A model generated the notes under the pieces. It saw only the letters and a program-made list of their open reading frames with translations. It made no database searches and was not told the origin of the DNA. A stretch of DNA of 51,262 nucleotides from a virus. A program made the position numbers and the translations under genes. Below are positions 1-51,262 of the stretch, piece by piece. Numbering within the stretch: position 1 is the first letter of the stretch; every line of letters starts with the position of its first letter. The DNA lies in IMG/VR virus record IMGVR_UViG_3300047476_000418, positions 1-51,262 of that record. One strand, written 5' to 3'.

Positions 1-141
1 CACGATCTAGCACAGATGCAATGCTGTTTTGAGGACGAATGGTTTGCTGGTACATCTAAGGTGCTACCAAAGCATGTTATCAATCTGTCAAAAGCTACAT
101 TTAAGACGCATGACGAAGGAGGCTGGAATCATGTACAATGA
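1..141 (+). CDS. C-terminal end of a hypothetical protein, cut by the window edge
   Basis: Frame 1 is open from the first base to a TGA at 139-141, giving 46 residues with no recognisable domain (contains CCFEDEW and ends GGWNHVQ). The next gene starts inside it at 131 behind a strong Shine-Dalgarno sequence that lies in this reading frame, which is the usual overlap seen in phage operons and supports this being coding. The start lies outside the window and the function is unknown. Confidence 0.6.
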   Translation, partial: HDLAQMQCCFEDEWFAGTSKVLPKHVINLSKATFKTHDEGGWNHVQ

Positions 142-328
142 ATCTGAAATGCTACGCAAACGTTGTGATGCTTTACTAACCGCATTGATTGGTAAAAACC
201 TTGTTGACAACTGGTGGAAATCACCTAACAAAGCTTTTTGTGATGATACTCCTGAAGTGATCTTTACAGTAGCACCAAGAACAGTATACAATTATTTGAT
301 GAAATATTACGATGCAGGTGGATCATGA
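131..328 (+). CDS. Small protein resembling the MbcA/ParS/Xre toxin-binding domain
   Basis: This encodes 65 residues. The start at 131 was preferred over an upstream in-frame ATG at 29 because GAAGGAGG lies just before it. The segment NWWKSPNKAFCDDTPEVIF followed by a V..YL motif matches the general look of the C-terminal domain of Xre/MbcA/ParS antitoxins (DUF2384: W-x-S/T-P-N ... TP ... L), which contacts partner toxins or DNA. That is a motif-level resemblance only, and no partner toxin is visible nearby. The stop overlaps the next start as ATGA, so the two are translationally coupled. Confidence 0.6.
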   Translation: MYNESEMLRKRCDALLTALIGKNLVDNWWKSPNKAFCDDTPEVIFTVAPRTVYNYLMKYYDAGGS

Positions 329-501
329 ACTACAAATACAAGTACAATAAAGAGTACCAGACGTTACAGCAGTTTGATGCAAACGGTGTGCTGCGATCTA
401 GCATGTCCATGCCACAATCTGATCTGAACGAGTTGGCTAGGTTGAACATTAAGGAAAATATTTTGCGAAATGTTGACTTGGAAGTGAAATCTGATGTATA
501 A
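325..501 (+). CDS. Hypothetical 58-residue protein
   Basis: The ATG at 325 overlaps the preceding TGA by ATGA, and the frame runs to a TAA at 499-501. The product begins MNYKYKYNKEYQTL and is hydrophilic, with no membrane segment or known motif. It is below the usual length cut for ORF finding but its coupling to the upstream gene makes it likely real. Ten bases after the stop a tRNA gene begins, so this is the last gene of the small operon entering from the left. Function unknown. Confidence 0.6.
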   Translation: MNYKYKYNKEYQTLQQFDANGVLRSSMSMPQSDLNELARLNIKENILRNVDLEVKSDV

Positions 502-511
502 TTGAAGTTAA

Positions 512-587
512 GCGACTGTAGCTCAGTGAATAGAGTATCCGGCTTCTACCCGGTTTGTCGGGGGTTTGAATCCCTCCAGTCGCACCA
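512..587 (+). tRNA. tRNA-Arg (anticodon TCT)
   Basis: It folds as a 76-nt cloverleaf: acceptor GCGACTG/CAGTCGC, D-stem GCTC/GAGT, anticodon loop CTTCTAC with anticodon TCT, T-loop TTTGAAT on a 5-bp stem, discriminator A and an encoded CCA. The first anticodon-stem pair is a T-T mismatch. It would read AGA, a codon common in AT-rich phage genes and rare in many Gram-negative hosts. It is closely similar to the tRNA-Met at 2777 in the acceptor, D and variable regions. Confidence 0.92.
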
Positions 588-879
588 GAAATTAGTCCCG
601 CTTATGCCTGTTACTCGTATCCCTAGAGTTAGCGGCACACTTCAAGCGAGGCGGGTGTAAGCCCCGTCATTAAAAACAGATGTACTGATGGCGTGGTACA
701 CTGCGGATTTCAAAGGCCCAAGGATTGTCGTCCGGGTGTAACAAGACACTATAATACTGGTTTAGGGACCAGAGGTTATAGTAAGAGATAAAAGTGATGG
801 TGGTGTGTCAGATTAACAAACGAGTGCTTCCCACATGCAGGAGTTGTGTTAATATCTCTTACTATAACTAAGGAGTAAT
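588..879 (+). other. Noncoding leader with competing inverted repeats
   Basis: No convincing ORF is present between the tRNA and the gene at 880. A perfect 16-bp inverted repeat, GTTATAGTAAGAGATA at 775-790 and its complement at 853-868, ends 2 bases before the AAGGAG of the next gene. The left arm can alternatively pair with CTATAATACTGG at 749-760 through a CTGGT/ACCAG hairpin, so two mutually exclusive folds are possible. Upstream, CCGCT...AGCGG and CGGG...CCCG hairpins follow the tRNA. A possible promoter (TTGTCG at 725, 19-bp spacer, TATAAT at 750) would start transcription near 762. Confidence 0.55.
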
Positions 880-1698
880 ATGAAAAACCTACTGATTGGT
901 TCTCGTGCATTGGAGTACTGGAGTCCAGATTTCAAGTGCAAACCTAATGCTGATTGGGATATTATTAGCTTGCATAAGATTGAAGATGCAACTAAACGCA
1001 TTGAGCATCATGCTTTCAATGCACTTGGTAGCTCTGATCTGCAGCGTTATGCTTCTGATAAATACATTGAGATTTCAGGTCAACGTGTGCATGTCGTTAC
1101 TCCAATTGGACTAGCGATCATCAAGCGCAGTCACTTATGGCGTGATCTAAGCTTTCAAAAGCACATTACGCACTATCACAGGCATCTTGCAAGATATCGT
1201 GCAGGGTTTACAGAAGTTGACGAACTTATCCTTGAGAATAGAACAAAGTTGACTATGGCAGCTTACCCACAAGGTCATCCTAGTTTGAAGAAATCTGTAG
1301 AAGACTTCTTTGATGACTATGTTGAGAAGAAATACAATCATGATTATTTGCACGAGCTTGTTGCATATCACGACAAACCATTGTATACTCGACTTCAACG
1401 TGATTCAAGTAGTGCATGGTGCGATAAAGATTTGTGGGATAAGCTATCAAACGATGATAAAATCAAATGCGTAGCTGAAGAAGCACAAGTCATTGCAATC
1501 GAGCGTTTTCTTGTACCAAGTAACTGGAATTACGCACCACGACATGCATACCTAAAAGCACTCGATAAAGTATGCACTACGTTATGCAGTGGTTGGTTTA
1601 GAAATTTTGCGATAGATAATTATCCTGAAATCTTCAATTTGTGTGATATAATGAAGTTTGACAACATTAGAAAGGAACTAGAACATGGCACGAACTAA
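880..1698 (+). CDS. Nucleotidyltransferase-like phage protein
   Basis: This is a 272-residue soluble protein. The start is set by AAGGAGTAAT just upstream. The N-terminus LLIGSRAL...NADWDII resembles the G-S-x(n)-D-x-D signature of nucleotidyltransferase-fold proteins: a GSR turn near residue 7 and DWD near residue 25. Only this motif supports the assignment; the rest (YHRHLARYRAGF, and a Trp/Cys-rich C-terminus) is not recognised. Phage relatives with the same N-terminus are usually annotated as hypothetical. It is preceded by a structured leader and overlaps the next gene by 14 bases. Its position between two tRNA genes leaves open an RNA-related role, which is speculation. Confidence 0.55.
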   Translation: MKNLLIGSRALEYWSPDFKCKPNADWDIISLHKIEDATKRIEHHAFNALGSSDLQRYASDKYIEISGQRVHVVTPIGLAIIKRSHLWRDLSFQKHITHYHRHLARYRAGFTEVDELILENRTKLTMAAYPQGHPSLKKSVEDFFDDYVEKKYNHDYLHELVAYHDKPLYTRLQRDSSSAWCDKDLWDKLSNDDKIKCVAEEAQVIAIERFLVPSNWNYAPRHAYLKALDKVCTTLCSGWFRNFAIDNYPEIFNLCDIMKFDNIRKELEHGTN

Positions 1699-2179
1699 AG
1701 CTGCAGTAGAACTTACAGTAGAGCAGCAGATTGCTCAGATTCAAAAAGAAGCTGCAGAGAAAATCAAGCAACTTCAAAATGCACTACCTTGGAATAAGCG
1801 TTTTCAGAATGCGTTTCAAAAGTATATCAGACACCATGAAAATGAAATTACTGAACAACTAAATGGGCATCAACCGAGTGATATTGTTCATTCAATTAAT
1901 GATGAACTTCGTGAAGTTAATCTGAGTGTTAAATATGATTCAGCTACATTTGATAACTCACTTTACAATCAAAGTGCGATCAATGACTTTGTAAGCAGTT
2001 ATGATTTAACGGAATATCCTGTGTATACTGTATTTGCCGTATTTGAAGATGGAAAAAATGTTGGTTACGTTCAGATCAATTGTCAATATTCATCGTACAA
2101 TGGTAATGAGTACAGTAACTTCTACTTTGTAAAACCAAAAGAAATTACTTGTACAGTATTTACTGCTTATAACCCTTGA
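1685..2179 (+). CDS. Hypothetical protein, first of three tandem paralogues
   Basis: This encodes 164 residues; the start overlaps the previous stop and AAAGGAA precedes it. Residues 1-55 are predicted helical and charged (QIQKEAAEKIKQLQNAL), possibly a coiled coil. The last ~50 residues (VYTVFAVFEDG...CQYSSYNGNEYS...FVKP...TCTVF) are related to the two following genes, which share the order V-x-S/F-x-F ... Y-x-S-x-x-G-x-x-Y ... P-x-x-x-T-x-T-V/I-F/Y. No catalytic residues or export signals are evident. Function unknown; the shared C-terminal module suggests tandem duplication with an added N-terminal segment here. Confidence 0.6.
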   Translation: MARTKAAVELTVEQQIAQIQKEAAEKIKQLQNALPWNKRFQNAFQKYIRHHENEITEQLNGHQPSDIVHSINDELREVNLSVKYDSATFDNSLYNQSAINDFVSSYDLTEYPVYTVFAVFEDGKNVGYVQINCQYSSYNGNEYSNFYFVKPKEITCTVFTAYNP

Positions 2180-2190
2180 AAGGAAATGAC

Positions 2191-2457
2191 ATGTTTAATG
2201 ATAAAGTTGTAGCTTTGCTTGCTGAAGCTGATAATAATGTACTCAGAGATGAAAAGATTACGTTTAAAGAAGTAGATCGCTACGGTGGTGAAGATCAAGG
2301 CTCTGATTACTGGTCTGTGTATTCATTCAGTGACGGTATGCAAGTTGTATTCATTCAGTTTCAAGGTTGGTATGCTTCTTACGAAGGTTCCACCTATGAA
2401 GAATTCTTTGAGGTAACTCCTGTAGAAAAAACTATCACTGTATTCGAAAAGAAATAA
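2191..2457 (+). CDS. Hypothetical protein, second tandem paralogue
   Basis: This encodes 88 residues. The ATG at 2191 is preferred over one at 2176 because GAAAGGAAATGAC supplies the ribosome site immediately before it. The core is RYGGEDQGSDYWSVYSFS, then QGWYASYEGSTY, then VTPVEKTITVF. It is about half identical by eye to the product of 2468-2770, with the same lengths between motifs. The aromatic and acidic composition suggests a compact beta-rich domain. No known family is recognised. It sits in an operon with its paralogues and the nucleotidyltransferase-like gene. Confidence 0.65.
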   Translation: MFNDKVVALLAEADNNVLRDEKITFKEVDRYGGEDQGSDYWSVYSFSDGMQVVFIQFQGWYASYEGSTYEEFFEVTPVEKTITVFEKK

Positions 2458-2467
2458 AGGAGCAGAC

Positions 2468-2770
2468 ATGGCACTTAAAGACACTTTAGAGAGCATTCTT
2501 GAGCAGTTATCCGAAGATGACAAAGAAAACTTCATGGATGGTTATGGACCAGAGGAACTATTCGATAACGAACTAATCACTGTAACAAATGTAGACAGTT
2601 ACGGTGGTGAAGACATGGGTTCAGACTATTGGGCTGTATATTCATTCAGTAAAGATAACGAAGAATTGTTTGTTAAATTTTACGGTTGGTACGCAAGTCA
2701 CTATGGTTCAGAGTACCGAGGTTGTAAGTTTGTTACTCCACAACAAAAAACTGTTACAATTTACGAATAA
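2468..2770 (+). CDS. Hypothetical protein, third tandem paralogue
   Basis: This encodes 100 residues, with AAAGGAGCAGAC upstream of the ATG. It contains SYGGEDMGSDYWAVYSFS, YGWYASHYGSEY and VTPQQKTVTIY, the three blocks also found in the gene at 2191. An acidic 30-residue N-terminal extension (ILEQLSEDDKENFMDGYG) is specific to this copy. The stop codon lies 6 bases before tRNA-Met, so the mRNA probably carries the tRNA and must be processed. Function unknown; three adjacent divergent copies imply selection for diversified partners or dosage. Confidence 0.65.
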   Translation: MALKDTLESILEQLSEDDKENFMDGYGPEELFDNELITVTNVDSYGGEDMGSDYWAVYSFSKDNEELFVKFYGWYASHYGSEYRGCKFVTPQQKTVTIYE

Positions 2771-2776
2771 GGACGA

Positions 2777-2852
2777 GCGACAGTAGCTCAGTGGTTAGAG
2801 CAGGGTTCTCATAAAGCCTTGGTCGGGAGTTCAATTCTCTCCTGTCGCACCA
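2777..2852 (+). tRNA. tRNA with CAT anticodon (Met, or Ile2 if modified)
   Basis: It forms a 76-nt cloverleaf: acceptor GCGACAG/CTGTCGC, D-stem GCTC/GAGC, anticodon loop CTCATAA (anticodon CAT), T-stem GGGAG/CTCTC with loop TTCAATT, discriminator A and encoded CCA. The paired first acceptor position G-C argues for an elongator rather than initiator tRNA. A lysidine-modified tRNA-Ile reading AUA cannot be excluded from sequence. The acceptor and D-arm closely match the tRNA-Arg at 512. Confidence 0.92.
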
Positions 2853-2872
2853 AAAATAAAGTCAATAAAGTA

Positions 2873-2901
2873 TTGACACAGCATTTGCAGTTTGCTATAA
2901 T
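2873..2901 (+). promoter_or_regulatory. Consensus sigma-70 promoter for the SSB operon
   Basis: A perfect TTGACA at 2873-2878 and TATAAT at 2896-2901 are separated by 17 bp. Transcription should start near 2908, giving a ~55-nt leader with a small ACTATC/GATAG hairpin before the ribosome site GAAAGGAAAT of the SSB gene. It is the strongest-looking promoter in the plus-strand arm. Confidence 0.9.
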
Positions 2902-2963
2902 TGCACTTCGGTCACTATCTCCGTTATGATAGAGTCTTTTATTAATAGTCGAAAGGAAATATT

Positions 2964-3614
2964 ATGCAAAAACTAACAGGTATGCTTCTCTATGTGTCAC
3001 TAAACAAGCCTCAAAAAGCTTACGTTAAGGCAGGAGAGCCAGCAAAACCAGATGAATGGAAAGCTTCAGTAGCTATTACAGATGAAGATGTAGTGGATGA
3101 GTACGAAGAGTTTGCCAAAAGTATTGATGCCAAAACATCCATCAAGAAGGTAAAGACCACTGAATTTGAAGGTATCTACAAAGTAGCACCTCCAGAAGAT
3201 GCAGGTAAGAACATTTGGGTCATTACTCTACGCAAGTCAACTCAGCTAGGTAAAACTGGCAAAGAAGTACCTGATTTGTACAAGCCAAAAGTCTTTGAGA
3301 AAGTCGGTAAAGCACTAGTTGATGTTACCAACAGTAAGCTACCTGCAAATGGTTCTTACGGTTCAATCAGCATTGATAAGTTTGAGCGCACCAATGGTAC
3401 AGCATCACTGTATCTAAAGAACGTTCTAGTTACTCAGATGATCGAATACGTAGCTGAATCTGGTCCAGAGTATGAACCCGGAAGCGAATTTGATGATGAA
3501 CCTAAAGCAGAAGCTCCAAAAGCTAAAGCTGCAGAACCTAAAGCAGAAGCTAAACCTAAAGCTCGTGCTAAGGTTGAAGTAGCTGCTGAAGATGATGAAG
3601 AAATCCCATTTTGA
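2964..3614 (+). CDS. Single-stranded DNA-binding protein
   Basis: This 216-residue protein probably coats ssDNA at the replication fork and recruits replication and recombination proteins. The core (1-~170) has mixed beta character with YGSISIDKFE and a final LKNVLVTQMIEY strand. A flexible Ala/Lys/Pro/Glu-rich linker (~175-207) follows, and the chain ends in the acidic tail AAEDDEEIPF, which is the diagnostic partner-binding tail of bacterial SSB and T7 gp2.5-type proteins. The ribosome site is GAAAGGAAAT. It heads the replication module, driven by a consensus promoter, consistent with early high expression. The exact subfamily (gp2.5-like or other) is not resolved. Confidence 0.85.
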   Translation: MQKLTGMLLYVSLNKPQKAYVKAGEPAKPDEWKASVAITDEDVVDEYEEFAKSIDAKTSIKKVKTTEFEGIYKVAPPEDAGKNIWVITLRKSTQLGKTGKEVPDLYKPKVFEKVGKALVDVTNSKLPANGSYGSISIDKFERTNGTASLYLKNVLVTQMIEYVAESGPEYEPGSEFDDEPKAEAPKAKAAEPKAEAKPKARAKVEVAAEDDEEIPF

Positions 3615-3628
3615 TTTGAAAGGTTAAC

Positions 3629-3838
3629 ATGACAAAACAAACTAAGGATATTATGACAATCGTAGCGTTACTTACTTTTGCTGTGTTACTGATCATCTTT
3701 GGACCTCTTGCTATTATCTGGTCACTGAACACTTTGTTCCCGATCTTAGCAATTCCGTTTGGTTTCTATCAGTGGGCAGCGGTAGTTCTATTGAACTTGA
3801 CAATTTTCAGCAAAACAGTTTTTACTAAGAAGGATTAA
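3629..3838 (+). CDS. Small membrane protein with two transmembrane segments
   Basis: This encodes 69 residues, starting 14 bases after the SSB stop behind GAAAGGTTAAC. Two hydrophobic stretches, about residues 10-33 (IVALLTFAVLLIIFGPLA) and 38-60, are separated by a short turn with a lysine-rich C-terminus, giving a predicted helical hairpin in the inner membrane. No family is recognised. Its place directly after SSB suggests early expression, perhaps acting on the host envelope or anchoring replication, but this is only inferred from position. Confidence 0.6.
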   Translation: MTKQTKDIMTIVALLTFAVLLIIFGPLAIIWSLNTLFPILAIPFGFYQWAAVVLLNLTIFSKTVFTKKD

Positions 3839-3839
3839 T

Positions 3840-4058
3840 ATGAACCAAAAAGAAGCAATCGCAAAACTAGTTCGTATTTATACTGAAGAGCAATCTCTAG
3901 CTGAAGAAGCTAAGGAAATCAAAGATGAAGCTAAAGAATCAGGTCTTGATCCAGCAATCGTTAGTGCAGTAGCAAAAGCAATTGTTAAAAATAAGGTTGA
4001 TGAACTAAAAGCTAAATCAGACGAAATTCTAAAAGCTATCGACATTAGCCGAAGCTAA
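3840..4058 (+). CDS. Small charged helical protein
   Basis: This encodes 72 residues, starting 1 base after the preceding stop. It is nearly all charged helix (EEQSLAEEAKEIKDEAKESG-LDP-AIVSAVAKAIVKNKVDELKAKSDEI). The layout of a helix, an E-A-K-E-x-G-L-D-P turn and a second helix recalls small phage or bacterial DNA-associated proteins (T4 DsbA-like, or DUF2312/GapR-like), which keep a xx-G-(F/L)-D turn between helices. This is a shape-level comparison, not a firm assignment. It ends the SSB operon just before a terminator. Confidence 0.6.
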   Translation: MNQKEAIAKLVRIYTEEQSLAEEAKEIKDEAKESGLDPAIVSAVAKAIVKNKVDELKAKSDEILKAIDISRS

Positions 4059-4065
4059 TATTTTA

Positions 4066-4094
4066 CCCCGAGGCTAACACCCTTGGGGTTTTTC
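4066..4094 (+). terminator. Rho-independent terminator after the SSB operon
   Basis: CCCCGAGG at 4066-4073 pairs with CCTTGGGG at 4081-4088 (one G-T pair) across the loop CTAACACC, followed by TTTTTC. Two related hairpins with a TTAACAG-like loop recur at 7216 and 50085. Confidence 0.85.
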
Positions 4095-4111
4095 TTTAAG
4101 GAGAAGAGCCT

Positions 4112-5095
4112 ATGAGTAAAAGACTATTGATCGTAGACGGTGACTTAGTAGCTTACAAACATGCTGCTGCTGCTGAAACCCGATCAATCATAGCAAAGCA
4201 TTTAAAATCAGGTAATGAAAAAGAGTTTAAAACCAGAACTGAATTGAAGAAGTTTCTTGAAGGTAAAAACATTGAGTTTAAACCTCAAGCTTATGAAATT
4301 ACCGATCACCAGCATCCTATGGATATTTCAATTGCAATTGGTACAGTCAATAAAAGTATCAGTGCTTTACTTGAAAATACTTGGTGTGATGATGTTGAGA
4401 TTTATATCGGTGGTGGTGAAACCTTCAGACATAAGCTACCTTTACCTTCACCGTACAAAAACAACAGAGATGACAACATTAGACCTGTGCATTTAACTGC
4501 AGTTAGAAACCATCTAAGACGCAAGTACAAAGCAAAGGTTGTTGAGAACGGTTTGGAAGTAGATGATGTGGTCACCATACGTGCTTACGAATGCCTCCAA
4601 AACGGTCAGGAAGCGGTGTTAGCAAGCGTAGATAAGGATAGCTACCAGTGTCAAGGAATTTCGCTTTATAACTGGACTGATGACGATCCTAAAGTGCATC
4701 TGATACCAACGATTGGACATTTACGTAAAGTTAAAACTACAGTTAAAGGTGATGGTTTAATGTTCTTAGCGTTACAGGTGTTATCGGGTGATTTAGCTGA
4801 TACATATAAACCTTATGAGTTATCCAAAGTAAGTTACGGTCCAGCTAAAGCAATGAAAGCCTTAGAAGGTTACACAACTGAACAGGAGATTTTACGAAAG
4901 ATTATCTCTGAGTTTAAGCGTTTGTATCCTGAGCCGTTTGAATACACGGATTGTCATGGTGTTTGGCACAGTGACGCTGACTGGTTTGATATGCTACAAA
5001 TGTACTGGAGTTGTGCATACATGAAGCGCAGTTGGGATGATGTAAGTAGTTTTATGCAGTTTGCAATGGAAAGGGGAGTAAATCCTTATGAGTGA
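4112..5095 (+). CDS. FEN-like 5'-3' exonuclease
   Basis: This 327-residue protein is a metal-dependent nuclease of the PIN/FEN superfamily (T7 gp6, T4 RNase H, PolI 5'-exonuclease group), which removes RNA primers and resects 5' ends. The N-terminus LLIVDGDLVAY supplies the first acidic ligands (D9, D11). KLPLPSPYKNNR is the basic arch region, GLEVDDVVTI the central acidic cluster, and LASVDKDSYQ the D-x-D motif before the H3TH-like region (SKVSYGPAKAMKAL). Length fits the phage family. It begins right after the terminator with AAGGAGAAGAG, probably expressed by read-through or an unseen promoter. It overlaps the next gene by 8 bases. Confidence 0.85.
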   Translation: MSKRLLIVDGDLVAYKHAAAAETRSIIAKHLKSGNEKEFKTRTELKKFLEGKNIEFKPQAYEITDHQHPMDISIAIGTVNKSISALLENTWCDDVEIYIGGGETFRHKLPLPSPYKNNRDDNIRPVHLTAVRNHLRRKYKAKVVENGLEVDDVVTIRAYECLQNGQEAVLASVDKDSYQCQGISLYNWTDDDPKVHLIPTIGHLRKVKTTVKGDGLMFLALQVLSGDLADTYKPYELSKVSYGPAKAMKALEGYTTEQEILRKIISEFKRLYPEPFEYTDCHGVWHSDADWFDMLQMYWSCAYMKRSWDDVSSFMQFAMERGVNPYE

Positions 5096-5336
5096 AGAAA
5101 TGCTTCGATATAAACTAAAGAAACCAGAAGAATCTTTAATTTATCGCTTGAGAAAACGTGCAGAGATTCGCAGGAATATTCAAACTCGTAAATCAGTACA
5201 AGAAGGTAAACCTGATCGTATTGCAGATTTACTTGAAGAGGCTGCTGATAAAATTTACAAGTTAGAATCAGTAATTGGTGAAATGGATGATATCATTGAC
5301 CGATTAGAACGTAGGTTAAACGACAATGACGATTGA
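5088..5336 (+). CDS. Small coiled-coil protein
   Basis: This encodes 82 residues, overlapping the exonuclease gene by 8 bases, with GGGGAG upstream of its ATG. The first half is highly basic (KLKKPEESLIYRLRKRAEIRRNI), and the second half is an acidic amphipathic helix (ADLLEEAADKIYKLESVIGEMDDIIDRLERRL) typical of a short dimeric coiled coil. Its stop overlaps the endonuclease VII-like gene by 11 bases, so translation is coupled. No family is recognised; small coiled-coil proteins in this position are common as hypothetical phage genes. Confidence 0.65.
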   Translation: MSEEMLRYKLKKPEESLIYRLRKRAEIRRNIQTRKSVQEGKPDRIADLLEEAADKIYKLESVIGEMDDIIDRLERRLNDNDD

Positions 5337-5838
5337 TTTATACAACACAACAGATGTAAAGAAAGTGCGTGAATTACTAACTAAAGAGCAAGATAACAAA
5401 TGCGCTGTAACTGGTTTAGATATTCCAGCTAAACAGCATGTACTTGATCATGCTCATGATGAAACGCAGTTTGTTCGTGGTGTACTACATCGTCAAGTTA
5501 ATGCTTTTGCAGGTAAAGCTGAGAATGCTTATACACGACTGATCGCTTGGTGGTATCCTAACGATTTGCCTACATTACTTAGAGAATGTGCTGACTATCT
5601 TGAGAAAGAACCCGATGGTAGATACCGCCATAATGGTTGGATTCGTAAGATTGGCACTGAATTTAATAAGCTAAAAGAGTCTGGTAAAGATGTTGTACTG
5701 GTAGCTCTAGGTCAAACTAAAGGTAAAAACGCAACAGAACGCAAAAAGCTATTTCAACGGGCGGTATTGACACGAGATTACAGCTATGATACAATCCGAT
5801 CATTGATAAACGAAGTAAAGGAAAGAGATGAAAATTAA
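5326..5838 (+). CDS. Recombination endonuclease VII-like protein
   Basis: This 170-residue protein is related to the T4 gp49 family of Holliday-junction resolvases, which cut branched DNA during recombination and before packaging. The core CAVTGLDIPAKQHVLDHAH followed by RGVLHRQVNAFAG matches the family layout, with D41-H42 and N59 as probable catalytic or metal residues and an acidic residue at E66. Unlike T4 gp49, the structural zinc cysteines are mostly gone: only C26 remains and the second CxxC is replaced by HRQVN. The C-terminus (residues 100-170) is not recognised. It lies in a run of overlapping replication genes. Confidence 0.8.
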   Translation: MTIDLYNTTDVKKVRELLTKEQDNKCAVTGLDIPAKQHVLDHAHDETQFVRGVLHRQVNAFAGKAENAYTRLIAWWYPNDLPTLLRECADYLEKEPDGRYRHNGWIRKIGTEFNKLKESGKDVVLVALGQTKGKNATERKKLFQRAVLTRDYSYDTIRSLINEVKERDEN

Positions 5839-6013
5839 AGTAATCAAATGCAGCAATAGCTCTCTTTGGTACAATAAACATATTGGTGAAGAGTTTGATG
5901 TAAGATTTGTTGATGATAAATCCTACTGGACAAGAGAACGAGATGGTCAATTCAATGCACTTAATTGGATTTACAAACATGACGCAACTGTAACGGAAGG
6001 AAATATGGAATGA
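5828..6013 (+). CDS. Hypothetical 61-residue protein
   Basis: The ATG at 5828 overlaps the previous stop by 11 bases and AAGGAAAGAG lies just before it. The product (KIKVIKCSNSSLWYNKHIGEEFDVRF...) looks like a small all-beta domain, of the kind seen in short phage proteins with a W/Y-rich fold and an IG-x-x-F/Y motif; it contains no catalytic signature. The end overlaps the next start. Function unknown. Confidence 0.6.
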   Translation: MKIKVIKCSNSSLWYNKHIGEEFDVRFVDDKSYWTRERDGQFNALNWIYKHDATVTEGNME

Positions 6014-6213
6014 TGCGAGTTGAGCATACTATCAAAATAGTTTTATCCAAAGACAATGAAATTGTACTAACAAAAGATCAGGCTGAACAATTATATACAG
6101 CATTAACAAGTGCTTTAAATAAAACTTCAAGTTTGTATTATCCACCGAACCATCGTAGTAATAATATATTATTTGCTGCAGATGGACCAATCGTAGCACA
6201 AGGAGCATTATGA
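6010..6213 (+). CDS. Hypothetical 67-residue protein
   Basis: It begins with tandem ATG codons at 6010 and 6013, overlapping the upstream stop; GGAAGGAAATATGGA gives the ribosome site. The text KIVLSKDNEIVLTKDQAEQLYTALTSALNK suggests a beta hairpin followed by a helix, reminiscent of short host-interaction or regulatory proteins, but no family is identified. The stop overlaps the next start as ATGA. Function unknown. Confidence 0.6.
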   Translation: MMRVEHTIKIVLSKDNEIVLTKDQAEQLYTALTSALNKTSSLYYPPNHRSNNILFAADGPIVAQGAL

Positions 6214-7175
6214 AGCATTCAGATAAAATCGTAGAACAAGTCGTAAGAATGGTAGGTGCTGGCATCAGTAGCCGACAAGTTGCACAAGAACTTGGTATTG
6301 GTAAATCTACCGTTAATGATATCTGGAATCGTTGGATTCGTGATCCCAAACCATTCTACAATCCCGATAATGATGACGTAGCATTTAAGCAAAAAGAAGG
6401 TCCAAAGATTTTAGTATTTGATACTGAAACTGCAGCAGCTACTGCTCTTACGTTTGGTCGATTCAAAGTTAACTTATCGCAGGATAACATCTTAGACAAT
6501 GGTGGTTGGTTACTCTGTGCTTGCTGGCGCTGGTTAGGTAGCAATGTTACCGAAAGCATTCATCTTACACCAGAAGAAGTATTAAACAAAGATGACTCAC
6601 GTATTGTTGCAAAACTGTGGGAATTGTACGAACAAGCTGACGCTGTACTAGCTCATAACTCACAAGGTTTTGATCACAAGGTTGTACAGACAAGAGCAAT
6701 CTACAATGGTTTTCCTCCACTACCACAAGTTAAAGTACTGGATACACTACAACTGGTAAAGAAATACTTGAAGTTGCCTAGTAATCGTTTGGATGCAATT
6801 GGTGAATTCTTTGGTCTAGGACGTAAGATTAGTACTGGTGGAATTTCACTCTGGCGCAAAGTACAAGAAGGTGATGAAGAAGCGATGGGACAGATGGTAG
6901 AATACTGCCTACAGGACGTTGATTTGTTGTATGATGTATACTTGCGTACTCGTCAACTAGGTCGTGCAGGTTCTGACTTTAACGCAGCTTTGTACTTCAA
7001 TGATGAGTTAGTTCGTTGTCGTGTATGTGGTAGCTCAGAAGTTGAAGCTACAGGTCGTACAACAGAAACAGCACTGAATGTCTTTGATGAAGTGCGTTGT
7101 AATGAATGCGGTGCTGTACATCGACACAGAACTGCAAAGACTACAAAAGAAAAGCGTAAAAGCTTGCTGATGTAA
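6210..7175 (+). CDS. HTH plus DEDDy 3'-5' exonuclease plus zinc-ribbon fusion protein
   Basis: This 321-residue protein has three parts. Residues 1-45 form a helix-turn-helix of transposase/resolvase type (GISSRQVAQELGIGKSTVNDIW). Residues 65-250 form an RNase H-like DnaQ exonuclease: Exo I VFDTET (D71, E73), Exo II AHNSQGFD (D155) and Exo III YCLQDVDLLYDVY (Y232, D236), thus DEDDy type. Residues 268-303 hold CRVC...CNEC, a zinc ribbon. It probably degrades DNA 3' to 5' at a site chosen by the DNA-binding ends, or proofreads for a polymerase encoded elsewhere. AAGGAG precedes the start, which overlaps the upstream stop by ATGA. Confidence 0.85.
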   Translation: MKHSDKIVEQVVRMVGAGISSRQVAQELGIGKSTVNDIWNRWIRDPKPFYNPDNDDVAFKQKEGPKILVFDTETAAATALTFGRFKVNLSQDNILDNGGWLLCACWRWLGSNVTESIHLTPEEVLNKDDSRIVAKLWELYEQADAVLAHNSQGFDHKVVQTRAIYNGFPPLPQVKVLDTLQLVKKYLKLPSNRLDAIGEFFGLGRKISTGGISLWRKVQEGDEEAMGQMVEYCLQDVDLLYDVYLRTRQLGRAGSDFNAALYFNDELVRCRVCGSSEVEATGRTTETALNVFDEVRCNECGAVHRHRTAKTTKEKRKSLLM

Positions 7176-7192
7176 CAAACTTGTGCTATACT
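7164..7192 (+). promoter_or_regulatory. Sigma-70-like promoter inside the end of the exonuclease gene
   Basis: TTGCTG at 7164-7169, 17-bp spacer, TATACT at 7187-7192. The -35 box lies in the last codons of the upstream gene. Transcription from about 7199 would run straight into the terminator hairpin at 7216, so the pair could act as an attenuator or yield a ~45-nt RNA. Confidence 0.65.
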
Positions 7193-7215
7193 AGCACTTA
7201 CAATTTGAGTTCACA

Positions 7216-7242
7216 CCCCGGTTAACAGCCGGGGATTTTTTC
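7216..7242 (+). terminator. Rho-independent terminator
   Basis: CCCCGG at 7216-7221 pairs with CCGGGG at 7229-7234 around TTAACAG, followed by ATTTTTTC. It closes the exonuclease operon, while the promoter at 7164 lies upstream of it. Confidence 0.85.
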
Positions 7243-7258
7243 TTAGTAAAGGAGTCTT

Positions 7259-7429
7259 ATGTTTCGACCTTGGGTAAAATGGTGCATTGATCACAATATG
7301 AAGTTTATTGTGTATATTGTCTGGTTGCTAATTCTTCCGGTATTTCTGTTTGTTTATATTAAAGATGCAGCAGATGATGCAATTTACGAGTTAGAATATA
7401 TTAAAAATGCAAAGAAAGGTAACGTATGA
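7259..7429 (+). CDS. Small single-pass membrane protein
   Basis: This 56-residue ORF starts with ATG at 7259 behind AAAGGAGTCTT and ends in TGA at 7427-7429, overlapping the next ATG as ATGA. A central hydrophobic stretch (residues 16-35, IVYIVWLLILPVFLFVYIK) is preceded by a basic/aromatic N-terminus (MFRPWVKW) and followed by an acidic, then lysine-rich tail. A single inner-membrane helix is predicted. The good ribosome site and coupling to the pyrophosphohydrolase gene make it a real gene; function unknown. Confidence 0.65.
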   Translation: MFRPWVKWCIDHNMKFIVYIVWLLILPVFLFVYIKDAADDAIYELEYIKNAKKGNV

Positions 7430-7929
7430 TTTTCGACTATAACATTTCAGATTTCCAAGATGATTGCTATGCTTTTAATGAGATTGCAGGTAAGGATAAA
7501 CTCTGTACATTGAAAGATATTGAGTTTCAATACAACTTAATCCTAGAAGAAACCAAAGAGATTAAAGAAAAAGGCATTGACAAGAACAATGCGAAAGAAG
7601 TCACTGACGGTGTAGTTGATGTACTGGTAACTGCTCTAGGTTTGGTACAAAAGCTAGAACATCTTGGTGTAGACATGAACAAAGCTATGCGAGATACAGC
7701 GTACAATAACTTAACAAAGTATCCTTCTGATGAGTACATTGCTATTCAAACTGCACAAATGTATGAACAAGATGGTGTACAAGTTACTGTAGAATATAAT
7801 TCTGAATACGAACTATTTGTAATCAAGAATATGAAAGATAAGGTAATGAAACCTGTTGGATTTGAGAGCAATGATCTGAGCAATTGTATCCCTGAAGATT
7901 TACTACTGAATGGTTTTAAGGAGGATTAA
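7426..7929 (+). CDS. MazG-like nucleoside triphosphate pyrophosphohydrolase
   Basis: This 167-residue protein is of the all-alpha NTP-PPase superfamily, which hydrolyses (d)NTPs or related alarmones to monophosphate and PPi. The signature is seen as QYNLILEETKEI (E-E-x-x-E, residues ~39-45) and VTDGVVDVLVTALGL (D-x-x-x-D, ~65-75), which bind Mg2+. Residues ~110-167 form an extra C-terminal domain not recognised. It is translationally coupled to the preceding membrane gene and followed 2 bases later by a second nucleotide hydrolase, pointing to control of the nucleotide pool. Confidence 0.8.
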   Translation: MIFDYNISDFQDDCYAFNEIAGKDKLCTLKDIEFQYNLILEETKEIKEKGIDKNNAKEVTDGVVDVLVTALGLVQKLEHLGVDMNKAMRDTAYNNLTKYPSDEYIAIQTAQMYEQDGVQVTVEYNSEYELFVIKNMKDKVMKPVGFESNDLSNCIPEDLLLNGFKED

Positions 7930-7931
7930 GT

Positions 7932-8507
7932 ATGAGTTTGAATAATATTACTATTAATGGTAAAGAATATATCACTGTAAAAGATGATCCACTAAGTCCC
8001 AACGGTTGTTCAGATTGTGCTTTTCGTAATGATGAAGATCGTTGTGCAAAATCTACTGCAATTATTAACTGTCTTCTTGACGGTGTGCATTTTGTACCAG
8101 CATCAACTCTAACAAAAGTAGACTTACGATCTGCTACACAGCAAATGCAAGATTGGCAACCTATGAGTACTATTACAGTAACTGAAAACCAACCTATCGG
8201 TACTAAATACGATCAAGATAAATTGCAGTACAGTTTAATTCCACCTTATGCTTTAGAACAAATTGCTAAGAATCTTACAGTTGGTCTTAAGAAGTACAAA
8301 GAGCGTAATAACTGGAAGAAAGTAGAAGGTGCAGAACAGAGATATCTGGATGCTCTTTACAGGCATTTGGAGGCCCACAGAAGAGGTGAAGTATATGACC
8401 CTGATAGCAGCGTACCAGATATGCCACATCTCGCTGCTGTAGCCGTTAATGCAATGTTCTTGCTAGAATTTATGCTGGACCCTGAACTTAAAAAGGATAA
8501 CAAATGA
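7932..8507 (+). CDS. dATP/dGTP diphosphohydrolase-like protein with a Cys-rich N-terminus
   Basis: This encodes 191 residues. From residue ~93 on, GTKYDQDKLQYSLIPPYAL, then a KY....NW segment, RYLDALYRHLEAHRRGE and PHLAAVAVNAMFLLEF match the phage family annotated as dATP/dGTP diphosphohydrolase (DUF5664), proposed to convert purine dNTPs to monophosphates. The N-terminal ~60 residues carry CSDCAFRNDEDRC...INC, a probable small zinc or disulphide knot not part of that family. AAGGAGGATTAAGT precedes the start. With the MazG-like gene and RNR downstream it forms a nucleotide-pool module. No PurZ homologue is visible here, so a link to 2-aminoadenine DNA is not supported. Confidence 0.75.
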   Translation: MSLNNITINGKEYITVKDDPLSPNGCSDCAFRNDEDRCAKSTAIINCLLDGVHFVPASTLTKVDLRSATQQMQDWQPMSTITVTENQPIGTKYDQDKLQYSLIPPYALEQIAKNLTVGLKKYKERNNWKKVEGAEQRYLDALYRHLEAHRRGEVYDPDSSVPDMPHLAAVAVNAMFLLEFMLDPELKKDNK

Positions 8508-8674
8508 TTGTACTGCAAATAATTAGTATGTTGGTTTTAGTATTTGTGATCGTAATGATTTATTCTGTTACTGTTAAATTAGTAAATGAACATCGTGAAT
8601 TACACAGTCCACAGTCTATGGACGAAGGACAACAAGAAGATCAAGATAACCTTGATTTAACCAATAAGCAGTGA
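8504..8674 (+). CDS. Small N-terminally anchored membrane protein
   Basis: This 56-residue ORF has its ATG at 8504 overlapping the preceding TGA (ATGA) and its stop at 8672-8674. Residues 2-25 (IVLQIISMLVLVFVIVMIYS) form one transmembrane helix, followed by an acidic, glutamine-rich tail (DEGQQEDQDNLDL). Coupling to the upstream gene and AAAAGGATAAC before the start support it. No family is recognised. The promoter for the next operon overlaps its 3' end. Confidence 0.6.
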   Translation: MIVLQIISMLVLVFVIVMIYSVTVKLVNEHRELHSPQSMDEGQQEDQDNLDLTNKQ

Positions 8675-8680
8675 TATAAT
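8652..8680 (+). promoter_or_regulatory. Sigma-70 promoter for the RNR operon
   Basis: TTGATT at 8652-8657, 17-bp spacer, TATAAT at 8675-8680, with a predicted start near 8687 and 26 bases to the first ATG of the operon. It overlaps the end of the small membrane protein gene. The same TTGATT/17/TATAAT form is reused at several operons of this phage. Confidence 0.85.
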
Positions 8681-8712
8681 AGGACTCTCATTTATTCTGA
8701 AAGGTAGTAACA

Positions 8713-9126
8713 ATGAATAAAAAATCAGCAACTCGCCCCAATGCAATTGTAGCATTATGTATTATTTCTGAATCAGAGATTATTAAAGTAATGCCAAATT
8801 ACTCAAGTGAGTTTGAAGATAGGGATGAAGAATTTAAGAGCTTTCTTTATTCTCTAGGAATGAATGTAGATCGACCATACCAAAGGCAAGATGCACTACA
8901 GCACAGAAACAGATTTAACGAAATTGTTGTGTGCAGTCGTTGGGTGGGCGAGGAACGATTAGATGAAGCTTGGATTAATAGTGGTTACGCAAGTAGGTCA
9001 GCTATTGATAAAGCAAGCGGAAGTAAATTAACGGAAGACATTTATCGTGCTAGATACGAAACAGAAGATGCACAGGCGTTACTGGAATCTAGAGATAAAT
9101 ATGCGACAACAACAGAGGAAGACTAA
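8713..9126 (+). CDS. Hypothetical protein preceding ribonucleotide reductase
   Basis: This encodes 137 residues; the ribosome site is GAAAGGTAGTAAC. The sequence is hydrophilic (KKSATRPNAIVALCIISESEIIKVMPNYSSEFEDRDEEFKSF), with a VCSRWVGEERLDEAWINSGY segment and an acidic end. No known domain or membrane segment is visible. Its stop codon abuts the nrdA start at 9127 (no spacer), so translation is coupled and it is transcribed from the RNR promoter. A role linked to RNR is possible by position only. Confidence 0.6.
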   Translation: MNKKSATRPNAIVALCIISESEIIKVMPNYSSEFEDRDEEFKSFLYSLGMNVDRPYQRQDALQHRNRFNEIVVCSRWVGEERLDEAWINSGYASRSAIDKASGSKLTEDIYRARYETEDAQALLESRDKYATTTEED

Positions 9127-10917
9127 ATGCAAATTAAGAAAGATTACACCCGAGATTCATTATTTGATGAACTTGGTTTGAAACGATTAAAAGAATCGTA
9201 CATGCGAGAGGATGAACAATCACCTCAAGATAGATTCGCTTTTGTATCAGAATCTTTCGCTACAGATGAAGCACACGCTCAACGCTTGTATGACTATGCT
9301 TCAAAACATTGGCTATCGTATTCAACACCAATTCTATCTTTTGGTAGAAACAAGCGTGGTTTACCGATTAGCTGCTATCTGAATTTTCTAGACGATACCT
9401 CTGAAGGTTTGGTTAATAATCTATCAGAAACAAACTGGTTATCCATGATGGGAGGCGGTGTAGGTGTACATGTAGGTATTCGTGGTTGCGATGATAAATC
9501 TGCAGGTGTAATGCCGCACTTAAAAGTATATGATGCATCTAGCTTGGCTTATAAGCAAGGTACAACTCGCAGGGGTTCATACGCTGCTTATTTGGATATT
9601 AGTCATCCAGATATTACTCAGTTCTTAGAAATGCGTAAACCAACTGGTGACCAAAACATGCGTACATTGAATTTGAATCACGGTGTAAATATCAGTGATA
9701 AATTCATGCAAATTATTGAACGCTGTATGATTGATCCTACTGCAGATGATTCTTGGGAACTTATACAACCACATAGCGGTAAAGTAACTGAAGTTGTTTC
9801 TGCTAAAGCACTGTGGATGAAATTACTTGAGTTGCGTATGCAAACAGGTGAACCTTACTTATGGTTTATTGATCGTGCAAACGAAGGATTACCAGAGTAT
9901 CAAAAGAAACTAGGATTGAAGAACCACGGTTCAAACCTTTGTAGTGAAATTTCATTAGCTACATCAGCAGAACGTACTGCAGTCTGTTGCTTGAGTTCTT
10001 TGAACTTAGAGTACTTTGATACTTGGAAAAATGATGAACAATTCATTCCTGATGTACTAGAAATGCTTGACAATGTTATTGAGTACTTTATTCAGAATGC
10101 TCCTGATGAAATTGCAAGAGCTAGGTTTAGTGCAATGCAAGAACGAAGTGTAGGTGTCGGTGCTTTAGGTTATCATGCTTATTTACAAAAGAACAACATT
10201 GTCTTTGAAGGTGCGTTAGCTAAAAGTACAAACATGCGTATGTTTAAACACATCAGAACACAACTAGATGCTGCAAATGAAAAACTGGCTCTAGTCCGTG
10301 GTCCATGTCCAGATGCTGCTACTATGGGTGTGATGAAGCGTTGCAGTCATGTCATGGCTGTAGCACCAAATGCATCAAGCTCTATCATCATGGGTAATAC
10401 ATCACCAAGTATTGAACCTTATTCAGCAAACGCATATCGTCAAGATACTACCTCTGGTGCATTCTTAAATAAGAACAGATTCTTGGATAATATTATTAAA
10501 GAGGAAGCATTGAAACACGAAGAATCTTGGTATGACGATACATGGGCAAGTATTATTGCAGACGATGGTTCTGTACAGAATCTTGAATGGATGGATCAGT
10601 ACACTAAAGATGTATTCAAAACTGCGGCTGAAATTGATCAGCGTTGGATTATTGAACAAACCTCTGATAGACAACAATTTGTGGACCAAGCAATTAGTAC
10701 AAACCTGTTCTTTAGACCGGATGTTAGTGTAAAGTATTTACATGCTGTTCACTTCCAAGCTTGGAAACAAGGTTTGAAATCTTTATATTACGTTCGTAGT
10801 TCTAAACTACGCAAGGCAGATAAAGTTGGTCAGAAGGTTGAACGCAGACGAATTGAGGATGAAATTGATATGTCAGCACTGGTTAACAACGAAACTTGTT
10901 TAGCTTGTGAAGGTTGA
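9127..10917 (+). CDS. nrdA: Class I ribonucleotide reductase, large (alpha) subunit
   Basis: This 596-residue protein reduces ribonucleoside diphosphates to deoxy forms for phage DNA synthesis, together with NrdB. Visible active-site elements: C83 in PISCYLNFLDD (first redox Cys), N270-x-C272-x-E274 in GSNLCSEISLA (thiyl radical site), and C287/C288 in TAVCCLSSLNL (second redox Cys). A C-terminal CLAC (591-594) pair passes electrons from thioredoxin. The N-terminus enters directly into the helical domain: the ~90-residue ATP-cone of E. coli NrdA is absent, so allosteric dATP inhibition through a cone is not expected. The usual length is about 750, so this is a short form. A thioredoxin gene lies downstream. 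Confidence 0.95.
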   Translation: MQIKKDYTRDSLFDELGLKRLKESYMREDEQSPQDRFAFVSESFATDEAHAQRLYDYASKHWLSYSTPILSFGRNKRGLPISCYLNFLDDTSEGLVNNLSETNWLSMMGGGVGVHVGIRGCDDKSAGVMPHLKVYDASSLAYKQGTTRRGSYAAYLDISHPDITQFLEMRKPTGDQNMRTLNLNHGVNISDKFMQIIERCMIDPTADDSWELIQPHSGKVTEVVSAKALWMKLLELRMQTGEPYLWFIDRANEGLPEYQKKLGLKNHGSNLCSEISLATSAERTAVCCLSSLNLEYFDTWKNDEQFIPDVLEMLDNVIEYFIQNAPDEIARARFSAMQERSVGVGALGYHAYLQKNNIVFEGALAKSTNMRMFKHIRTQLDAANEKLALVRGPCPDAATMGVMKRCSHVMAVAPNASSSIIMGNTSPSIEPYSANAYRQDTTSGAFLNKNRFLDNIIKEEALKHEESWYDDTWASIIADDGSVQNLEWMDQYTKDVFKTAAEIDQRWIIEQTSDRQQFVDQAISTNLFFRPDVSVKYLHAVHFQAWKQGLKSLYYVRSSKLRKADKVGQKVERRRIEDEIDMSALVNNETCLACEG

Positions 10918-10925
10918 TATATAAT
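10896..10925 (+). promoter_or_regulatory. Possible promoter before nrdB
   Basis: TTGTTT at 10896-10901, 18-bp spacer, TATAAT at 10920-10925, overlapping the end of nrdA. The -10 box is consensus, but the predicted start falls inside the hairpin at 10927-10946, so its use is uncertain. Confidence 0.45.
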
Positions 10926-10926
10926 A

Positions 10927-10950
10927 GGGGCTGCTTCGGCAGTCTCTTTC
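10927..10950 (+). terminator. cUUCGg-capped hairpin between nrdA and nrdB
   Basis: GGGGCTGC at 10927-10934 pairs with GCAGTCTC at 10939-10946 (two G-T pairs) around a TTCG tetraloop, followed by TTTC. It may act as a partial terminator lowering nrdB relative to nrdA, or as an mRNA-processing or stability element. Confidence 0.55.
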
Positions 10951-10966
10951 TATTTAAAGGATATAA

Positions 10967-11938
10967 ATGAAAACAAAATTAAAACTTACAGATAAGCGTA
11001 GTTACTTCAAACCGTTTAGCTATCCTTGGGCGTATGATGCGTTCCTAATGTCTGAAAAGATGCATTGGTTGCATACTGAAGTACCAATGATTGAAGATGT
11101 TAACGATTGGAAGAATAAGCTTACTGAAAGTGAAAAGCAATTCTTAACACACATCTTCCGATTCTTTACACAAGGTGACATTGATGTAGCGGGTGCATAT
11201 GTAACCAACTACTTACCAAACTTTCCTGCACCTGAAGTACGAATGATGCTTTCAAGCTTTGCTGCACGAGAGGCTATTCACGTAGCTGCATATTCTCATC
11301 TGATTGAAACATTGGGTATGCCTGAAACTACATACAACGAATTTCTACAATACGAAGAAATGAAAGACAAGCATGAATATATTGAATCATTCATTGCTCA
11401 AGATGAAAACTCAGTAGCACAACAAGTGGCTGTGTTCAGTGCTTTCACCGAAGGTATGCAATTGTTTAGCTCGTTCGTGATGCTACTAAACTTTACCCGA
11501 TTTGGTAAAATGAAAGGTATGGGTCAGATTATCGCTTGGAGTCAAGTTGATGAATCACTACATACAGAAAGCATGATTAAATTATTCAGAGAGTTTGTAA
11601 AAGAGAACAAACATATCTGGACTGATGAATTAAAATCACAGTTGTATGCTATTGCACAAAAAATGGTTGATCTTGAAGATAAATTTATTGACTTGGCTTT
11701 CGGTGTAAACGAAATGCAAGGACTAACTAAAGAAGAAGTTAAGTTGTATATTCGGTATATTGCAGATCGTAGACTTATTGCACTTGGTTTAAAAGGTATC
11801 TTTAAGATCAAGAAGAACCCGTTACCTTGGGTGGATGGAATGCTTGGTACAACTCACAGTAACTTCTTTGAGCAGCGAGTAACTGATTATGCTAAGGGTG
11901 CTTTGACAGGTGATTGGCAAGATGTTTGGGCTAAGTAA
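10967..11938 (+). CDS. nrdB: Class I ribonucleotide reductase, small (beta) subunit
   Basis: This 323-residue protein holds the di-metal centre and radical used by NrdA. The ferritin-like ligands can be traced: D71 (FTQGDIDV), E102 and H105 in AAREAIHVAAYSHL, the acidic residue in TEGMQLFSSF, and E/H in VDESLHTES. Y109 is placed seven residues after E102, as the radical tyrosine Y122 is in E. coli NrdB, so a tyrosyl-radical enzyme is likely. AAAGGATATAA precedes the start. Length is slightly shorter than E. coli NrdB (376). It lies between nrdA and a homing endonuclease plus thioredoxin. Confidence 0.95.
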   Translation: MKTKLKLTDKRSYFKPFSYPWAYDAFLMSEKMHWLHTEVPMIEDVNDWKNKLTESEKQFLTHIFRFFTQGDIDVAGAYVTNYLPNFPAPEVRMMLSSFAAREAIHVAAYSHLIETLGMPETTYNEFLQYEEMKDKHEYIESFIAQDENSVAQQVAVFSAFTEGMQLFSSFVMLLNFTRFGKMKGMGQIIAWSQVDESLHTESMIKLFREFVKENKHIWTDELKSQLYAIAQKMVDLEDKFIDLAFGVNEMQGLTKEEVKLYIRYIADRRLIALGLKGIFKIKKNPLPWVDGMLGTTHSNFFEQRVTDYAKGALTGDWQDVWAK

Positions 11939-11954
11939 AGTTCAATAATAAACC

Positions 11955-11983
11955 TTGATTATTTCTCAACTTTGTGTTATAAT
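11955..11983 (+). promoter_or_regulatory. Sigma-70 promoter for the HNH-thioredoxin unit
   Basis: TTGATT at 11955-11960, 17-bp spacer, TATAAT at 11978-11983. The predicted start is near 11990, which rules out an upstream in-frame start at 11972 for the following gene and supports ATG 12011. Confidence 0.85.
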
Positions 11984-12010
11984 GTATATTACACTAACAC
12001 GGAGTTGAGA

Positions 12011-12571
12011 ATGAAAATCTGTAAAAAATGCAATCAAAGTTTAGAAGAATCCCTATTTAATAGAAACAAAACTAAAGTTGATGGTCTTGAAATATACTGT
12101 AAAGAGTGTGCTAAAGTTAAAAGTAAACTTGCATACGAAAAAGGTCGAGAAAAATATGTTGCTAGAAATAAAGAAAGATATCTAGAAAACAAAGAACAAT
12201 TACGAGTAATCAGCAAAAACTATTATGATCATTTGAAAAGTTCACGACCAGAAGTACTGTTATTAAGATCAGCAAAACAACGTGCAAAAACTAACAATCT
12301 TCCAATAAATATAACACTTGATGATATTGTAATACCTGAGTATTGTCCTATACTGAAAATAAAATTAGAGTGTTCAAAAGAGAATGCTTCTAAAAATTCA
12401 CCTAGTCTTGATAAGATTGTTCCAGAATTAGGTTATGTAAAAGGGAATATTCAAGTCATTAGCAATCTTGCCAACACAATGAAGTGGGATGCAAACTTTG
12501 AAGAACTTGTTAATTTTGCAGAATGGATAAATGTAAACATAAAACCTATATTAGAAAAGGAAAACATATGA
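12011..12571 (+). CDS. Free-standing HNH-type homing endonuclease
   Basis: This encodes 186 residues from the ATG at 12011, behind CGGAGTTGAGA. Residues 3-33 hold CKKC...CKEC, an N-terminal zinc finger, followed by a basic helical linker (KGREKYVARNKERYLENKEQ). The C-terminal region reads YCPILKIKLE...SPSLDKIVPELGYVKGNIQVIS, the pattern common in phage HNH/endonuclease VII-like free-standing nucleases (P-S-L-D-K/R-I-x(5)-GY-x-x-GN-V/I). It has its own promoter and sits between nrdB and thioredoxin, a classic site of invasion beside nucleotide-metabolism genes. It would be expected to cut related genomes lacking it. Confidence 0.8.
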   Translation: MKICKKCNQSLEESLFNRNKTKVDGLEIYCKECAKVKSKLAYEKGREKYVARNKERYLENKEQLRVISKNYYDHLKSSRPEVLLLRSAKQRAKTNNLPINITLDDIVIPEYCPILKIKLECSKENASKNSPSLDKIVPELGYVKGNIQVISNLANTMKWDANFEELVNFAEWINVNIKPILEKENI

Positions 12572-12810
12572 AAAAATTAGTAGTATTTAAAGCGCACTGG
12601 TGCAGCCCGTGTAAGATGCTCGGTAAAACCCTACAAGATACTGACCTTGGTATTCCTGTAGAAACTGTAGACATTGATGCTGATCCAACTTCTACAACTG
12701 AATTTGATATTCGTGGAGTACCAACTGTACTTCTAATGAACGACAATCAAGTTATGAAGCGTAGGTCTGGTTATATGAATGCAGAACAATTAAAAGAGTT
12801 TGTAGGATAA
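12568..12810 (+). CDS. Thioredoxin
   Basis: This 80-residue protein is a short thioredoxin/glutaredoxin-fold reductant, the probable electron donor to the phage RNR. The active site is W11-C12-S-P-C15, the cis-proline motif is GVPTVLL, and the ends match a minimal fold lacking the first strand and helix of E. coli thioredoxin (108 residues). The ATG at 12568, behind AAAAGGAAAACAT, overlaps the endonuclease stop as ATGA; an upstream in-frame start at 12523 would be inside that gene and is not used here. It is the last gene of the left arm. Confidence 0.9.
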   Translation: MKKLVVFKAHWCSPCKMLGKTLQDTDLGIPVETVDIDADPTSTTEFDIRGVPTVLLMNDNQVMKRRSGYMNAEQLKEFVG

Positions 12811-12822
12811 GTACAGACGTAA

Positions 12823-12859
12823 AAATACCCGGAGTCCTGTAAAGGATATCCGGGTTTTC
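12823..12859. terminator. Bidirectional terminator between convergent arms
   Basis: ACCCGGA at 12827-12833 pairs with TCCGGGT at 12849-12855, with an inner TCCT/AGGA stem and GTAA loop. T-runs flank it on both strands (TTTTCTTTT rightward; ATTTTTAC leftward). It separates the plus-strand nucleotide genes from the minus-strand lysis genes. Confidence 0.88.
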
Positions 12860-12861
12860 TT

Positions 12862-13329
12862 TTACATGTGAATACCGTTTAGATATACGGTTTTACCATT
12901 TTGTTTAACAGCAGTTAATACTTGGCACTTTAGATTATCAGGATTATATGAGACATGGACCCAACCTGAATTTGGTAACCCTTGTGTATAAAACTCAAGA
13001 ATAACTTGTGTAAACTTAAAATTGGCTATAATATAATTAGCAAGATCACCATTTGCCATACCTGCTATTTCAATATCAGCAGCTTGACCTTTACAGTGAT
13101 CTGACGTAGCACTACCACCAACAGCAGTATTAACTGCAGGAGAGCGATAACCGCTATTAATTTTGAGAGGTTTACCCAATTTATCACGTAATGGTTGTAG
13201 TATATTATCTACTAAGATTTGCATGTTAGCAATAACTTCAGGAGTAGGTGTATTGTCTAAACCTTTGTTAATTGCAGTACCGGAATAAGTTAATTCAGCT
13301 AATGAAAAGTTTTTCGATAATTGTGTCAT
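12862..13329 (-). CDS. Endolysin, M15-family (D-Ala-D-Ala/L-Ala-D-Glu) peptidase
   Basis: This 155-residue protein is a zinc peptidase of the Peptidase_M15_3 type that cuts peptide stems of peptidoglycan for lysis. The motif NSGYRSPAVNTAVGG...SDHCKGQAADI...GWVHVSY gives the zinc ligands H78, D85 and H125. No signal peptide or membrane anchor is present, so release must depend on a holin. There is no separate cell wall-binding domain. It is the last gene of the late block, next to the spanin pair and holin candidates, and ends at the bidirectional terminator. Confidence 0.9.
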   Translation of the reverse strand: MTQLSKNFSLAELTYSGTAINKGLDNTPTPEVIANMQILVDNILQPLRDKLGKPLKINSGYRSPAVNTAVGGSATSDHCKGQAADIEIAGMANGDLANYIIANFKFTQVILEFYTQGLPNSGWVHVSYNPDNLKCQVLTAVKQNGKTVYLNGIHM

Positions 13330-13341
13330 ATATTTTCTCTA

Positions 13342-13791
13342 TTATTTTGCAGAGGATGTAGGCCATGATTGAATTAACGTTCTGGCATCAAGGGCGTGAC
13401 CATCAGCTTTTCTCGCCATTGCTTCAAGAGCAATTGAACATTCTCCGAATACGGTTGTTGCGGTTGTGGCGTAGTCTCTAACGGAGGTGCAGGTAGAATC
13501 ATTGATGGCGGCACTATTACGGGTGTTGTAGTCCCGCACCCAATTAAGCTCAGACTGAGCAGCAGAGGCAGCAGCAGCGTTTTGTTGAGCTTTGACTTGT
13601 GCTTGTTGTAATGCTGCATCTTTTTTCCTTTGTAATTCTGTAGATTGATCCAAAACTTGTTGAGTAGCTGTAGCAAGTGCTTTGGAATGCTGTGCGTGGA
13701 TATCACTAATCATTGAATCCATACGCCAACCTTGTACAATAAAACCTGCAACAAAAGCTACTGCTGTCAACCCAATAGTGATATAATTCAT
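13342..13791 (-). CDS. Rz-like inner-membrane spanin (i-spanin)
   Basis: This encodes 149 residues with an AAGGAATAAT ribosome site. Residues 4-22 are an N-terminal transmembrane anchor (ITIGLTAVAFVAGFIVQGW); residues ~28-90 form a long Ala/Gln-rich helical region (LQRKKDAALQQAQVKAQQNA) typical of the periplasmic coiled coil of Rz; the C-terminus has two cysteines. It pairs with the outer-membrane lipoprotein encoded inside the same gene to fuse inner and outer membranes in the last step of lysis. This is direct evidence for a Gram-negative host. Confidence 0.85.
   Translation of the reverse strand: MNYITIGLTAVAFVAGFIVQGWRMDSMISDIHAQHSKALATATQQVLDQSTELQRKKDAALQQAQVKAQQNAAAASAAQSELNWVRDYNTRNSAAINDSTCTSVRDYATTATTVFGECSIALEAMARKADGHALDARTLIQSWPTSSAK
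13374..13619 (-). CDS. Rz1-like outer-membrane lipoprotein spanin, nested in Rz
   Basis: This encodes 81 residues in an alternative frame wholly inside the i-spanin gene. The start at 13619 is chosen because AAAGGAAAAAAG lies directly upstream; an ORF start further upstream would put ~29 residues before the signal. The sequence begins with a basic region, then a hydrophobic stretch and lipobox LSLIGC, so it should be processed and lipidated at that Cys. The mature part is proline-rich (VIVPPSMILPAPPLETTPQPQQ), as in Rz1. Full nesting of Rz1 within Rz is known from lambda. Confidence 0.85.
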   Translation of the reverse strand: MQHYNKHKSKLNKTLLLPLLLSLSLIGCGTTTPVIVPPSMILPAPPLETTPQPQQPYSENVQLLLKQWREKLMVTPLMPER

Positions 13792-13792
13792 A

Positions 13793-14134
13793 TTATTCCT
13801 TATTATTTTCTTTATTCATACCACCACGAATATAAGCTGTAGCTGCCATAAATGCAACAACAATAGTACCCATTGCAGCAGAAAATGTAGTAGCTAAACC
13901 CATTATAAGATTGACTTTTTCTGAACTAACAAAAGGTAGTGCCATAAATATAATAGTTAAAAATGGTAAAAATAAAGCAGCCCATGCCATCAAACGTTGT
14001 TGATCGGCAAGCTTATCCATGTTTTCGATTTGTAGCATTTTTTCGCTACGGTTTAATTCTTCATCAGATACTACACCATCATGATCTATATCAAATTCAT
14101 CATATTTAGAATCTATTTGTAATTTCTTTGACAT
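13793..14134 (-). CDS. EF-hand plus two-helix membrane protein, holin candidate
   Basis: This encodes 113 residues from ATG 14134 (AAGGTG upstream; an apparent earlier start would be TTG). Residues ~13-26, EFDIDHDGVVSDEEL, are a canonical EF-hand calcium loop with D, D, D, G, S and E at the ligand positions. Two transmembrane helices follow (~residues 50-70, AWAALFLPFLTIIFMAL; ~78-100, IMGLATTFSAAMGTIVVAFMAA), then a charged tail. The size, topology and position between the spanin and membrane genes suit a holin. An EF-hand on a holin-like protein suggests calcium sensing, which is inferred from the motif. Confidence 0.7.
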   Translation of the reverse strand: MSKKLQIDSKYDEFDIDHDGVVSDEELNRSEKMLQIENMDKLADQQRLMAWAALFLPFLTIIFMALPFVSSEKVNLIMGLATTFSAAMGTIVVAFMAATAYIRGGMNKENNKE

Positions 14135-14136
14135 AA

Positions 14137-14619
14137 TCAAACACCTTGCATTAATGAATATACACCCATGATCAATAAATAGAAAATATATAGAAGTATC
14201 CCTAATAACGAATACATGAAAACATTTTCAGCTACCTGTTTTTGATGTGCTTTTTGTAATTTTTCAGCTTTGATTCTTTCAACAGAAATCTTTCTGCGTT
14301 CTTCTATCATTTCTTTATATGCAGATTCACCGTATTGCATTTTTATCATCATCATTAATTCGTATTCTTGCTTAATGATTGCTCTACGTCTTACTAAATT
14401 ATCTAAAGCTTCTTGTTCAATTGAACCTTTGTGTAATAGTTTTTTAAATATAGAAGGTTTTGCTGCATGTTCTGCAGCTTCTTTTATATCTGAAGATGCT
14501 TTAAAAAATTTACCTAATGCGCCTGAAACTTCATGTAATTCTCTACCAACTTCAATACCTTGCTTGACTGCATTGTAGGCAGCGGTAGCCAACGCAAAGG
14601 CACTTACCGGATCAATCAT
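14137..14619 (-). CDS. Helical protein with C-terminal transmembrane segment
   Basis: This encodes 160 residues. The N-terminus (DPVSAFALATAAYNAVKQGIEVGRELHEVSGALGKF) is a helical segment frequently seen in hypothetical proteins of marine and freshwater phages near holins; the middle is highly charged and helical; residues ~133-155 (FMYSLLGILLYIFYLLIMGVY) form one transmembrane helix. The start overlaps the stop of the upstream gene by one base (TAATG), so translation is coupled. It could be a holin partner, antiholin or virion protein; the sequence does not decide. Confidence 0.65.
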   Translation of the reverse strand: MIDPVSAFALATAAYNAVKQGIEVGRELHEVSGALGKFFKASSDIKEAAEHAAKPSIFKKLLHKGSIEQEALDNLVRRRAIIKQEYELMMMIKMQYGESAYKEMIEERRKISVERIKAEKLQKAHQKQVAENVFMYSLLGILLYIFYLLIMGVYSLMQGV

Positions 14620-14846
14620 TACACACCTAGTATTAATTTTATAACGTTCGTTATTCCAATTGCTTGAGACAATACAACCAATACTGCACCAATGGCTAAA
14701 TATTTGATTTGATTTAATGTATTTTCAATACCAGATAATGAACTACGCAAATCAGCAGAAATATCCTGAAGTTTCTTTAGTTCATCAGCATGATCTTCTA
14801 CTTTTAATTCTAATTTAATTACTCGGTGTTCAATTTGTTCAGACAT
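14619..14846 (-). CDS. XhlA-like coiled-coil plus C-terminal membrane helix protein
   Basis: This encodes 75 residues. Residues 5-45 are a heptad-rich coiled coil (HRVIKLELKVEDHADELKKLQDISADL) and residues ~48-72 a hydrophobic helix (YLAIGAVLVVLSQAIGITNVIKLIL). This is the layout of haemolysin XhlA-type proteins that assist holins. It is the first gene after a promoter and hairpin, and heads the lysis cassette. A holin or holin-modulating role is likely but the three membrane genes in this cassette cannot be ranked from sequence. Confidence 0.65.
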   Translation of the reverse strand: MSEQIEHRVIKLELKVEDHADELKKLQDISADLRSSLSGIENTLNQIKYLAIGAVLVVLSQAIGITNVIKLILGV

Positions 14847-14888
14847 ACTACTACTTTCAACTTCAGATTAATAACTAGCGCAATAAAA

Positions 14889-14911
14889 TAGGCCACCCGA
14901 AGGTGACCTAA
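14889..14911 (-). terminator. Hairpin after the S74 tail fibre gene
   Basis: GGTCACC and GGTGGCC pair around TTCG (14891-14897 with 14902-14908) with a following TATTTTATT on the minus strand. It lies about 7 bases downstream of the predicted start of the promoter at 14922-14950, so it is either the fibre terminator or a 5' hairpin of the lysis transcript. Confidence 0.65.
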
Positions 14912-14921
14912 GTAATGACTT

Positions 14922-14950
14922 ATTATATCATTAGTATTGATGAAAATCAA
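14922..14950 (-). promoter_or_regulatory. Sigma-70 promoter for the lysis cassette
   Basis: On the minus strand TTGATT (complement of 14945-14950), 17-bp spacer, TATAAT (complement of 14922-14927). It overlaps the end of the upstream fibre gene and faces the holin-spanin-endolysin genes, allowing lysis genes to be transcribed apart from the structural genes. Confidence 0.8.
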
Positions 14951-15999
14951 GAGTTAATTTTAAGTTTAATTTCGTTAACTTCTTCTCTTAGTTCTTTAAT
15001 TGCTTCTACAATTAAGCCAGCAAGGTTACCGTATGCAACTGACATATATTCACCATTATGACCAAGTGCTTCAGGTAATACTTTTTGAATGTCCTGAGCA
15101 ATCAAACCAGTTTGTCTTTGTCCAGTATCAATACGAGTAAATACATAACCGGTTAAATCACACAGTTTATCTAATGCGTTATCAATTTGTTTAAGATCAG
15201 TTTTTAATCTGCGATCTGAATACGCAGTCATGTTACCTGCAGTAGTCAAGTCACCAGTAGATGGTTGAAAGTTAATCTTCGAACTAGAAACCTTTACGGG
15301 ATTCTGACCAGTAGTACCAGTACCCATGTATAAATAATGCGTTGCTGCACTATCTACATCATCTGTAACAGCTACGTTTGTAGTGTTTGTAGAATCAGTT
15401 GCTGTAGTTGCTGATGAAGCTGATCCTGTAATGCTGATAGACCATGTACCTGTTGCATTCGCACCGCTTGTACTTGGAGCACCAACTGTATTATAACTTA
15501 CAGTCAAAGAGGAACCACCGTTGAAGGATGAACCCGATACTCCACCAGTACCTGATGTATTAAAAGTTAATGAGCTATTAGTATTTACAGAAATAGCAGC
15601 GGAACCATCGAATGCTACACCGTTAATATTTCTAGCGGTAGCAAGTCTAGTAGCAGTACCTGCATTTCCTGCAATACCTCCATTAATCTTACTACCATCC
15701 AAAGATGTTAACCAAGTTGGATTAGAATATGAACCATTGGAGTAAAGACCGTTAGTTACTGTTCCAGCATTACCGGAAATACTAATTGCATAAGTTGCAG
15801 TTAGATCATTCCAAGCTGTTCCATTATATTTTTGCCACTTATTAGAAGAACTATTCCATCGAATAGTATTTGTTGGTACGTTTGTAGGAGTAGTAACAGC
15901 AGGATCAAAACCTGCTGATACATCATCCAAACGACCATCTAATTCCGCAACAAAGTTACTATAAGTACTTGTTAATGTTGGTTTTAAATGATCTGCCAT
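14947..15999 (-). CDS. Tail fibre with S74 intramolecular chaperone domain
   Basis: This encodes 350 residues from ATG 15999 (AAAGGATATTAATT upstream); the longer frame starts with a near-cognate codon. Residues ~20-230 are Ser/Thr/Asn/Gly-rich repeats (YNGTAWNDL, GNAGTVTNG, GNAGTATRLA) typical of trimeric fibres. The C-terminal ~90 residues carry YSDRRLKTDLKQI...GQRQTGLIAQDIQKVLPEAL, the Peptidase_S74 chaperone, with the S-D-x-R-x-K self-cleavage site. The chaperone guides trimer folding and is then released. It follows the tail-tip gene immediately, so it is probably the tail receptor fibre. Confidence 0.88.
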   Translation of the reverse strand: MADHLKPTLTSTYSNFVAELDGRLDDVSAGFDPAVTTPTNVPTNTIRWNSSSNKWQKYNGTAWNDLTATYAISISGNAGTVTNGLYSNGSYSNPTWLTSLDGSKINGGIAGNAGTATRLATARNINGVAFDGSAAISVNTNSSLTFNTSGTGGVSGSSFNGGSSLTVSYNTVGAPSTSGANATGTWSISITGSASSATTATDSTNTTNVAVTDDVDSAATHYLYMGTGTTGQNPVKVSSSKINFQPSTGDLTTAGNMTAYSDRRLKTDLKQIDNALDKLCDLTGYVFTRIDTGQRQTGLIAQDIQKVLPEALGHNGEYMSVAYGNLAGLIVEAIKELREEVNEIKLKINS

Positions 16000-16001
16000 A
16001 A

Positions 16002-19000
16002 TTAATATCCTTTGATTGACCAAGATACACTAGATGAAACTCGTGTACCAGAATTGTTAAATAAATATGCTCTGAAAGATTGTGGGTACATAGAAATGTC
16101 TCCACTAGTGTTAGCAGTAGTCATATTGACCGTAAAACTATTGGTTGTGTAACCAGTAATAGTATATATAGCAGAAATACCAGTTCCTGAAGATATAAAA
16201 AGTTTAACATCTTGACCAGTTATTAAACCATGATTAGTTATGTTTACTGTACAAACATTAGATGAAACTGAGTAAGTACCTGAAACAAAGTTATCTTTCA
16301 TATCATAAACACAAGAAATTGGTGTTGTACCTGAAGCAGATAATGTAATACTGGTAACGTCAATAAATTCTTTATTAAAGTTCACAATAGAACCCAATGT
16401 ATCACTTGCTGAAGCAGAAATACTACCTGCATCATTTTTAAGTTTTGCATCAAGTCTAACAGTTATATTTTCTACCGCATACAAACCAACAGAAGTTGGG
16501 TCTGAAACAATAATTCTAACTTTAACATATCTGAAATTTGTACCGAATAACTCTGTTACACCACTGTAATCTACATATGTAATATTATCTAATGACAAAC
16601 TGATTATATAGCTAATCACAGGTGATCCAATAACTACGTTACCTTTATAAGATAAAGTAATTCGACTTGAAATCAAAGGTTGACCAAAATCAAAAACTTC
16701 TTCGTAGTAACCAGATGCAGCAGAAGGTTGACAATATATTGGATAACCTGCACTAATCTGATCTTGTGGTGTTGACCAACTACGTGATGTAAAGTGATCT
16801 TGCCAAGTTTCAGTATTATTGATAGGTAATACAAGAGTTGTACCATCAAATTCTGCATTTGATTTTGTACCAGTAAAAGTACTGTTAAATTCACCGTTGA
16901 AAATAAAATCAGGAGGTTCAGAAACTACTGTTGTTACTGAAACTGGTGGGCTACCAATTCCTTCAGTATCAATACAAGATAACCAATAAGTATATTGACC
17001 ACCTTGAACTTCAGTAATAGTTGTGAACTCACCTTTCTTTTCACCAATATTAATCGCTGTTTCCCAAAACTCACCCTTCTTTAGAAGTACGTGGTCAATT
17101 GGAAGTGATGTTCTATCTGGTAAAGTCCAGTACAACATAACAGTATTATCAACAACTTGAGTTCTTAAATCAGTAGGTGAATTTGGAGCTAATTTAGAAA
17201 TTAACTCTGAATATCCACTTGATTTATTACCATGAATATCTACAGCTTTGATTGTAAAGATTCTATCACCAACCCAATCAGCAGGTAAGTTAACTGTGTT
17301 AGCTTTTACACTGATTGATGTACCATTGTAATTAACTTCATAATAAGCAATATTAAATTCAGAAGTAGTAACCTCTTGCCAAGAAAGAGAAACAGTTGCA
17401 CTTGTTAAAGCGGTATCTGAATAAGAATAAGCAATATCAGTAATATTTGGAATTGGTTGTGGTACATAAGAAACAACAGATGTTAACTGACTATAATTAC
17501 CAGAACTATCAATTGCACGAATGTAAAAAGTTACAGAACCATTTGAAACATATTTTGTAATGACTTTATTCGCATCACCATAAAAAATTAAATGAACATC
17601 ATTATTTCCCCAACCAAAATCTTCTGTTCTTACTTCATAAGTAAATGTATCTGGTTCAGGGTTATCTCTCCATGATAGTAACAATTGACCACTTGACTTA
17701 TCAGAAGTTACAGCGAACTCAGTAACCTGTGAAGGTGGGTTAGTTTTACCAACTACAGTATGATTACTGTATGATGACCACTCACTCAGTCTACCAGTAT
17801 TACTAATATAACGCATTCTGATTTTATATGTTTCACCTTGATTTACATCTGGAATTGTTACAGAACCTTTTTGATATGGAACAAAAATTGATCTTAAGTT
17901 AACATCAGAAGTAGATTCAGATAAATCATATTGTACTTCAACACTCTCTGTTGTAGTAGGTAATTGTGGCGCATTAAAGTATGTTACATTGATAGCATAT
18001 TTAAAAACACTCTTAGATACTCTTTCCATAACTGATTCATCACTGACAAATCCTGTTATCGTAGGAATCTTATTTTTATAGTTATCAATTTGAAGTAGAG
18101 GTGGTAATGTTATTTGTGATTCAAAAACAGTAGTTTCAGATAAAGATTGATATTGTGTAAAAATATTATAAGAATCAGTAACACCATAATCAACAAGTGT
18201 AATTCTTGCATTATTATTATTTGATGGCTCAATAGATAAAACAATCAAATCTTGAGATTCATTTTTATTTTGTCCATACAAGAATAAACAACTATTATTT
18301 GCTTCAGTTACTGTCAACGCACTATTAACTTTTATCTTTGAATAATAACCATCTTTCCAAGATACATAACCACTTACAGTTGTTTCAATAATATCTGGAC
18401 CATTTTCTGAATAATAAATATTATTATCATCAAATGATTCTGGAATAACTGTACTATCAATATTAATTGCACCGGTTATTTTTAGATTTAATGAATCACC
18501 TGCATTGAAAGGATGACCTGTATTATCAAAAGTTATTTTAGTAATACCATTTGTTCTTGAAAACTTGGTAACATTGGAAGACTCCACGATTGTTCTTAAA
18601 TTACTAGAACCATCTTCACCTCTAATACGAACTACATATGTAACCCCTGCTTGATATGGAACATCTTCATCTAATTCGAAAACATTTGAAGCTAATCTAT
18701 TTTTAATACGACCAGAACCCAATCCCCACATTGGTACATCATGCATCACCTTAACTCTATCACCACGATTGCATACAAGATACTCAATATCCGTATTTAA
18801 TGTATACAGTTCAGGACGGAGTTTCATTTGTGCCATATGCCATTTTGCATGATCAATGACTAATGATCTTTTAGTTACACCCGGAAGAGTAATACTTTCA
18901 AATAAACTAGCATTATTTTCATTTTTACCAATATCATATACAATAATTTCAGATTCCTGATAATCATAGTCTTGATCAAAGTAATTTATTCTTAAACCAT

Positions 19001-21107
19001 CTGGACGCTTTGGTAAAGCTTTTACACCTTCAAAACCCCAACTATTATGTGGAGTAAAATGCTGAATAACATTTGGTTTAATCTCGTCAATAACAACGGT
19101 CCATTTACCATCAACTAAAGCAGGACTTGCTCTACCAGCAGCACAAATATCACGAATAACTTCCAATACACTACGAGTTTGACCTAAAGTACTGTTGTAC
19201 TCAAAACCTCTCGCTGTACAGTAGTCATGAAAATACTGTAACTGAGTTAAATTAATTTGAGAAGCAGCATTAGTAACTCTACGAGGGTTAGCAGGATGTT
19301 CTAAAACATATCGCATTAAAGCAGCAGGATTACTTGTAGCACCATCAACCCAAGCTGAACCATTCCAAGTCTTACACCACGTTTGTACAACAGCACTAAC
19401 ACCCTGAATACTACCGTTCAACTGATCAGTAGCTTTAATTTTGAAAGCTGTTTTGGCAATTTTAGAACCAACAGGATCGACAGCAGGATGTGCATTGCGA
19501 AGGAAAGTTACGTTTTGTAAATTAGATGTAAAATAATATCTGCGATTCGAATTATCTTCAGTATTGTCTCCAGTTTCTCTACGGACTCGAATTATTAATT
19601 GATTTTCACTTACATGATATGTTTTAGTATTAGTAAAACCATCTTTTTTTGCAGTATCTCCACCAATTGTAAATACTTCTAATAAATTCCATGTTGCACC
19701 ATTATTATTAGAATACTCTACTCTAAATGTAACTGCCACAGGATACGAATTTCCCGCTGTATCACCTTTAACATCAATACGTCTTAAACCTTGTGGAAAA
19801 TGTAATGCAATTGTTACAGAGCTTACAGGTTCAACTGTTGCAGCTTCAAACCAAGGACCGGGAGTTACTGCAGTTTCTGGATTACCTTCACAAACTAATT
19901 CTACAGCAGTATTAACTTGAGTAATATCTTTACCATAAATTGCGTCAAAGTTTCTCTTGACGGTATCAGAAGGTTCAGTCTTACGATCTAATGTAACTTT
20001 AGTAACATTAGTGAAACTACTGAGTGGTACATCACCGATTTTATATGATGTATCATCAATGTTTAAAGGACCATAACCCCAAACCAATAACATTGACAGA
20101 TAACTATCACGTTCATTTTCATAAGTTAGAAAGTTATTAGAACCAAGTAAAGGAGTCATGCGTACTTTACCAAGTACAACAGGAATTGAACCGTAAGGAC
20201 TACCTCTGTTTGATCCACCATTGACCATTAGTTGACGTTCAGCAGAACCGGGATCATTACGTTCACCCATAACAGGTGGTCTAATTGGGGCGATTGCGTT
20301 AATCAGTGCAGAACCAACGAGCATTACACCAACTGTTGCAATACCATTTAAAACAGCAATACCAGTAGAACCCAATGCAGCAGCACCAGTGATACCTACC
20401 GTAGAAGCAATGAGTTCACCAGCAATAATAGGTGCAAAATATGCAACAGCAAGAAACGCAATTGCTCTGACTACACCACCTGTTGGTACGGCTCTGTACT
20501 CAATAACATCACCAGTATTGATAATTGTATTTGACCATTTTTCTTGAGCAATTACACGACCATTAATAATTATACTAATTCTACTTTTTAATTCTGGAGC
20601 AACATTATATTGTAAACTAATATCTTTAACTAAATCAGTTACGCTTGTACCGGGAACAATAGCTAATGTATATCTTTCAGTTTTTAAAGGATGTGGTGCT
20701 GTATTTAATATAGCAACATTTTTTTCAGAATATTTGAAAAAACCAACAATACGTTTTGACCACTTGTGAGCACTCAATGATTCAATTGCACTATCTTGAT
20801 TTTCACGAACATGGATAAAGTGCGTAGGACTGATAACTAGTCCAACGTGTGATTCTATACCCATGATTCTAAATAATACAATATCACCAACAGATGGAGA
20901 ATCTACAGATTCCCAACCTTCTTTATATTGTGCCAATAATTCTTGAATTCGATTGTTATCATCAGCATCATATTCTGAAGTAAAACTAGGTAGATCAATC
21001 TTATATTCATTCTTATAAATTAGACGCACAAGACCGTAGCAGTCTAACCCTGTAATATCCCTACCTTTTTCAGCATAAGGAATACCTACATATTTTTCAA
21101 AATTCAT
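16002..21107 (-). CDS. Tail tip protein: fused NlpC/P60 hydrolase (K), I-like and J-like domains
   Basis: This 1701-residue protein has AAAGGAATATAA before its start. Residues 1-~125 are an NlpC/P60 cysteine peptidase: LDCYGLV (C23), ESHVGLVIS (H87), FIHV (H99). Residues ~130-215 resemble the ubiquitin-like lambda I protein (GTSVTDLVKDISLQYN...INGRVI). From ~216, VRAIAFLAVAYFAPII...GVMLVGSALINAIAPIRPP and later FN3-type repeats (PPSQVTEF..., PNSPTDLRT...) match lambda J, the central tail tip and host-specificity protein. In lambda K, I and J are separate genes; here they form one polypeptide. It probably assembles the tail tip, with peptidoglycan cutting at entry. Confidence 0.88.
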   Translation of the reverse strand: MNFEKYVGIPYAEKGRDITGLDCYGLVRLIYKNEYKIDLPSFTSEYDADDNNRIQELLAQYKEGWESVDSPSVGDIVLFRIMGIESHVGLVISPTHFIHVRENQDSAIESLSAHKWSKRIVGFFKYSEKNVAILNTAPHPLKTERYTLAIVPGTSVTDLVKDISLQYNVAPELKSRISIIINGRVIAQEKWSNTIINTGDVIEYRAVPTGGVVRAIAFLAVAYFAPIIAGELIASTVGITGAAALGSTGIAVLNGIATVGVMLVGSALINAIAPIRPPVMGERNDPGSAERQLMVNGGSNRGSPYGSIPVVLGKVRMTPLLGSNNFLTYENERDSYLSMLLVWGYGPLNIDDTSYKIGDVPLSSFTNVTKVTLDRKTEPSDTVKRNFDAIYGKDITQVNTAVELVCEGNPETAVTPGPWFEAATVEPVSSVTIALHFPQGLRRIDVKGDTAGNSYPVAVTFRVEYSNNNGATWNLLEVFTIGGDTAKKDGFTNTKTYHVSENQLIIRVRRETGDNTEDNSNRRYYFTSNLQNVTFLRNAHPAVDPVGSKIAKTAFKIKATDQLNGSIQGVSAVVQTWCKTWNGSAWVDGATSNPAALMRYVLEHPANPRRVTNAASQINLTQLQYFHDYCTARGFEYNSTLGQTRSVLEVIRDICAAGRASPALVDGKWTVVIDEIKPNVIQHFTPHNSWGFEGVKALPKRPDGLRINYFDQDYDYQESEIIVYDIGKNENNASLFESITLPGVTKRSLVIDHAKWHMAQMKLRPELYTLNTDIEYLVCNRGDRVKVMHDVPMWGLGSGRIKNRLASNVFELDEDVPYQAGVTYVVRIRGEDGSSNLRTIVESSNVTKFSRTNGITKITFDNTGHPFNAGDSLNLKITGAINIDSTVIPESFDDNNIYYSENGPDIIETTVSGYVSWKDGYYSKIKVNSALTVTEANNSCLFLYGQNKNESQDLIVLSIEPSNNNNARITLVDYGVTDSYNIFTQYQSLSETTVFESQITLPPLLQIDNYKNKIPTITGFVSDESVMERVSKSVFKYAINVTYFNAPQLPTTTESVEVQYDLSESTSDVNLRSIFVPYQKGSVTIPDVNQGETYKIRMRYISNTGRLSEWSSYSNHTVVGKTNPPSQVTEFAVTSDKSSGQLLLSWRDNPEPDTFTYEVRTEDFGWGNNDVHLIFYGDANKVITKYVSNGSVTFYIRAIDSSGNYSQLTSVVSYVPQPIPNITDIAYSYSDTALTSATVSLSWQEVTTSEFNIAYYEVNYNGTSISVKANTVNLPADWVGDRIFTIKAVDIHGNKSSGYSELISKLAPNSPTDLRTQVVDNTVMLYWTLPDRTSLPIDHVLLKKGEFWETAINIGEKKGEFTTITEVQGGQYTYWLSCIDTEGIGSPPVSVTTVVSEPPDFIFNGEFNSTFTGTKSNAEFDGTTLVLPINNTETWQDHFTSRSWSTPQDQISAGYPIYCQPSAASGYYEEVFDFGQPLISSRITLSYKGNVVIGSPVISYIISLSLDNITYVDYSGVTELFGTNFRYVKVRIIVSDPTSVGLYAVENITVRLDAKLKNDAGSISASASDTLGSIVNFNKEFIDVTSITLSASGTTPISCVYDMKDNFVSGTYSVSSNVCTVNITNHGLITGQDVKLFISSGTGISAIYTITGYTTNSFTVNMTTANTSGDISMYPQSFRAYLFNNSGTRVSSSVSWSIKGY

Positions 21108-21117
21108 TTATATTCCT

Positions 21118-21639
21118 TTAAAACATTCCCGGAAAATATCTAGGAGTAAACGAGTGCATCGGGAAAGGTTCCCGTTCATAATCAATCATTGTTAAATCTG
21201 CAGAAACAGAATCAGCATTATAATTGAAAGCATTAATATAAAAATCAGAAAAAGATACTTCTATTACATCTGGAGTTTTACTAAGTACTAATTCTAATTT
21301 AATTCTAGGTGGTGCAGAAATTGTTCTAATGATTGGTGTAAGATATCTAGTAACGTCATGCATTACAATAGAACATCTTGGAGCTTGTGCTTCATCCTCT
21401 GAAGGTAATGATATTTCCATCGGAAGAAATGTATAGTCAAAACCATTACTTGTTACACCATATATGACTTCATCTGCATTTTCATAGATACGCTTAGTAA
21501 AACCATCTGCTAACCTAGCTATAACCTCTGATTCATTCAAAGGATTATAGATGGTTAGCAAGATGATTAAATCGTCATCAGCGTCTGGAGAAAATACTGC
21601 TTTTAAAGCATTTGGTGACATTGATGTTAAACGACTCAA
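21118..21639 (-). CDS. Minor tail protein, lambda L/DUF1833-like
   Basis: This encodes 173 residues. A TTG start at 21639 is chosen: GGAGGT lies 6 bases upstream and the codon overlaps the preceding TGA as TTGA, like the ATGA overlaps elsewhere. The protein then begins SRLTSMSPNALKAVF. The alternative first ATG is at 21621. The text LIILLTIYNP...EISLPSEDEAQAPRCSIVMHDV...DFYINAF resembles DUF1833 tail proteins, adjacent to the tail tip gene in many siphoviruses. It probably forms part of the tail-tip hub. Confidence 0.75.
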   Translation of the reverse strand: MSRLTSMSPNALKAVFSPDADDDLIILLTIYNPLNESEVIARLADGFTKRIYENADEVIYGVTSNGFDYTFLPMEISLPSEDEAQAPRCSIVMHDVTRYLTPIIRTISAPPRIKLELVLSKTPDVIEVSFSDFYINAFNYNADSVSADLTMIDYEREPFPMHSFTPRYFPGMF

Positions 21640-22001
21640 GGTAATACCTCCAATTGTAAAGACACTTGCCAATAATCAGGTAACAAATAACTTGTACTAT
21701 ACATAGCACCGTCACCTTGAGGTACAATCCTAACTTCAACAACCTGTAGTGTTCTAGGATGTGTGAAACCAAAACGAGCTGTACCACGTAATGTATCTTG
21801 GACAAAAGAACGTAGAAGTTCAACCTGCGCTGTGGACATATCGAATTGTACACTCAATGTGTCAGGACGCTGTGCTCTTCTACGTTGTTTTGCTGGACCA
21901 AGATCAGGTTGTGTACGAATAATCATAACACCTGTAGTCTCAGAATAATTACTTAGCGGTCTTTGTGGTAGCGATGTAGGCCATACATAGGAATACGCCA
22001 T
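21636..22001 (-). CDS. Minor tail protein (lambda M-like position)
   Basis: This encodes 121 residues, starting 3 bases after the tape measure stop behind AGGAGATAATTT. The beta-rich sequence (YVWPTSLPQRPLSNYSE...GTARFGFTHPRTLQVVEVRI...WQVSLQLEVLP) is of the type found between tape measure and L/J genes in lambda-like tails, where gpM initiates the tip. Assignment is by gene order and general character rather than a diagnostic motif. Coupled by overlap to the next gene. Confidence 0.7.
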   Translation of the reverse strand: MAYSYVWPTSLPQRPLSNYSETTGVMIIRTQPDLGPAKQRRRAQRPDTLSVQFDMSTAQVELLRSFVQDTLRGTARFGFTHPRTLQVVEVRIVPQGDGAMYSTSYLLPDYWQVSLQLEVLP

Positions 22002-22004
22002 AAA

Positions 22005-25000
22005 TTATCTCCTAATTAATTGAGGTTGAATACCGAAAGTTGACTTAATTGATTTTTGTGAAGCACTACCACTACGAGAAATTTCACCAGCGGTCATATC
22101 GCCAATCACAACTTCAATCTTACGATTACCTCTTGAATCAACCGTTTCATTGGTAGTTGCTTGTGCATTGCTGTTGTTGATAACTTGTACAGATACATTG
22201 CCGCCGCCACCACCGGATGCTACAACGCCTAGAGAACCATCAGCACCTCTGCGTAGAGGCATGATAGCTTCAGGACCAGCTTCACCCATCAGACCAGTAC
22301 CTTTAGCAAATTTAAACATTGTAGGACTATCTACAATTTTATTAGTAAAAGTACCACCTTTAGCGAAACCGCTAAGTGAAGCATAATCAAATTGACTCAT
22401 TGTTGTAGCAGCAGGAGCACCTGTAAAAGCACCTGCAATTGAACCAAGAATACCACCAAAACCACCCATGCCTTTATACATGTTAGTCATTGCCATTTGC
22501 AGTTCAAGTTTAATCAAACCAATGATCATGGAGTTTACCATGTCTGAGAATGATGTTTTACCTGTTAGTGCAAAATCTACAATGGCATCACCCATACCTT
22601 TGAAAAGGTCTTCAAATGCTGTAGCATACGCTTGATTGCGTTTATATCCATCAGATAACAAATATTGTTCTCTGTCATAAACTTCTTTAGCTAATTCTTT
22701 CTTTGCATTTACCTGTTCAACGTACATCATCCATTCTGAATTTGTAGTTTCTTCTGTTGCAGCAGCAATTTGTTTTTGATATTCAGCATCGGCTTGTGCA
22801 ACTTTCTTTCTGTAATCAGATAGATTTTTAATAGCAGCTTTTTCTTCGGCAGTCTTAAAGTCTCCACCGTATTGTTCAGAAACAGTAGCACGTTCAGCAG
22901 TAACACCAGCCATTATCTTAGCGTTTTCAGCTTGAGCAGCAGCTAATCTTTTTGCTTCTGGAGTAGTAGCCTCTAATGCAGCTTTCAGTTGTAGAACTTC
23001 ATCTGCACCAAAGTGACCCTCTTTAGCGTACTTATTGATAAGTTCAATAGTCTTGTAATATTCTTTGCCAAGATTTTCAGATTTACCAAGTAATCTATTT
23101 TTAAGGTCTAAAGCTTTTTCTGCTTCTTTTTCTGCTTCAACTAATTTTTCACTAGCTGCAGCAGCACTGTAAGTAGCTTCAACTTGATCTTTAATACTTT
23201 GAGCAGTACCTTGCCATTTAGGATCAGTACGTAATTTAAGTAAAGCAATTTCAGATTTAGTCAAATGATCCAATGCACCAATCTGTGTAAGATAAGCTTC
23301 AGTAGCTTGCTTTACAATACTTTCATCAAAACTTTGTTGTGCTGTCTTTGGGTCTTTATACTTCTCACGAATTTTAGCAATTTGCTCTTCATGTTGTTGT
23401 TGACTAATTAAACCTGCAGCAATTAGTTTTTGATTTCTCTGTGTAACTTCTGCAATTTCTTTTTCACGTTTATCTTTATTATCTGCGAAAGTTTCTTGTG
23501 CTTTATTAAACTTTTCAAGATCAGAGTTCAACTTAACATTTTGTGCAGTTCTGGATGCATCTAAATCTTTAGCTCTTTTAATCAGATTTAATTGTTCAGT
23601 CAATTCCTCACGTTGCTTCTGATATTTTTCTTTATCAGCAAACAAACTGCCTACACCAAGAACACCAGCCTTACCTCCGAGAATTTCATCAATTGCAGCA
23701 ATTTGTTCTGTTAATTGTTTTTCAGGTGAGATTTTAAAGAACAAATCTTTAAATGTATCATCAAAGAATTTTTTGATTGCAGAACCCATTTCAATCATTG
23801 CAAGAGAAAGACCTGTGTAATCTTCTTTCATTCTAGCAACTTGTTGGGAGTTAACATCAGCTAAAGTTTTTATTGCAAGAGCAGTAGCATCTGCAGCTTT
23901 ACCCTGATTCACCAACTCCATTACCATTTTAGTAACTTCAGGAGAAACCATACCTGTTGTCTTAGCGAGTTCAAACAAAGCCTCTACAGGTTTTTCTTTC
24001 ATCTTAGAGAAAGCTTTTACAGTATCTTCAATTGCAATACCCGCATACTTTTGCAATTCAACTGCGGCTTTGGTGACAACAGCAATTTCTTTAGCTACAA
24101 AACCACCCTCTTTAGCCATAGCAGCGATAACCGACATAGCTGCGCTTGTACTAACTCCTACTTCATTCATAGATTGTGCCATATCAATAGCACTTGACGT
24201 AGTTAATGCAAGTGAACCACCAGTTAATGCAAGTTGTTTTGTCAATGCATCTTGCTCTTTTGCTGCTTTGAAATAACCCACAGCTAATGCACCAAGTGCA
24301 GCTATTGCAGATAAAATGGCAGCACCTGTAATACCAGCAAGAGCACCTGCAAATACGTTAAAACCTTTGACTAATAAACTGTTTGCACCAACAAAACCAA
24401 TTGTAGTTGCTTTCAGTCGTTCAATTATAGTATTTGTATTTGTAAGTTCCATTGCAAAATTAACAATGGCCTTACCAGTACCAGTGAAAGCACCAACCAT
24501 TACTTGACCAACAGCTACGGTTACGTCTTTAACGCTACTAATCATTGACTTGCTTGCCTGAATAAGCATCTTACCCATGTCTGCACCAGCTACACCAGCT
24601 AAAGCAAATTGATCTCGTAATTGACCACCTTGTTGTAGCATGACCATTAGTGGGGATTGACCTGTAGCAAGACCAACGAAAATATCAGTAATCTGTGGAC
24701 CTAATGCTCTTGAGAGATAATCAACTTGACGATCACCACCAGCTTTTTGTACAGACATTAAGCTTGCTTTATATTTTTCTAAAGAAATCACTTGTTGAGC
24801 AGCAGTTTGACCTGATTGCTTTAAAGCTTGTTCAAACTTAATGAGTTTATTGTTAGTTGCACTAGTTAAGTTACCGTTTGATTCTGTGAGCCTATTAACT
24901 CGCTCCATTTCAGAAGTTAAATAAGCATTAGCTTTAGCAGTATCATTTTGTGCTTTAACTTGTGCTTTCATACTGTTAGTACGAGCATCATTAGCTTGGT

Positions 25001-25637
25001 TAATCTCTACACTCTTGCGAATCAATTGATCGTATTCAGCAGCAAGACCATCTAAGCTTCTACCTTCAATACCGTACAATGCAATTAAACGCTCTTTCTC
25101 ACGAGCAAGATCAACCATTTGCTTTTCAGTTAAACCTAAATTCTTATTGAATAAGTTACTTACTTCATTGGTTGTCTTATATTCGTTTTGTAACTTTTGC
25201 ATCAAACCAATGCTCTTATCAAATGGATCACCACCAATAAGAGTACGTTGCGTTTTCAACGTATTGTTCAACTGAATCATTTCATCATCTAGAGCACCAG
25301 CAGCTTTAGCTGTAGCTAAGATAGATGCCTGACCCTTGGAGTTACCCTGAGCCATATACTCAAGAATGAGGTTTTGACGCTCTAACACGGATGCAGACTT
25401 ACCAATGCTATCTGCGGATTTTTCCTGCGCTTGCTGAAGCTTTAATTGCGCCAGAGCAGCCTTTGCAGCAGCTTCTTCAGCCTTGGATAATTCCTTGTTG
25501 CTCTTTGCAGATTCTTTAGACAAATCCTGCATTGGCTTATTTAACTTAGATACAGCAGTACCCAACTCTGCAACTTTAGTAGCTGCAGTTTCCAAATCTT
25601 TCGTATCAACTACGAACTTTAATTCTGCTAAATCCAT
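22005..25637 (-). CDS. Tail length tape measure protein
   Basis: This 1210-residue protein sets tail length and is ejected at infection. The N-terminus LKFVVDTKDLETAATKV, the block ALGPQITDIFVGLATGQSPLMVMLQQGGQLRDQF (here quoted in part as GQSPLMVMLQQGGQL) and the central hydrophobic segment ~415-460 (GALAGITGAAILSAIAALGALAVGYFKAA) are typical of the lambda-family tape measure proteins. Long coiled coils fill the second half. The C-terminus is glycine-rich (ASGGGGGN). At about 0.15 nm per residue this predicts a tail near 180 nm, a rule-of-thumb estimate. Confidence 0.92.
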   Translation of the reverse strand: MDLAELKFVVDTKDLETAATKVAELGTAVSKLNKPMQDLSKESAKSNKELSKAEEAAAKAALAQLKLQQAQEKSADSIGKSASVLERQNLILEYMAQGNSKGQASILATAKAAGALDDEMIQLNNTLKTQRTLIGGDPFDKSIGLMQKLQNEYKTTNEVSNLFNKNLGLTEKQMVDLAREKERLIALYGIEGRSLDGLAAEYDQLIRKSVEINQANDARTNSMKAQVKAQNDTAKANAYLTSEMERVNRLTESNGNLTSATNNKLIKFEQALKQSGQTAAQQVISLEKYKASLMSVQKAGGDRQVDYLSRALGPQITDIFVGLATGQSPLMVMLQQGGQLRDQFALAGVAGADMGKMLIQASKSMISSVKDVTVAVGQVMVGAFTGTGKAIVNFAMELTNTNTIIERLKATTIGFVGANSLLVKGFNVFAGALAGITGAAILSAIAALGALAVGYFKAAKEQDALTKQLALTGGSLALTTSSAIDMAQSMNEVGVSTSAAMSVIAAMAKEGGFVAKEIAVVTKAAVELQKYAGIAIEDTVKAFSKMKEKPVEALFELAKTTGMVSPEVTKMVMELVNQGKAADATALAIKTLADVNSQQVARMKEDYTGLSLAMIEMGSAIKKFFDDTFKDLFFKISPEKQLTEQIAAIDEILGGKAGVLGVGSLFADKEKYQKQREELTEQLNLIKRAKDLDASRTAQNVKLNSDLEKFNKAQETFADNKDKREKEIAEVTQRNQKLIAAGLISQQQHEEQIAKIREKYKDPKTAQQSFDESIVKQATEAYLTQIGALDHLTKSEIALLKLRTDPKWQGTAQSIKDQVEATYSAAAASEKLVEAEKEAEKALDLKNRLLGKSENLGKEYYKTIELINKYAKEGHFGADEVLQLKAALEATTPEAKRLAAAQAENAKIMAGVTAERATVSEQYGGDFKTAEEKAAIKNLSDYRKKVAQADAEYQKQIAAATEETTNSEWMMYVEQVNAKKELAKEVYDREQYLLSDGYKRNQAYATAFEDLFKGMGDAIVDFALTGKTSFSDMVNSMIIGLIKLELQMAMTNMYKGMGGFGGILGSIAGAFTGAPAATTMSQFDYASLSGFAKGGTFTNKIVDSPTMFKFAKGTGLMGEAGPEAIMPLRRGADGSLGVVASGGGGGNVSVQVINNSNAQATTNETVDSRGNRKIEVVIGDMTAGEISRSGSASQKSIKSTFGIQPQLIRR

Positions 25638-25701
25638 AGCATTTTCTCCTGTTATAACGGAATTCTATATTTATAAACCGAGCAGATTTACAAATATAGA
25701 A

Positions 25702-25717
25702 GCCCTCGTTTGAGGGC
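25702..25717 (-). terminator. Small hairpin between tail chaperone and tape measure genes
   Basis: GCCCTC (25702-25707) pairs with GAGGGC (25712-25717) around GTTT; on the minus strand it is followed by TTCTATATTT. The weak T-run suggests a partial terminator or mRNA-processing hairpin just after the frameshift product's stop. Confidence 0.5.
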
Positions 25718-25722
25718 AACTA

Positions 25723-26112
25723 TTATTTCTTAGAGGCTTTCTTACGCTCTAGCTCTGCTTCTTTTGCATATGAGTTCAACGCTTCGATATCAAAACGTTT
25801 AATCAATTCAAGTTCCCATTCTTCAATTTCAATACCAATCAAATCAACGTAGGCTTTAATATCTGAATATGAAATTGGATTAACTCCAAAACCATTAGAT
25901 GATCTGGAGTTGTTAAGATCAATGAACCACTTCCAAACTTTGATACAACTTTCAGGTAACTCTTTAAGTTCTTCTAATTCTTTAGGTTTAATACCAGTTT
26001 GTCTCCATACGGAATTTAACTGATCACGAAGACTTCCTGAATTACCTGATTTTCTACCAAGTTCAAATTCTTGTTGTGCAAAAGCTATAGCATCATCTAG
26101 TTCACTCGGATC
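25723..26112 (-). CDS. Tail assembly chaperone, frameshift extension (lambda T-like)
   Basis: This 130-codon frame (DPSELDDAIAFAQQEFELGRKSG ... AELERKKASKK, quoted in parts) has no plausible start codon near its beginning and directly follows the end of the G-like gene in the +1 frame. A TGA in this frame at minus-strand 26119-26121 bounds it, so it can only be reached by a shift in the ~15 bases before the G-like stop. This mirrors the lambda G/GT arrangement, where the longer product binds the tape measure. The coordinates begin at the GAT codon that follows a proposed slip of TTT to TTC. Confidence 0.75.
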   Translation of the reverse strand, partial: DPSELDDAIAFAQQEFELGRKSGNSGSLRDQLNSVWRQTGIKPKELEELKELPESCIKVWKWFIDLNNSRSSNGFGVNPISYSDIKAYVDLIGIEIEEWELELIKRFDIEALNSYAKEAELERKKASKK

Positions 26113-26515
26113 GAAAGTTCAGGAGTTGTCCTGATTCCTCCATCACTTGGTCTTTAATCCAAGAGTATTCTTTGAAGATGCGCTCTGCATTTTCTTTAGT
26201 GAATGGTACTTCTTTGCCATTTTCAGTGATATTCTTCCAACCAATAACACGTACAATAGCAGACTCAACACTTAATTCTTCAGCTTCTTCTAGCGTCATA
26301 TCTTCTACGTCTTTGCCTCTGCGTTTAGCTTGTTGTTCACGAAGCTTAAACTCACTATATTTCTTACGACCAAAAGCTTTTACAGTTTTAGACTGATCAC
26401 CACGTACTGTAATAAATACACCAGTACCTTCACCTGTACCGGGAAGCTTGAGTTCAAATTCATAACCAGCTTCTGCAATTTCAGTGTAATTATGTTTTGC
26501 TAAATCGAATTTCAT
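26102..26515 (-). CDS. Tail assembly chaperone (lambda G-like)
   Basis: This encodes 137 residues with GAAAGGACATT upstream. The N-terminal ~45 residues are beta-like (YEFELKLPGTGEGTGVFITVRGD), followed by a charged helical middle (KLREQQAKRRGKDVEDMTLEEAEEL) and IVRVIGWKNITENGKEVPFTKENAERIF, a pattern common to tail chaperones encoded between the tail tube and tape measure. It is driven by a consensus promoter and is the frame-0 product; part of the ribosomes should shift near its end to make the G-T fusion. Confidence 0.82.
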   Translation of the reverse strand: MKFDLAKHNYTEIAEAGYEFELKLPGTGEGTGVFITVRGDQSKTVKAFGRKKYSEFKLREQQAKRRGKDVEDMTLEEAEELSVESAIVRVIGWKNITENGKEVPFTKENAERIFKEYSWIKDQVMEESGQLLNFRSE

Positions 26516-26547
26516 AATGTCCTTTCATTATTGTTAATCAAGTAATG

Positions 26548-26576
26548 ATTATAGCATAATTTTTAGGATAAATCAA
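26548..26576 (-). promoter_or_regulatory. Sigma-70 promoter for tail chaperone and tail genes
   Basis: On the minus strand TTGATT (complement of 26571-26576), 17-bp spacer, TATAAT (complement of 26548-26553). It follows the tail tube terminator and would start transcription about 26541, 26 bases before the G-like ATG. Confidence 0.87.
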
Positions 26577-26590
26577 GAGGTTGAAATAAA

Positions 26591-26620
26591 GAAAAACCCC
26601 TCGGCTTTTGACCGAAGGGT
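26591..26620 (-). terminator. Rho-independent terminator after the tail tube gene
   Basis: On the minus strand ACCCTTCGG pairs with CCGAGGGGT (9 bp, one G-T) around TCAAAAG, followed by TTTTTC. It ends the tail tube transcript so that tube and chaperone genes are transcribed separately. Confidence 0.9.
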
Positions 26621-26646
26621 TATATCTCAATTTAACTTTTTAGCGA

Positions 26647-27855
26647 TTAAGCTGCAGAATCTTGAATCTGAATTGTGGTAGCAGGTAGACCAGCATCGAC
26701 AACATCGTTTAGTAGAGCTTGGAAGCTTGCAGAAGCGACAATACCGAGTTCACCGTCATCTTTAGTGAAACTACCTAGTTTGACTTTAGGCATTGTAAAT
26801 GTTACAAAGTCTGAATCACCAGCGTTATCTGTAGTTAGTGTTAGAACGATTGAAACTGGAGTTTCAGCATCGAAGTAAGTACGGAAAGCAGCATCTTGGA
26901 AGTAAACACTCATGTTACCAGTAACACGAATACGACCAGTGAAAATCTCAGCTACAGAGTTAGAACCTACAGCAGTTGCGTTTTCGGTAGCACGTTCGAC
27001 TGAGAAGTCAGCAGAGGTTACTAGAGCAACAGGAGCACCATCAACAAGCATAACACCGTTTACAGCAGCAAAAATACCGTTAGCATTCTGAGCAGTAGGT
27101 GAAGTGAAATATTGTGTAGTACCAGATTGTGTTAGGTCTTTACCAGCAAAACCAAAGTCAACAGTTGTTAGACCAGTAGCAGGTAATTGAACAGCCATGC
27201 TATTTAGCTTCATACCTGTGTAAACTTCAGACTGAGCAATGTCAGCATAGAATTCTTCAACAGTATATGATTGATCAGTGTGACCAGTAGCAGGAACAAA
27301 AGTTGTCTTACCAACAGCAGTAACTGTAACAGAAGCGATTGGACCTTCAGCAGTTAGAGTAGTACCATTAACAACTTTAACAGTTAGTACAGTTGCACTA
27401 GCAGAAGCGATTAGCAAGTTCTTAGCTACGTTATCAACAGCAAGACCAGCACCAGCTAAACGAACAACTTGACCGACTTTGAAACCATCAGTTAGGAAGT
27501 CACCAGCAGCACGAGTTACTGTATAAAGAGCACCAGAAGCAGCAATGGTTACAGAAGCACTAGCAGAAGCTGGAGCAGCAGTAAAATCACGACCTACGAT
27601 AGAACCCATGAAATCAGCATATGATGCAGGAGAGAGTTCACCGTTCAAGCTACCTTCAGCAGAACGAACACCGTGACGATAATCAGCGATTTGACGATCA
27701 GTACGAATTTCACCAGATTCATAAGCTTCTTTTACTAGGTTAAAACTAGCAGTTACACGGCGAAGTAGTTTACCACCAGTAGTACCAGCTAGAGTACCCC
27801 ATGCGCTTTCTTTCTTGTAGGCTACGACTTTTGATGTACCTTTTGAGATTGCCAT
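26647..27855 (-). CDS. Major tail tube protein
   Basis: This 402-residue protein starts ISKGTSKVVAYKKESAWGT and contains TDRQIADYRHGVRSAEGSLNGEL, the characteristic opening of phage tail tube proteins of the TTP_2 type, here with an Ala/Thr/Val-rich inserted domain (~95-190) that may be a surface Ig-like decoration. It polymerises into the tail tube around the tape measure. GGAAAATATT precedes the start. It is flanked by the tail terminator gene and a strong terminator, in keeping with high expression. Confidence 0.85.
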   Translation of the reverse strand: MAISKGTSKVVAYKKESAWGTLAGTTGGKLLRRVTASFNLVKEAYESGEIRTDRQIADYRHGVRSAEGSLNGELSPASYADFMGSIVGRDFTAAPASASASVTIAASGALYTVTRAAGDFLTDGFKVGQVVRLAGAGLAVDNVAKNLLIASASATVLTVKVVNGTTLTAEGPIASVTVTAVGKTTFVPATGHTDQSYTVEEFYADIAQSEVYTGMKLNSMAVQLPATGLTTVDFGFAGKDLTQSGTTQYFTSPTAQNANGIFAAVNGVMLVDGAPVALVTSADFSVERATENATAVGSNSVAEIFTGRIRVTGNMSVYFQDAAFRTYFDAETPVSIVLTLTTDNAGDSDFVTFTMPKVKLGSFTKDDGELGIVASASFQALLNDVVDAGLPATTIQIQDSAA

Positions 27856-27919
27856 AATATTTTCCTTAATTTAAATTTTTACATTTGCAAATGTTCTGAT
27901 TTAGGTTCAGCAACCGTAT

Positions 27920-28327
27920 TCAATAAGAGTAAACTTCAGCTACTAATTCGATTAGAACTGGACAAATTACTCTTTCGGATACAACAGTGTTACCAGCAAT
28001 TTGTGGTGTTCTTAACACATGAATCTTTACATTACCTTCTTGCAGTACTAAACCTTTAGCAAAATGCGCTCTGATTAACTCAGCACGATTTATAACTTCT
28101 GAAGTTCCTTTATTTGCAGCACCAACAACAAATACTTGCATTGTCATTCGTTCTCTATGAAAGCCTGTACCAAGCACGGGATCATCTGGAGTTTGAATAG
28201 TAAACTGTACTCGCTGGTATAATCCATTTGGTGGATCAAAGCTAACACCTTCCCATGCGGTAGATACTGCAGGAGTTAATGCATTTAGTTTTCTTTCGGC
28301 TGCTCTTTTAATTTCTATAATTGCCAT
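27920..28327 (-). CDS. Tail terminator protein (DUF4128-like)
   Basis: This encodes 135 residues. The text AAERKLNALTPAVSTAWEGVSFDPPNG...RMTMQVFVV...NRAELIRAHFAKG corresponds in style to DUF4128/tail completion proteins that cap the tail and join it to the head. It overlaps the upstream gene by one base and precedes the tail tube gene, the normal place for a terminator protein. The 60-bp gap that follows contains the palindrome ACATTTGCAAATGT. Confidence 0.78.
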   Translation of the reverse strand: MAIIEIKRAAERKLNALTPAVSTAWEGVSFDPPNGLYQRVQFTIQTPDDPVLGTGFHRERMTMQVFVVGAANKGTSEVINRAELIRAHFAKGLVLQEGNVKIHVLRTPQIAGNTVVSERVICPVLIELVAEVYSY

Positions 28328-28854
28328 TAACTTGCCTCATAATATGATTTTAAATCCGAACGATATATACCATAAATAGCGTTCAATGTAGGCTCCATAA
28401 TACCGTTTGGTGCTTGTGATGAATAACCACTTTCGAGAGAACCAAATTTAGGTAATGTCCAACCTTCTGAAGCAACGTACCTTACACTGTTCATAATAAA
28501 AACAGTATCACCAAGCTTGTATTTTTGACTATCAGTATCTGCATTGTTTTTAATGTTCAGAGCATTTTCATCAGTAGCTCGTTCAGGAAAGATGATTCTT
28601 GTAGGACCGTTAAAAGATATTGTCCAACCACCTTTAGCAGAACCAACCTCTGCAGGTAACACTCTCAAACGAGATGGAAGATTGTACATCCATTCATTTG
28701 CTTCAGTCAAAGTACCAATTGGAGTATTTTCAATAGCTTCCCAAGTTACCCAATATGAGAATAACTGAACCATACCCTGCATTTTGCGAACAGTTTCTTC
28801 ATGGAACTTCTTAAGGCTTTGTTCTAATTTTGAAGTATCACATGTGACCTGCAT
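28327..28854 (-). CDS. Head-tail connector/tail completion protein
   Basis: This encodes 175 residues starting QVTCDTSKLEQSLKKFHEE. The layout (N-terminal helix, W-rich middle with TWEAIENTPIGTLTEANEW, then IMNSVRYVASEGW) recalls minor capsid/neck proteins related to HK97 gp10-type tail completion proteins, where I-x-N-x-x-x-Y-A-x-x-x-E describes this last block. Position between head closure and tail terminator genes agrees. Assignment is moderate. Confidence 0.72.
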   Translation of the reverse strand: MQVTCDTSKLEQSLKKFHEETVRKMQGMVQLFSYWVTWEAIENTPIGTLTEANEWMYNLPSRLRVLPAEVGSAKGGWTISFNGPTRIIFPERATDENALNIKNNADTDSQKYKLGDTVFIMNSVRYVASEGWTLPKFGSLESGYSSQAPNGIMEPTLNAIYGIYRSDLKSYYEAS

Positions 28855-28855
28855 A

Positions 28856-29212
28856 TCAACCCTTTACGGTTAGAATCTTGTATAATATAACAAGACCATC
28901 AGCAGCATGTTCTGTAATTGAATCTACTGTATAAGTTGTACCGTCAATTGTAATTTTATCTTTATTAGCTGGTACAAAACTTAGATTATTATTAGCCAAG
29001 TAAAACAACGCAGAATCACGACCAATCATGTTTGGGAAATTGTACTGAGTAGCCCTGATATGCTTTTTGTACATTTTAACAGAATATGAAGTTTCTGTAT
29101 TTGTTGTGCTACCCGTTTCAATATTATAACTACCTTCAGTTACCTTTGAATAACTGCAAGTTTTACCATGTTGGTTAATCGCTTTCAATATGATCGCTAA
29201 ATATTTATCCAT
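28856..29212 (-). CDS. Head closure/head-tail joining protein
   Basis: This encodes 118 residues. Predicted beta-rich (GSYNIETGSTTNTETSYSVKM...KDKITIDGTTYTVDSI), with the D-x-I-x-x-x-G-x-x-Y-x-V motif frequent in phage head closure proteins (SPP1 gp16/lambda FII-like). It is between the connector gene and the tail completion gene. Function is inferred from this motif and order. Confidence 0.72.
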   Translation of the reverse strand: MDKYLAIILKAINQHGKTCSYSKVTEGSYNIETGSTTNTETSYSVKMYKKHIRATQYNFPNMIGRDSALFYLANNNLSFVPANKDKITIDGTTYTVDSITEHAADGLVILYKILTVKG

Positions 29213-29225
29213 AGTAAATCCTTAG

Positions 29226-29630
29226 TTAGATACCAAAAGTACTAGGACGAACAATGAACTGCAGATCAGTTGGTTGATTGACGATGTTGTTATCTAGATT
29301 AGCATCATTTGCTTGCATATCTGCTTTTGAGATACCACCAGCATAACCTTGTACAGTATCATATAGGTTATTAAGATCAGGATTCTTGATGTACATCTGC
29401 AAAGCTTGCATATAATTTTTAGCAGCAGAAGAACCTTTAATACTAAAGATATCTACGGTTTCATCTGTACGCATTGATAGCTTGAGCATAATGCTTTTAG
29501 CTGCATCCATAGAAGCTCTACGAATATTCCAATCGTGTTTACTTAAGAAGTAATTGTATTCGTCATCAGACATAATAGGAAACTCAGCAGATGTATCTCC
29601 TAGTTCGATTCTAAGTGCATGAATTGTCAT
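29226..29630 (-). CDS. Head-tail adaptor (gp6-like) protein
   Basis: This 134-residue protein is mainly helical: IMSDDEYNYFLSKHDWNIRRASMDAAKSIMLKLSM matches the opening helices of portal-bound adaptor proteins (S/D-D-x-E-(Y/F)). It starts behind AAAAGGATATATT and is the first gene of the connector operon under its own promoter. It should bind the portal and receive the head closure protein. Confidence 0.74.
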   Translation of the reverse strand: MTIHALRIELGDTSAEFPIMSDDEYNYFLSKHDWNIRRASMDAAKSIMLKLSMRTDETVDIFSIKGSSAAKNYMQALQMYIKNPDLNNLYDTVQGYAGGISKADMQANDANLDNNIVNQPTDLQFIVRPSTFGI

Positions 29631-29667
29631 AATATATCCTTTTTGTTATATCTAACATTAATCCTGT

Positions 29668-29696
29668 ATTCTAACATAGGTAATGTTACAAAGCAA
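29668..29696 (-). promoter_or_regulatory. Promoter for the connector genes
   Basis: On the minus strand TTGCTT (complement of 29691-29696), 17-bp spacer, TAGAAT (complement of 29668-29673). It lies after the capsid terminator hairpins and 38 bases before the adaptor start. Confidence 0.7.
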
Positions 29697-29710
29697 GATT
29701 AGTGTTAGAC

Positions 29711-29757
29711 CCCTCCGAAGAGGGAATCTAATTTTACTTTAGAAAGCCCCGAAGGGC
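29711..29757 (-). terminator. Tandem TTCG-loop hairpins after the major capsid gene
   Basis: On the minus strand GCCC-TTCG-GGGC (29746-29757) is followed by TTTCT, and a second hairpin CCCTC-TTCG-GAGGG (29711-29724) follows. The pair probably terminates or protects the abundant capsid mRNA. Confidence 0.75.
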
Positions 29758-29762
29758 AATCA

Positions 29763-30776
29763 TCAGTTGCTAGTTGTTAGTTGAACAACAGCTTGTGGGC
29801 GGCGAATCAAGTTCAAGAAGTTAGCTTCTGACTGGATGATAATTTCGCTATCCTTTGGATCACGGTATGTGAATACATAGGCTTGCTCACCGATTGTGTT
29901 AACATGGCTGAACTTGTTAGCAGGGCTAAAGTAAGTTTTGAACATGTCAGCAGTACCTTGTGGTAGCATGTAAGCTTCACCAGCAGGGATTAGAGCAGCA
30001 CCGTTGTAAGAACCACGGTATTCGATGTACTCAACACCACCGTGTACGAAACGGCGATATACACCAGAACCTAGACGGTTACGTAGAGGCTCTTGAGTGC
30101 TTGTGTAGTACTTGTAAGCTTCTTTAACAGTAGCGTGGTTGATTAGCTTGCCGAAGAAAGCTGGTGAGCATAGTACGATGATGTTGCTAACGACTTCACC
30201 GCTTAGGATGTTGTCTTGAATGTGAGCAATACCTTCTTCTGACTTAGCGTTTAGGTCAGTAGTAGAAGTACCTAGTACGAAGTCGATAGACTTGCGGGTT
30301 ACACCGAAATCAGTGTAGAAGTTACCAGCTACAGTACCGTTAGGAGCGTAGATAGCACCGCTAGTGATAGCGAAAGCACGAGCAGCTTCTAGAGTTACTG
30401 AGTGGTTCATGCGGATACGCTCTAGTTTACGAGCGATAACAGCAGCTTCAGTTTCAGCTTGATCAGCAGAACCGTAAGCACGTTTACCCTGAACATCTTC
30501 TGGCTTAACAGCATCGTCCATTGGGAAGTGAGGGATAGCGAATGAACGTAGAGCACGAGTATCGCTCTTAGCTACGTTGTTGCGCTCACCACGGATTTTG
30601 TCGGTAACTAGACCGAGAGTACCTTCGCTGGATTCAACGGTAACGCTGTGTTGAGCTACGCCTTCTTCACCGAATAGACCTAATTCATTGATTAGACCCC
30701 ACTTATTAGGAACTAAGAGTAGTTCTTCAGTGTAATCGACTAGCTCAAATGGTTTTTCAAAACTACGAGTTTGCAT
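29763..30776 (-). CDS. Major capsid protein (lambda gpE family)
   Basis: This 337-residue HK97-fold protein resembles the phage major capsid protein E family: FELVDYTEELLLVPNKWGLINELGLF at the start (quoted in part), then DKIRGERNNVAKSDTRALRSF, FAITSGAIYAPNG, and YIEYRGSYNGAALIPAGEAY...YFSPANKFSHVNTIGEQAYVFTY near the C-terminus. Length matches lambda gpE (341). AAGGAAATTATA precedes the start. It lies just after a decoration protein gene, as in lambda (D then E). Confidence 0.93.
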   Translation of the reverse strand: MQTRSFEKPFELVDYTEELLLVPNKWGLINELGLFGEEGVAQHSVTVESSEGTLGLVTDKIRGERNNVAKSDTRALRSFAIPHFPMDDAVKPEDVQGKRAYGSADQAETEAAVIARKLERIRMNHSVTLEAARAFAITSGAIYAPNGTVAGNFYTDFGVTRKSIDFVLGTSTTDLNAKSEEGIAHIQDNILSGEVVSNIIVLCSPAFFGKLINHATVKEAYKYYTSTQEPLRNRLGSGVYRRFVHGGVEYIEYRGSYNGAALIPAGEAYMLPQGTADMFKTYFSPANKFSHVNTIGEQAYVFTYRDPKDSEIIIQSEANFLNLIRRPQAVVQLTTSN

Positions 30777-30816
30777 TATAATTTCCTTGTTTTATTGTTC
30801 GGTAATCTATTAGATA

Positions 30817-31212
30817 TTAGACTGCATCGTTGCAGTTAATACCCTTGGCTTCTAGAGCAGCGTATACAGCAGCTTTTTCAGCGTCTAGGTTGTAAGAAGC
30901 GTCTAGGATTAGACCGTCCTTAGATACGATTGCTGGACCTTTTACTAGGCATAGAACCTTAGTGTCGGTAGTGGCAGCAACAGTTTGCTCGACCATTACG
31001 ATAGCGTTAGCAACTTCTGAACCATCAGTGGCAGTTTGAACAGCGATTTTGTACTTACCATCGGCAGTAACTTTACCTAGAACAGTACCGGGAACTAGTG
31101 TAGCTGCAGTACCGTTATATGTTACGGCGAGGCGGCAGTAGCCAGTCTCAGGGAATAGTTCTTGCTTAACAACGTTAGAAAGACGTTTTGCTTCAGTGGC
31201 AATTAGAGTCAT
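30817..31212 (-). CDS. Head decoration protein (lambda gpD-like)
   Basis: This encodes 131 residues: a K-x-E-L-F-P-E-T-G-Y-C-R opening, then LVPGTVLGKVTADGKYKIAVQTATDG...AIVMVEQTVAATTDTKVLCLVKGPAIVSKDGLIL (quoted in parts), the pattern of HDPD/gpD proteins where an A-G-T-V-L-G-x-x-T-x-x-G-K segment is common. It should bind the three-fold sites and stabilise the expanded capsid. It is directly upstream of the capsid gene in transcription order. Confidence 0.85.
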   Translation of the reverse strand: MTLIATEAKRLSNVVKQELFPETGYCRLAVTYNGTAATLVPGTVLGKVTADGKYKIAVQTATDGSEVANAIVMVEQTVAATTDTKVLCLVKGPAIVSKDGLILDASYNLDAEKAAVYAALEAKGINCNDAV

Positions 31213-31229
31213 TTTATTTTCCTTTTATA

Positions 31230-32216
31230 TTACTTGTTTGCTTGCTTGGCTTTAAGTAACTTTGCCACAGCAGATTCTTGAACAACGGTTTCTTCTTGAG
31301 TGGAAGCACCTTTTTCTACGAACATCTCAGATGTTTCAACAGTAGTCATCATCGCTTCCATAGCGGCGAGGAATGCTGTAAAGTCATCTTCGGATTCTAG
31401 TGATAGAGCAGCCTTAGCGATTGCTTCTACTTTGCTTTCGTCTTTAACGATTGCTTTAACTTTTTCAGTTTTCGCTTTATTGATAGCTTCTTTTTTCTCA
31501 GCTTCAAATGCAGCGATTGTTTCAAGAGCTTTTTGTAGTTGTACTTTTTGCTCATCTAGAGCTTTTTGTACAAGTTCAAATTGAGCTTTTTCAACGGTTT
31601 CGACTTTTACTTCGTCTTCCATCTTAGATTTCTCCAATTCTTCTTTGTTAACAGAGGTAGACACCCCTTCAATATTCTCAACGCCAGCGTTTGTTGAGGT
31701 ATCATTACCGTCTGCGGAAGCAGCAGGTGCAGATTCTTGTGTAGCTTTCTCAATATCAATCAGAGCTTTTTCGATTCTCTCTTGATCATTGAGCATTGCT
31801 AGATATTCGTTTTCATCTAACTCAGATAGAACTTCTGATAAACTTTCTGAATCATTTGCAGACTTTAGAATTTCAAAAGCTTCTAGTTTAGATTGAATGT
31901 AATCTTCGTAATCTTGTGTTTTAACTTCTTCATTCATTTCAGGTTTTTCATAACCCATCATACGAGCTAAGACTTCAGCATCTTCGTAATACACAGAGAA
32001 GAACTTACGTAGAAAATCAGGTAGTTCCATAGTTACACGAACTTGTTGCATCTTCTGTACAAATTCTTCACTAAACTTATTAGCTTTAAGTACTAGTGCA
32101 TAATCATGTGTATTAGCTGGACCACCTTGTTGCTTTGAAGTAAGAGCTACGTGAGCACCTTCTTTTTCAAAACTAATATCTGATAGCTTTCTTTTAGCTT
32201 TTCGTTGTGTTGCCAT
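31230..32216 (-). CDS. Capsid scaffolding protein
   Basis: This 328-residue protein is highly charged and helical. Residues ~195-270 are a long Glu/Lys/Gln coiled coil (KVETVEKAQFELVQKALDEQ), and the C-terminus ends KLLKAKQANK, a basic capsid-binding tail of the kind found in scaffolds. The N-terminal ~100 residues (HDYALVLKANKFSEEFVQKMQQVRV) are shared with many phage proteins following XkdF-like proteases. It lies between protease and decoration genes, the usual scaffold place. It overlaps the protease stop by one base. Confidence 0.72.
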   Translation of the reverse strand: MATQRKAKRKLSDISFEKEGAHVALTSKQQGGPANTHDYALVLKANKFSEEFVQKMQQVRVTMELPDFLRKFFSVYYEDAEVLARMMGYEKPEMNEEVKTQDYEDYIQSKLEAFEILKSANDSESLSEVLSELDENEYLAMLNDQERIEKALIDIEKATQESAPAASADGNDTSTNAGVENIEGVSTSVNKEELEKSKMEDEVKVETVEKAQFELVQKALDEQKVQLQKALETIAAFEAEKKEAINKAKTEKVKAIVKDESKVEAIAKAALSLESEDDFTAFLAAMEAMMTTVETSEMFVEKGASTQEETVVQESAVAKLLKAKQANK

Positions 32217-33013
32217 TATTCATCATCCTCTTCGATTGATTCGACAGATGCTAAAGCACCAATACTCAAACCATTAATTTCACCAGACTTGATTAATTCC
32301 CATAGGTTATCATCTAGGGATTGAATAGTCGCTAACCAAGTGCCTTTTTTAACAAACTTATCACCTAGTACAAAATCACTAGGGCAGCAGTAGCTTTCAC
32401 AGAATTCAAAGGTATCGGTTTCAACTAAATGAAATAGATTAGCTTTCATGCTGTATTTATTGAAGTTATGACAAGCCTTACGAACTTCAGCTTCACTGGT
32501 TACGTCACCATGAGCATCAACTTCTTCTGGAACCATTACAATAAATGTAGCTTGTTTTAACTCTTCATCAACTGCTTTTGTAATCGAAAGTTTTACTCCC
32601 GGTAGTTGATCTTCTGCATTTACTTCTTCGTCTGTAATCTCTTTGATGTAACTCTTTAAGATTTCTTCTTGTTTTAGTACTCGTCTAGCAAATGCTAAAC
32701 CAGCAGAACCACCCCAAAGTAACCAAGCGATAGTACCAGCAGTAGGTCCACCATCTGGCATTTTCTTTTTGGGGTTATAATTCTTTTCGTGCCTACTAAA
32801 GAAAGCGTACATGCGTTTAACTGTATCTAAGCTGAGATTACCATTAATAATATCTCTTGCTCTCGCTACACCAGAACCTACACCTTCTGCTTTTGCTTGA
32901 GAAGCATCTAAACCACCACGATTGTATTTCTCTCGCAGTGCTAAACCTCTCTTAGCATTATTTCGCATCGCATCTGTGGGAGCAAAACTTTTAGCTTTAT
33001 TTACTACTTCCAT
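32216..33013 (-). CDS. XkdF-like prohead protease
   Basis: This encodes 265 residues from ATG 33013 (AGAGGTGAGC upstream; the earlier GTG overlaps this site). Residues 1-~110 are an N-terminal domain (RNNAKRGLALREKYNRGGL...GGPTAGTIAWLLWGG) found with XkdF proteins. Residues ~140-265 are the XkdF putative serine protease domain (TFIVMVPEEVDAHGDV...HNFNKYSMKANLFHLVET...GEINGLSIGAL), with H in the LFHLVE segment and a late Ser in LSIGA as possible catalytic residues. It should cleave scaffold and capsid proteins during maturation. A consensus promoter lies directly upstream. Confidence 0.8.
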   Translation of the reverse strand: MEVVNKAKSFAPTDAMRNNAKRGLALREKYNRGGLDASQAKAEGVGSGVARARDIINGNLSLDTVKRMYAFFSRHEKNYNPKKKMPDGGPTAGTIAWLLWGGSAGLAFARRVLKQEEILKSYIKEITDEEVNAEDQLPGVKLSITKAVDEELKQATFIVMVPEEVDAHGDVTSEAEVRKACHNFNKYSMKANLFHLVETDTFEFCESYCCPSDFVLGDKFVKKGTWLATIQSLDDNLWELIKSGEINGLSIGALASVESIEEDDE

Positions 33014-33044
33014 GCTCACCTCTTAATAAATGTATTTAAACATA

Positions 33045-33073
33045 ATTATACCATAAAATTATTACAAAATCAA
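33045..33073 (-). promoter_or_regulatory. Sigma-70 promoter for protease, scaffold and capsid genes
   Basis: On the minus strand TTGATT (complement of 33068-33073), 17-bp spacer, TATAAT (complement of 33045-33050). It separates the fibre cassette from the head morphogenesis genes. Confidence 0.85.
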
Positions 33074-33094
33074 GTGAAATTTAAACTAAACCGA

Positions 33095-33637
33095 TTATCT
33101 GCATCTTTTTCCACTTAACCAAACTGTAGCAGAGGTTCGAACACCAGAAGTAACAGGTGTAACTCTGTGTTCTAACATAGAAGGAAAGGCAATAATAGAA
33201 CCTTTTTCCAGTGGTGCAACATATTCTTGATATAATTTAATCTGAAACTCACCACCTTCAAATTCGGAAGGATCATTAAGTAAACAAACAGCAGTTACCT
33301 TTCTTTCAAAAGGTTTACCAGATAATGGAAAAGTATCAATATGCCAATTGTAATGTTGATCAATAGTGTATTTAGCATACTGAAGATTTTCATGAAAACT
33401 AATATCATAATCCCATTCGTTTATTTTATTAGCCATCAATGCATGATTATAAAGAATGCTACCAAACCAGTTATCTTGTCTTGCAAATCGAACGGAAGTA
33501 TTTCTGTAAGAGTGAGAAATATTCTCGCCAGCTTCACCCATTGCTGCATCCATTGGTTCGATTAATTCAAACTCTTTTACAGCAAGATCACATACTTCAG
33601 AAGGTACTTTACCTAATAACCAGATTGGTAGATGCAT
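33095..33637 (-). CDS. 2OG-Fe(II) oxygenase, prolyl 4-hydroxylase-like
   Basis: This 180-residue protein is a double-stranded beta-helix dioxygenase. The iron ligands are H99-x-D101 in YNWHIDTF and H157 in MLEHRVTPV; R167 ten residues later would bind 2-oxoglutarate. The spacing matches prolyl 4-hydroxylase/PiuC-type enzymes, and FEGGEFQI and GSIIAFPS are typical core strands. Its ATG overlaps the stop of the collagen-like fibre gene (TAATG), so the two are made together. Hydroxylation of proline in that fibre is the obvious hypothesis; other substrates are possible. Confidence 0.85.
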   Translation of the reverse strand: MHLPIWLLGKVPSEVCDLAVKEFELIEPMDAAMGEAGENISHSYRNTSVRFARQDNWFGSILYNHALMANKINEWDYDISFHENLQYAKYTIDQHYNWHIDTFPLSGKPFERKVTAVCLLNDPSEFEGGEFQIKLYQEYVAPLEKGSIIAFPSMLEHRVTPVTSGVRTSATVWLSGKRCR

Positions 33638-35127
33638 TATTTATTCTCCATTTCTTTAAGACGATTTTCAAGTTCAATGACTTTTTCTGCTAGTTTGATA
33701 ACTGAAACCAAGGCAGCGTTACCATAAGCAAGTGATAGTGTACCATCATTTGATTCAGATACAACCTCTGGTAACAAGTTTTTCCAATCTTGAGCAGATG
33801 AACCAGCTTGTCTTTCATCACTATCTATTCTCGTATATACACCATTTTTTACACGAGCAAGTCTTTCTATGAAATCTTCAGGTAGATTTGTCCAATCCTT
33901 TTTCAAACGTTCATCAGAATATGCGGTAACGTTTCCTGCCATTGTCAAGTTACCCGACATGTCCATTTGGAAACGATTTGAACTTGCAGACCAACCACCT
34001 ATTCTAAATACGTTATCATCATCTAAACCTGCATTAATTGCATAGACACCTGCTCTATGGAACGCCATAATAGCGCCACCACTAGAAGAATATGCTTGTA
34101 ATGGAGCAGAGTTAAGACCAGATGCAGTATTTTGATTTGATCGGAATTGATTTGCAGCAGTCCAAGTATTTGTTGTATCAAGAATACTAGCACCCGATGG
34201 ACCAGTAGGACCGGTAGGGCCAGTTGGACCCGCAGGACCGGTGGGGCCAGTTGGACCGGTAGGACCAGCTACACCTTGAATACCTTGTGGACCTGTTGGA
34301 CCCGTTAATCCGGTAGGACCAGTAGCACCTTGTGGACCTGTAGGACCAGTAGCGCCTTGTGGTATTGTAAAGTTAAAAATAGCAGCACTGGATGTTCCAG
34401 AATTTGTTACACTTGCGTTTGAACCTGCAGCACCAGTTGTTGTAGTACCAACAGTGATTGATGCGGCTGCACCAGTAGGACCAGTGTTACCAGTAGCACC
34501 TTGTGGACCTGTTGGACCGGTAGGACCAGTTAATCCGGTAGGACCAGTTAATCCGGTAGGACCGGTAGCACCTTGTGGACCAGTCGGTCCTGTAGCACCT
34601 TGAGGAATTGTGAAATTAAATGTAGCAGCACTGGATGTTCCTGAATTTGTAATACTTACAGAAGTACCAGCAGCACCTGTTGTAACAGTACCTAATGTAA
34701 TTGTAGCAGCAGCACCGTTTGTACCGTTTGTACCGGCAGGGCCGGTAGGACCGGTAGGACCAGCTACACCTTGAATACCTTGTGGACCTGTCGGACCGGT
34801 CAAACCTTGAGGACCAGTAGGGCCAGTAGGACCAGTTGGACCAGTCGGTCCTGTAGCACCTTGAGGAATTGTGAAATCTAAAACAGCATTAGTTGATGTA
34901 CCAGAATTAACAACGGAAGCGTTAGAACCAGCAACACCAGTTGTTGTAGTACCGACAGCTACACTCGGTGCAGCACCTACAGCAAAAGCTTGAATACTAT
35001 TATCTGCTTTCTTAAAAAATAACTTACCATCCGTATAGTTAATTGCTAATTCGCCGTATTCCAAATCAGCAGCAACTGGTATTTTAGCAGCAACTGATGA
35101 TTTCTTAAGAATGATCTTACTAGGCAT
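33637..35127 (-). CDS. Collagen-like fibre with S74 chaperone domain
   Basis: This encodes 496 residues. Residues 1-~50 are an N-terminal attachment segment ([25 protein letters not shown]) common in phage fibres. Three Gly-X-Y runs (about 90-138, 177-219, 258-312), almost all G-P-T, G-P-Q or G-A-T, alternate with ~38-residue modules ending FNFTIPQ. The C-terminal ~110 residues hold [11 protein letters not shown]...[19 protein letters not shown], an S74 chaperone with the S-D-x-R-x-K site, and a coiled-coil end. A triple-helical fibre trimerised by the chaperone is expected. Lying in the head module it could be a capsid fibre rather than a tail fibre. Confidence 0.88.
34192..34860 (-). repeat. 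Collagen-coding tandem repeats
   Basis: Nine-base repeats of the GGNCCNACN type encode Gly-Pro-Thr triplets in three blocks separated by two near-identical ~115-bp modules. The blocks share long identical stretches, so the region is prone to recombination and length change. Proline lies in the X position of nearly all triplets. Confidence 0.85.
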
Positions 35128-35144
35128 TATGTTTCCTTAATAAA

Positions 35145-35173
35145 GGTAAAAGAAAGGGCGGTAAAAACCGCCC
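35145..35173 (-). terminator. Rho-independent terminator after the large fibre gene
   Basis: On the minus strand GGGCGG pairs with CCGCCC (35156-35161 with 35168-35173) around TTTTTA, followed by TTTCTTTT. The collagen fibre gene begins 18 bases beyond it, so it relies on read-through or an unseen promoter. Confidence 0.85.
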
Positions 35174-35180
35174 GTTTTAA

Positions 35181-37463
35181 TTAGTATGTACCACCGTCAA
35201 TATCGGCCCAAACAGGAACACCTGAACCATTAACTTGTAGAATTTTACCTGATGTACCGATTGCCAAACTAGCTAAAGTATTAGCACCTGAAGCATATAT
35301 AATATCACCAGTTGCATAAGTTGTCAAGCCTGTACCACCTTTTGTAGTGGCAATAGTATTTGCACTCCAAGTACCTGTTGTAACAGTACCCAATGTAGTA
35401 ATACTTGTTTGACCAACATATGTAGAAGCAATATCAATTGCATCAGCACTTACAGAAATTCTATTTAATGTACCAACAGCGTTAATTACACCTGCTGAGA
35501 ATGTCAAACCGTTACCGGCAACAGTATCTGCAAGATTAACTGCACTAGCTGTAACAGAGATACCAGCACCTGCACCAACGTCAAAAGTTGTACCAGTTAA
35601 GGTTAAACCTTCACCAGCAACATACGCACCAGAACCTGAGAACTGAACCCAAGTTTGACCAGTGAAACTAGTCAATGAATAATTAGTTTGTACCCAACCT
35701 GTTTGTGCATAAGTTACACCTTCAAGAACGAATACTGAAGCACCTTCTAATTCTAAATAATTATCAGCATCTGCAGAACGACTTAATGAGTATGTAGTAC
35801 CATTATCTGAGTATACATAAATACCATTTTCAGAAGAAGTAGTTTGACCAACTAAAAGAATACGATAACCGTTATCTGCTGAAGTTAATACTGCGTGACC
35901 ATCAATAACTAATGTGCTTGCTGAACCTGTCAATGCTACGTTTGAATTAGCGTAAAGATTTACAGCAGGTTTAAAACTAAGACCAGTAATTGCATTATCA
36001 ACATATGATTTATTTGCAGCATCGGTTGCATTGATTGGTGCAGCTACACCAGTGATGCGTGAGTCTGTTACATCAACAACACCAATACCATTTGGCACAA
36101 GAGTAATGTTACCATTCACATCTGTAGCAGTAATTGTGTTACCGTTGATATTTAAATTATCGACCTGAACTTCGGTTAGACCTGCTAGACTTGTAGCTGT
36201 ATTACCCAATGGAACATTAGTTGAACCAATTGTAACGCTAGAATTAACAAGTTGATTGTTAGTTACACCTTGATTTTTAATAGTTACATCACCGTTACTT
36301 ACGGAGAAGCTTGCTGTGTTGAATGTAGCGACACCTTTATTGGTATCACTTGCATTTTCAGCAGAGATAGTAATTGTATTTGTACCAGCAGAAACTGCTG
36401 TATCAATACCTTCACCACCAACAATATTTAATGTCTCACCATTATTGAAAACATCAGGAGTTCCGGTATCTGCAGCGATGGTAAAAGATGAAGAAATACT
36501 TGCTGTACTTACAGAAGTAACCAAACCTTTGTTATTTACTGTAACAATCGGAATAGCAGTGGATGAACCAAAAACACCTGCATTTGTATTTACAGTATCT
36601 AATGTAACAGCAATTGAAGTGTTACCGAGGTTTGTCATGGTTGCGGAACCATCAACGTCACCAGTAATTGTAATTACAGGATTGTTTACAGCAAAATCAA
36701 GTTTACCGTTAGCATCATCATATGTTACAGCAATACCTGATTCGATATTGTTTGTAATCATTCCACCAACTACATCTTGAATATGCTCGTCATTTAAACT
36801 AACAACACCTGATGTTACTGTGAAGTTTGTAGCATTAAAAGAAGCTACACCTTTGACAATATCACTTGCGTCTGCTACTGAGAAGGTTACAGTATCATCT
36901 GTCACGGCTGTACTAATAGCACCAACACCTGAGAAGATTAAAGAATTACCTAAAGTGAATAAATCTGTACCAGAATTACCTACAATGCTAAATGAACCAG
37001 CAGGTGGACTTGTCCATGAAGTTTGACCAGCACCATTTGTAGATAGAATTTGACCAGAAGTACCGGAAGTAGTGGGCCAGTATTGACCATCTAAGATAAC
37101 AGCACCTGAACCATTTGGTGCAAGTTCGATATTACCGTTTGCATTAGTTGAACTGATTGTATTACCATTGATATCAATGTTATCTACTTTTAAGTTATCT
37201 AACTTTTTATCTGCATCTACAATTAGTGCAGAATTGGCAGTCAAAATACCTCGTGTATGATCTAGCATGTCGGTAAAGTATTTACCACCAATCACAACGT
37301 GGTTGACAGCATTACCTGCAGTTTCAGTACCCATACCAATGTATAAGCGATCACCACCGTTTACACCATTGTCTGTTAGTGCTGAGTAAGCTAACTCACC
37401 TTGACCAAGCGTAGCGGGATTACCAGATACTTCAGAACGTTTAATTCTTACAATAGAAGCCAT
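35181..37463 (-). CDS. Large repetitive fibre protein
   Basis: This encodes 760 residues. The N-terminus MASIVRIKRSEVSGNPATLG...ELAYSALTDNG...RLYIGMGTET is an attachment motif seen in fibres of myo- and siphoviruses. Below it are repeated blocks such as DNIDINGNTISSTNANGN and DNLNINGNTITATDVNGN, each followed by I-x-L-x-P-N-G-x-G, and a DSRITGVAAPINATDAANK..YV linker typical of phage fibres. The body is predicted to be a beta-rich trimer. No S74 domain is visible; the C-terminus ends in TSGKILQVNGSGVPVWADI, another common fibre repeat. Confidence 0.82.
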   Translation of the reverse strand: MASIVRIKRSEVSGNPATLGQGELAYSALTDNGVNGGDRLYIGMGTETAGNAVNHVVIGGKYFTDMLDHTRGILTANSALIVDADKKLDNLKVDNIDINGNTISSTNANGNIELAPNGSGAVILDGQYWPTTSGTSGQILSTNGAGQTSWTSPPAGSFSIVGNSGTDLFTLGNSLIFSGVGAISTAVTDDTVTFSVADASDIVKGVASFNATNFTVTSGVVSLNDEHIQDVVGGMITNNIESGIAVTYDDANGKLDFAVNNPVITITGDVDGSATMTNLGNTSIAVTLDTVNTNAGVFGSSTAIPIVTVNNKGLVTSVSTASISSSFTIAADTGTPDVFNNGETLNIVGGEGIDTAVSAGTNTITISAENASDTNKGVATFNTASFSVSNGDVTIKNQGVTNNQLVNSSVTIGSTNVPLGNTATSLAGLTEVQVDNLNINGNTITATDVNGNITLVPNGIGVVDVTDSRITGVAAPINATDAANKSYVDNAITGLSFKPAVNLYANSNVALTGSASTLVIDGHAVLTSADNGYRILLVGQTTSSENGIYVYSDNGTTYSLSRSADADNYLELEGASVFVLEGVTYAQTGWVQTNYSLTSFTGQTWVQFSGSGAYVAGEGLTLTGTTFDVGAGAGISVTASAVNLADTVAGNGLTFSAGVINAVGTLNRISVSADAIDIASTYVGQTSITTLGTVTTGTWSANTIATTKGGTGLTTYATGDIIYASGANTLASLAIGTSGKILQVNGSGVPVWADIDGGTY

Positions 37464-37476
37464 AATTTTTCCTTAA

Positions 37477-37725
37477 TTAATAATGTCCAGATTCAACATT
37501 CTGGTTTTCGAGTTGAGTAGTTGCTACCCATTTTTGATTTTGACTAGAATAAACTAGAACTGAACCATTCATTTTATTTGAAGAATCCACATCTAAAGCA
37601 TCATCAATATTTTCAATACCTGATGGTCCGGGTGGTCCTTGTTCTGCAACAGTAATAACTGTAGAAACACCTTCGTTTTCTACCACTACTGTTTCAATAA
37701 TTGTATTTACAATAACATCAGTCAT
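37477..37725 (-). CDS. Small fibre-associated protein with a collagen-like tract
   Basis: This encodes 82 residues: a Val/Thr-rich strand region (VIVNTIIETVVVENEGVSTVITVAEQ), a short GPPGPSG collagen-like motif, then DDALDVDSSNKMNGSVLVYSSQNQKWVAT, the phage fibre motif in which a value is 'wrapped' (x-G-S-V-L-V-Y-S-x-x-x-x-K-W-V). It overlaps the preceding gene by 4 bases. It is probably a small trimerising connector for the neighbouring fibre. Its GPP triplet is the only Y-position proline seen in the cassette. Confidence 0.7.
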   Translation of the reverse strand: MTDVIVNTIIETVVVENEGVSTVITVAEQGPPGPSGIENIDDALDVDSSNKMNGSVLVYSSQNQKWVATTQLENQNVESGHY

Positions 37726-38078
37726 CTAGTTACCTCCGGTACAGCAATAAAGCAACCTTCAATAATTCTAACAACTGTCAAATCACTAAAAACAATTTCT
37801 AAATCATAAACTGCACTTGTGAAGTTATAAGCAGAAGAAGTAGCTGCTGGAATTAAAATCTTAAAAGAACCATTCGATGGTGCAAAGATTTCTAACTTAC
37901 CATTCTCAGTAGTGAGATTATCTAGTACAGTAGAATCATTAACTGATTTTCTAATTTGCATTCTAGCAGTACAACCTGTAAGATTAACTGCTGTAGGTGG
38001 AGTTCCTGTTTTCCATTGGATAACTTTAACAAAAGTTGAACCTTTATAGATTTCCAGATCAAGGTGTGCTGGTTGCAT
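37722..38078 (-). CDS. Fibre/baseplate upper-type structural protein
   Basis: This 118-residue protein is predicted all-beta: HLDLEIYKGSTFVKVIQWKTG...NLTGCTARMQIRKS...SAVYDLEIVFSDLTVVRIIEG..AVPEVTR. The plan K-G-x-T-F, then A-R-M-Q-I-R, then Y-D-L-E-I, then G-x-x-x-V-x-P-E-V-T-R, is a frequent small phage structural domain of the BppU N-terminal kind. It probably serves as an adaptor domain for fibres. The stop overlaps the next start (ATGA). Confidence 0.65.
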   Translation of the reverse strand: MQPAHLDLEIYKGSTFVKVIQWKTGTPPTAVNLTGCTARMQIRKSVNDSTVLDNLTTENGKLEIFAPSNGSFKILIPAATSSAYNFTSAVYDLEIVFSDLTVVRIIEGCFIAVPEVTR

Positions 38079-38089
38079 ATTTTTTCCTA

Positions 38090-39490
38090 TTATAAATTGA
38101 TTTGGCTTACTCGCATTGTTGCTGAAGGTGTAGAAGGAGCAAAACTTGTTGCCAATGGAGCATTGATAATAATCGCAACATCATCTACAGCATACATTAA
38201 TTCAAAATAATCACCAGCTTGCATACTTACTGTGAAACTCCAAGATGGAACCAATTCAACACCGTTACCAACTAGAGTTACTTTAGAAGTACTTCTTGGA
38301 ATATCTACTCCATTTTTTCTAGCCCAAAGATACATGTTCTTTTGAGATGAATTTGAAGAAGTCAACTGTATTCTGAAATCAAACGCATATAAACCCGCAT
38401 AATCCGTAGAGATTTGACCACCATTGATTATTCTTACACCACTTGAGATTTCTGTGTTTTCAAAGTGAACAGGATGAGGTGTATTTATAGTTGGCGCTAT
38501 CTGAGTAACAGAACTTGAGAAAGTACCATAAAACAAACGAGGGAAAATCGTAGGTCTAACTAGAATCTTACCTTCAGTTGTATGTGCTTTTAAAACAGCA
38601 GCTACTGAGATTACTAAGTTTGGTGCAGTAGGTTGTACTTTGGTAAATTTACCAGCTTGGGTAGGATGTGCATACAGCAAGTCACCAATTTGCCATGTCT
38701 CTCCTACATCGGAGCCTGTGGTATTGATATTGCGTACTTTACCAAGTACTGTAGCTCTACCACGTTGACCCGGAATTAGTGCATTAGTTAAAACACCGAT
38801 AATGTAAAGAGGTGGGGTACTTCCATTTGCAATAAGAGGTGATGCTTCTGGAATTTCATCTAATGAAACACCTGAGAAACGAACTACTGTTCCATTCGGC
38901 ATAGTAGCGTTTGTCTTATTAATAACTTCAATATAGCTTTCAAGCCCTACTTGTAGAACAGTACCGTCATTTTGTACAATATCTAAGCAATCTTCAAATT
39001 CATTCCAAGTCATCATACCGGGAAGATAATCTTCAGCGGTATAATTGGCAGTCGTATTCATCTGAACATGATCAAACACCGGATTGACTGAAACGCCAAT
39101 TCTCTGATCAATGTGTTGTTCTACAGCTTTACCTTTTGTAACAACTCGTCTACCATCTGACATTAAGATTACAAGGTGACCTTCTGCATCGAATTCTGCA
39201 GCTTTTACGGTAGGTGCAGCTACGATGATATCTTCAGCTTTAGAAACCACCTCGAAAGGATTTGTGTAACTTCTGAGTGATTCTACGTGTGATGGTAATT
39301 TTGGTGCTTTTACTTTTGCTGGTTGATTTTTTCGTTCTTCTATTTTTACAGCGTTAGTTCCAGCGAAAATTGATTCTTCTTTTGAGAAACCTTTAGCGAG
39401 AGAAGCATTGGCTACTTTTGCGAATAATTCCCTTAATTTTAAAGATTTACCTTGAATGGCAGTTGGGGTATTATCTGCAGACCATTGCAT
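38090..39490 (-). CDS. Structural protein with ChaB-like N-terminus and C1q/TNF-like C-terminus
   Basis: This encodes 466 residues. Residues 1-~50 (WSADNTPTAIQGKSLKLRELFAKVANASL) resemble the product of the neighbouring 39583 gene and ChaB-like segments. Residues ~130-320 are beta-rich (GVSVNPVFDHVQMNT...GMMTWNEFEDCLDI). The last ~130 residues (GVRIINGGQISTDYAGLYAFDFRIQL, quoted in part; AGDYFELMYAVDD) have the A-G-x-Y-x-F and G-D-x-x-E pattern of C1q/TNF-like heads found in phage receptor or head-fibre proteins. It begins behind AAAGGAGAGAAT under its own promoter. Confidence 0.7.
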   Translation of the reverse strand: MQWSADNTPTAIQGKSLKLRELFAKVANASLAKGFSKEESIFAGTNAVKIEERKNQPAKVKAPKLPSHVESLRSYTNPFEVVSKAEDIIVAAPTVKAAEFDAEGHLVILMSDGRRVVTKGKAVEQHIDQRIGVSVNPVFDHVQMNTTANYTAEDYLPGMMTWNEFEDCLDIVQNDGTVLQVGLESYIEVINKTNATMPNGTVVRFSGVSLDEIPEASPLIANGSTPPLYIIGVLTNALIPGQRGRATVLGKVRNINTTGSDVGETWQIGDLLYAHPTQAGKFTKVQPTAPNLVISVAAVLKAHTTEGKILVRPTIFPRLFYGTFSSSVTQIAPTINTPHPVHFENTEISSGVRIINGGQISTDYAGLYAFDFRIQLTSSNSSQKNMYLWARKNGVDIPRSTSKVTLVGNGVELVPSWSFTVSMQAGDYFELMYAVDDVAIIINAPLATSFAPSTPSATMRVSQINL

Positions 39491-39516
39491 ATTCTCTCCT
39501 TTATAAACAACAATAG

Positions 39517-39535
39517 CCCCGAGGATTACTCGGGG
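39517..39535 (-). terminator. GC hairpin between promoter and structural gene
   Basis: CCCCGAG (39517-39523) pairs with CTCGGGG (39529-39535) around GATTA. No T-run follows on the minus strand, so it is more likely a 5' hairpin of the mRNA started at the promoter 39548-39576 than an efficient terminator. Confidence 0.55.
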
Positions 39536-39547
39536 TATTTGTAAACT

Positions 39548-39576
39548 ATTATATCATAGAATTGATATTAATTCAA
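39548..39576 (-). promoter_or_regulatory. Sigma-70 promoter for the fibre cassette
   Basis: On the minus strand TTGAAT (complement of 39571-39576), 17-bp spacer, TATAAT (complement of 39548-39553). The predicted start near 39541 is followed within 6 bases by the GC hairpin, then AAAGGAG and the ATG at 39490. Confidence 0.82.
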
Positions 39577-39582
39577 GAGCAT

Positions 39583-39807
39583 TTACTTTAAATATTTTGC
39601 TTTGATAATATCTTCTACTGACTTTTTAACTTTATCTTTTTTATTAGCTTCTTCTGCATTTTTCATTGCAGCAAGCGAAGCAATACGAGCTTTCTCTTCA
39701 GAACCTGTATCTTTTAAAGTTTGGTTAAAAACTCTAATGGCTACTTCTTGAACTGATTTAGATTTCTTACTTGCCCATTGTGGGACATTATCTGCTGAGT
39801 ATGGCAT
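39583..39807 (-). CDS. Small ChaB-like protein
   Basis: This encodes 74 residues: MPYSADNVPQWASKKSKSVQEVAIRVFNQTL then a charged helical tail (KDKVKKSVEDIIKAKYLK). The opening matches the small ChaB-like/phage proteins with the motif P-Y-x-x-D-N/L-P-x-x-V/W, and is shared with the N-terminus of the next structural protein. AGGAAAAGAA is upstream. Its start lies inside the GIY-YIG gene (20-base overlap), implying that the endonuclease gene was inserted ahead of it. Role unknown, possibly regulating or co-assembling with the fibre protein. Confidence 0.68.
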   Translation of the reverse strand: MPYSADNVPQWASKKSKSVQEVAIRVFNQTLKDTGSEEKARIASLAAMKNAEEANKKDKVKKSVEDIIKAKYLK

Positions 39808-40150
39808 TTCTTTTCCTATGCATCATTTGTATAACTTGAGGTGATAATCTACCACCTTCTGCTGTATTCCAACCCATATATTCAAATGGACGGAAAATCT
39901 TTTCTAATTCGTATGCTTGCTTAACATCGCATACACAAAGTCTAGTTTTAACTATATTTTCAACACCGTATTCAGCGAAAGCTAAATGCAGCGGATTATA
40001 CTGATTATACGAGTTATTAAATCTACTGCAGTGCTCTTTGAATCTTATGTCAATTAAACGAGTAGTAACACCAACGTATCCTTGAGTGAATACGTCAGTG
40101 TGTTCTTTAAGATGCAACCAGTACAGAATCGCAGTCTTATTATGCTGCAT
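39788..40150 (-). CDS. GIY-YIG-family homing endonuclease
   Basis: This encodes 120 residues. ILYWLHLKEHTDVFTQGYVGVT is a GIY-YIG variant (Y-W-L ... G-Y-V-G-V-T), followed by RFKEHC with the expected Arg, and EYGVENIVKTRL and ELEKIFRPFEYMGWNTAEGG with the catalytic Glu candidate and terminal N-x-x-x-G-G motif. The start overlaps the portal stop by 11 bases and the end overlaps the next gene by 20, with no promoter of its own. A free-standing mobile gene inserted after portal, now translationally embedded. Confidence 0.78.
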   Translation of the reverse strand: MQHNKTAILYWLHLKEHTDVFTQGYVGVTTRLIDIRFKEHCSRFNNSYNQYNPLHLAFAEYGVENIVKTRLCVCDVKQAYELEKIFRPFEYMGWNTAEGGRLSPQVIQMMHRKRNAILSR

Positions 40151-41615
40151 TCTCTAGGTTACCAGAGCTTGTATCATTACCGGAAGGTGACGTTGCAGTA
40201 CCTTCACCAGCCGTTTTAAAACCATCACCACTACGAGAGGTCATCGCTGGCATTTGATCTTGATTTGGCTCTTCATCATCAGGTAAAGCATCTACACCGA
40301 TTGACTCACGAACTCTATTGAGTACCGCACGATCAACTTCAATGACAGATGTACTAGCAAAACGCTGAACAGCTTTAGAGAATGATTCTAGGTCTTCAGA
40401 TTCTAGGTTATCGAAATCGATTTTACCCATTCTGGAAGTATCCCAACCGTTTAACTCATAAGTTTGCTTGATAAGGTCATCATTGATAGTATCACGAATC
40501 TTTCTGAGCATTGCTTCAGCAGCAGTAGCAGATAGAGAGTTTTTAACTTGACCTAGAGCGTTAGAACCACCACCGGATTGACCTAGCACTAGAATATCAG
40601 CAAACAAGGATGTTAAGATTAGATTTTTATAGTATTCTTTAATCTTAGATGTATCCATTGCTTTGCTACCGTTTAGTGATAGCAACTCTAGCTCAAACAA
40701 AGGTTGTTTTGTATCAGGATCGTGTGCTTGTGGTAGAATCAAGGCAGATTGCTGATTCAGTTGCAAGTTACGCATTACGTTTTCGTAATAAGCACGAATA
40801 GCCTTTTGATCAGGTGAAGCTTCAGAAGATAGATACTGAGGTGGGAGCTTTAGTACTGGTAGACCAGCTAAATCTTTAGCTACACCGTTTGCTTCAATCT
40901 CTTCGATTACACTTAGGAATCTCCACGCAAGGTATGCATCACGAAGCATTGATTTACCGAATGGGTCACCTTTGTGTTTACCTGCACGAAACAGCATAAT
41001 CTTACTACGAGGTAGAATTACTTCGTTATTGGTACGACTTGAATAACGGTTATAAACATCAGAAATAGATGAAAGGTTTTGTTTTACACCTTTAACTTCA
41101 TTACCGTCTTCACTAAAGATAAATTTTTCAATTGTCTCTTGATTACGAATTGGGAGCTTTTTCCAACCAATAAGACCATCATCATACTTGGAACCATTGG
41201 ATTTTAAACGTCTGCGGTAAACTTTTTCATGCACAGAAAAACCATACATATTAGCAGATAGAGCTTCTGAAATAAACTCAGACCAAGTTTGATCTGTAAG
41301 GTCTTGCATCATTTCATTAATGATTTGAGCTTGCCTTAATTCTTCAGGAGAAGCATCTTTAATCGGTTTAAAACTCCAATCAACTTTACCAATTAGATTT
41401 TCATACAATGTCAAAGCAGAGTTAATTGTGCTATGATAAGACATTTGCTTATAGGTATTTACACTATTTGGAAAGTTTAATTCTTTCTTCAATTCATCGT
41501 TAGATACACCATTGAATACATTTAAACCGAGGTATCCTGATTCACTTAATTTGAAGCGATCTGGCGTATCATCCACTGCTTTTTGTACTGAGTTATTTTG
41601 TGATTTACGTGCCAT
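40140..41615 (-). CDS. Portal protein
   Basis: This encodes 491 residues from ATG 41615 (AAAGGAGCCGTTG upstream; the preceding TTG is too close to the ribosome site). TYKQMSYHSTINSALTLYENLIGKVDW is the typical opening (quoted in part); TWSEFISEALSANMYGFSVHEKVY and KIMLFRAGKHKGDPFGKSMLRDAYLAWRF (in part) match DUF935-like and related portals; the acidic, serine-rich C-terminus is disordered. It forms the dodecameric DNA channel and anchors the terminase. It follows the terminase gene directly. Confidence 0.88.
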   Translation of the reverse strand: MARKSQNNSVQKAVDDTPDRFKLSESGYLGLNVFNGVSNDELKKELNFPNSVNTYKQMSYHSTINSALTLYENLIGKVDWSFKPIKDASPEELRQAQIINEMMQDLTDQTWSEFISEALSANMYGFSVHEKVYRRRLKSNGSKYDDGLIGWKKLPIRNQETIEKFIFSEDGNEVKGVKQNLSSISDVYNRYSSRTNNEVILPRSKIMLFRAGKHKGDPFGKSMLRDAYLAWRFLSVIEEIEANGVAKDLAGLPVLKLPPQYLSSEASPDQKAIRAYYENVMRNLQLNQQSALILPQAHDPDTKQPLFELELLSLNGSKAMDTSKIKEYYKNLILTSLFADILVLGQSGGGSNALGQVKNSLSATAAEAMLRKIRDTINDDLIKQTYELNGWDTSRMGKIDFDNLESEDLESFSKAVQRFASTSVIEVDRAVLNRVRESIGVDALPDDEEPNQDQMPAMTSRSGDGFKTAGEGTATSPSGNDTSSGNLENAA

Positions 41616-41630
41616 CAACGGCTCCTTTGA

Positions 41631-43100
41631 TTATGAAACTAATGAACTTTGAAATGTAGGAATGTTGGAACCTGTAATGCTTCCATCGAATGGGTTACTA
41701 CCTGTAAAATCTGGTAGTGAAAAAACTGGTAACTGAGTATCTTTATTTAATAAAAGCATTGCATCTGAACAGCAGTCAACTTGATCATCTTTCTTCTTTG
41801 GATCACCATCGAAAACTTCAAGTTCATCAAAGAAATCTTTATTCCAGTTTGCTTTAACTACGTTTACGAAGCCAGCTTGTGCTATACTTGAAAATGGAGC
41901 AAAACGAGTAATCTTAGATTTTACAGGCTTTGTAAGCTTTACGCTAAAACCCATTTCAGCTAACTTGCGCTGTAAATCTTTAGCGTAAGCGCCAGCGGCT
42001 GCAGCAGGGTCCAACGGAATACTGATAATTACGTCTTGACCATCGTGAATAGCCGTTTCAAACACCAGCTTTTCAACCTCGTGTACTCTATCTCTAATGG
42101 ATACTACGTCTTCTACTGTATAAAGATTGTTAGGGTCTTTAGATACCAATACACCACGAGTCCAGTCAGGATTAGGATATTGTTCTGAAGGTTTACTAAA
42201 TGCAAAGTCCCAAGCTCTAATTCTTTTTCTAGCTCTTCCATTTGCATGATCGACTAGACCAACCCATTCACGTTTGAACAGACCAGCAGACTCTTGACGA
42301 GCAAACCATGAACCATCTAGCAGTCTTTCTTTCTCTACACGAGGAAGTGACATTAATCGGCTGATATAATCGGGTTGTGCTTTGAGCAATGGAGGGTTGT
42401 CACGACAGGTAGCACCAATGAAAGTAAAGGATGAAATACCAGATTCATCACCTTTGCCATGTGCAAGTTCTGCAGCTTCTAATGTATCGTACCAAAGCAT
42501 TGTATTACCTTGACGGAAGAAGTAACGCTGATGACCTGTTTTTTCTGGTAGAGGAATACCTGTATTTGGATCAAGATAATAGTCTTCAATCCACGATCTT
42601 AAGAAAGAATTGTAATCAGGGTTAGTCATCATAAACATCTGTGGTTTATAATCGACATAAGCGTTACGCATACGAGATAAGAGGTACACTACCATCTCTT
42701 CTTCAAAGTCGGTTGCTTCATCGAAAATAACCAATGAATATTGACCACCTTTGTGATCATACATGTTACTTGCGTGTTGCATGTGACTGAATTTTAGTAA
42801 CGCTCCATTTGGAAATACTAACTCAAGTTCTCTTGACCTGATTCTTAGATTAGGATAAATGCTTGTGTATAAATGCACTGCTTCATGCCAGATTGAACCG
42901 GGAGCAGTAAGCATCTTAGAAGTTCTACGAAAGATTACACCAGTTGCTCTAGGGTGTTGCATGAACTTCAAAGCAATTAGCAAGGATGTGTATGTTTTAC
43001 CAGAACCAGCAGCACCACCCGCTAATGTAATAGTTGCTGCACTATTTAAGAACATCTCTTGCTTCTTAGAAGCCGGTGCTATTGTAATTTGTTCTGCCAT
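41631..43100 (-). CDS. Terminase large subunit
   Basis: This encodes 489 residues from ATG 43100 (AAGGATAAT before it), a packaging ATPase/nuclease. The Walker A motif GGAAGSGKT is at 28-36, Walker B LVIFDEA at ~123-129, and an SMMTNPD-like coupling motif (FMMTNPDYNSF) follows. The C-terminal nuclease has RIRAWDFAFSK (first Asp) and later KKDDQVDCCSDAML with the conserved D-x-x-D. It cuts concatemeric DNA and drives it into the prohead through the portal. It lies after the small subunit gene. Confidence 0.94.
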   Translation of the reverse strand: MAEQITIAPASKKQEMFLNSAATITLAGGAAGSGKTYTSLLIALKFMQHPRATGVIFRRTSKMLTAPGSIWHEAVHLYTSIYPNLRIRSRELELVFPNGALLKFSHMQHASNMYDHKGGQYSLVIFDEATDFEEEMVVYLLSRMRNAYVDYKPQMFMMTNPDYNSFLRSWIEDYYLDPNTGIPLPEKTGHQRYFFRQGNTMLWYDTLEAAELAHGKGDESGISSFTFIGATCRDNPPLLKAQPDYISRLMSLPRVEKERLLDGSWFARQESAGLFKREWVGLVDHANGRARKRIRAWDFAFSKPSEQYPNPDWTRGVLVSKDPNNLYTVEDVVSIRDRVHEVEKLVFETAIHDGQDVIISIPLDPAAAAGAYAKDLQRKLAEMGFSVKLTKPVKSKITRFAPFSSIAQAGFVNVVKANWNKDFFDELEVFDGDPKKKDDQVDCCSDAMLLLNKDTQLPVFSLPDFTGSNPFDGSITGSNIPTFQSSLVS

Positions 43101-43110
43101 ATTATCCTTA

Positions 43111-43455
43111 TTATTCTTCGTTAACAACCTTTAGGCTGAAAACGGCTGCATTATTTTGTTGTACTTCTACGCCAGCTTCTTCAGCTTGCTCTTCACCATC
43201 ATACATATCTAGAGTTAATCTACGATAGTTATCTAGAAGAATGGTTGCAGCTTTCAATTGATTTTGGTGACTAGCCTCTTCATTCTTCATGATGTTAGCA
43301 GCTTGCATAATAGCTTCAGCTACGTGAGGTTTGATCTTGCGTAGGAGCATGACAAGTTCACGCTCTTTTAATTCACGGTTAGTTGGTTTATCAAAGATTG
43401 ATTCTTTCCTTGGTCTACCATTTGGATTACCGCTTGAACCTTTTTTGAATGTCAT
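43111..43455 (-). CDS. Terminase small subunit-like protein
   Basis: This encodes 114 residues. The N-terminus FKKGSSGNPNGRPRKES matches the DUF5681-type motif F-x-K-G-x-S-G-N-P-x-G-R-P; the rest is helical (ELVMLLRKIKPHVAEAIMQAANIMKNEE). Position directly before the large terminase and this motif support a DNA-recognition role in packaging. A ribosome site (AAGGACTTAAC) and a 220-bp structured gap precede it; the gap is the natural place for a cos or pac site. Confidence 0.78.
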   Translation of the reverse strand: MTFKKGSSGNPNGRPRKESIFDKPTNRELKERELVMLLRKIKPHVAEAIMQAANIMKNEEASHQNQLKAATILLDNYRRLTLDMYDGEEQAEEAGVEVQQNNAAVFSLKVVNEE

Positions 43456-43675
43456 GTTAAGTCCTTATGTGTTAGTCCCGCTTACGATTGCGGGGTAGCC
43501 TTTTCGTATCTACCGCAGATGAATACGCTGTATCCTTTGTATAAGTACTTGGCAATACTTACCTGAAGCATCTAACTTCATGTTACCACGCAACAGATTC
43601 GTGGGACGCCTTCTACATAAGTAGATAACCGTTACGTCAACGGACCCAAGGTAGGTGTTTTTACTATCTAATAAA
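43456..43675 (-). other. Structured noncoding gap upstream of the terminase genes
   Basis: This stretch of 220 bp has no ORF but several inverted repeats: CCCGC/GCGGG (near 43477-43494), CCACG/CGTGG (near 43596-43616), CCGTT/AACGG (near 43632-43646) and TAAGTA/TACTTA (near 43541-43560). The first 12 bases (TTAGTCCCGCTTA) also occur at 595-607 near the tRNA-Arg. Its place just before the terminase small subunit suggests a packaging site or an mRNA leader. Confidence 0.5.
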
Positions 43676-43942
43676 TTAAATAGGATTATTTTTTAAGTAT
43701 TCTTTCCAATCTAGCTGTATTGCTTCAAGTTCTTTTGGACTTTTTAATTGTTCACCATCGGGTGTTGTCCAAATCTCAGAACCATCTTCTTGAACAGTTA
43801 CTACTGAATAAAAATTCTCAGAAGAGTATGATTTATAAAAAGAAAGTGCAGTATTTAAAATACTAGAATTTCTTTCATCTACTGATGTAGCAAAAGAATA
43901 CAGACCCGTCATTGGATTAAAAATTGCATATTTAATTGTCAT
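43676..43942 (-). CDS. Hypothetical 88-residue protein
   Basis: The product (KYAIFNPMTGLYSFATSVDERNSSILNTALSFYKSYS...VVTVQEDGSEIWTTPDGEQL) looks like a small beta-rich phage protein, with AGGTTTTAT upstream as a weak ribosome site. It starts 13 bases after the adhesin-like gene's stop. Such small genes next to fibre genes are often chaperones or adaptors, but no motif proves it. It ends before the structured terminase leader. Function unknown. Confidence 0.62.
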   Translation of the reverse strand: MTIKYAIFNPMTGLYSFATSVDERNSSILNTALSFYKSYSSENFYSVVTVQEDGSEIWTTPDGEQLKSPKELEAIQLDWKEYLKNNPI

Positions 43943-43955
43943 ATAAAACCTCTAT

Positions 43956-44963
43956 TTAAGAAACAGCACCATATGTTGTACCTGATCCATTTCGCACAGC
44001 GGAATAACCATTTAGATTTATAGCTTTACCACCAGCACCACCAGCAAAAGAGCCGAGATTAGAGTTCCCTCTTCCACCTGCTGCACCCCATCCGCCGCCT
44101 CCGCCGCCGCCAGCGGCTTGACCCGCATATGCACCATTCGCACCTGCACTTCCAGCACCTCCACCAGCACCACCAGCAGCCTGCTTTTGTACGTTTACAG
44201 GACCGGCACCGGCACATCCTCCACCGCCACCAGCACCGCCACCGCCACCAGTTCTATAGAAACCACCGGGTACTGAAGGTGGAAGAGAACCATTACTACC
44301 ACCTCCACCTGTTCCCGGAAAAATTCGACCTCCACCACCACCACCATATGTTGAACTATTAGCTACCGTGTTTGCTGTACCAGCACCTGCTGAACCAATT
44401 GCGCCTCCTGCTAATAAGGCAGGGAAACTACCTCTACCACCACCAGCACCACCGCCACCAACGCTGCCGCCAGCACCACCGCCGCCGCCAATATATGAAT
44501 TATTTGTAATAGTACAATTGGAGTTAAGAGAAATTGCTGGACCACCTGCTGAACCCGCAACTTCAACAGAAGTAGAAGAAGCATTGCCACCTCTACCCAT
44601 AATAAAACCATTATTAACAATTGTCAAACCACCGGGGAAAGAACCTGTTGTTAAACCAGCAACTGCTGTACTATCAGACCAAATATAAACGCCAGATGCA
44701 ATTGTAATTGTTGCATTGGATGAACCGTTCCAACCGTTGCTTGTAGCCCAAGTAGCTAGATTTAGTTGCTGTTGGTTTGTAGTAATAGTTGCAGCAAAAG
44801 CATTAGCTTTACCATAACCTTGTGACATTGAAATAGCACCGCTTGCTACTCCGAATAAATTACGTACTGCTGTTTCACCTAAACTAATGTTAGCTGTAGA
44901 TGATCTACCGAGTTCAGTATTTACTTGAGATAATGAAATCGTTCCACTCGATGGTAATGGCAT
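43956..44963 (-). CDS. Glycine-rich adhesin-like fibre tip protein
   Basis: This encodes 335 residues. The N-terminus MPLPSSGTISLSQVNTELG...ISLGETAVRNLFG is a common phage tail-fibre/tail-protein attachment motif. Residues ~185-310 are extremely glycine-rich (GGGGGAGG, GGGGGRIFPGTGGGG and similar runs) with short variable inserts. This recalls gp38 adhesins of T2-like phages, whose poly-glycine II helices present receptor-binding loops. It probably recognises the host surface. AAGGAAAATAAT precedes the start. High GC of the glycine codons makes a local composition peak. Confidence 0.8.
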   Translation of the reverse strand: MPLPSSGTISLSQVNTELGRSSTANISLGETAVRNLFGVASGAISMSQGYGKANAFAATITTNQQQLNLATWATSNGWNGSSNATITIASGVYIWSDSTAVAGLTTGSFPGGLTIVNNGFIMGRGGNASSTSVEVAGSAGGPAISLNSNCTITNNSYIGGGGGAGGSVGGGGAGGGRGSFPALLAGGAIGSAGAGTANTVANSSTYGGGGGGRIFPGTGGGGSNGSLPPSVPGGFYRTGGGGGAGGGGGCAGAGPVNVQKQAAGGAGGGAGSAGANGAYAGQAAGGGGGGGWGAAGGRGNSNLGSFAGGAGGKAINLNGYSAVRNGSGTTYGAVS

Positions 44964-44964
44964 A

Positions 44965-45249
44965 TTATTTTCCTTTTGCTACATCTGCATTAAAATCTCT
45001 GATAAAATTATAAGTTGCATGGCAGATAAACTCTGAACTTGTAACAACTGATTTATCTTCTGGAGACTTTAATATTTTGTAACTTACATTTAATTTATTT
45101 TCAAACATTGAAGTGACTACTGCACTAGATTCGATATCAAAAACTAACCCTTTGTGTTTTCCAGTTAGAATTTTAATTTGTGGATTAGCATAATGACCAT
45201 ATGGAAAAGAATATTTATAATCTTTATTTTTTTCTAAGAATGCAATCAA
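44965..45249 (-). CDS. Hypothetical protein upstream of the adhesin-like gene
   Basis: This encodes 94 residues. A TTG start at 45249 is proposed because AAGGAG lies 6 bases before it and no ATG follows at suitable distance. The text KDYKYSFPYGHYANPQIKILTGKHKGLVFDIESSAVVTS is beta-rich with no known motif. It ends 1 base before the adhesin-like gene, so the two are likely co-expressed. A role in fibre assembly is possible by position only. Confidence 0.6.
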   Translation of the reverse strand: MIAFLEKNKDYKYSFPYGHYANPQIKILTGKHKGLVFDIESSAVVTSMFENKLNVSYKILKSPEDKSVVTSSEFICHATYNFIRDFNADVAKGK

Positions 45250-45373
45250 GATGAACTCCTTATATTGTTTGGTATGATTTATATCTTCATAAAGATATGC
45301 GTTTTAACTTATAGCGTAGGTCGCATCCCCTGCTACTTCCCGTAATAGCCGAAGCTACTCCCGAACGGTTCTT

Positions 45374-45458
45374 TGGTGGAGCAGGTAGGGATCGAACCTA
45401 CTGTGACCTGAGTCGGAGGATTTACAATCCCCTGCCATACCATTACGGCGGCTACTCC
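45374..45458 (-). tRNA. tRNA-Tyr (anticodon GTA)
   Basis: It is an 85-nt class II tRNA: acceptor GGAGTAG/CTGCTCC, D-stem GCC/GGC, anticodon loop TTGTAAA (GTA), 13-nt variable arm, T-arm GTAGG-TTCGATC-CCTAC, discriminator A, encoded CCA. It is the last tRNA of the cluster in transcription order. Confidence 0.93.
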
Positions 45459-45465
45459 TAAATTC

Positions 45466-45801
45466 TTAATAAAACTTCTGAACAAAACCTTTTAATAGTC
45501 TGTTGTCAAAAGCGTGTTGCATATTTTCTCTATGACTCACAATTTCCAGATTCGATAAACAATTATTAGATTTATTACCATCAATATGATTTATGTCTAA
45601 ATTTTCTGTATATCCTAAATAAGTTTCAGCAACTAATCTATGCACATAGTGTTGTTTTCGTTTTCTATTCTCAGACATTAGTTTTACAGCAAAATAACCA
45701 TTTCCATTATTGTATTCACACATAAATGTATTACGGAAAGTATCAAAAACTTTTCCATCTTTAGTTACTTTGTATCTTTTATTACTTGGTAATTCTTTCA
45801 T
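45466..45801 (-). CDS. HNH homing endonuclease inside the tRNA cluster
   Basis: This encodes 111 residues from ATG 45801, where GGAGAAACAA precedes; an ATG 12 bases earlier lacks a ribosome site. It has an N-terminal NUMOD4-like part (KRYKVTKDGKVFDTF...NGYFAVKL) and the HNH core VHRLVAETYLGY...DINHIDGNKSNNCLSNLEIVSHRENMQHAF (in part), with H, N and the final N/H expected for nicking or cutting. It sits between tRNA-Tyr and a degenerate tRNA, 7 bases from tRNA-Tyr, a typical landing site for free-standing homing genes. Confidence 0.85.
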   Translation of the reverse strand: MKELPSNKRYKVTKDGKVFDTFRNTFMCEYNNGNGYFAVKLMSENRKRKQHYVHRLVAETYLGYTENLDINHIDGNKSNNCLSNLEIVSHRENMQHAFDNRLLKGFVQKFY

Positions 45802-45886
45802 TTGTTTCTCCATCAGGAAACATCACTATTAGAGATAGACAGGATGGTGATGAATCATCTTTTCGGGAGCAAACCTAGTCTAAATT

Positions 45887-45960
45887 TGGAAGCGGGTACT
45901 GGATTCGAACCAGTGATGCTACGAGCATATGAAACTGCAGTGGTGACCACCCTACCCGCT
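45887..45960 (-). tRNA. Degenerate or atypical tRNA (anticodon uncertain)
   Basis: A perfect 7-bp acceptor (AGCGGGT/ACCCGCT), T-arm ACTGG-TTCGAAT-CCAGT, discriminator T and encoded CCA are present, so the 3' half is tRNA-like. Only 39 nt lie between acceptor and T-arm; no normal D-arm can be drawn, since that region is a tight GTGG-T-CACC palindrome, and the anticodon arm has only a GCA/TGC stem with an 8-nt loop GTTTCATA. A variable-arm-like hairpin ATGCT-CGT-AGCAT follows. It may be a decayed tRNA, perhaps damaged by the neighbouring HNH gene's arrival, or an unusual functional one. Confidence 0.5.
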
Positions 45961-45969
45961 ATTGATCTT

Positions 45970-46045
45970 TGGTATACCCCCTAGGAATCGAACCTAGAAC
46001 CTACGGATTTGGAATCCGTTGCTCTGCCAGTTGAGCTAGAGATAT
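45970..46045 (-). tRNA. tRNA-Trp (anticodon CCA)
   Basis: It is a 76-nt cloverleaf: acceptor ATATCTC/GGGGTAT with several T-G pairs, D-stem GCTC/GAGC, anticodon arm ACGGA-TTCCAAA-TCCGT (CCA), T-arm CTAGG-TTCGATT-CCTAG, discriminator A, encoded CCA. Confidence 0.93.
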
Positions 46046-46052
46046 AAATTAT

Positions 46053-46128
46053 TGGTCACCCTAGTAGGATTTGAACCTACGCCTCCTGACCCCAAATCAG
46101 GAACGCTACCAGACTACGCTATAGGGAG
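46053..46128 (-). tRNA. tRNA-Pro (anticodon TGG)
   Basis: It is a 76-nt cloverleaf: acceptor CTCCCTA/TAGGGTG with a T-T mismatch at the second pair, anticodon arm CCTGA-TTTGGGG-TCAGG (TGG), T-arm GTAGG-TTCAAAT-CCTAC, discriminator A, encoded CCA. It would serve the CCA and other proline codons that are frequent in the collagen-like fibre. Confidence 0.9.
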
Positions 46129-46228
46129 ATTCTTTATAAACTTATATTGGTGTTTTGAGGTACTTAAACTAGGCACACTTATTCAGGATGCCACGGACTT
46201 CCCGGTCCTGATCTTCAATATAATTTAT

Positions 46229-46318
46229 TGGCAGAAGTAACAGGATTCGAACCTGTGGGCAGCTTTCGCCACCGATGGTTTAGCAAACCATTGCCATAAG
46301 CCACTCGACCATACTTCT
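46229..46318 (-). tRNA. tRNA-Ser (anticodon GCT)
   Basis: It is a 90-nt class II tRNA: acceptor AGAAGTA/TACTTCT, anticodon arm ATGGT-TTGCTAA-ACCAT (GCT), long variable arm, T-arm ACAGG-TTCGAAT-CCTGT, discriminator G, encoded CCA. Confidence 0.94.
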
Positions 46319-46322
46319 AAAT

Positions 46323-46398
46323 TGGCTCCATTGGAAGGGCTTGAACCTCCGACCCAACACTTAACAGGCGTTTGCTCTACCGACTGAGCTACAATGGA
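46323..46398 (-). tRNA. tRNA-Asn (anticodon GTT)
   Basis: It is a 76-nt cloverleaf: acceptor TCCATTG/CAATGGA, D-stem GCTC/GAGC, anticodon arm AACGC-CTGTTAA-GTGTT (GTT), T-arm GGAGG-TTCAAGC-CCTTC, discriminator G, encoded CCA. Confidence 0.94.
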
Positions 46399-46450
46399 AT
46401 ATTTCTTAATTTTTCATGTATTTCTCTATTTGCGGAATACACGTTTATAC

Positions 46451-46526
46451 TGGAGTCCCCATCGGGATTCGAACCCGACTTGTCTGCGTGAAAGGCAGAT
46501 GTTCTAACCTACTAAACTACAGGGAC
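46451..46526 (-). tRNA. tRNA-Glu (anticodon TTC)
   Basis: It is a 76-nt cloverleaf: acceptor GTCCCTG/TGGGGAC, anticodon arm TCTGC-CTTTCAC-GCAGA (TTC), T-arm TCGGG-TTCGAAT-CCCGA, discriminator T, encoded CCA. Confidence 0.94.
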
Positions 46527-46534
46527 AAGTAAAT

Positions 46535-46610
46535 TGGTGCTGAAAGTAGGACTCGAACCCACCACCTACGGAGTACAAAACCGTTGCTCTACCAGATGAG
46601 CTATTTCAGC
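46535..46610 (-). tRNA. tRNA-Thr (anticodon TGT)
   Basis: It is a 76-nt cloverleaf: acceptor GCTGAAA/TTTCAGC, D-stem GCTC/GAGC, anticodon loop TTTGTAC (TGT) on a stem with one inner T-T mismatch, T-arm GTGGG-TTCGAGT-CCTAC, discriminator A, encoded CCA. It is the first tRNA after the cluster promoter. Confidence 0.92.
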
Positions 46611-46619
46611 GAATAAGCT

Positions 46620-46648
46620 ATTGTAACAGCACTTTGAACTTCTGTCAA
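46620..46648 (-). promoter_or_regulatory. Sigma-70 promoter for the tRNA cluster
   Basis: On the minus strand TTGACA (complement of 46643-46648), 17-bp spacer, TACAAT (complement of 46620-46625). The predicted start falls only a few bases before the tRNA-Thr 5' end, as in dedicated tRNA operons. Confidence 0.85.
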
Positions 46649-46655
46649 GAGCTTT

Positions 46656-46865
46656 TCAGATAGAATCTCTACAGTCCATCTCAGGATCATTATGTTCATC
46701 ATAAAATACAGGACTTGTCTTACCTGAAGGATTTCTTAGAAGTTCTACGTCAACTTGTACTTCTGAATCTAAATCCAAGAAAGCACGATCTAAGCAATCT
46801 TCGCATTCAGCAGTTTTGTTGAAAGCGTTTTGCTTAAAGTAACGATTACATGTAATGCAGTTCAT
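46656..46865 (-). CDS. Small CxxC zinc-finger-like protein
   Basis: This 69-residue protein has MNCITCNRYFKQNAF...AECEDCLDRAF, a C-x-x-C ... C-x-x-C pair expected to bind one zinc, and an acidic C-terminal half (LDLDSEVQVDVELLRNP). The ribosome site is weak. It is the only gene after a promoter-driven 250-nt noncoding leader and ends 8 bases before the tRNA promoter. Similar two-CxxC proteins occur near tRNA clusters in other large phages as hypotheticals. Function unknown. Confidence 0.68.
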   Translation of the reverse strand: MNCITCNRYFKQNAFNKTAECEDCLDRAFLDLDSEVQVDVELLRNPSGKTSPVFYDEHNDPEMDCRDSI

Positions 46866-47111
46866 TTGTTGTATTATTCTTTTTGTTAACCATTATGGAC
46901 AATTCACTGTAGTTTGTCTACAATGAGAAATAGTTGCTGGTTACTTATCCAGCTTGTACTGAAATAGCTATGACTGAAAGGAGTTTAAAGATACATAGCC
47001 GAACGTACAAAGATTTGTATCAATGCAGGGTTAAAGCATTTAATGACTTGAGCAGGTTTGCACCTCTTAATAGTGCAATTTACAAAAGTCTACAGATTTA
47101 ATTTACACAGA
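46866..47111 (-). ncRNA. Candidate structured noncoding RNA or long leader
   Basis: No ORF lies between the promoter at 47118-47146 and the gene ending upstream of 46865. On the minus strand the transcript contains at least five hairpins: TTGCAC/GTGCAA, TACAAA/TTTGTA, GGCTATG/CATAGC, GCTGG/CCAGC and CATTGTAG/CTACAGTG. Such density in AT-rich DNA is above what its neighbours show. It may be a cis-regulatory leader of the zinc-finger gene or an independent RNA. Confidence 0.5.
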
Positions 47112-47117
47112 TGCTTG

Positions 47118-47146
47118 ATTATAACACATAAAATCAGTAATTTCAA
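47118..47146 (-). promoter_or_regulatory. Sigma-70 promoter for the structured leader
   Basis: On the minus strand TTGAAA (complement of 47141-47146), 17-bp spacer, TATAAT (complement of 47118-47123). Its start near 47111 is about 245 bases before the nearest start codon. Confidence 0.82.
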
Positions 47147-47154
47147 GCGTAATA

Positions 47155-47637
47155 TCAATCAAACACGCAGTATTTACTTAAAATCTTAGCGTACTTCAAC
47201 TGCAACTTATTGTACATTCTTTTCGCTACTACTACATCTTGTACAACCAAGATTTTATCCTTGCCGTTTTCTTTCCAGATAAGCACATAAGAAAACATAT
47301 CCTTTTGATGCGGCTGTAGCTTCAAATATCCAGATAAATTACGGTGAGCTTCTTTTATGCTGTTGTAGACTTTCTTTGATATTAACCTTAAGTTGCAATA
47401 TCTGTAATCTGTTTCATCAAGATTTTTGTGCAGCACAACTTTATCTTTTTGTACAACAATATTTTGTACCAACTCAATTGCAACTTTATTAGCTTTTAAT
47501 TTTATTCTTCTAGCGTTTTTATAAAATACCAAATATCCGTCTTCATTAGGAAATATCTTACGATATCTACTATTACGTTTTAAAATAAAGAAATCACCAG
47601 TTAATATATCATAATCAATCAATTCTTTTACATTCAT
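47155..47637 (-). CDS. Degenerate HNH/NUMOD-like protein
   Basis: This encodes 160 residues from ATG 47637 (AGGAAAG ~10 bases upstream; earlier in-frame codons lack a ribosome site). The opening LIDYDILTGDFFILKRNSRYRK...DGYLVFYKNARRIKLKANKVAIELV follows the plan of phage HNH endonucleases (D-x-x-T-G-x-F, then G-Y, then a basic strand), and LHKNLDETDYRYCNLRLIS stands where D-H-I-N-G-x-x-x-D-N-R-x-x-N-L-R is normal. The catalytic H-x-N residues appear lost. It may be a nuclease relic kept as a DNA-binding protein. Confidence 0.6.
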   Translation of the reverse strand: MNVKELIDYDILTGDFFILKRNSRYRKIFPNEDGYLVFYKNARRIKLKANKVAIELVQNIVVQKDKVVLHKNLDETDYRYCNLRLISKKVYNSIKEAHRNLSGYLKLQPHQKDMFSYVLIWKENGKDKILVVQDVVVAKRMYNKLQLKYAKILSKYCVFD

Positions 47638-47721
47638 AATAAATACTTTCCTAAAGTTGACCTTTGATCTTTTTGTACAACAAACATGAAATTGATAGAA
47701 CGCTCTATATGCTCGTTTCAT

Positions 47722-47883
47722 ACCTTCAGGCTACATACCCCTAGACTACTTCAAATTGACAGCTTGTAGAAGGTTCTAGGGGCTTTGCTGAAGGTTTTAA
47801 CTGAGCAGCTTCAGTGCGAGTTGCAACGAACCGTCCGTAGGACAGGCAGAGCGCCTTGAGCGTCCAAGCATGAAAAGTTAAAA
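47722..47883. other. Nested inverted-repeat island, candidate structured RNA
   Basis: Three layers are seen: ACCTTCAG (47722-47729) with CTGAAGGT (47788-47795); inside it CCCCTAGA (47738-47745) with TCTAGGGG (47775-47782); and next to it TTTTAACT (47795-47802) with AGTTAAAA (47876-47883) enclosing GTCC-GTA-GGAC and GGAC...GTCC with inner AGGC/GCCT stems. CTGAAG can alternatively pair with CTTCAG at ~47808-47813, so the two domains are mutually exclusive at their junction. It is a GC-rich island in an AT-rich gap and could be RNA, an operator or a replication element. Confidence 0.5.
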
Positions 47884-48170
47884 TAAAATAATAAATAAAT
47901 CAAAATCTAATATAGATTACAATATAGGATTAACTTAAATATCAACTAATAGTTTATCCTATGTTATAACCTATATTAATCTTAAGTTATTATACATCTA
48001 GTTTATTTGCTTGTTAACGTAGAGTACATTTAATGTTAACATTAGCTGTTACTATTAGATATACTTATATAAGTACTAAATATAAGGTTAATGTATATAA
48101 TAACCTATATACTAACTAATGTTATAACCTATATTATATACTTATGTATTTCTTAGGGTATCACACGTTT
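47884..48170. repeat. AT-rich repeat region in the divergent gap
   Basis: This sequence of about 290 bp is nearly free of G and C, holding an 18-bp direct repeat ATGTTATAACCTATATTA at 47961-47978 and 48119-48136, a partial third copy (TAATAACCTATAT) near 48097, and an inverted TAACTTAA/TTAAGTTA pair at about 47931 and 47982. No gene is present. It lies between divergently transcribed arms and is the best candidate here for a replication origin or regulatory hub. Confidence 0.55.
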
Positions 48171-48206
48171 TTGCATTTGTCAAGTACTTTTACAAAAATA
48201 TTTTAG

Positions 48207-48235
48207 TTGACTTACGTTTGTGCCTATGCTATAAT
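48207..48235 (+). promoter_or_regulatory. Sigma-70 promoter for the PhoH-ClpP operon
   Basis: TTGACT at 48207-48212, 17-bp spacer, TATAAT at 48230-48235. The leader ends in AAGAAGGAGTACCT before the ATG at 48282. Confidence 0.9.
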
Positions 48236-48281
48236 TGAGCTAACACAGACTTAGTGTTGATCAACTTAAGAAGGAGTACCT

Positions 48282-48557
48282 ATGGAAATTAAAAGAATTG
48301 AAACTTATAGCTTATATGAGTTCTGTCAAGCAGTACAACAAAGTATCATTGAAGGTTGGAGATTTGACTTTGATAGCAACGAATTATTCCCTACAGCTTT
48401 TGGTTCAATGCTAGTTACTGGTATGGTTAAAGCTGAACCTAAAATTAAAGGTCCAACTGAATTAGTTACTGAAGATAAACCTGAAGTTCTTGTACAAGAT
48501 AATACTGAAGATAAACCTGAAGTTAAACGAGGTCGTAAACCAAAAGATAATACCTGA
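48282..48557 (+). CDS. Small protein with AT-hook-like tail
   Basis: This encodes 91 residues with AAGGAGTACCT upstream. Residues 1-~50 form a compact domain (RIETYSLYEFCQAVQQSIIEGWRFDFDSNELFPTAFGSM, quoted in part) that recurs in many phage hypotheticals (E-x-x-x-A-V-Q...G-W/Y); residues 55-83 have an imperfect repeat (EDKPEV twice); the end is RGRKPKDN, matching the AT-hook core R-G-R-K/P. It could bind the minor groove of the AT-rich region just upstream. It is the first gene of its operon. Confidence 0.68.
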   Translation: MEIKRIETYSLYEFCQAVQQSIIEGWRFDFDSNELFPTAFGSMLVTGMVKAEPKIKGPTELVTEDKPEVLVQDNTEDKPEVKRGRKPKDNT

Positions 48558-48594
48558 TAGTATTTAATCCGATTAGCAGTATAGAAAGGATAAT

Positions 48595-49374
48595 ATGAAA
48601 AGAAATCAAAAAGTACAATCACAACGTGTACAAAAAGAGAAGTTCCAGCGTTCGCAGTTTCCTGTTTTACATGCAATGAACGATAAACAGCAAGAACTAT
48701 TGGAAGCTCTGAAGTATAATACTTTGGTTGTAGCTCGTGGTAGTGCAGGTACAGGTAAAACATTGTTGGCTATTCATCATGCAGCTAAGAAACTGCATTA
48801 CGGTGATATCAAAAAAGTAGTACTGATTCGTGCATATCAACCGTTAGCTGGAAGAAGCATTGGTTTTCTTCCCGGTACAGCAGAAGAGAAGTTACTTCCT
48901 TTCTATCAACAGATGATTGACTATTTTGAAGACTATCTAGGTAAAGCAACTACAGAAATTCACCTTAAGAATAAAACTATTGAGATTTGTAGCTTGGAGA
49001 CTATTCGAGGTAGAAGCTGGAATGACAGTATCATTATTGTAGATGAAAGTCAAAATTTGTTTGTACCAGAGATTCAAGCTTTGACTACTCGTGTAGGTAA
49101 TGACTCTCAGATTATCTTTTGCGGTGATAACACAGGTCCACAAACTGACGTTAAAAAAGGTATGGATGGACTAACGTACTTAGAGAAGATTTGCCAAAAG
49201 TACAACATCAATGACTGCAGCTTTACTACGTTTAGTCGTGAGCATGTGGTTCGCAGTGGATTGACCAAAGAGTTCGTTATTGCTTTTGAAGATGAAATTG
49301 AAGCTGAGTATACAAAGAACAGTGTAATTGATGAATTTAATACTAAAGGAGTAACCAATGCAAAACGTAAGTGA
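48595..49374 (+). CDS. phoH: PhoH-like ATPase
   Basis: This 259-residue protein has Walker A GSAGTGKT at 49-56 and Walker B IIIVDESQN at ~146-154, with the PhoH-typical PLAGRSIGFLPGTAEEKLLPF block, SLETIRGRSW, and FCGDNTGPQTD. The protein family is very common in phages of aquatic bacteria; its role (RNA-related helicase or nuclease partner) is unsettled. AAAGGATAAT precedes the start. It overlaps the ClpP-like gene by 17 bases, so the two are translationally coupled. Confidence 0.93.
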   Translation: MKRNQKVQSQRVQKEKFQRSQFPVLHAMNDKQQELLEALKYNTLVVARGSAGTGKTLLAIHHAAKKLHYGDIKKVVLIRAYQPLAGRSIGFLPGTAEEKLLPFYQQMIDYFEDYLGKATTEIHLKNKTIEICSLETIRGRSWNDSIIIVDESQNLFVPEIQALTTRVGNDSQIIFCGDNTGPQTDVKKGMDGLTYLEKICQKYNINDCSFTTFSREHVVRSGLTKEFVIAFEDEIEAEYTKNSVIDEFNTKGVTNAKRK

Positions 49375-50056
49375 ATTGTATAACAATGAACGCAAGGTAA
49401 GTAAATACAAAAATAATCCAGCTTTAGCCCGTAATGACGATGACGAAGATGATGAAGTTACTGTACGTGGATCGCTGCAGCATTTACCTTACTTTGAAAG
49501 TACCAAAACAAATCGTTGCATTAAGATGTATCTAGATGAAAATATCAAGGAAGCTAAATATTATCGCTCTTGGTTACAAGCTGTAGATTCATTGGGTGAA
49601 GGTGATCTGATCTTGATCAATATCAATAGCTACGGTGGTCAACTAGACGGTGCAATTGCTATTATCAACGCTATTCAAAATACTGACGCAGACGTACACG
49701 CAAGTATTGAAGGTGTAGCAGCTAGTGCAGCTTCTTTGATTGCTCTTGCAGCACCAAGCATTAGCGTATCGCCTTACGCTACAATGATGGTTCACTCTGC
49801 TACGTTTGGAGCTTTTGGTAAGCAGTCAGATGTTATCTCCCACGCTTCATTCGTAGATAAGCAAGTTCGCAATCTCATGGGTAGCGTATACAAGGACTTT
49901 CTAACCGATAAAGAACTTGAAGAAGTTATTATGGGTAAAGAGATGTGGTTTGACGCTGAAGAGATTGTACGAAGGTTAGAGCTTAGAGCAGAGTTACAGG
50001 AAAAGAGAGCTAAAGCTGAAGCTAAGAGTACAAAAGCACTTGCAAAAAGCAAGTAA
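49358..50056 (+). CDS. ClpP-like serine protease
   Basis: This encodes 232 residues. The ClpP/crotonase-fold core has NINSYGGQLDGAIAI, GVAASAASLIALAA with nucleophile S123, and MMVHSATFGAFG with H146. The N-terminal ~40 residues are an acidic extension and the C-terminus (~205-232) a Lys/Ala/Glu tail. Phage ClpP-like enzymes often serve as prohead proteases, but here the gene is in a separate plus-strand operon with phoH and an XkdF-like protease already sits in the head module. It may instead act on host or early phage proteins. No partner ATPase is visible. Confidence 0.88.
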   Translation: MQNVSELYNNERKVSKYKNNPALARNDDDEDDEVTVRGSLQHLPYFESTKTNRCIKMYLDENIKEAKYYRSWLQAVDSLGEGDLILININSYGGQLDGAIAIINAIQNTDADVHASIEGVAASAASLIALAAPSISVSPYATMMVHSATFGAFGKQSDVISHASFVDKQVRNLMGSVYKDFLTDKELEEVIMGKEMWFDAEEIVRRLELRAELQEKRAKAEAKSTKALAKSK

Positions 50057-50084
50057 AGCTAAAAAATAAAATTAAAATTTACAA

Positions 50085-50117
50085 CCCCTTGGTTTAACAG
50101 CCTTGGGGTTTTTTCTT
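50085..50117 (+). terminator. Rho-independent terminator after the ClpP-like gene
   Basis: CCCC-TT-GG (50085-50092) pairs with CC-TT-GGGG (50101-50108) as a stem with a TT/TT internal loop, loop TTTAACAG, followed by TTTTTTCTTT. It closely resembles the hairpins at 4066 and 7216. Confidence 0.8.
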
Positions 50118-50626
50118 TGGGTAAATATCAGAAGGGTTTAAAGCCTTTAGAATGCATTATTGAGTGTAACTGCTAGTTGGTATGCTGAAGGTTATTTAAG
50201 GCTGTCTATGGCAGTTTTAAGCGCATTGTTGAGGGTGTAAATAGCGAATAACAGCACTCGAATGCAAGTTTGAGGCTTGATTTTGGGTTGTAATTGACGT
50301 TTTAGTACGGGGTAGATGTGTGGAGTTGAGCGAATATTGATCTGCAGTTAGTCATAGGTGCTTGATGGAGGCCGTTACTCTACCCTGTGATAATACTACG
50401 ATTCTAAAATATCTGGTATAACATTCTGATATAACCGAAGGTCTATTATATGGTTTTCTATATGCTTGAATAACCTACACTGTATGATGTGGCTTAGGCG
50501 AATTTTTTTTGCGAGTATTACTGTACGTTTATACAGTATTACATTTTGGCCTTTGCGCTTTGCTTGCATAGTGTCACCGGCTGACAAATTAAGCCACCAA
50601 TAATAAACCCGCCGATTAACTACAAT
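50118..50626. other. About 500 bp without a convincing gene
   Basis: Only short ORFs without ribosome sites are present. Visible signals are a perfect TACTGTA/TACAGTA hairpin (near 50519-50538), a run of eight T at about 50504, and GTA-rich spacing. A copy of the sequence AACCCGCC recurs three times near its right end (50606, 50634 in inverted form and 50654), belonging to the next unit's terminator. It could be an end of the phage's transcription arm or a late-acquired junction. Confidence 0.5.
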
Positions 50627-50661
50627 AAAAAAGGCGGGTTATACCTCACGATATACCCGCC
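50627..50661 (-). terminator. Rho-independent terminator of the Gp88-like unit
   Basis: On the minus strand GGCGGGT (complement of 50655-50661) pairs with ACCCGCC (complement of 50633-50639) around about 15 bases, followed by TTTTTTATT. An additional GGCGGGTTT copy lies just beyond and allows an alternative stem. Confidence 0.8.
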
Positions 50662-50674
50662 GATATTATGCCGA

Positions 50675-50791
50675 TTAAACCCGTTTATATTTATGTTGAA
50701 TATAAGCGCATGCAATCAATACACCGATAATAAACCAGCACAATATATAAGCGCAAAACAAAAGAATAAACCAATATTTAATTATATGCAT
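50675..50791 (-). CDS. 38-residue membrane protein
   Basis: This ORF starts with ATG at 50791 behind AAAGGGATAAT and stops with TAA at 50675-50677. It is hydrophobic and aromatic (IIKYWFILLFCAYILCWFII, then GVLIACAYIQHKYKRV) with one or two helices and a basic C-terminus, so it should insert in the inner membrane with its C-terminus inside. It begins 12 bases after the Gp88-like stop and ends before a good terminator. Too short for routine ORF calls but well supported. Function unknown. Confidence 0.65.
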   Translation of the reverse strand: MHIIKYWFILLFCAYILCWFIIGVLIACAYIQHKYKRV

Positions 50792-50803
50792 ATTATCCCT
50801 TTA

Positions 50804-51262
50804 TTAATTATTAACTACAAAACCCGTATTATCTGATTTTGCTTTGCCTTTTGCATATAATCCGACAATAACCCCTTTTGGGTCAATATGCCGAATATCT
50901 GAATTATCGCCATTAACTACAGATAACCCCATAAAATAATCCGGGATATTATCTTTATTTTTAAATACTACGGCGATTCTCATTTTATTATCAATTGCTT
51001 TATTAACGTATTTAATAAACTCTGGTTTGCCTGAATAACTAAATGTCAAATCATAATTAGCGGGTATATTATCCCGATTAATAATCTTTGTATAATCATA
51101 AAATTGAATATCGGGGAATAATTCCATAATGTTGTTATATGATTTACCCTCATATTCAAAACCGATATTTTCCCATTTAATATCGCTTGTGCCATTTAAT
51201 CGAATAAGGGGAATTAATCCCAGTTTATTTGCCTTTTTAATCAGTGATTTAATATTATCAAT
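50804..51262 (-). CDS. Gp88-like phage protein, cut by the window end
   Basis: The frame is open to the window edge, giving the C-terminal 152 residues; an internal ATG at 51127 is not the start because upstream codons continue the same family pattern (IKKANKLGLIPLIRLNGTSD then WENIGFEYEG). The text MELFPDIQFYDYTKI, NYDLTFSYS, RIAVVFKNKD, DPKGVIVGLYAKGKAK and TGFVV follows the C-terminal half of the phage gene-product-88 family, first described in mycobacteriophage. Its function is unknown there too. It is transcribed leftward with the 38-residue membrane gene. Confidence 0.8.
   Translation of the reverse strand: MDNIKSLIKKANKLGLIPLIRLNGTSDIKWENIGFEYEGKSYNNIMELFPDIQFYDYTKIINRDNIPANYDLTFSYSGKPEFIKYVNKAIDNKMRIAVVFKNKDNIPDYFMGLSVVNGDNSDIRHIDPKGVIVGLYAKGKAKSDNTGFVVNN

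Follow-up and report, generated by a model that had tools for sequence, protein, structure and literature searches.

Among described enzymes, the one that VIA-align places first by predicted fold for the oxygenase analysed here is vCPH of PBCV-1 (PDB 5c5t; Z 17.9), which is likewise a single-domain viral enzyme. The PBCV-1 enzyme differs in coming from a Chlorella virus rather than a phage, in having only 19% identity, and in its 2-oxoglutarate ligand, which we take to be a lysine where the phage enzyme has Arg167. By sequence, the closest described enzymes are the PKHD-type hydroxylases PiuC/YbiX (PDB 3dkq, 9ghl), which have a common core and the arginine motif in alignment with ours, although our enzyme falls far under the NF003972-NF003975 cut-offs for that family. 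To our knowledge, no collagen partner has been assigned to the PiuC/YbiX hydroxylases. The phrog_61 oxygenases of cyanophages and pelagiphages belong to the same PHROG as our enzyme, but PHROGs places them in its moron/auxiliary metabolic category, and their IMG/VR relatives at 33-49% identity lie beside glycine-rich proteins, not collagen.

Published work, as far as the available extracts of each source go, touches on such enzymes in several ways. Acting on (PPG)n, the prolyl 4-hydroxylase of Bacillus anthracis converts proline at X as well as at Y, with Y favoured (PMC8968730); it is not a phage enzyme, and the extract mentions no operon-mate fibre. The same extract places animal collagen modifications before trimer formation (PMC8968730), and hydroxyproline at X is described in another as stabilising when combined with hydroxyproline at Y (PMC12862961). 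The view given in a further extract is that bacteria and viruses are without prolyl hydroxylases for Y-position collagen hydroxylation (PMC3368898). For viral prolyl 4-hydroxylases, the excerpted text of a Baltic Sea virus survey states that their use “remains cryptic” and that collagen can belong to tail fibres (PMC9301287). The available part of an annotation paper points to a resemblance between human EGLN3 and many of the oxygenases of phages (PMC12774648), while that of a cyanophage review ties such oxygenase genes to DNA repair (PMC2984593). Within the open-access literature, as represented by such extracts, we found no description of a collagen fibre that has an oxygenase as its partner in a phage, nor of a link between such enzyme genes and GPT fibres.

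The window, by which we mean the whole 51,262-base virus record that was analysed, is from a freshwater phage; its capsid protein shares 97.9% identity with that of the related Limnohabitans phage DC31 and 66.8% with that of Curvibacter phage P26059A, likewise a relative. On its minus strand, between the portal (40140-41618) and terminase genes and the genes for head protease, decoration and capsid proteins, lies a pair made up of a collagen-like fibre gene (33637..35127, 496 aa) and a 2OG-Fe(II) oxygenase gene (33095..33637, 180 aa). As the fibre gene is surrounded by head genes, its product could be a head or a tail component. The fibre starts with an N-terminal domain (residues 1-48, 34984..35127) that is common to relatives with other distal parts, continues through three collagen blocks (residues 90-140, 34708..34860; residues 177-221, 34465..34599; residues 258-314, 34186..34356), and ends in a C-terminal domain of the S74 intramolecular chaperone type (residues 404-496, 33640..33918). 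At the junction, which reads ...GAAATGGAGAATAAATAATGCAT... on the coding strand, the TAA stop of the fibre gene and the ATG start of the oxygenase gene overlap by one base in the sequence TAATG (33635..33639), and a candidate ribosome-binding site of the oxygenase, GGAG (33646..33649), lies 8 nt ahead of the ATG, still inside the fibre gene near its end.

The collagen character of the fibre is clear from both run scans and profiles. Counting only Gly-X-Y triplets in which X and Y are not glycine, the three blocks hold 17, 15 and 19 triplets, 51 in total, while shuffling the residues of the fibre protein 1000 times gave a longest run of 5. Pfam Collagen (PF01391) matches three stretches at 81.6 bits against a cut-off of 27.2, and Peptidase_S74 matches at 29.4 bits against a cut-off of 22. 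Proline occupies the X position in 31 of the 51 triplets and the Y position in none, the Y position being mostly threonine (33/51), and the collagen runs are without charged residues. An earlier note on this DNA, made from the sequence, had described a fibre with three collagen blocks and an S74 domain, the TAATG overlap, and an oxygenase with an intact HxD...H...R motif, all of which we recover; its statement that nearly all proline is at X can be made stricter, since within the runs all of it is. Y-position proline is thereby ruled out as the target in the window phage.

The oxygenase belongs to the 2OG-Fe(II) superfamily, matching PF13640 at 61.5 bits (cut-off 27, E 1.6e-16), as do all 19 aligned members at E 0.001. 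Residues H99, D101, H157 and R167 are invariant across these 19 sequences; from family knowledge, we take the first three to be the iron ligands and R167 to be the 2-oxoglutarate ligand. The gene is under purifying selection, as its dN/dS is low (0.14 against the homologue in locus L001, and 0.09 against that in L087, where dS is 1.46 and near saturation). It falls in phrog_61 (E 6.1e-35), and a search of 50,697 phage records found matches to it in 364, with those in named phages mostly from cyanophages; all of the matches listed are below 60% identity, with the best listed at about 36%.

Assignment below the superfamily level is less straightforward. The solved proteins closest by sequence are PKHD-type hydroxylases (3dkq, E 2.6e-11) and not collagen prolyl hydroxylases, and the PBCV-1 prolyl hydroxylase gives a weak profile match (E 0.0047). 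Against the NCBIfam PiuC/YbiX equivalogs, however, the oxygenase scores 34-57 bits where the cut-offs are 143-399. In the collagen prolyl 4-hydroxylase (C-P4H) family, a lysine 10 residues after the distal histidine binds 2-oxoglutarate; in our enzyme and its aligned relatives (19/19) this lysine is absent, and an arginine (Arg167) stands 10 residues past His157. Members of that family also act on proline at Y of Gly-X-Pro, a position that holds no proline in the collagen runs of the window. An AlphaFold2 model built from the 19-sequence alignment (mean pLDDT 89.2) resembles solved superfamily members. Its top Foldseek match is the Pseudomonas putida prolyl hydroxylase bound to EF-Tu, and VIA-align, run on the 1000 chains ranked highest by Foldseek, placed the PBCV-1 collagen hydroxylase first (rmsd 2.7 over 160 aligned residues) in a near tie with human PHD2 (Z 17.0) and PKHD-type 3dkq (Z 16.5), the listed Z values lying at 15-18. 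Foldseek and VIA-align scores did not separate prolyl hydroxylases from PKHD-type enzymes. With arginine in place of the ligand lysine, and with the best fold matches almost level, we do not claim membership of the C-P4H family.

Surveying relatives by the enzyme allowed us to ask what stands next to it elsewhere. Loci were taken from two oxygenase-alone scans of metagenomic sequence, which gave 106 and 532 relatives and from each of which the best 80 were kept, and those with at least 51% identity to the window enzyme over the best segment, 88 in number, are referred to as clade 1. A collagen ORF was called only where at least 6 consecutive Gly-X-Y triplets had neither X nor Y as glycine. By this strict rule, 84 of the 88 best-matching relatives carry a collagen ORF on the strand of the enzyme, as do 66/66 of those with at least 3 kb of upstream sequence; the four misses (L003, L103, L111 and L148) have merely 439, 120, 1553 and 1801 bases upstream. 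Collagen on the opposite strand was seen at 2 of the 88 loci. Spacing, counted over 87 loci (the fragment L029 being omitted), shows gene overlap in 28, made up of 24 four-base (ATGA) and 4 one-base overlaps; in a further 7 the genes are within 60 bases, in 32 they are 61-600 bases apart and in 10 farther, while the collagen ORF lies downstream in 6 and is absent in 4. When 120 non-redundant enzymes were placed on a tree, 69 rows fell in the clade, of which 65 are collagen-labelled. Outside the 88, a betaproteobacterial MAG contig (L426, 68%) carries a clade enzyme after a collagen ORF with (GPT)3, though evidence from prophages is thin, as a scan of bacterial and archaeal genomes gave two relatives, one of them in the clade.

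The fibres paired with clade 1 enzymes are themselves diverse. They have several unlike N-termini, and among the 59 complete adjacent fibres S74 is present at some ends and absent at others. BLAST loose linkage of the first 80 residues gave 5 N-terminal groups, with repeats perhaps over-joining them; a figure of 15 unrelated N-termini was rejected, as it came from a crude ungapped 45% cut and a start-codon offset makes one group count twice.

Distant homologues of the enzyme (33-49% identity) present a different picture, with strict collagen in 0 of 56 loci and in 0 of 44 with 3 kb upstream. A same-strand glycine-rich protein is found at 43 of the 56, in 42 of these at 0.8-5.4 kb upstream. Three of these glycine-rich proteins gave, respectively, a Gp38 match under the cut-off (E 1.5e-4), a Gly_rich_2 match and no match. 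A looser collagen rule (runs of at least 5 Gly-X-Y triplets and at least 8 triplets in total) falsely linked many of the distant homologues to collagen through such glycine-rich proteins, for which reason the strict rule was adopted.

Collagen is also associated with a second oxygenase clade, whose members, 31-36% identical to the reference enzymes, were found at 9 of 77 collagen loci listed from a Gly-Pro-Thr DNA pattern. Tree labels prove nothing for this clade, as its rows were found via collagen, and a scan by enzyme alignment is the fairer test. Such a scan, with four of these enzymes aligned as the query, gave 559 relatives; of the best 80, collagen accompanied 61, and 44 of the 49 with 3 kb upstream, leaving 5 of the 49 without strict collagen. 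Several of the exceptions in this clade (L500, L501, L504 and L505) have neighbours that are apparently not fibre genes, and at L498 a protein containing 7 GPT narrowly misses the strict rule. The co-occurrence survey proposed in the earlier note thus bears out the association for the enzyme's own clade. That note had also regarded regular occurrence of the oxygenase without any collagen-like protein as evidence against a fibre-directed function, and here the outcome is divided: outside clade 1, the distant homologues and a few second-clade loci do occur in this way, whereas inside it every locus with sufficient upstream sequence has collagen.

Beyond mere presence of collagen, the sequence of the collagen tract follows the enzyme. 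Composition was examined in 63 non-redundant partner collagens and, for contrast, in 45 whose loci have no oxygenase and at least 1.5 kb of 3′ flank. Proline at X is enriched in partners (0.674 versus 0.409, p 6.5e-11), as is threonine at Y (0.658 versus 0.507, p 2.5e-4), though these p-values, like those below, overstate independence because the sequences are related, the samples were gathered differently and nearly all loci are metagenomic. Threonine is the commonest Y residue in partner collagens, proline at Y is at 0.099 versus 0.017, and charged residues are at 0.005 versus 0.051. GC content and general proline use were ruled out as causes of the proline enrichment, since after regression on GC and on proline outside collagen the effect at X is 0.254 (t 7.2). 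Y-position proline as the clade-wide target is likewise weakened by a mean of 0.10 at Y versus 0.67 at X.

Uninterrupted GPT runs, too, go with the enzyme. Of the clade 1 partner sets, 59 of 63 contain at least one (GPT)3, as do 39 of 44 second-clade sets, versus 2 of 13 collagen sets from fibre-anchored loci without an oxygenase, some of whose contigs end right after the fibre. Runs of 3 or more GPT in this oxygenase-less control occur in L151 and in small proteins of L213 and L221; L151 is cut at the fibre end and is a near-copy of the enzyme-bearing L001. L132 is instructive: its long fibre consists largely of Gly-Tyr-Ser-type repeats, yet close to the fibre's end, where the enzyme gene adjoins, there are GPT-rich runs. 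When the comparison is restricted to fibres with the N-terminal domain of the window fibre, 15 of the 16 that have an oxygenase of any clade up to 3 kb downstream contain runs of 3 or more GPT, compared with 0 of the 8 that have none (Fisher 1.2e-5), the two groups being unlike in origin, as the first came mostly from enzyme scans and the second from fibre or pattern scans. Finally, 104 collagens were sampled by three DNA patterns irrespective of the enzyme: an oxygenase lies within 3 kb downstream of 8 of the 28 with 3 or more GPT and of 2 of the 76 with fewer (Fisher 3.6e-4), a sample that is supportive and not blind, because one pattern selects GPT and the three-run threshold was taken from the earlier partner-set count.

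The association is not without exceptions on either side. Oxygenases at L479 and L609 lie beside collagen without proline at X, that at L611 beside collagen with a single GPT only, and those at L140 and L143 neighbour collagen with two isolated GPT, with other genes between. Conversely, 20 of the 28 GPT-rich collagens in the pattern sample have no enzyme downstream. In a control anchored on S74, an oxygenase was present up to 3 kb downstream of 12 of 16 collagen fibres and of 2 of 64 other S74 fibres, a contrast biased by a query built from oxygenase-bearing fibres. One collagen fibre scored as enzyme-less in this control (L302) has a PF13640 match farther along its contig. When the search was anchored on the N-terminus instead, the oxygenase was absent for 14 of 16 collagen fibres, and for 8 of the 10 with 1.5 kb of downstream sequence; with enzyme-less examples this common, collagen fibres do not always come with the enzyme.

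The slot of this gene pair can also be followed in relatives. Phage DC31 keeps the N-terminal part of the fibre in this slot (47% over 104 aa), followed by a different, non-collagen fibre, and no oxygenase is found there; the 364 phage records matching the oxygenase include none for Limnohabitans or Curvibacter. Two sister contigs, L152 and L153, carry a 53-triplet collagen fibre in the slot with a head protease gene directly next, the protease being named from likeness to that of the window. Consecutive GPT triplets are absent from the L152 fibre, and no PF13640 match was detected anywhere on the 83-kb L153 contig. Slot and fibre N-terminal domain are thus alike in DC31, in L152/L153 and in the window, while the oxygenase is the window's only. 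To judge from these gene contents, the fibre slot is a swap site.

Taken together, the gene pair is probably a cassette in which a fibre with GPT runs travels with a dedicated 2-oxoglutarate/Fe(II) hydroxylase that would modify those runs, most likely at the X-position proline. The earlier note had left a choice between X-position specificity and action elsewhere; the tie of the clade to collagen and the tracking of GPT runs favour the collagen tract itself as the site, either proline at X or threonine at Y. Mechanistically, the genes are adjacent on the same strand with tight spacing, and they are presumably carried on one transcript. The enzyme would then act on the GPT runs of nascent or unwound chains, before or during trimer winding, converting X-position proline to give Gly-Hyp-Thr, and the fibre, whose collagen runs are charge-free, may thereby gain stability or stiffness. 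Helices of Gly-Hyp-Thr are more stable than those of Gly-Pro-Thr, as in vent-worm cuticle collagen. The chemistry would resemble that of viral and bacterial collagen hydroxylases. This preferred reading is weakened by the PKHD-type identity of the nearest solved sequences, by the distant homologues and second-clade loci without strict collagen, by the exceptions lacking GPT runs, and by the GPT-rich collagens that have no enzyme downstream.

An unlikely alternative, though the one that survives best, is that the oxygenase acts elsewhere and merely travels in a mobile fibre cassette, its substrate being nucleic acid, a protein of the host (EF-Tu, for example) or a different component of the virion, for instance the glycine-rich adhesin encoded at 43956-44963. 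Linkage by itself can hold neighbouring genes together, the distant homologues mostly have a glycine-rich same-strand protein, with two of the three examined resembling Gp38 or Gly_rich_2, and the leading Foldseek match is a hydroxylase bound to EF-Tu. Hitchhiking, however, predicts a link to fibre type and not to GPT run length among fibres with one N-terminal domain, as is seen here, and non-collagen S74 fibres hardly ever have the oxygenase close downstream.

It is slightly less probable again that the Y-position threonine of G-P-T is hydroxylated, which might offer a glycosyltransferase of the host or phage a site to act on. Such a role is consistent with the prevalence of threonine at Y in partner collagens and with the pattern sample, in which a downstream oxygenase was found for 4 of 11 collagens with high proline at X and threonine at Y, but for 0 of 15 with proline at X and little threonine at Y, and for 0 of 17 with the reverse, so that the link to the enzyme goes with the two residues together. 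The shift in X-position proline between partners and other collagens is nonetheless stronger than that in Y-position threonine, and in predicted fold the enzyme resembles prolyl hydroxylases. That two common aquatic phage genes coincide by chance is highly improbable: matches to the oxygenase are frequent, as are the listed matches to the GPT-collagen pattern, but at equal upstream cover collagen accompanies all clade 1 loci and no distant homologue, and is rarely on the opposite strand.

Returning to modification of X-position proline, we tentatively suggest a broader reading: phages may have evolved their own hydroxylated collagen, by means of a dedicated hydroxylase with specificity for proline at X in (Gly-Pro-Thr)n, which would yield Gly-Hyp-Thr triple helices, with the second clade acting alike and with GPT run length predicting the presence of the enzyme. 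If true, the enzyme would be a small tool for producing hydroxylated bacterial collagens. An oxygenase clade tied to one collagen motif offers a concrete candidate substrate for orphan phage enzymes and, if the reading is true, collagen hydroxylation would exist in phages too, with X- rather than Y-position chemistry.

In some public phage records, oxygenases of this family are covered by features labelled 'ferrochelatase' or 'DNA endonuclease V' (for example NC_070962.1, NC_021530.1 and MW574966.1), and the window's enzyme also matches PHROG phage protein families with names of this type. These labels are probably mis-transferred.

The fibre of the related Limnohabitans phage DC31 is a 118-residue stub (L085:4295-4651), followed by a short gene and then a giant repeat fibre (L085:1-4120) whose reading frame extends to the linear start of the DC31 record, which carries no annotation for this long frame on the minus strand. 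Collagen-like repeats of great length were observed at two loci (L132:4423-7998 and L302:6075-8285), where X is aromatic or bulky and Y is Ser (Gly-Tyr-Ser, Gly-Phe-Ser and Gly-Ile-Ser), an unusual composition for collagen-like sequence.

A protein of 82 residues, encoded near the window's collagen-like fibre gene and on the same minus strand (37477-37725), contains the short segment GPPGPSG and is 67.8% identical in DC31. Two further minus-strand genes encode proteins of 466 aa (38090-39490) and 74 aa (39583-39807). As the latter matches the N-terminal start of the former's DC31 counterpart (36% over 61 aa), sequence comparison suggests a domain duplication, with one copy fused to the larger protein.

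Among the 56 loci whose oxygenases are 33-49% identical to the window's, 43 have a glycine-rich protein (L049:6020-6994, L026:5149-6084, L056:5074-5994 and others similar), with the oxygenase mostly lying 0.8-5.4 kb downstream. Some of these proteins resemble Gp38/Gly_rich_2 adhesins, and two (at L049 and L056) share phrog_10745 with a second, glycine-rich (~29% Gly) adhesin-like protein that the window encodes besides its collagen-like fibre, at 43956-44963 (minus strand); residues 1-120 of this window protein had no match in the ten pieces of sister phages checked. Both collagen and such glycine-rich adhesins may consist of polyproline/polyglycine II helices, and for this reason a wider 'PPII-fibre hydroxylase' family is possible.

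Follow-up and report, generated by a model that had tools for sequence, protein, structure and literature searches.

A conserved structured RNA with an anti-Shine–Dalgarno-like loop in a phage tRNA island

The tRNA cluster of phage T4 encodes the stable RNAs C and D, small RNAs lying alongside the tRNA genes. They resemble the RNA described here in being small phage RNAs encoded together with tRNAs, although T4, a phage of enterobacteria, is no close relative. GOLLD and ROOL are large, ornate noncoding RNAs, likewise phage-encoded and structured, that often adjoin tRNA islands and have no known function; they measure from several hundred nt to over 800 nt, and GOLLD was reported to be ribosome-bound in pull-downs (PMC12286853). 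Another type of comparison is offered by RsaE, IsrR and FsrA, products of bacterial regulatory genes furnished with intrinsic terminators, in which a conserved, unpaired pyrimidine loop can base-pair with Shine–Dalgarno (SD) sequences; the binding of SD sequences by C-rich single-stranded regions is an established sRNA mechanism, e.g., in IsrR (PMC9410917).

The window analysed here is a complete viral record from IMG/VR (IMGVR_UViG_3300047476_000418; 51,262 nt, i.e., a 51-kb stretch), the numbering of which is used throughout; the RNA locus lies on its minus strand. Like GOLLD and ROOL, the RNA of this locus is phage-encoded, structured, noncoding and so far without a known function, and it adjoins tRNA genes both in the window and, on the downstream side, in most relatives. 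Unlike them, it is ~177 nt long, has another structure and shows no Rfam match to either; it shares their genomic niche but represents a different family. With RsaE, IsrR and FsrA it has in common a conserved single-stranded segment that is complementary to the SD, the (C)UCCUUU loop, but it is encoded by a tRNA-island phage gene lacking a terminator, possesses an elaborate 5' domain and carries the exact 16S-tail sequence instead of a C run. Membership in GOLLD/ROOL or in the SD-blocking sRNAs is not claimed.

The locus and its promoters

Among annotated relatives, Limnohabitans phage DC31 is the nearest, with 76% identity over the RNA region and ~85% over the neighbourhood; the hosts of this phage and of Curvibacter phage P26059A, Limnohabitans sp. 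DCL3 and Curvibacter sp. IMCC26059, respectively, are betaproteobacteria. A noncoding RNA is not mentioned in the passages found on phage DC31. Three consecutive promoters, for the RNA, the zinc-finger gene and the tRNAs, respectively, are located within 46640-47150 on the minus strand (Table 1), and the RNA is preceded by a gene (47155-47721) for an HNH_3-like protein, the Pfam match being weak.

A preliminary description of this DNA placed the RNA under a consensus promoter, TTGAAA/17/TATAAT, and ahead of a small zinc-finger gene followed by the promoter of the tRNA operon; all these elements are present. Taken alone, a consensus promoter scan does no better than chance here, the region being AT-rich (14 matches vs 13.8 expected). 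In the comparison of relatives, TATAAT stands at the same spot in 33 of 33 RNA copies and is TG-extended in 32 of them, with a -35 element of four to six matches at a distance of exactly 17 nt in every copy where it is scorable. Transcription of the RNA probably starts near 47112.

In clades I and II, a separate promoter for the zinc-finger gene lies 3' of the RNA; it agrees with the consensus at 12/12 positions in several clade II phages (L035, L037, L050, L070, L071). Most zinc-finger genes have an A-rich leader without an SD sequence. The small hairpin overlapping the -35 of this promoter persists where an HNH gene is inserted (L015) and may be either an RNA element or an operator. For the 4-Cys protein itself, no Pfam, PHROG or PDB relative was found, and its AlphaFold model (pLDDT 71, modest confidence) yielded no significant structural match. 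In the L117/L120 group, its cysteines are lost and the C-terminal motif is retained.

Table 1. Features of the RNA locus in the window (5' to 3' along the minus strand)
Feature	Position	Strand	Basis or remark
RNA promoter TTGAAA-17-TATAAT, extended -10 (TG)	47118..47146	-	11/12 consensus positions
Conserved structured RNA	46936..47117 (model span)	-	covariance model score 200 bits; covariation
5' domain, outer internal-loop motif GUA(AA)UU / AA(CCC)UGC; helix 47101-47095 / 47037-47031	47025..47106	-	helices 1 and 2
5' domain inner hairpin 47078-47072 / 47064-47058, loop AUUAAGA	47052..47083	-	helices 3 and 4
P2 stem UUGUAC 47010-47005 / GUACAA 46959-46954	46954..47010	-	helix 5, 100% of cells paired
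P2b stem 47000-46994 / 46972-46966, bearing the anti-SD-like loop	46966..47000	-	helix 6
P2b loop CUCCUUUC, same as anti-SD tail of betaproteobacterial 16S rRNA	46976..46983	-	sequence identity
3' hairpin P3 GCUGG-AUAAGUAA-CCAGC, taken as 3' end of the conserved RNA	46936..46953	-	helix 7, 100% paired
Small conserved hairpin CAUUGUAG/CUACAGUG in zinc-finger promoter/leader, outside the RNA	46905..46925	-	compensatory differences
Zinc-finger gene promoter-like sequence TAGACA-17-CATAAT	46892..46920	-	consensus scan, comparison of relatives
Small 4-Cys (zinc-ribbon-like) protein, 69 aa	46656..46865	-	C-terminal LLxNPSGKTxxVFYD conserved
tRNA-operon promoter TTGACA-17-TACAAT	46620..46648	-	consensus scan
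tRNA island Thr, Glu, Asn, Ser, Pro, Trp, Met, Tyr	45374..46610	-	

Fold, conservation and extent of the RNA

Homologous loci were gathered with the zinc-finger protein, the RNA motifs and the upstream HNH-like protein as queries. Limnohabitans phage DC31, Curvibacter phage P26059A and some 30 contigs from IMG/VR each carry the RNA once, which makes it a feature of a group of freshwater (lake) phages; 24 distinct sequences were aligned with MAFFT over 182 nt, from the -10 to the 3' hairpin (alignment A2). The resulting structure comprises 38 pairs in seven helices, and 97.1% of the cells are paired in this alignment, while slid control versions of the structure reach 27-36%. Both sides have changed at 20 pairs, and the covariation amounts to 0.416 vs 0.198 in shuffled alignments, none of the 500 shuffles scoring as high. 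A wider alignment, which was fitted to the model and hence leans toward it (A2 is free of that bias), is 95.4% paired with compensatory changes at 29 pairs; covariation of 0.55 vs 0.21 shuffled accompanies up to 29 compensatory pairs. As an example, UUGCAC/GUGCAA is replaced by UCGUUG/CAACGA. A chance structure is rejected by the covariation together with the slid controls. Covariation among relatives, the lack of which had been named beforehand as a refuting result, was found. A conserved structured RNA almost certainly exists.

In the 5' domain, the inner hairpin harbours a second copy of the GUAAAUU / AAMCCUGC internal loop, nested in the outer copy; its terminal loop, AUUAAGA in the window, reads AUUAAGC in many relatives. 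One A-U pair of helices 1 and 2 is G-C in eight sequences, and compensatory changes affect 5/7 pairs of helix 4. The P2b stem displays them at 5/7 pairs in the MAFFT alignment and at 7/7 in the wider one. The P3 hairpin abuts P2, and its stem GCUGG/CCAGC is changed to CCCGG/CCGGG in L020, L059 and L068.

The preliminary description also gave the noncoding RNA a length of ~245 nt free of open reading frames. The latter point stands: no minus-strand ORF of at least 30 aa lies between 47111 and 46866, so a coding region is rejected as a reading of this interval. The length was an overestimate, with conservation and covariation stopping at the P3 hairpin. Positions 46935-46866 comprise a variable linker followed by the promoter-like sequence and small hairpin of the zinc-finger gene; the last ~70 nt of the earlier interval are that gene's own promoter and leader. 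The expected transcript would extend from ~47112 to 46936, i.e., over ~177 nt. Folding of the earlier interval of 246 nt gave -55.3 kcal/mol (z = -3.5, one of 200 shuffles being equally good), and the 181-nt core gave z = -2.6. No intrinsic terminator with a U tract was found after the 3' hairpin, and the 3' end may be formed by processing. The linker after P3 is hypervariable, containing hairpin repeats that end in GCACUAA and are arranged in tandem in L002, L007 (2871-2990), L008, L009, L018 and L019; the 3' hairpin of the RNA also ends in GCACUAA.

The search model R1 recovered a single RNA copy in each of 16/16 records, scored 74.9 bits on phage P26059A and matched L015 as well as L006 (partially, at the contig end), in both of which an HNH gene precedes the zinc-finger gene. 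On loci outside its training set, model R2 scored 148 (L177), 116 (L192), 111 (L185), 77 (L190) and 58 bits (L191); L192 is similar to P26059A and has a near-identical counterpart in L193. Model scores are weak (E 0.02 or worse) in the most diverged slots (L111, L113, L114, L119, L121 and the L117 group), so homology there rests on synteny, the promoter, the 3' hairpin and the UCCUUUC motif. Weak R2 matches of 14-17 bits in L117 (2484-2557), L118 (3054-3128), L120 (4185-4258) and L122 (4215-4287) lie at another position of similar kind in the diverged group and may represent a tRNA or an additional small RNA.

At gathering scores, Rfam 15 recovered only tRNAs in the window and 15 distinct related loci; no known family, GOLLD, ROOL and riboswitches included, exceeded its gathering score, and the best sub-threshold match in the region was a chance snoRNA match (E 2.1). 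Matches to the int-alpA RNA of Rfam (threshold 35.8 bits) are located in L192 (2351-2414, 36.2 bits) and L191 (1734-1798, 33.0 bits). Bacterial copies were likewise rejected: a pattern scan of genome contigs returned three matches, in all of which the promoter is missing, as is the remainder of the RNA.

The loop of the P2b stem

The sequence of the P2b loop equals the mature 16S rRNA tail measured in Neisseria, a betaproteobacterium, CCUCCUUUCU (PMC6288834). A scan of genomes for 16S tails revealed one clear 16S rRNA end, CCTCCTTTCT (L154), and no Limnohabitans genome. CUCCUUU is displayed in a hairpin loop in 30 of the 33 RNA copies, and UCCUUU in the remaining three; CTCCTTTCA occurs once in the whole window and once, inside the RNA, in 9 of 17 records. 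The diverged slots L034, L111, L113, L119 and L121, otherwise barely alignable, keep UCCUUUC in a hairpin of the 5' domain, and L108 bears the motif in both positions. By chance, 0.0036 occurrences of the 8-mer and 0.02 of the 7-mer would be expected per slot. CUCCUUU is absent from the slot in the group of L117, L118, L120, L122 and L123.

Possible roles of the RNA

The RNA had initially been regarded as a regulator or a cis-acting riboswitch-like element. Conservation, compensatory changes and the anti-SD-like loop speak for the former; the latter is made less likely by intervening genes and by the zinc-finger gene's own promoter. As a 5' cis leader of the zinc-finger/tRNA transcript, the RNA would control transcription or translation in a riboswitch- or autoregulation-like fashion, with the zinc-ribbon protein binding, e.g., the two nested internal-loop motifs. 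A zinc-finger-like gene does follow on the same strand in every locus covering that side, and the long conserved 5' domain could serve as a receptor. However, in clades I and II a consensus promoter of the gene itself separates the ORF from the RNA. In at least seven loci other genes intervene, namely HNH genes in L006, L015 (2304-2930) and L177 (853-1400) and tRNA genes in L188, L190, L191 and L192, with the RNA remaining intact; the RNA is therefore not always directly upstream of the gene and co-transcribed with it. An expression platform is also lacking, there being no terminator, no alternative pairing with the start region of the gene and, mostly, no SD. Pairing of the loop in cis with the zinc-finger SD is rejected, since the gene has none in most loci. 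In other relatives, the RNA is separated from the zinc-finger gene by only 26-90 nt without a second promoter (the start codon follows the 3' hairpin by 26-73 nt, promoter-free, in L119, L121, P26059A, L108 and L034), so a cis role is possible there. Because the RNA is kept where an immediate leader role is impossible, we consider it a gene of its own in the tRNA island rather than a riboswitch leader; a separate gene is likely, and a cis leader is unlikely.

Comparably unlikely is a role in which CUCCUUU and the internal loops bind a protein (S1, the zinc-ribbon protein or another) or the ribosome as a decoy or scaffold, SD pairing being incidental. In line with such binding, the RNA and the zinc-ribbon gene occur together in every locus sampled, even in P26059A, which no longer has the upstream neighbour at this place. 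The reported ribosome binding of GOLLD, another tRNA-island phage RNA, in pull-downs (PMC12286853) points the same way, as do the conserved internal loops, whose elaborateness exceeds the needs of a pure antisense RNA. Still, protein binding alone does not explain why the most constant single-stranded element is the exact 16S tail, and a structural search with the modest-confidence model of the zinc-ribbon protein gave no relative.

That the RNA is a leader for processing, antitermination or stability of a long tRNA transcript, with no role in trans, is less likely still: it always lies upstream of or inside a tRNA island where the flank is covered, the L192 tRNA begins 42 nt past it and no intrinsic terminator separates RNA and tRNAs, but the tRNA operon of the window has its own promoter, L035, L068 and L074 lack a tRNA in their (short) flanks, and the anti-SD loop is left unexplained.

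The preferred reading, in which the RNA has a gene of its own and acts in trans through SD pairing, is a tentative one, somewhat short of an even chance. According to it, the strong extended -10 promoter at the head of the tRNA island would start a stand-alone noncoding RNA of ~177 nt. Its fold, as shown by covariation, consists of the 5' domain (two nested internal-loop copies and a hairpin), the long P2/P2b stem and the 3' hairpin. The P2b loop presents CUCCUUU(C), with which host 16S rRNA recognizes the SD, and would pair in trans in the infected cell with the SD of mRNAs from the host, the phage or both. Such pairing would compete with 16S rRNA and lower or re-rank the translation of these mRNAs, next to phage tRNAs, which retune translation as well. 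Displaying the ribosomal mRNA-docking sequence, the RNA may therefore disturb or reroute protein synthesis during infection.

No strong phage mRNA target common to the six phage genomes compared was found. With the own copy excluded, the perfect complement of the loop, GAAAGGAG, occurs 3 times vs ~16 expected in six related records and 5 and 8 times vs 9.6 and 11.5 expected in two others. Its rarity in the closer genomes is a weak trend, suggestive at most, and strong genome-wide avoidance is rejected. A further proposition, that the phage RNA is a mimic of the host's 16S rRNA 3' tail and vies with ribosomes for SD sequences, is conceivable but doubtful; the SD-less zinc-finger leaders fit an escape from such an RNA, and other explanations for them exist.

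Overall, a family of compact RNAs, with members in the cultured phages DC31 and P26059A, is added to the short list of tRNA-island phage RNAs without a function so far. Its conserved anti-SD loop leads to a concrete, testable hypothesis of action on translation initiation, and the test is feasible because two host–phage pairs exist in culture. If the RNA is indeed a 16S-tail mimic, translation during infection would be biased toward mRNAs with weak or no SD, including the SD-less leader of the adjoining gene.
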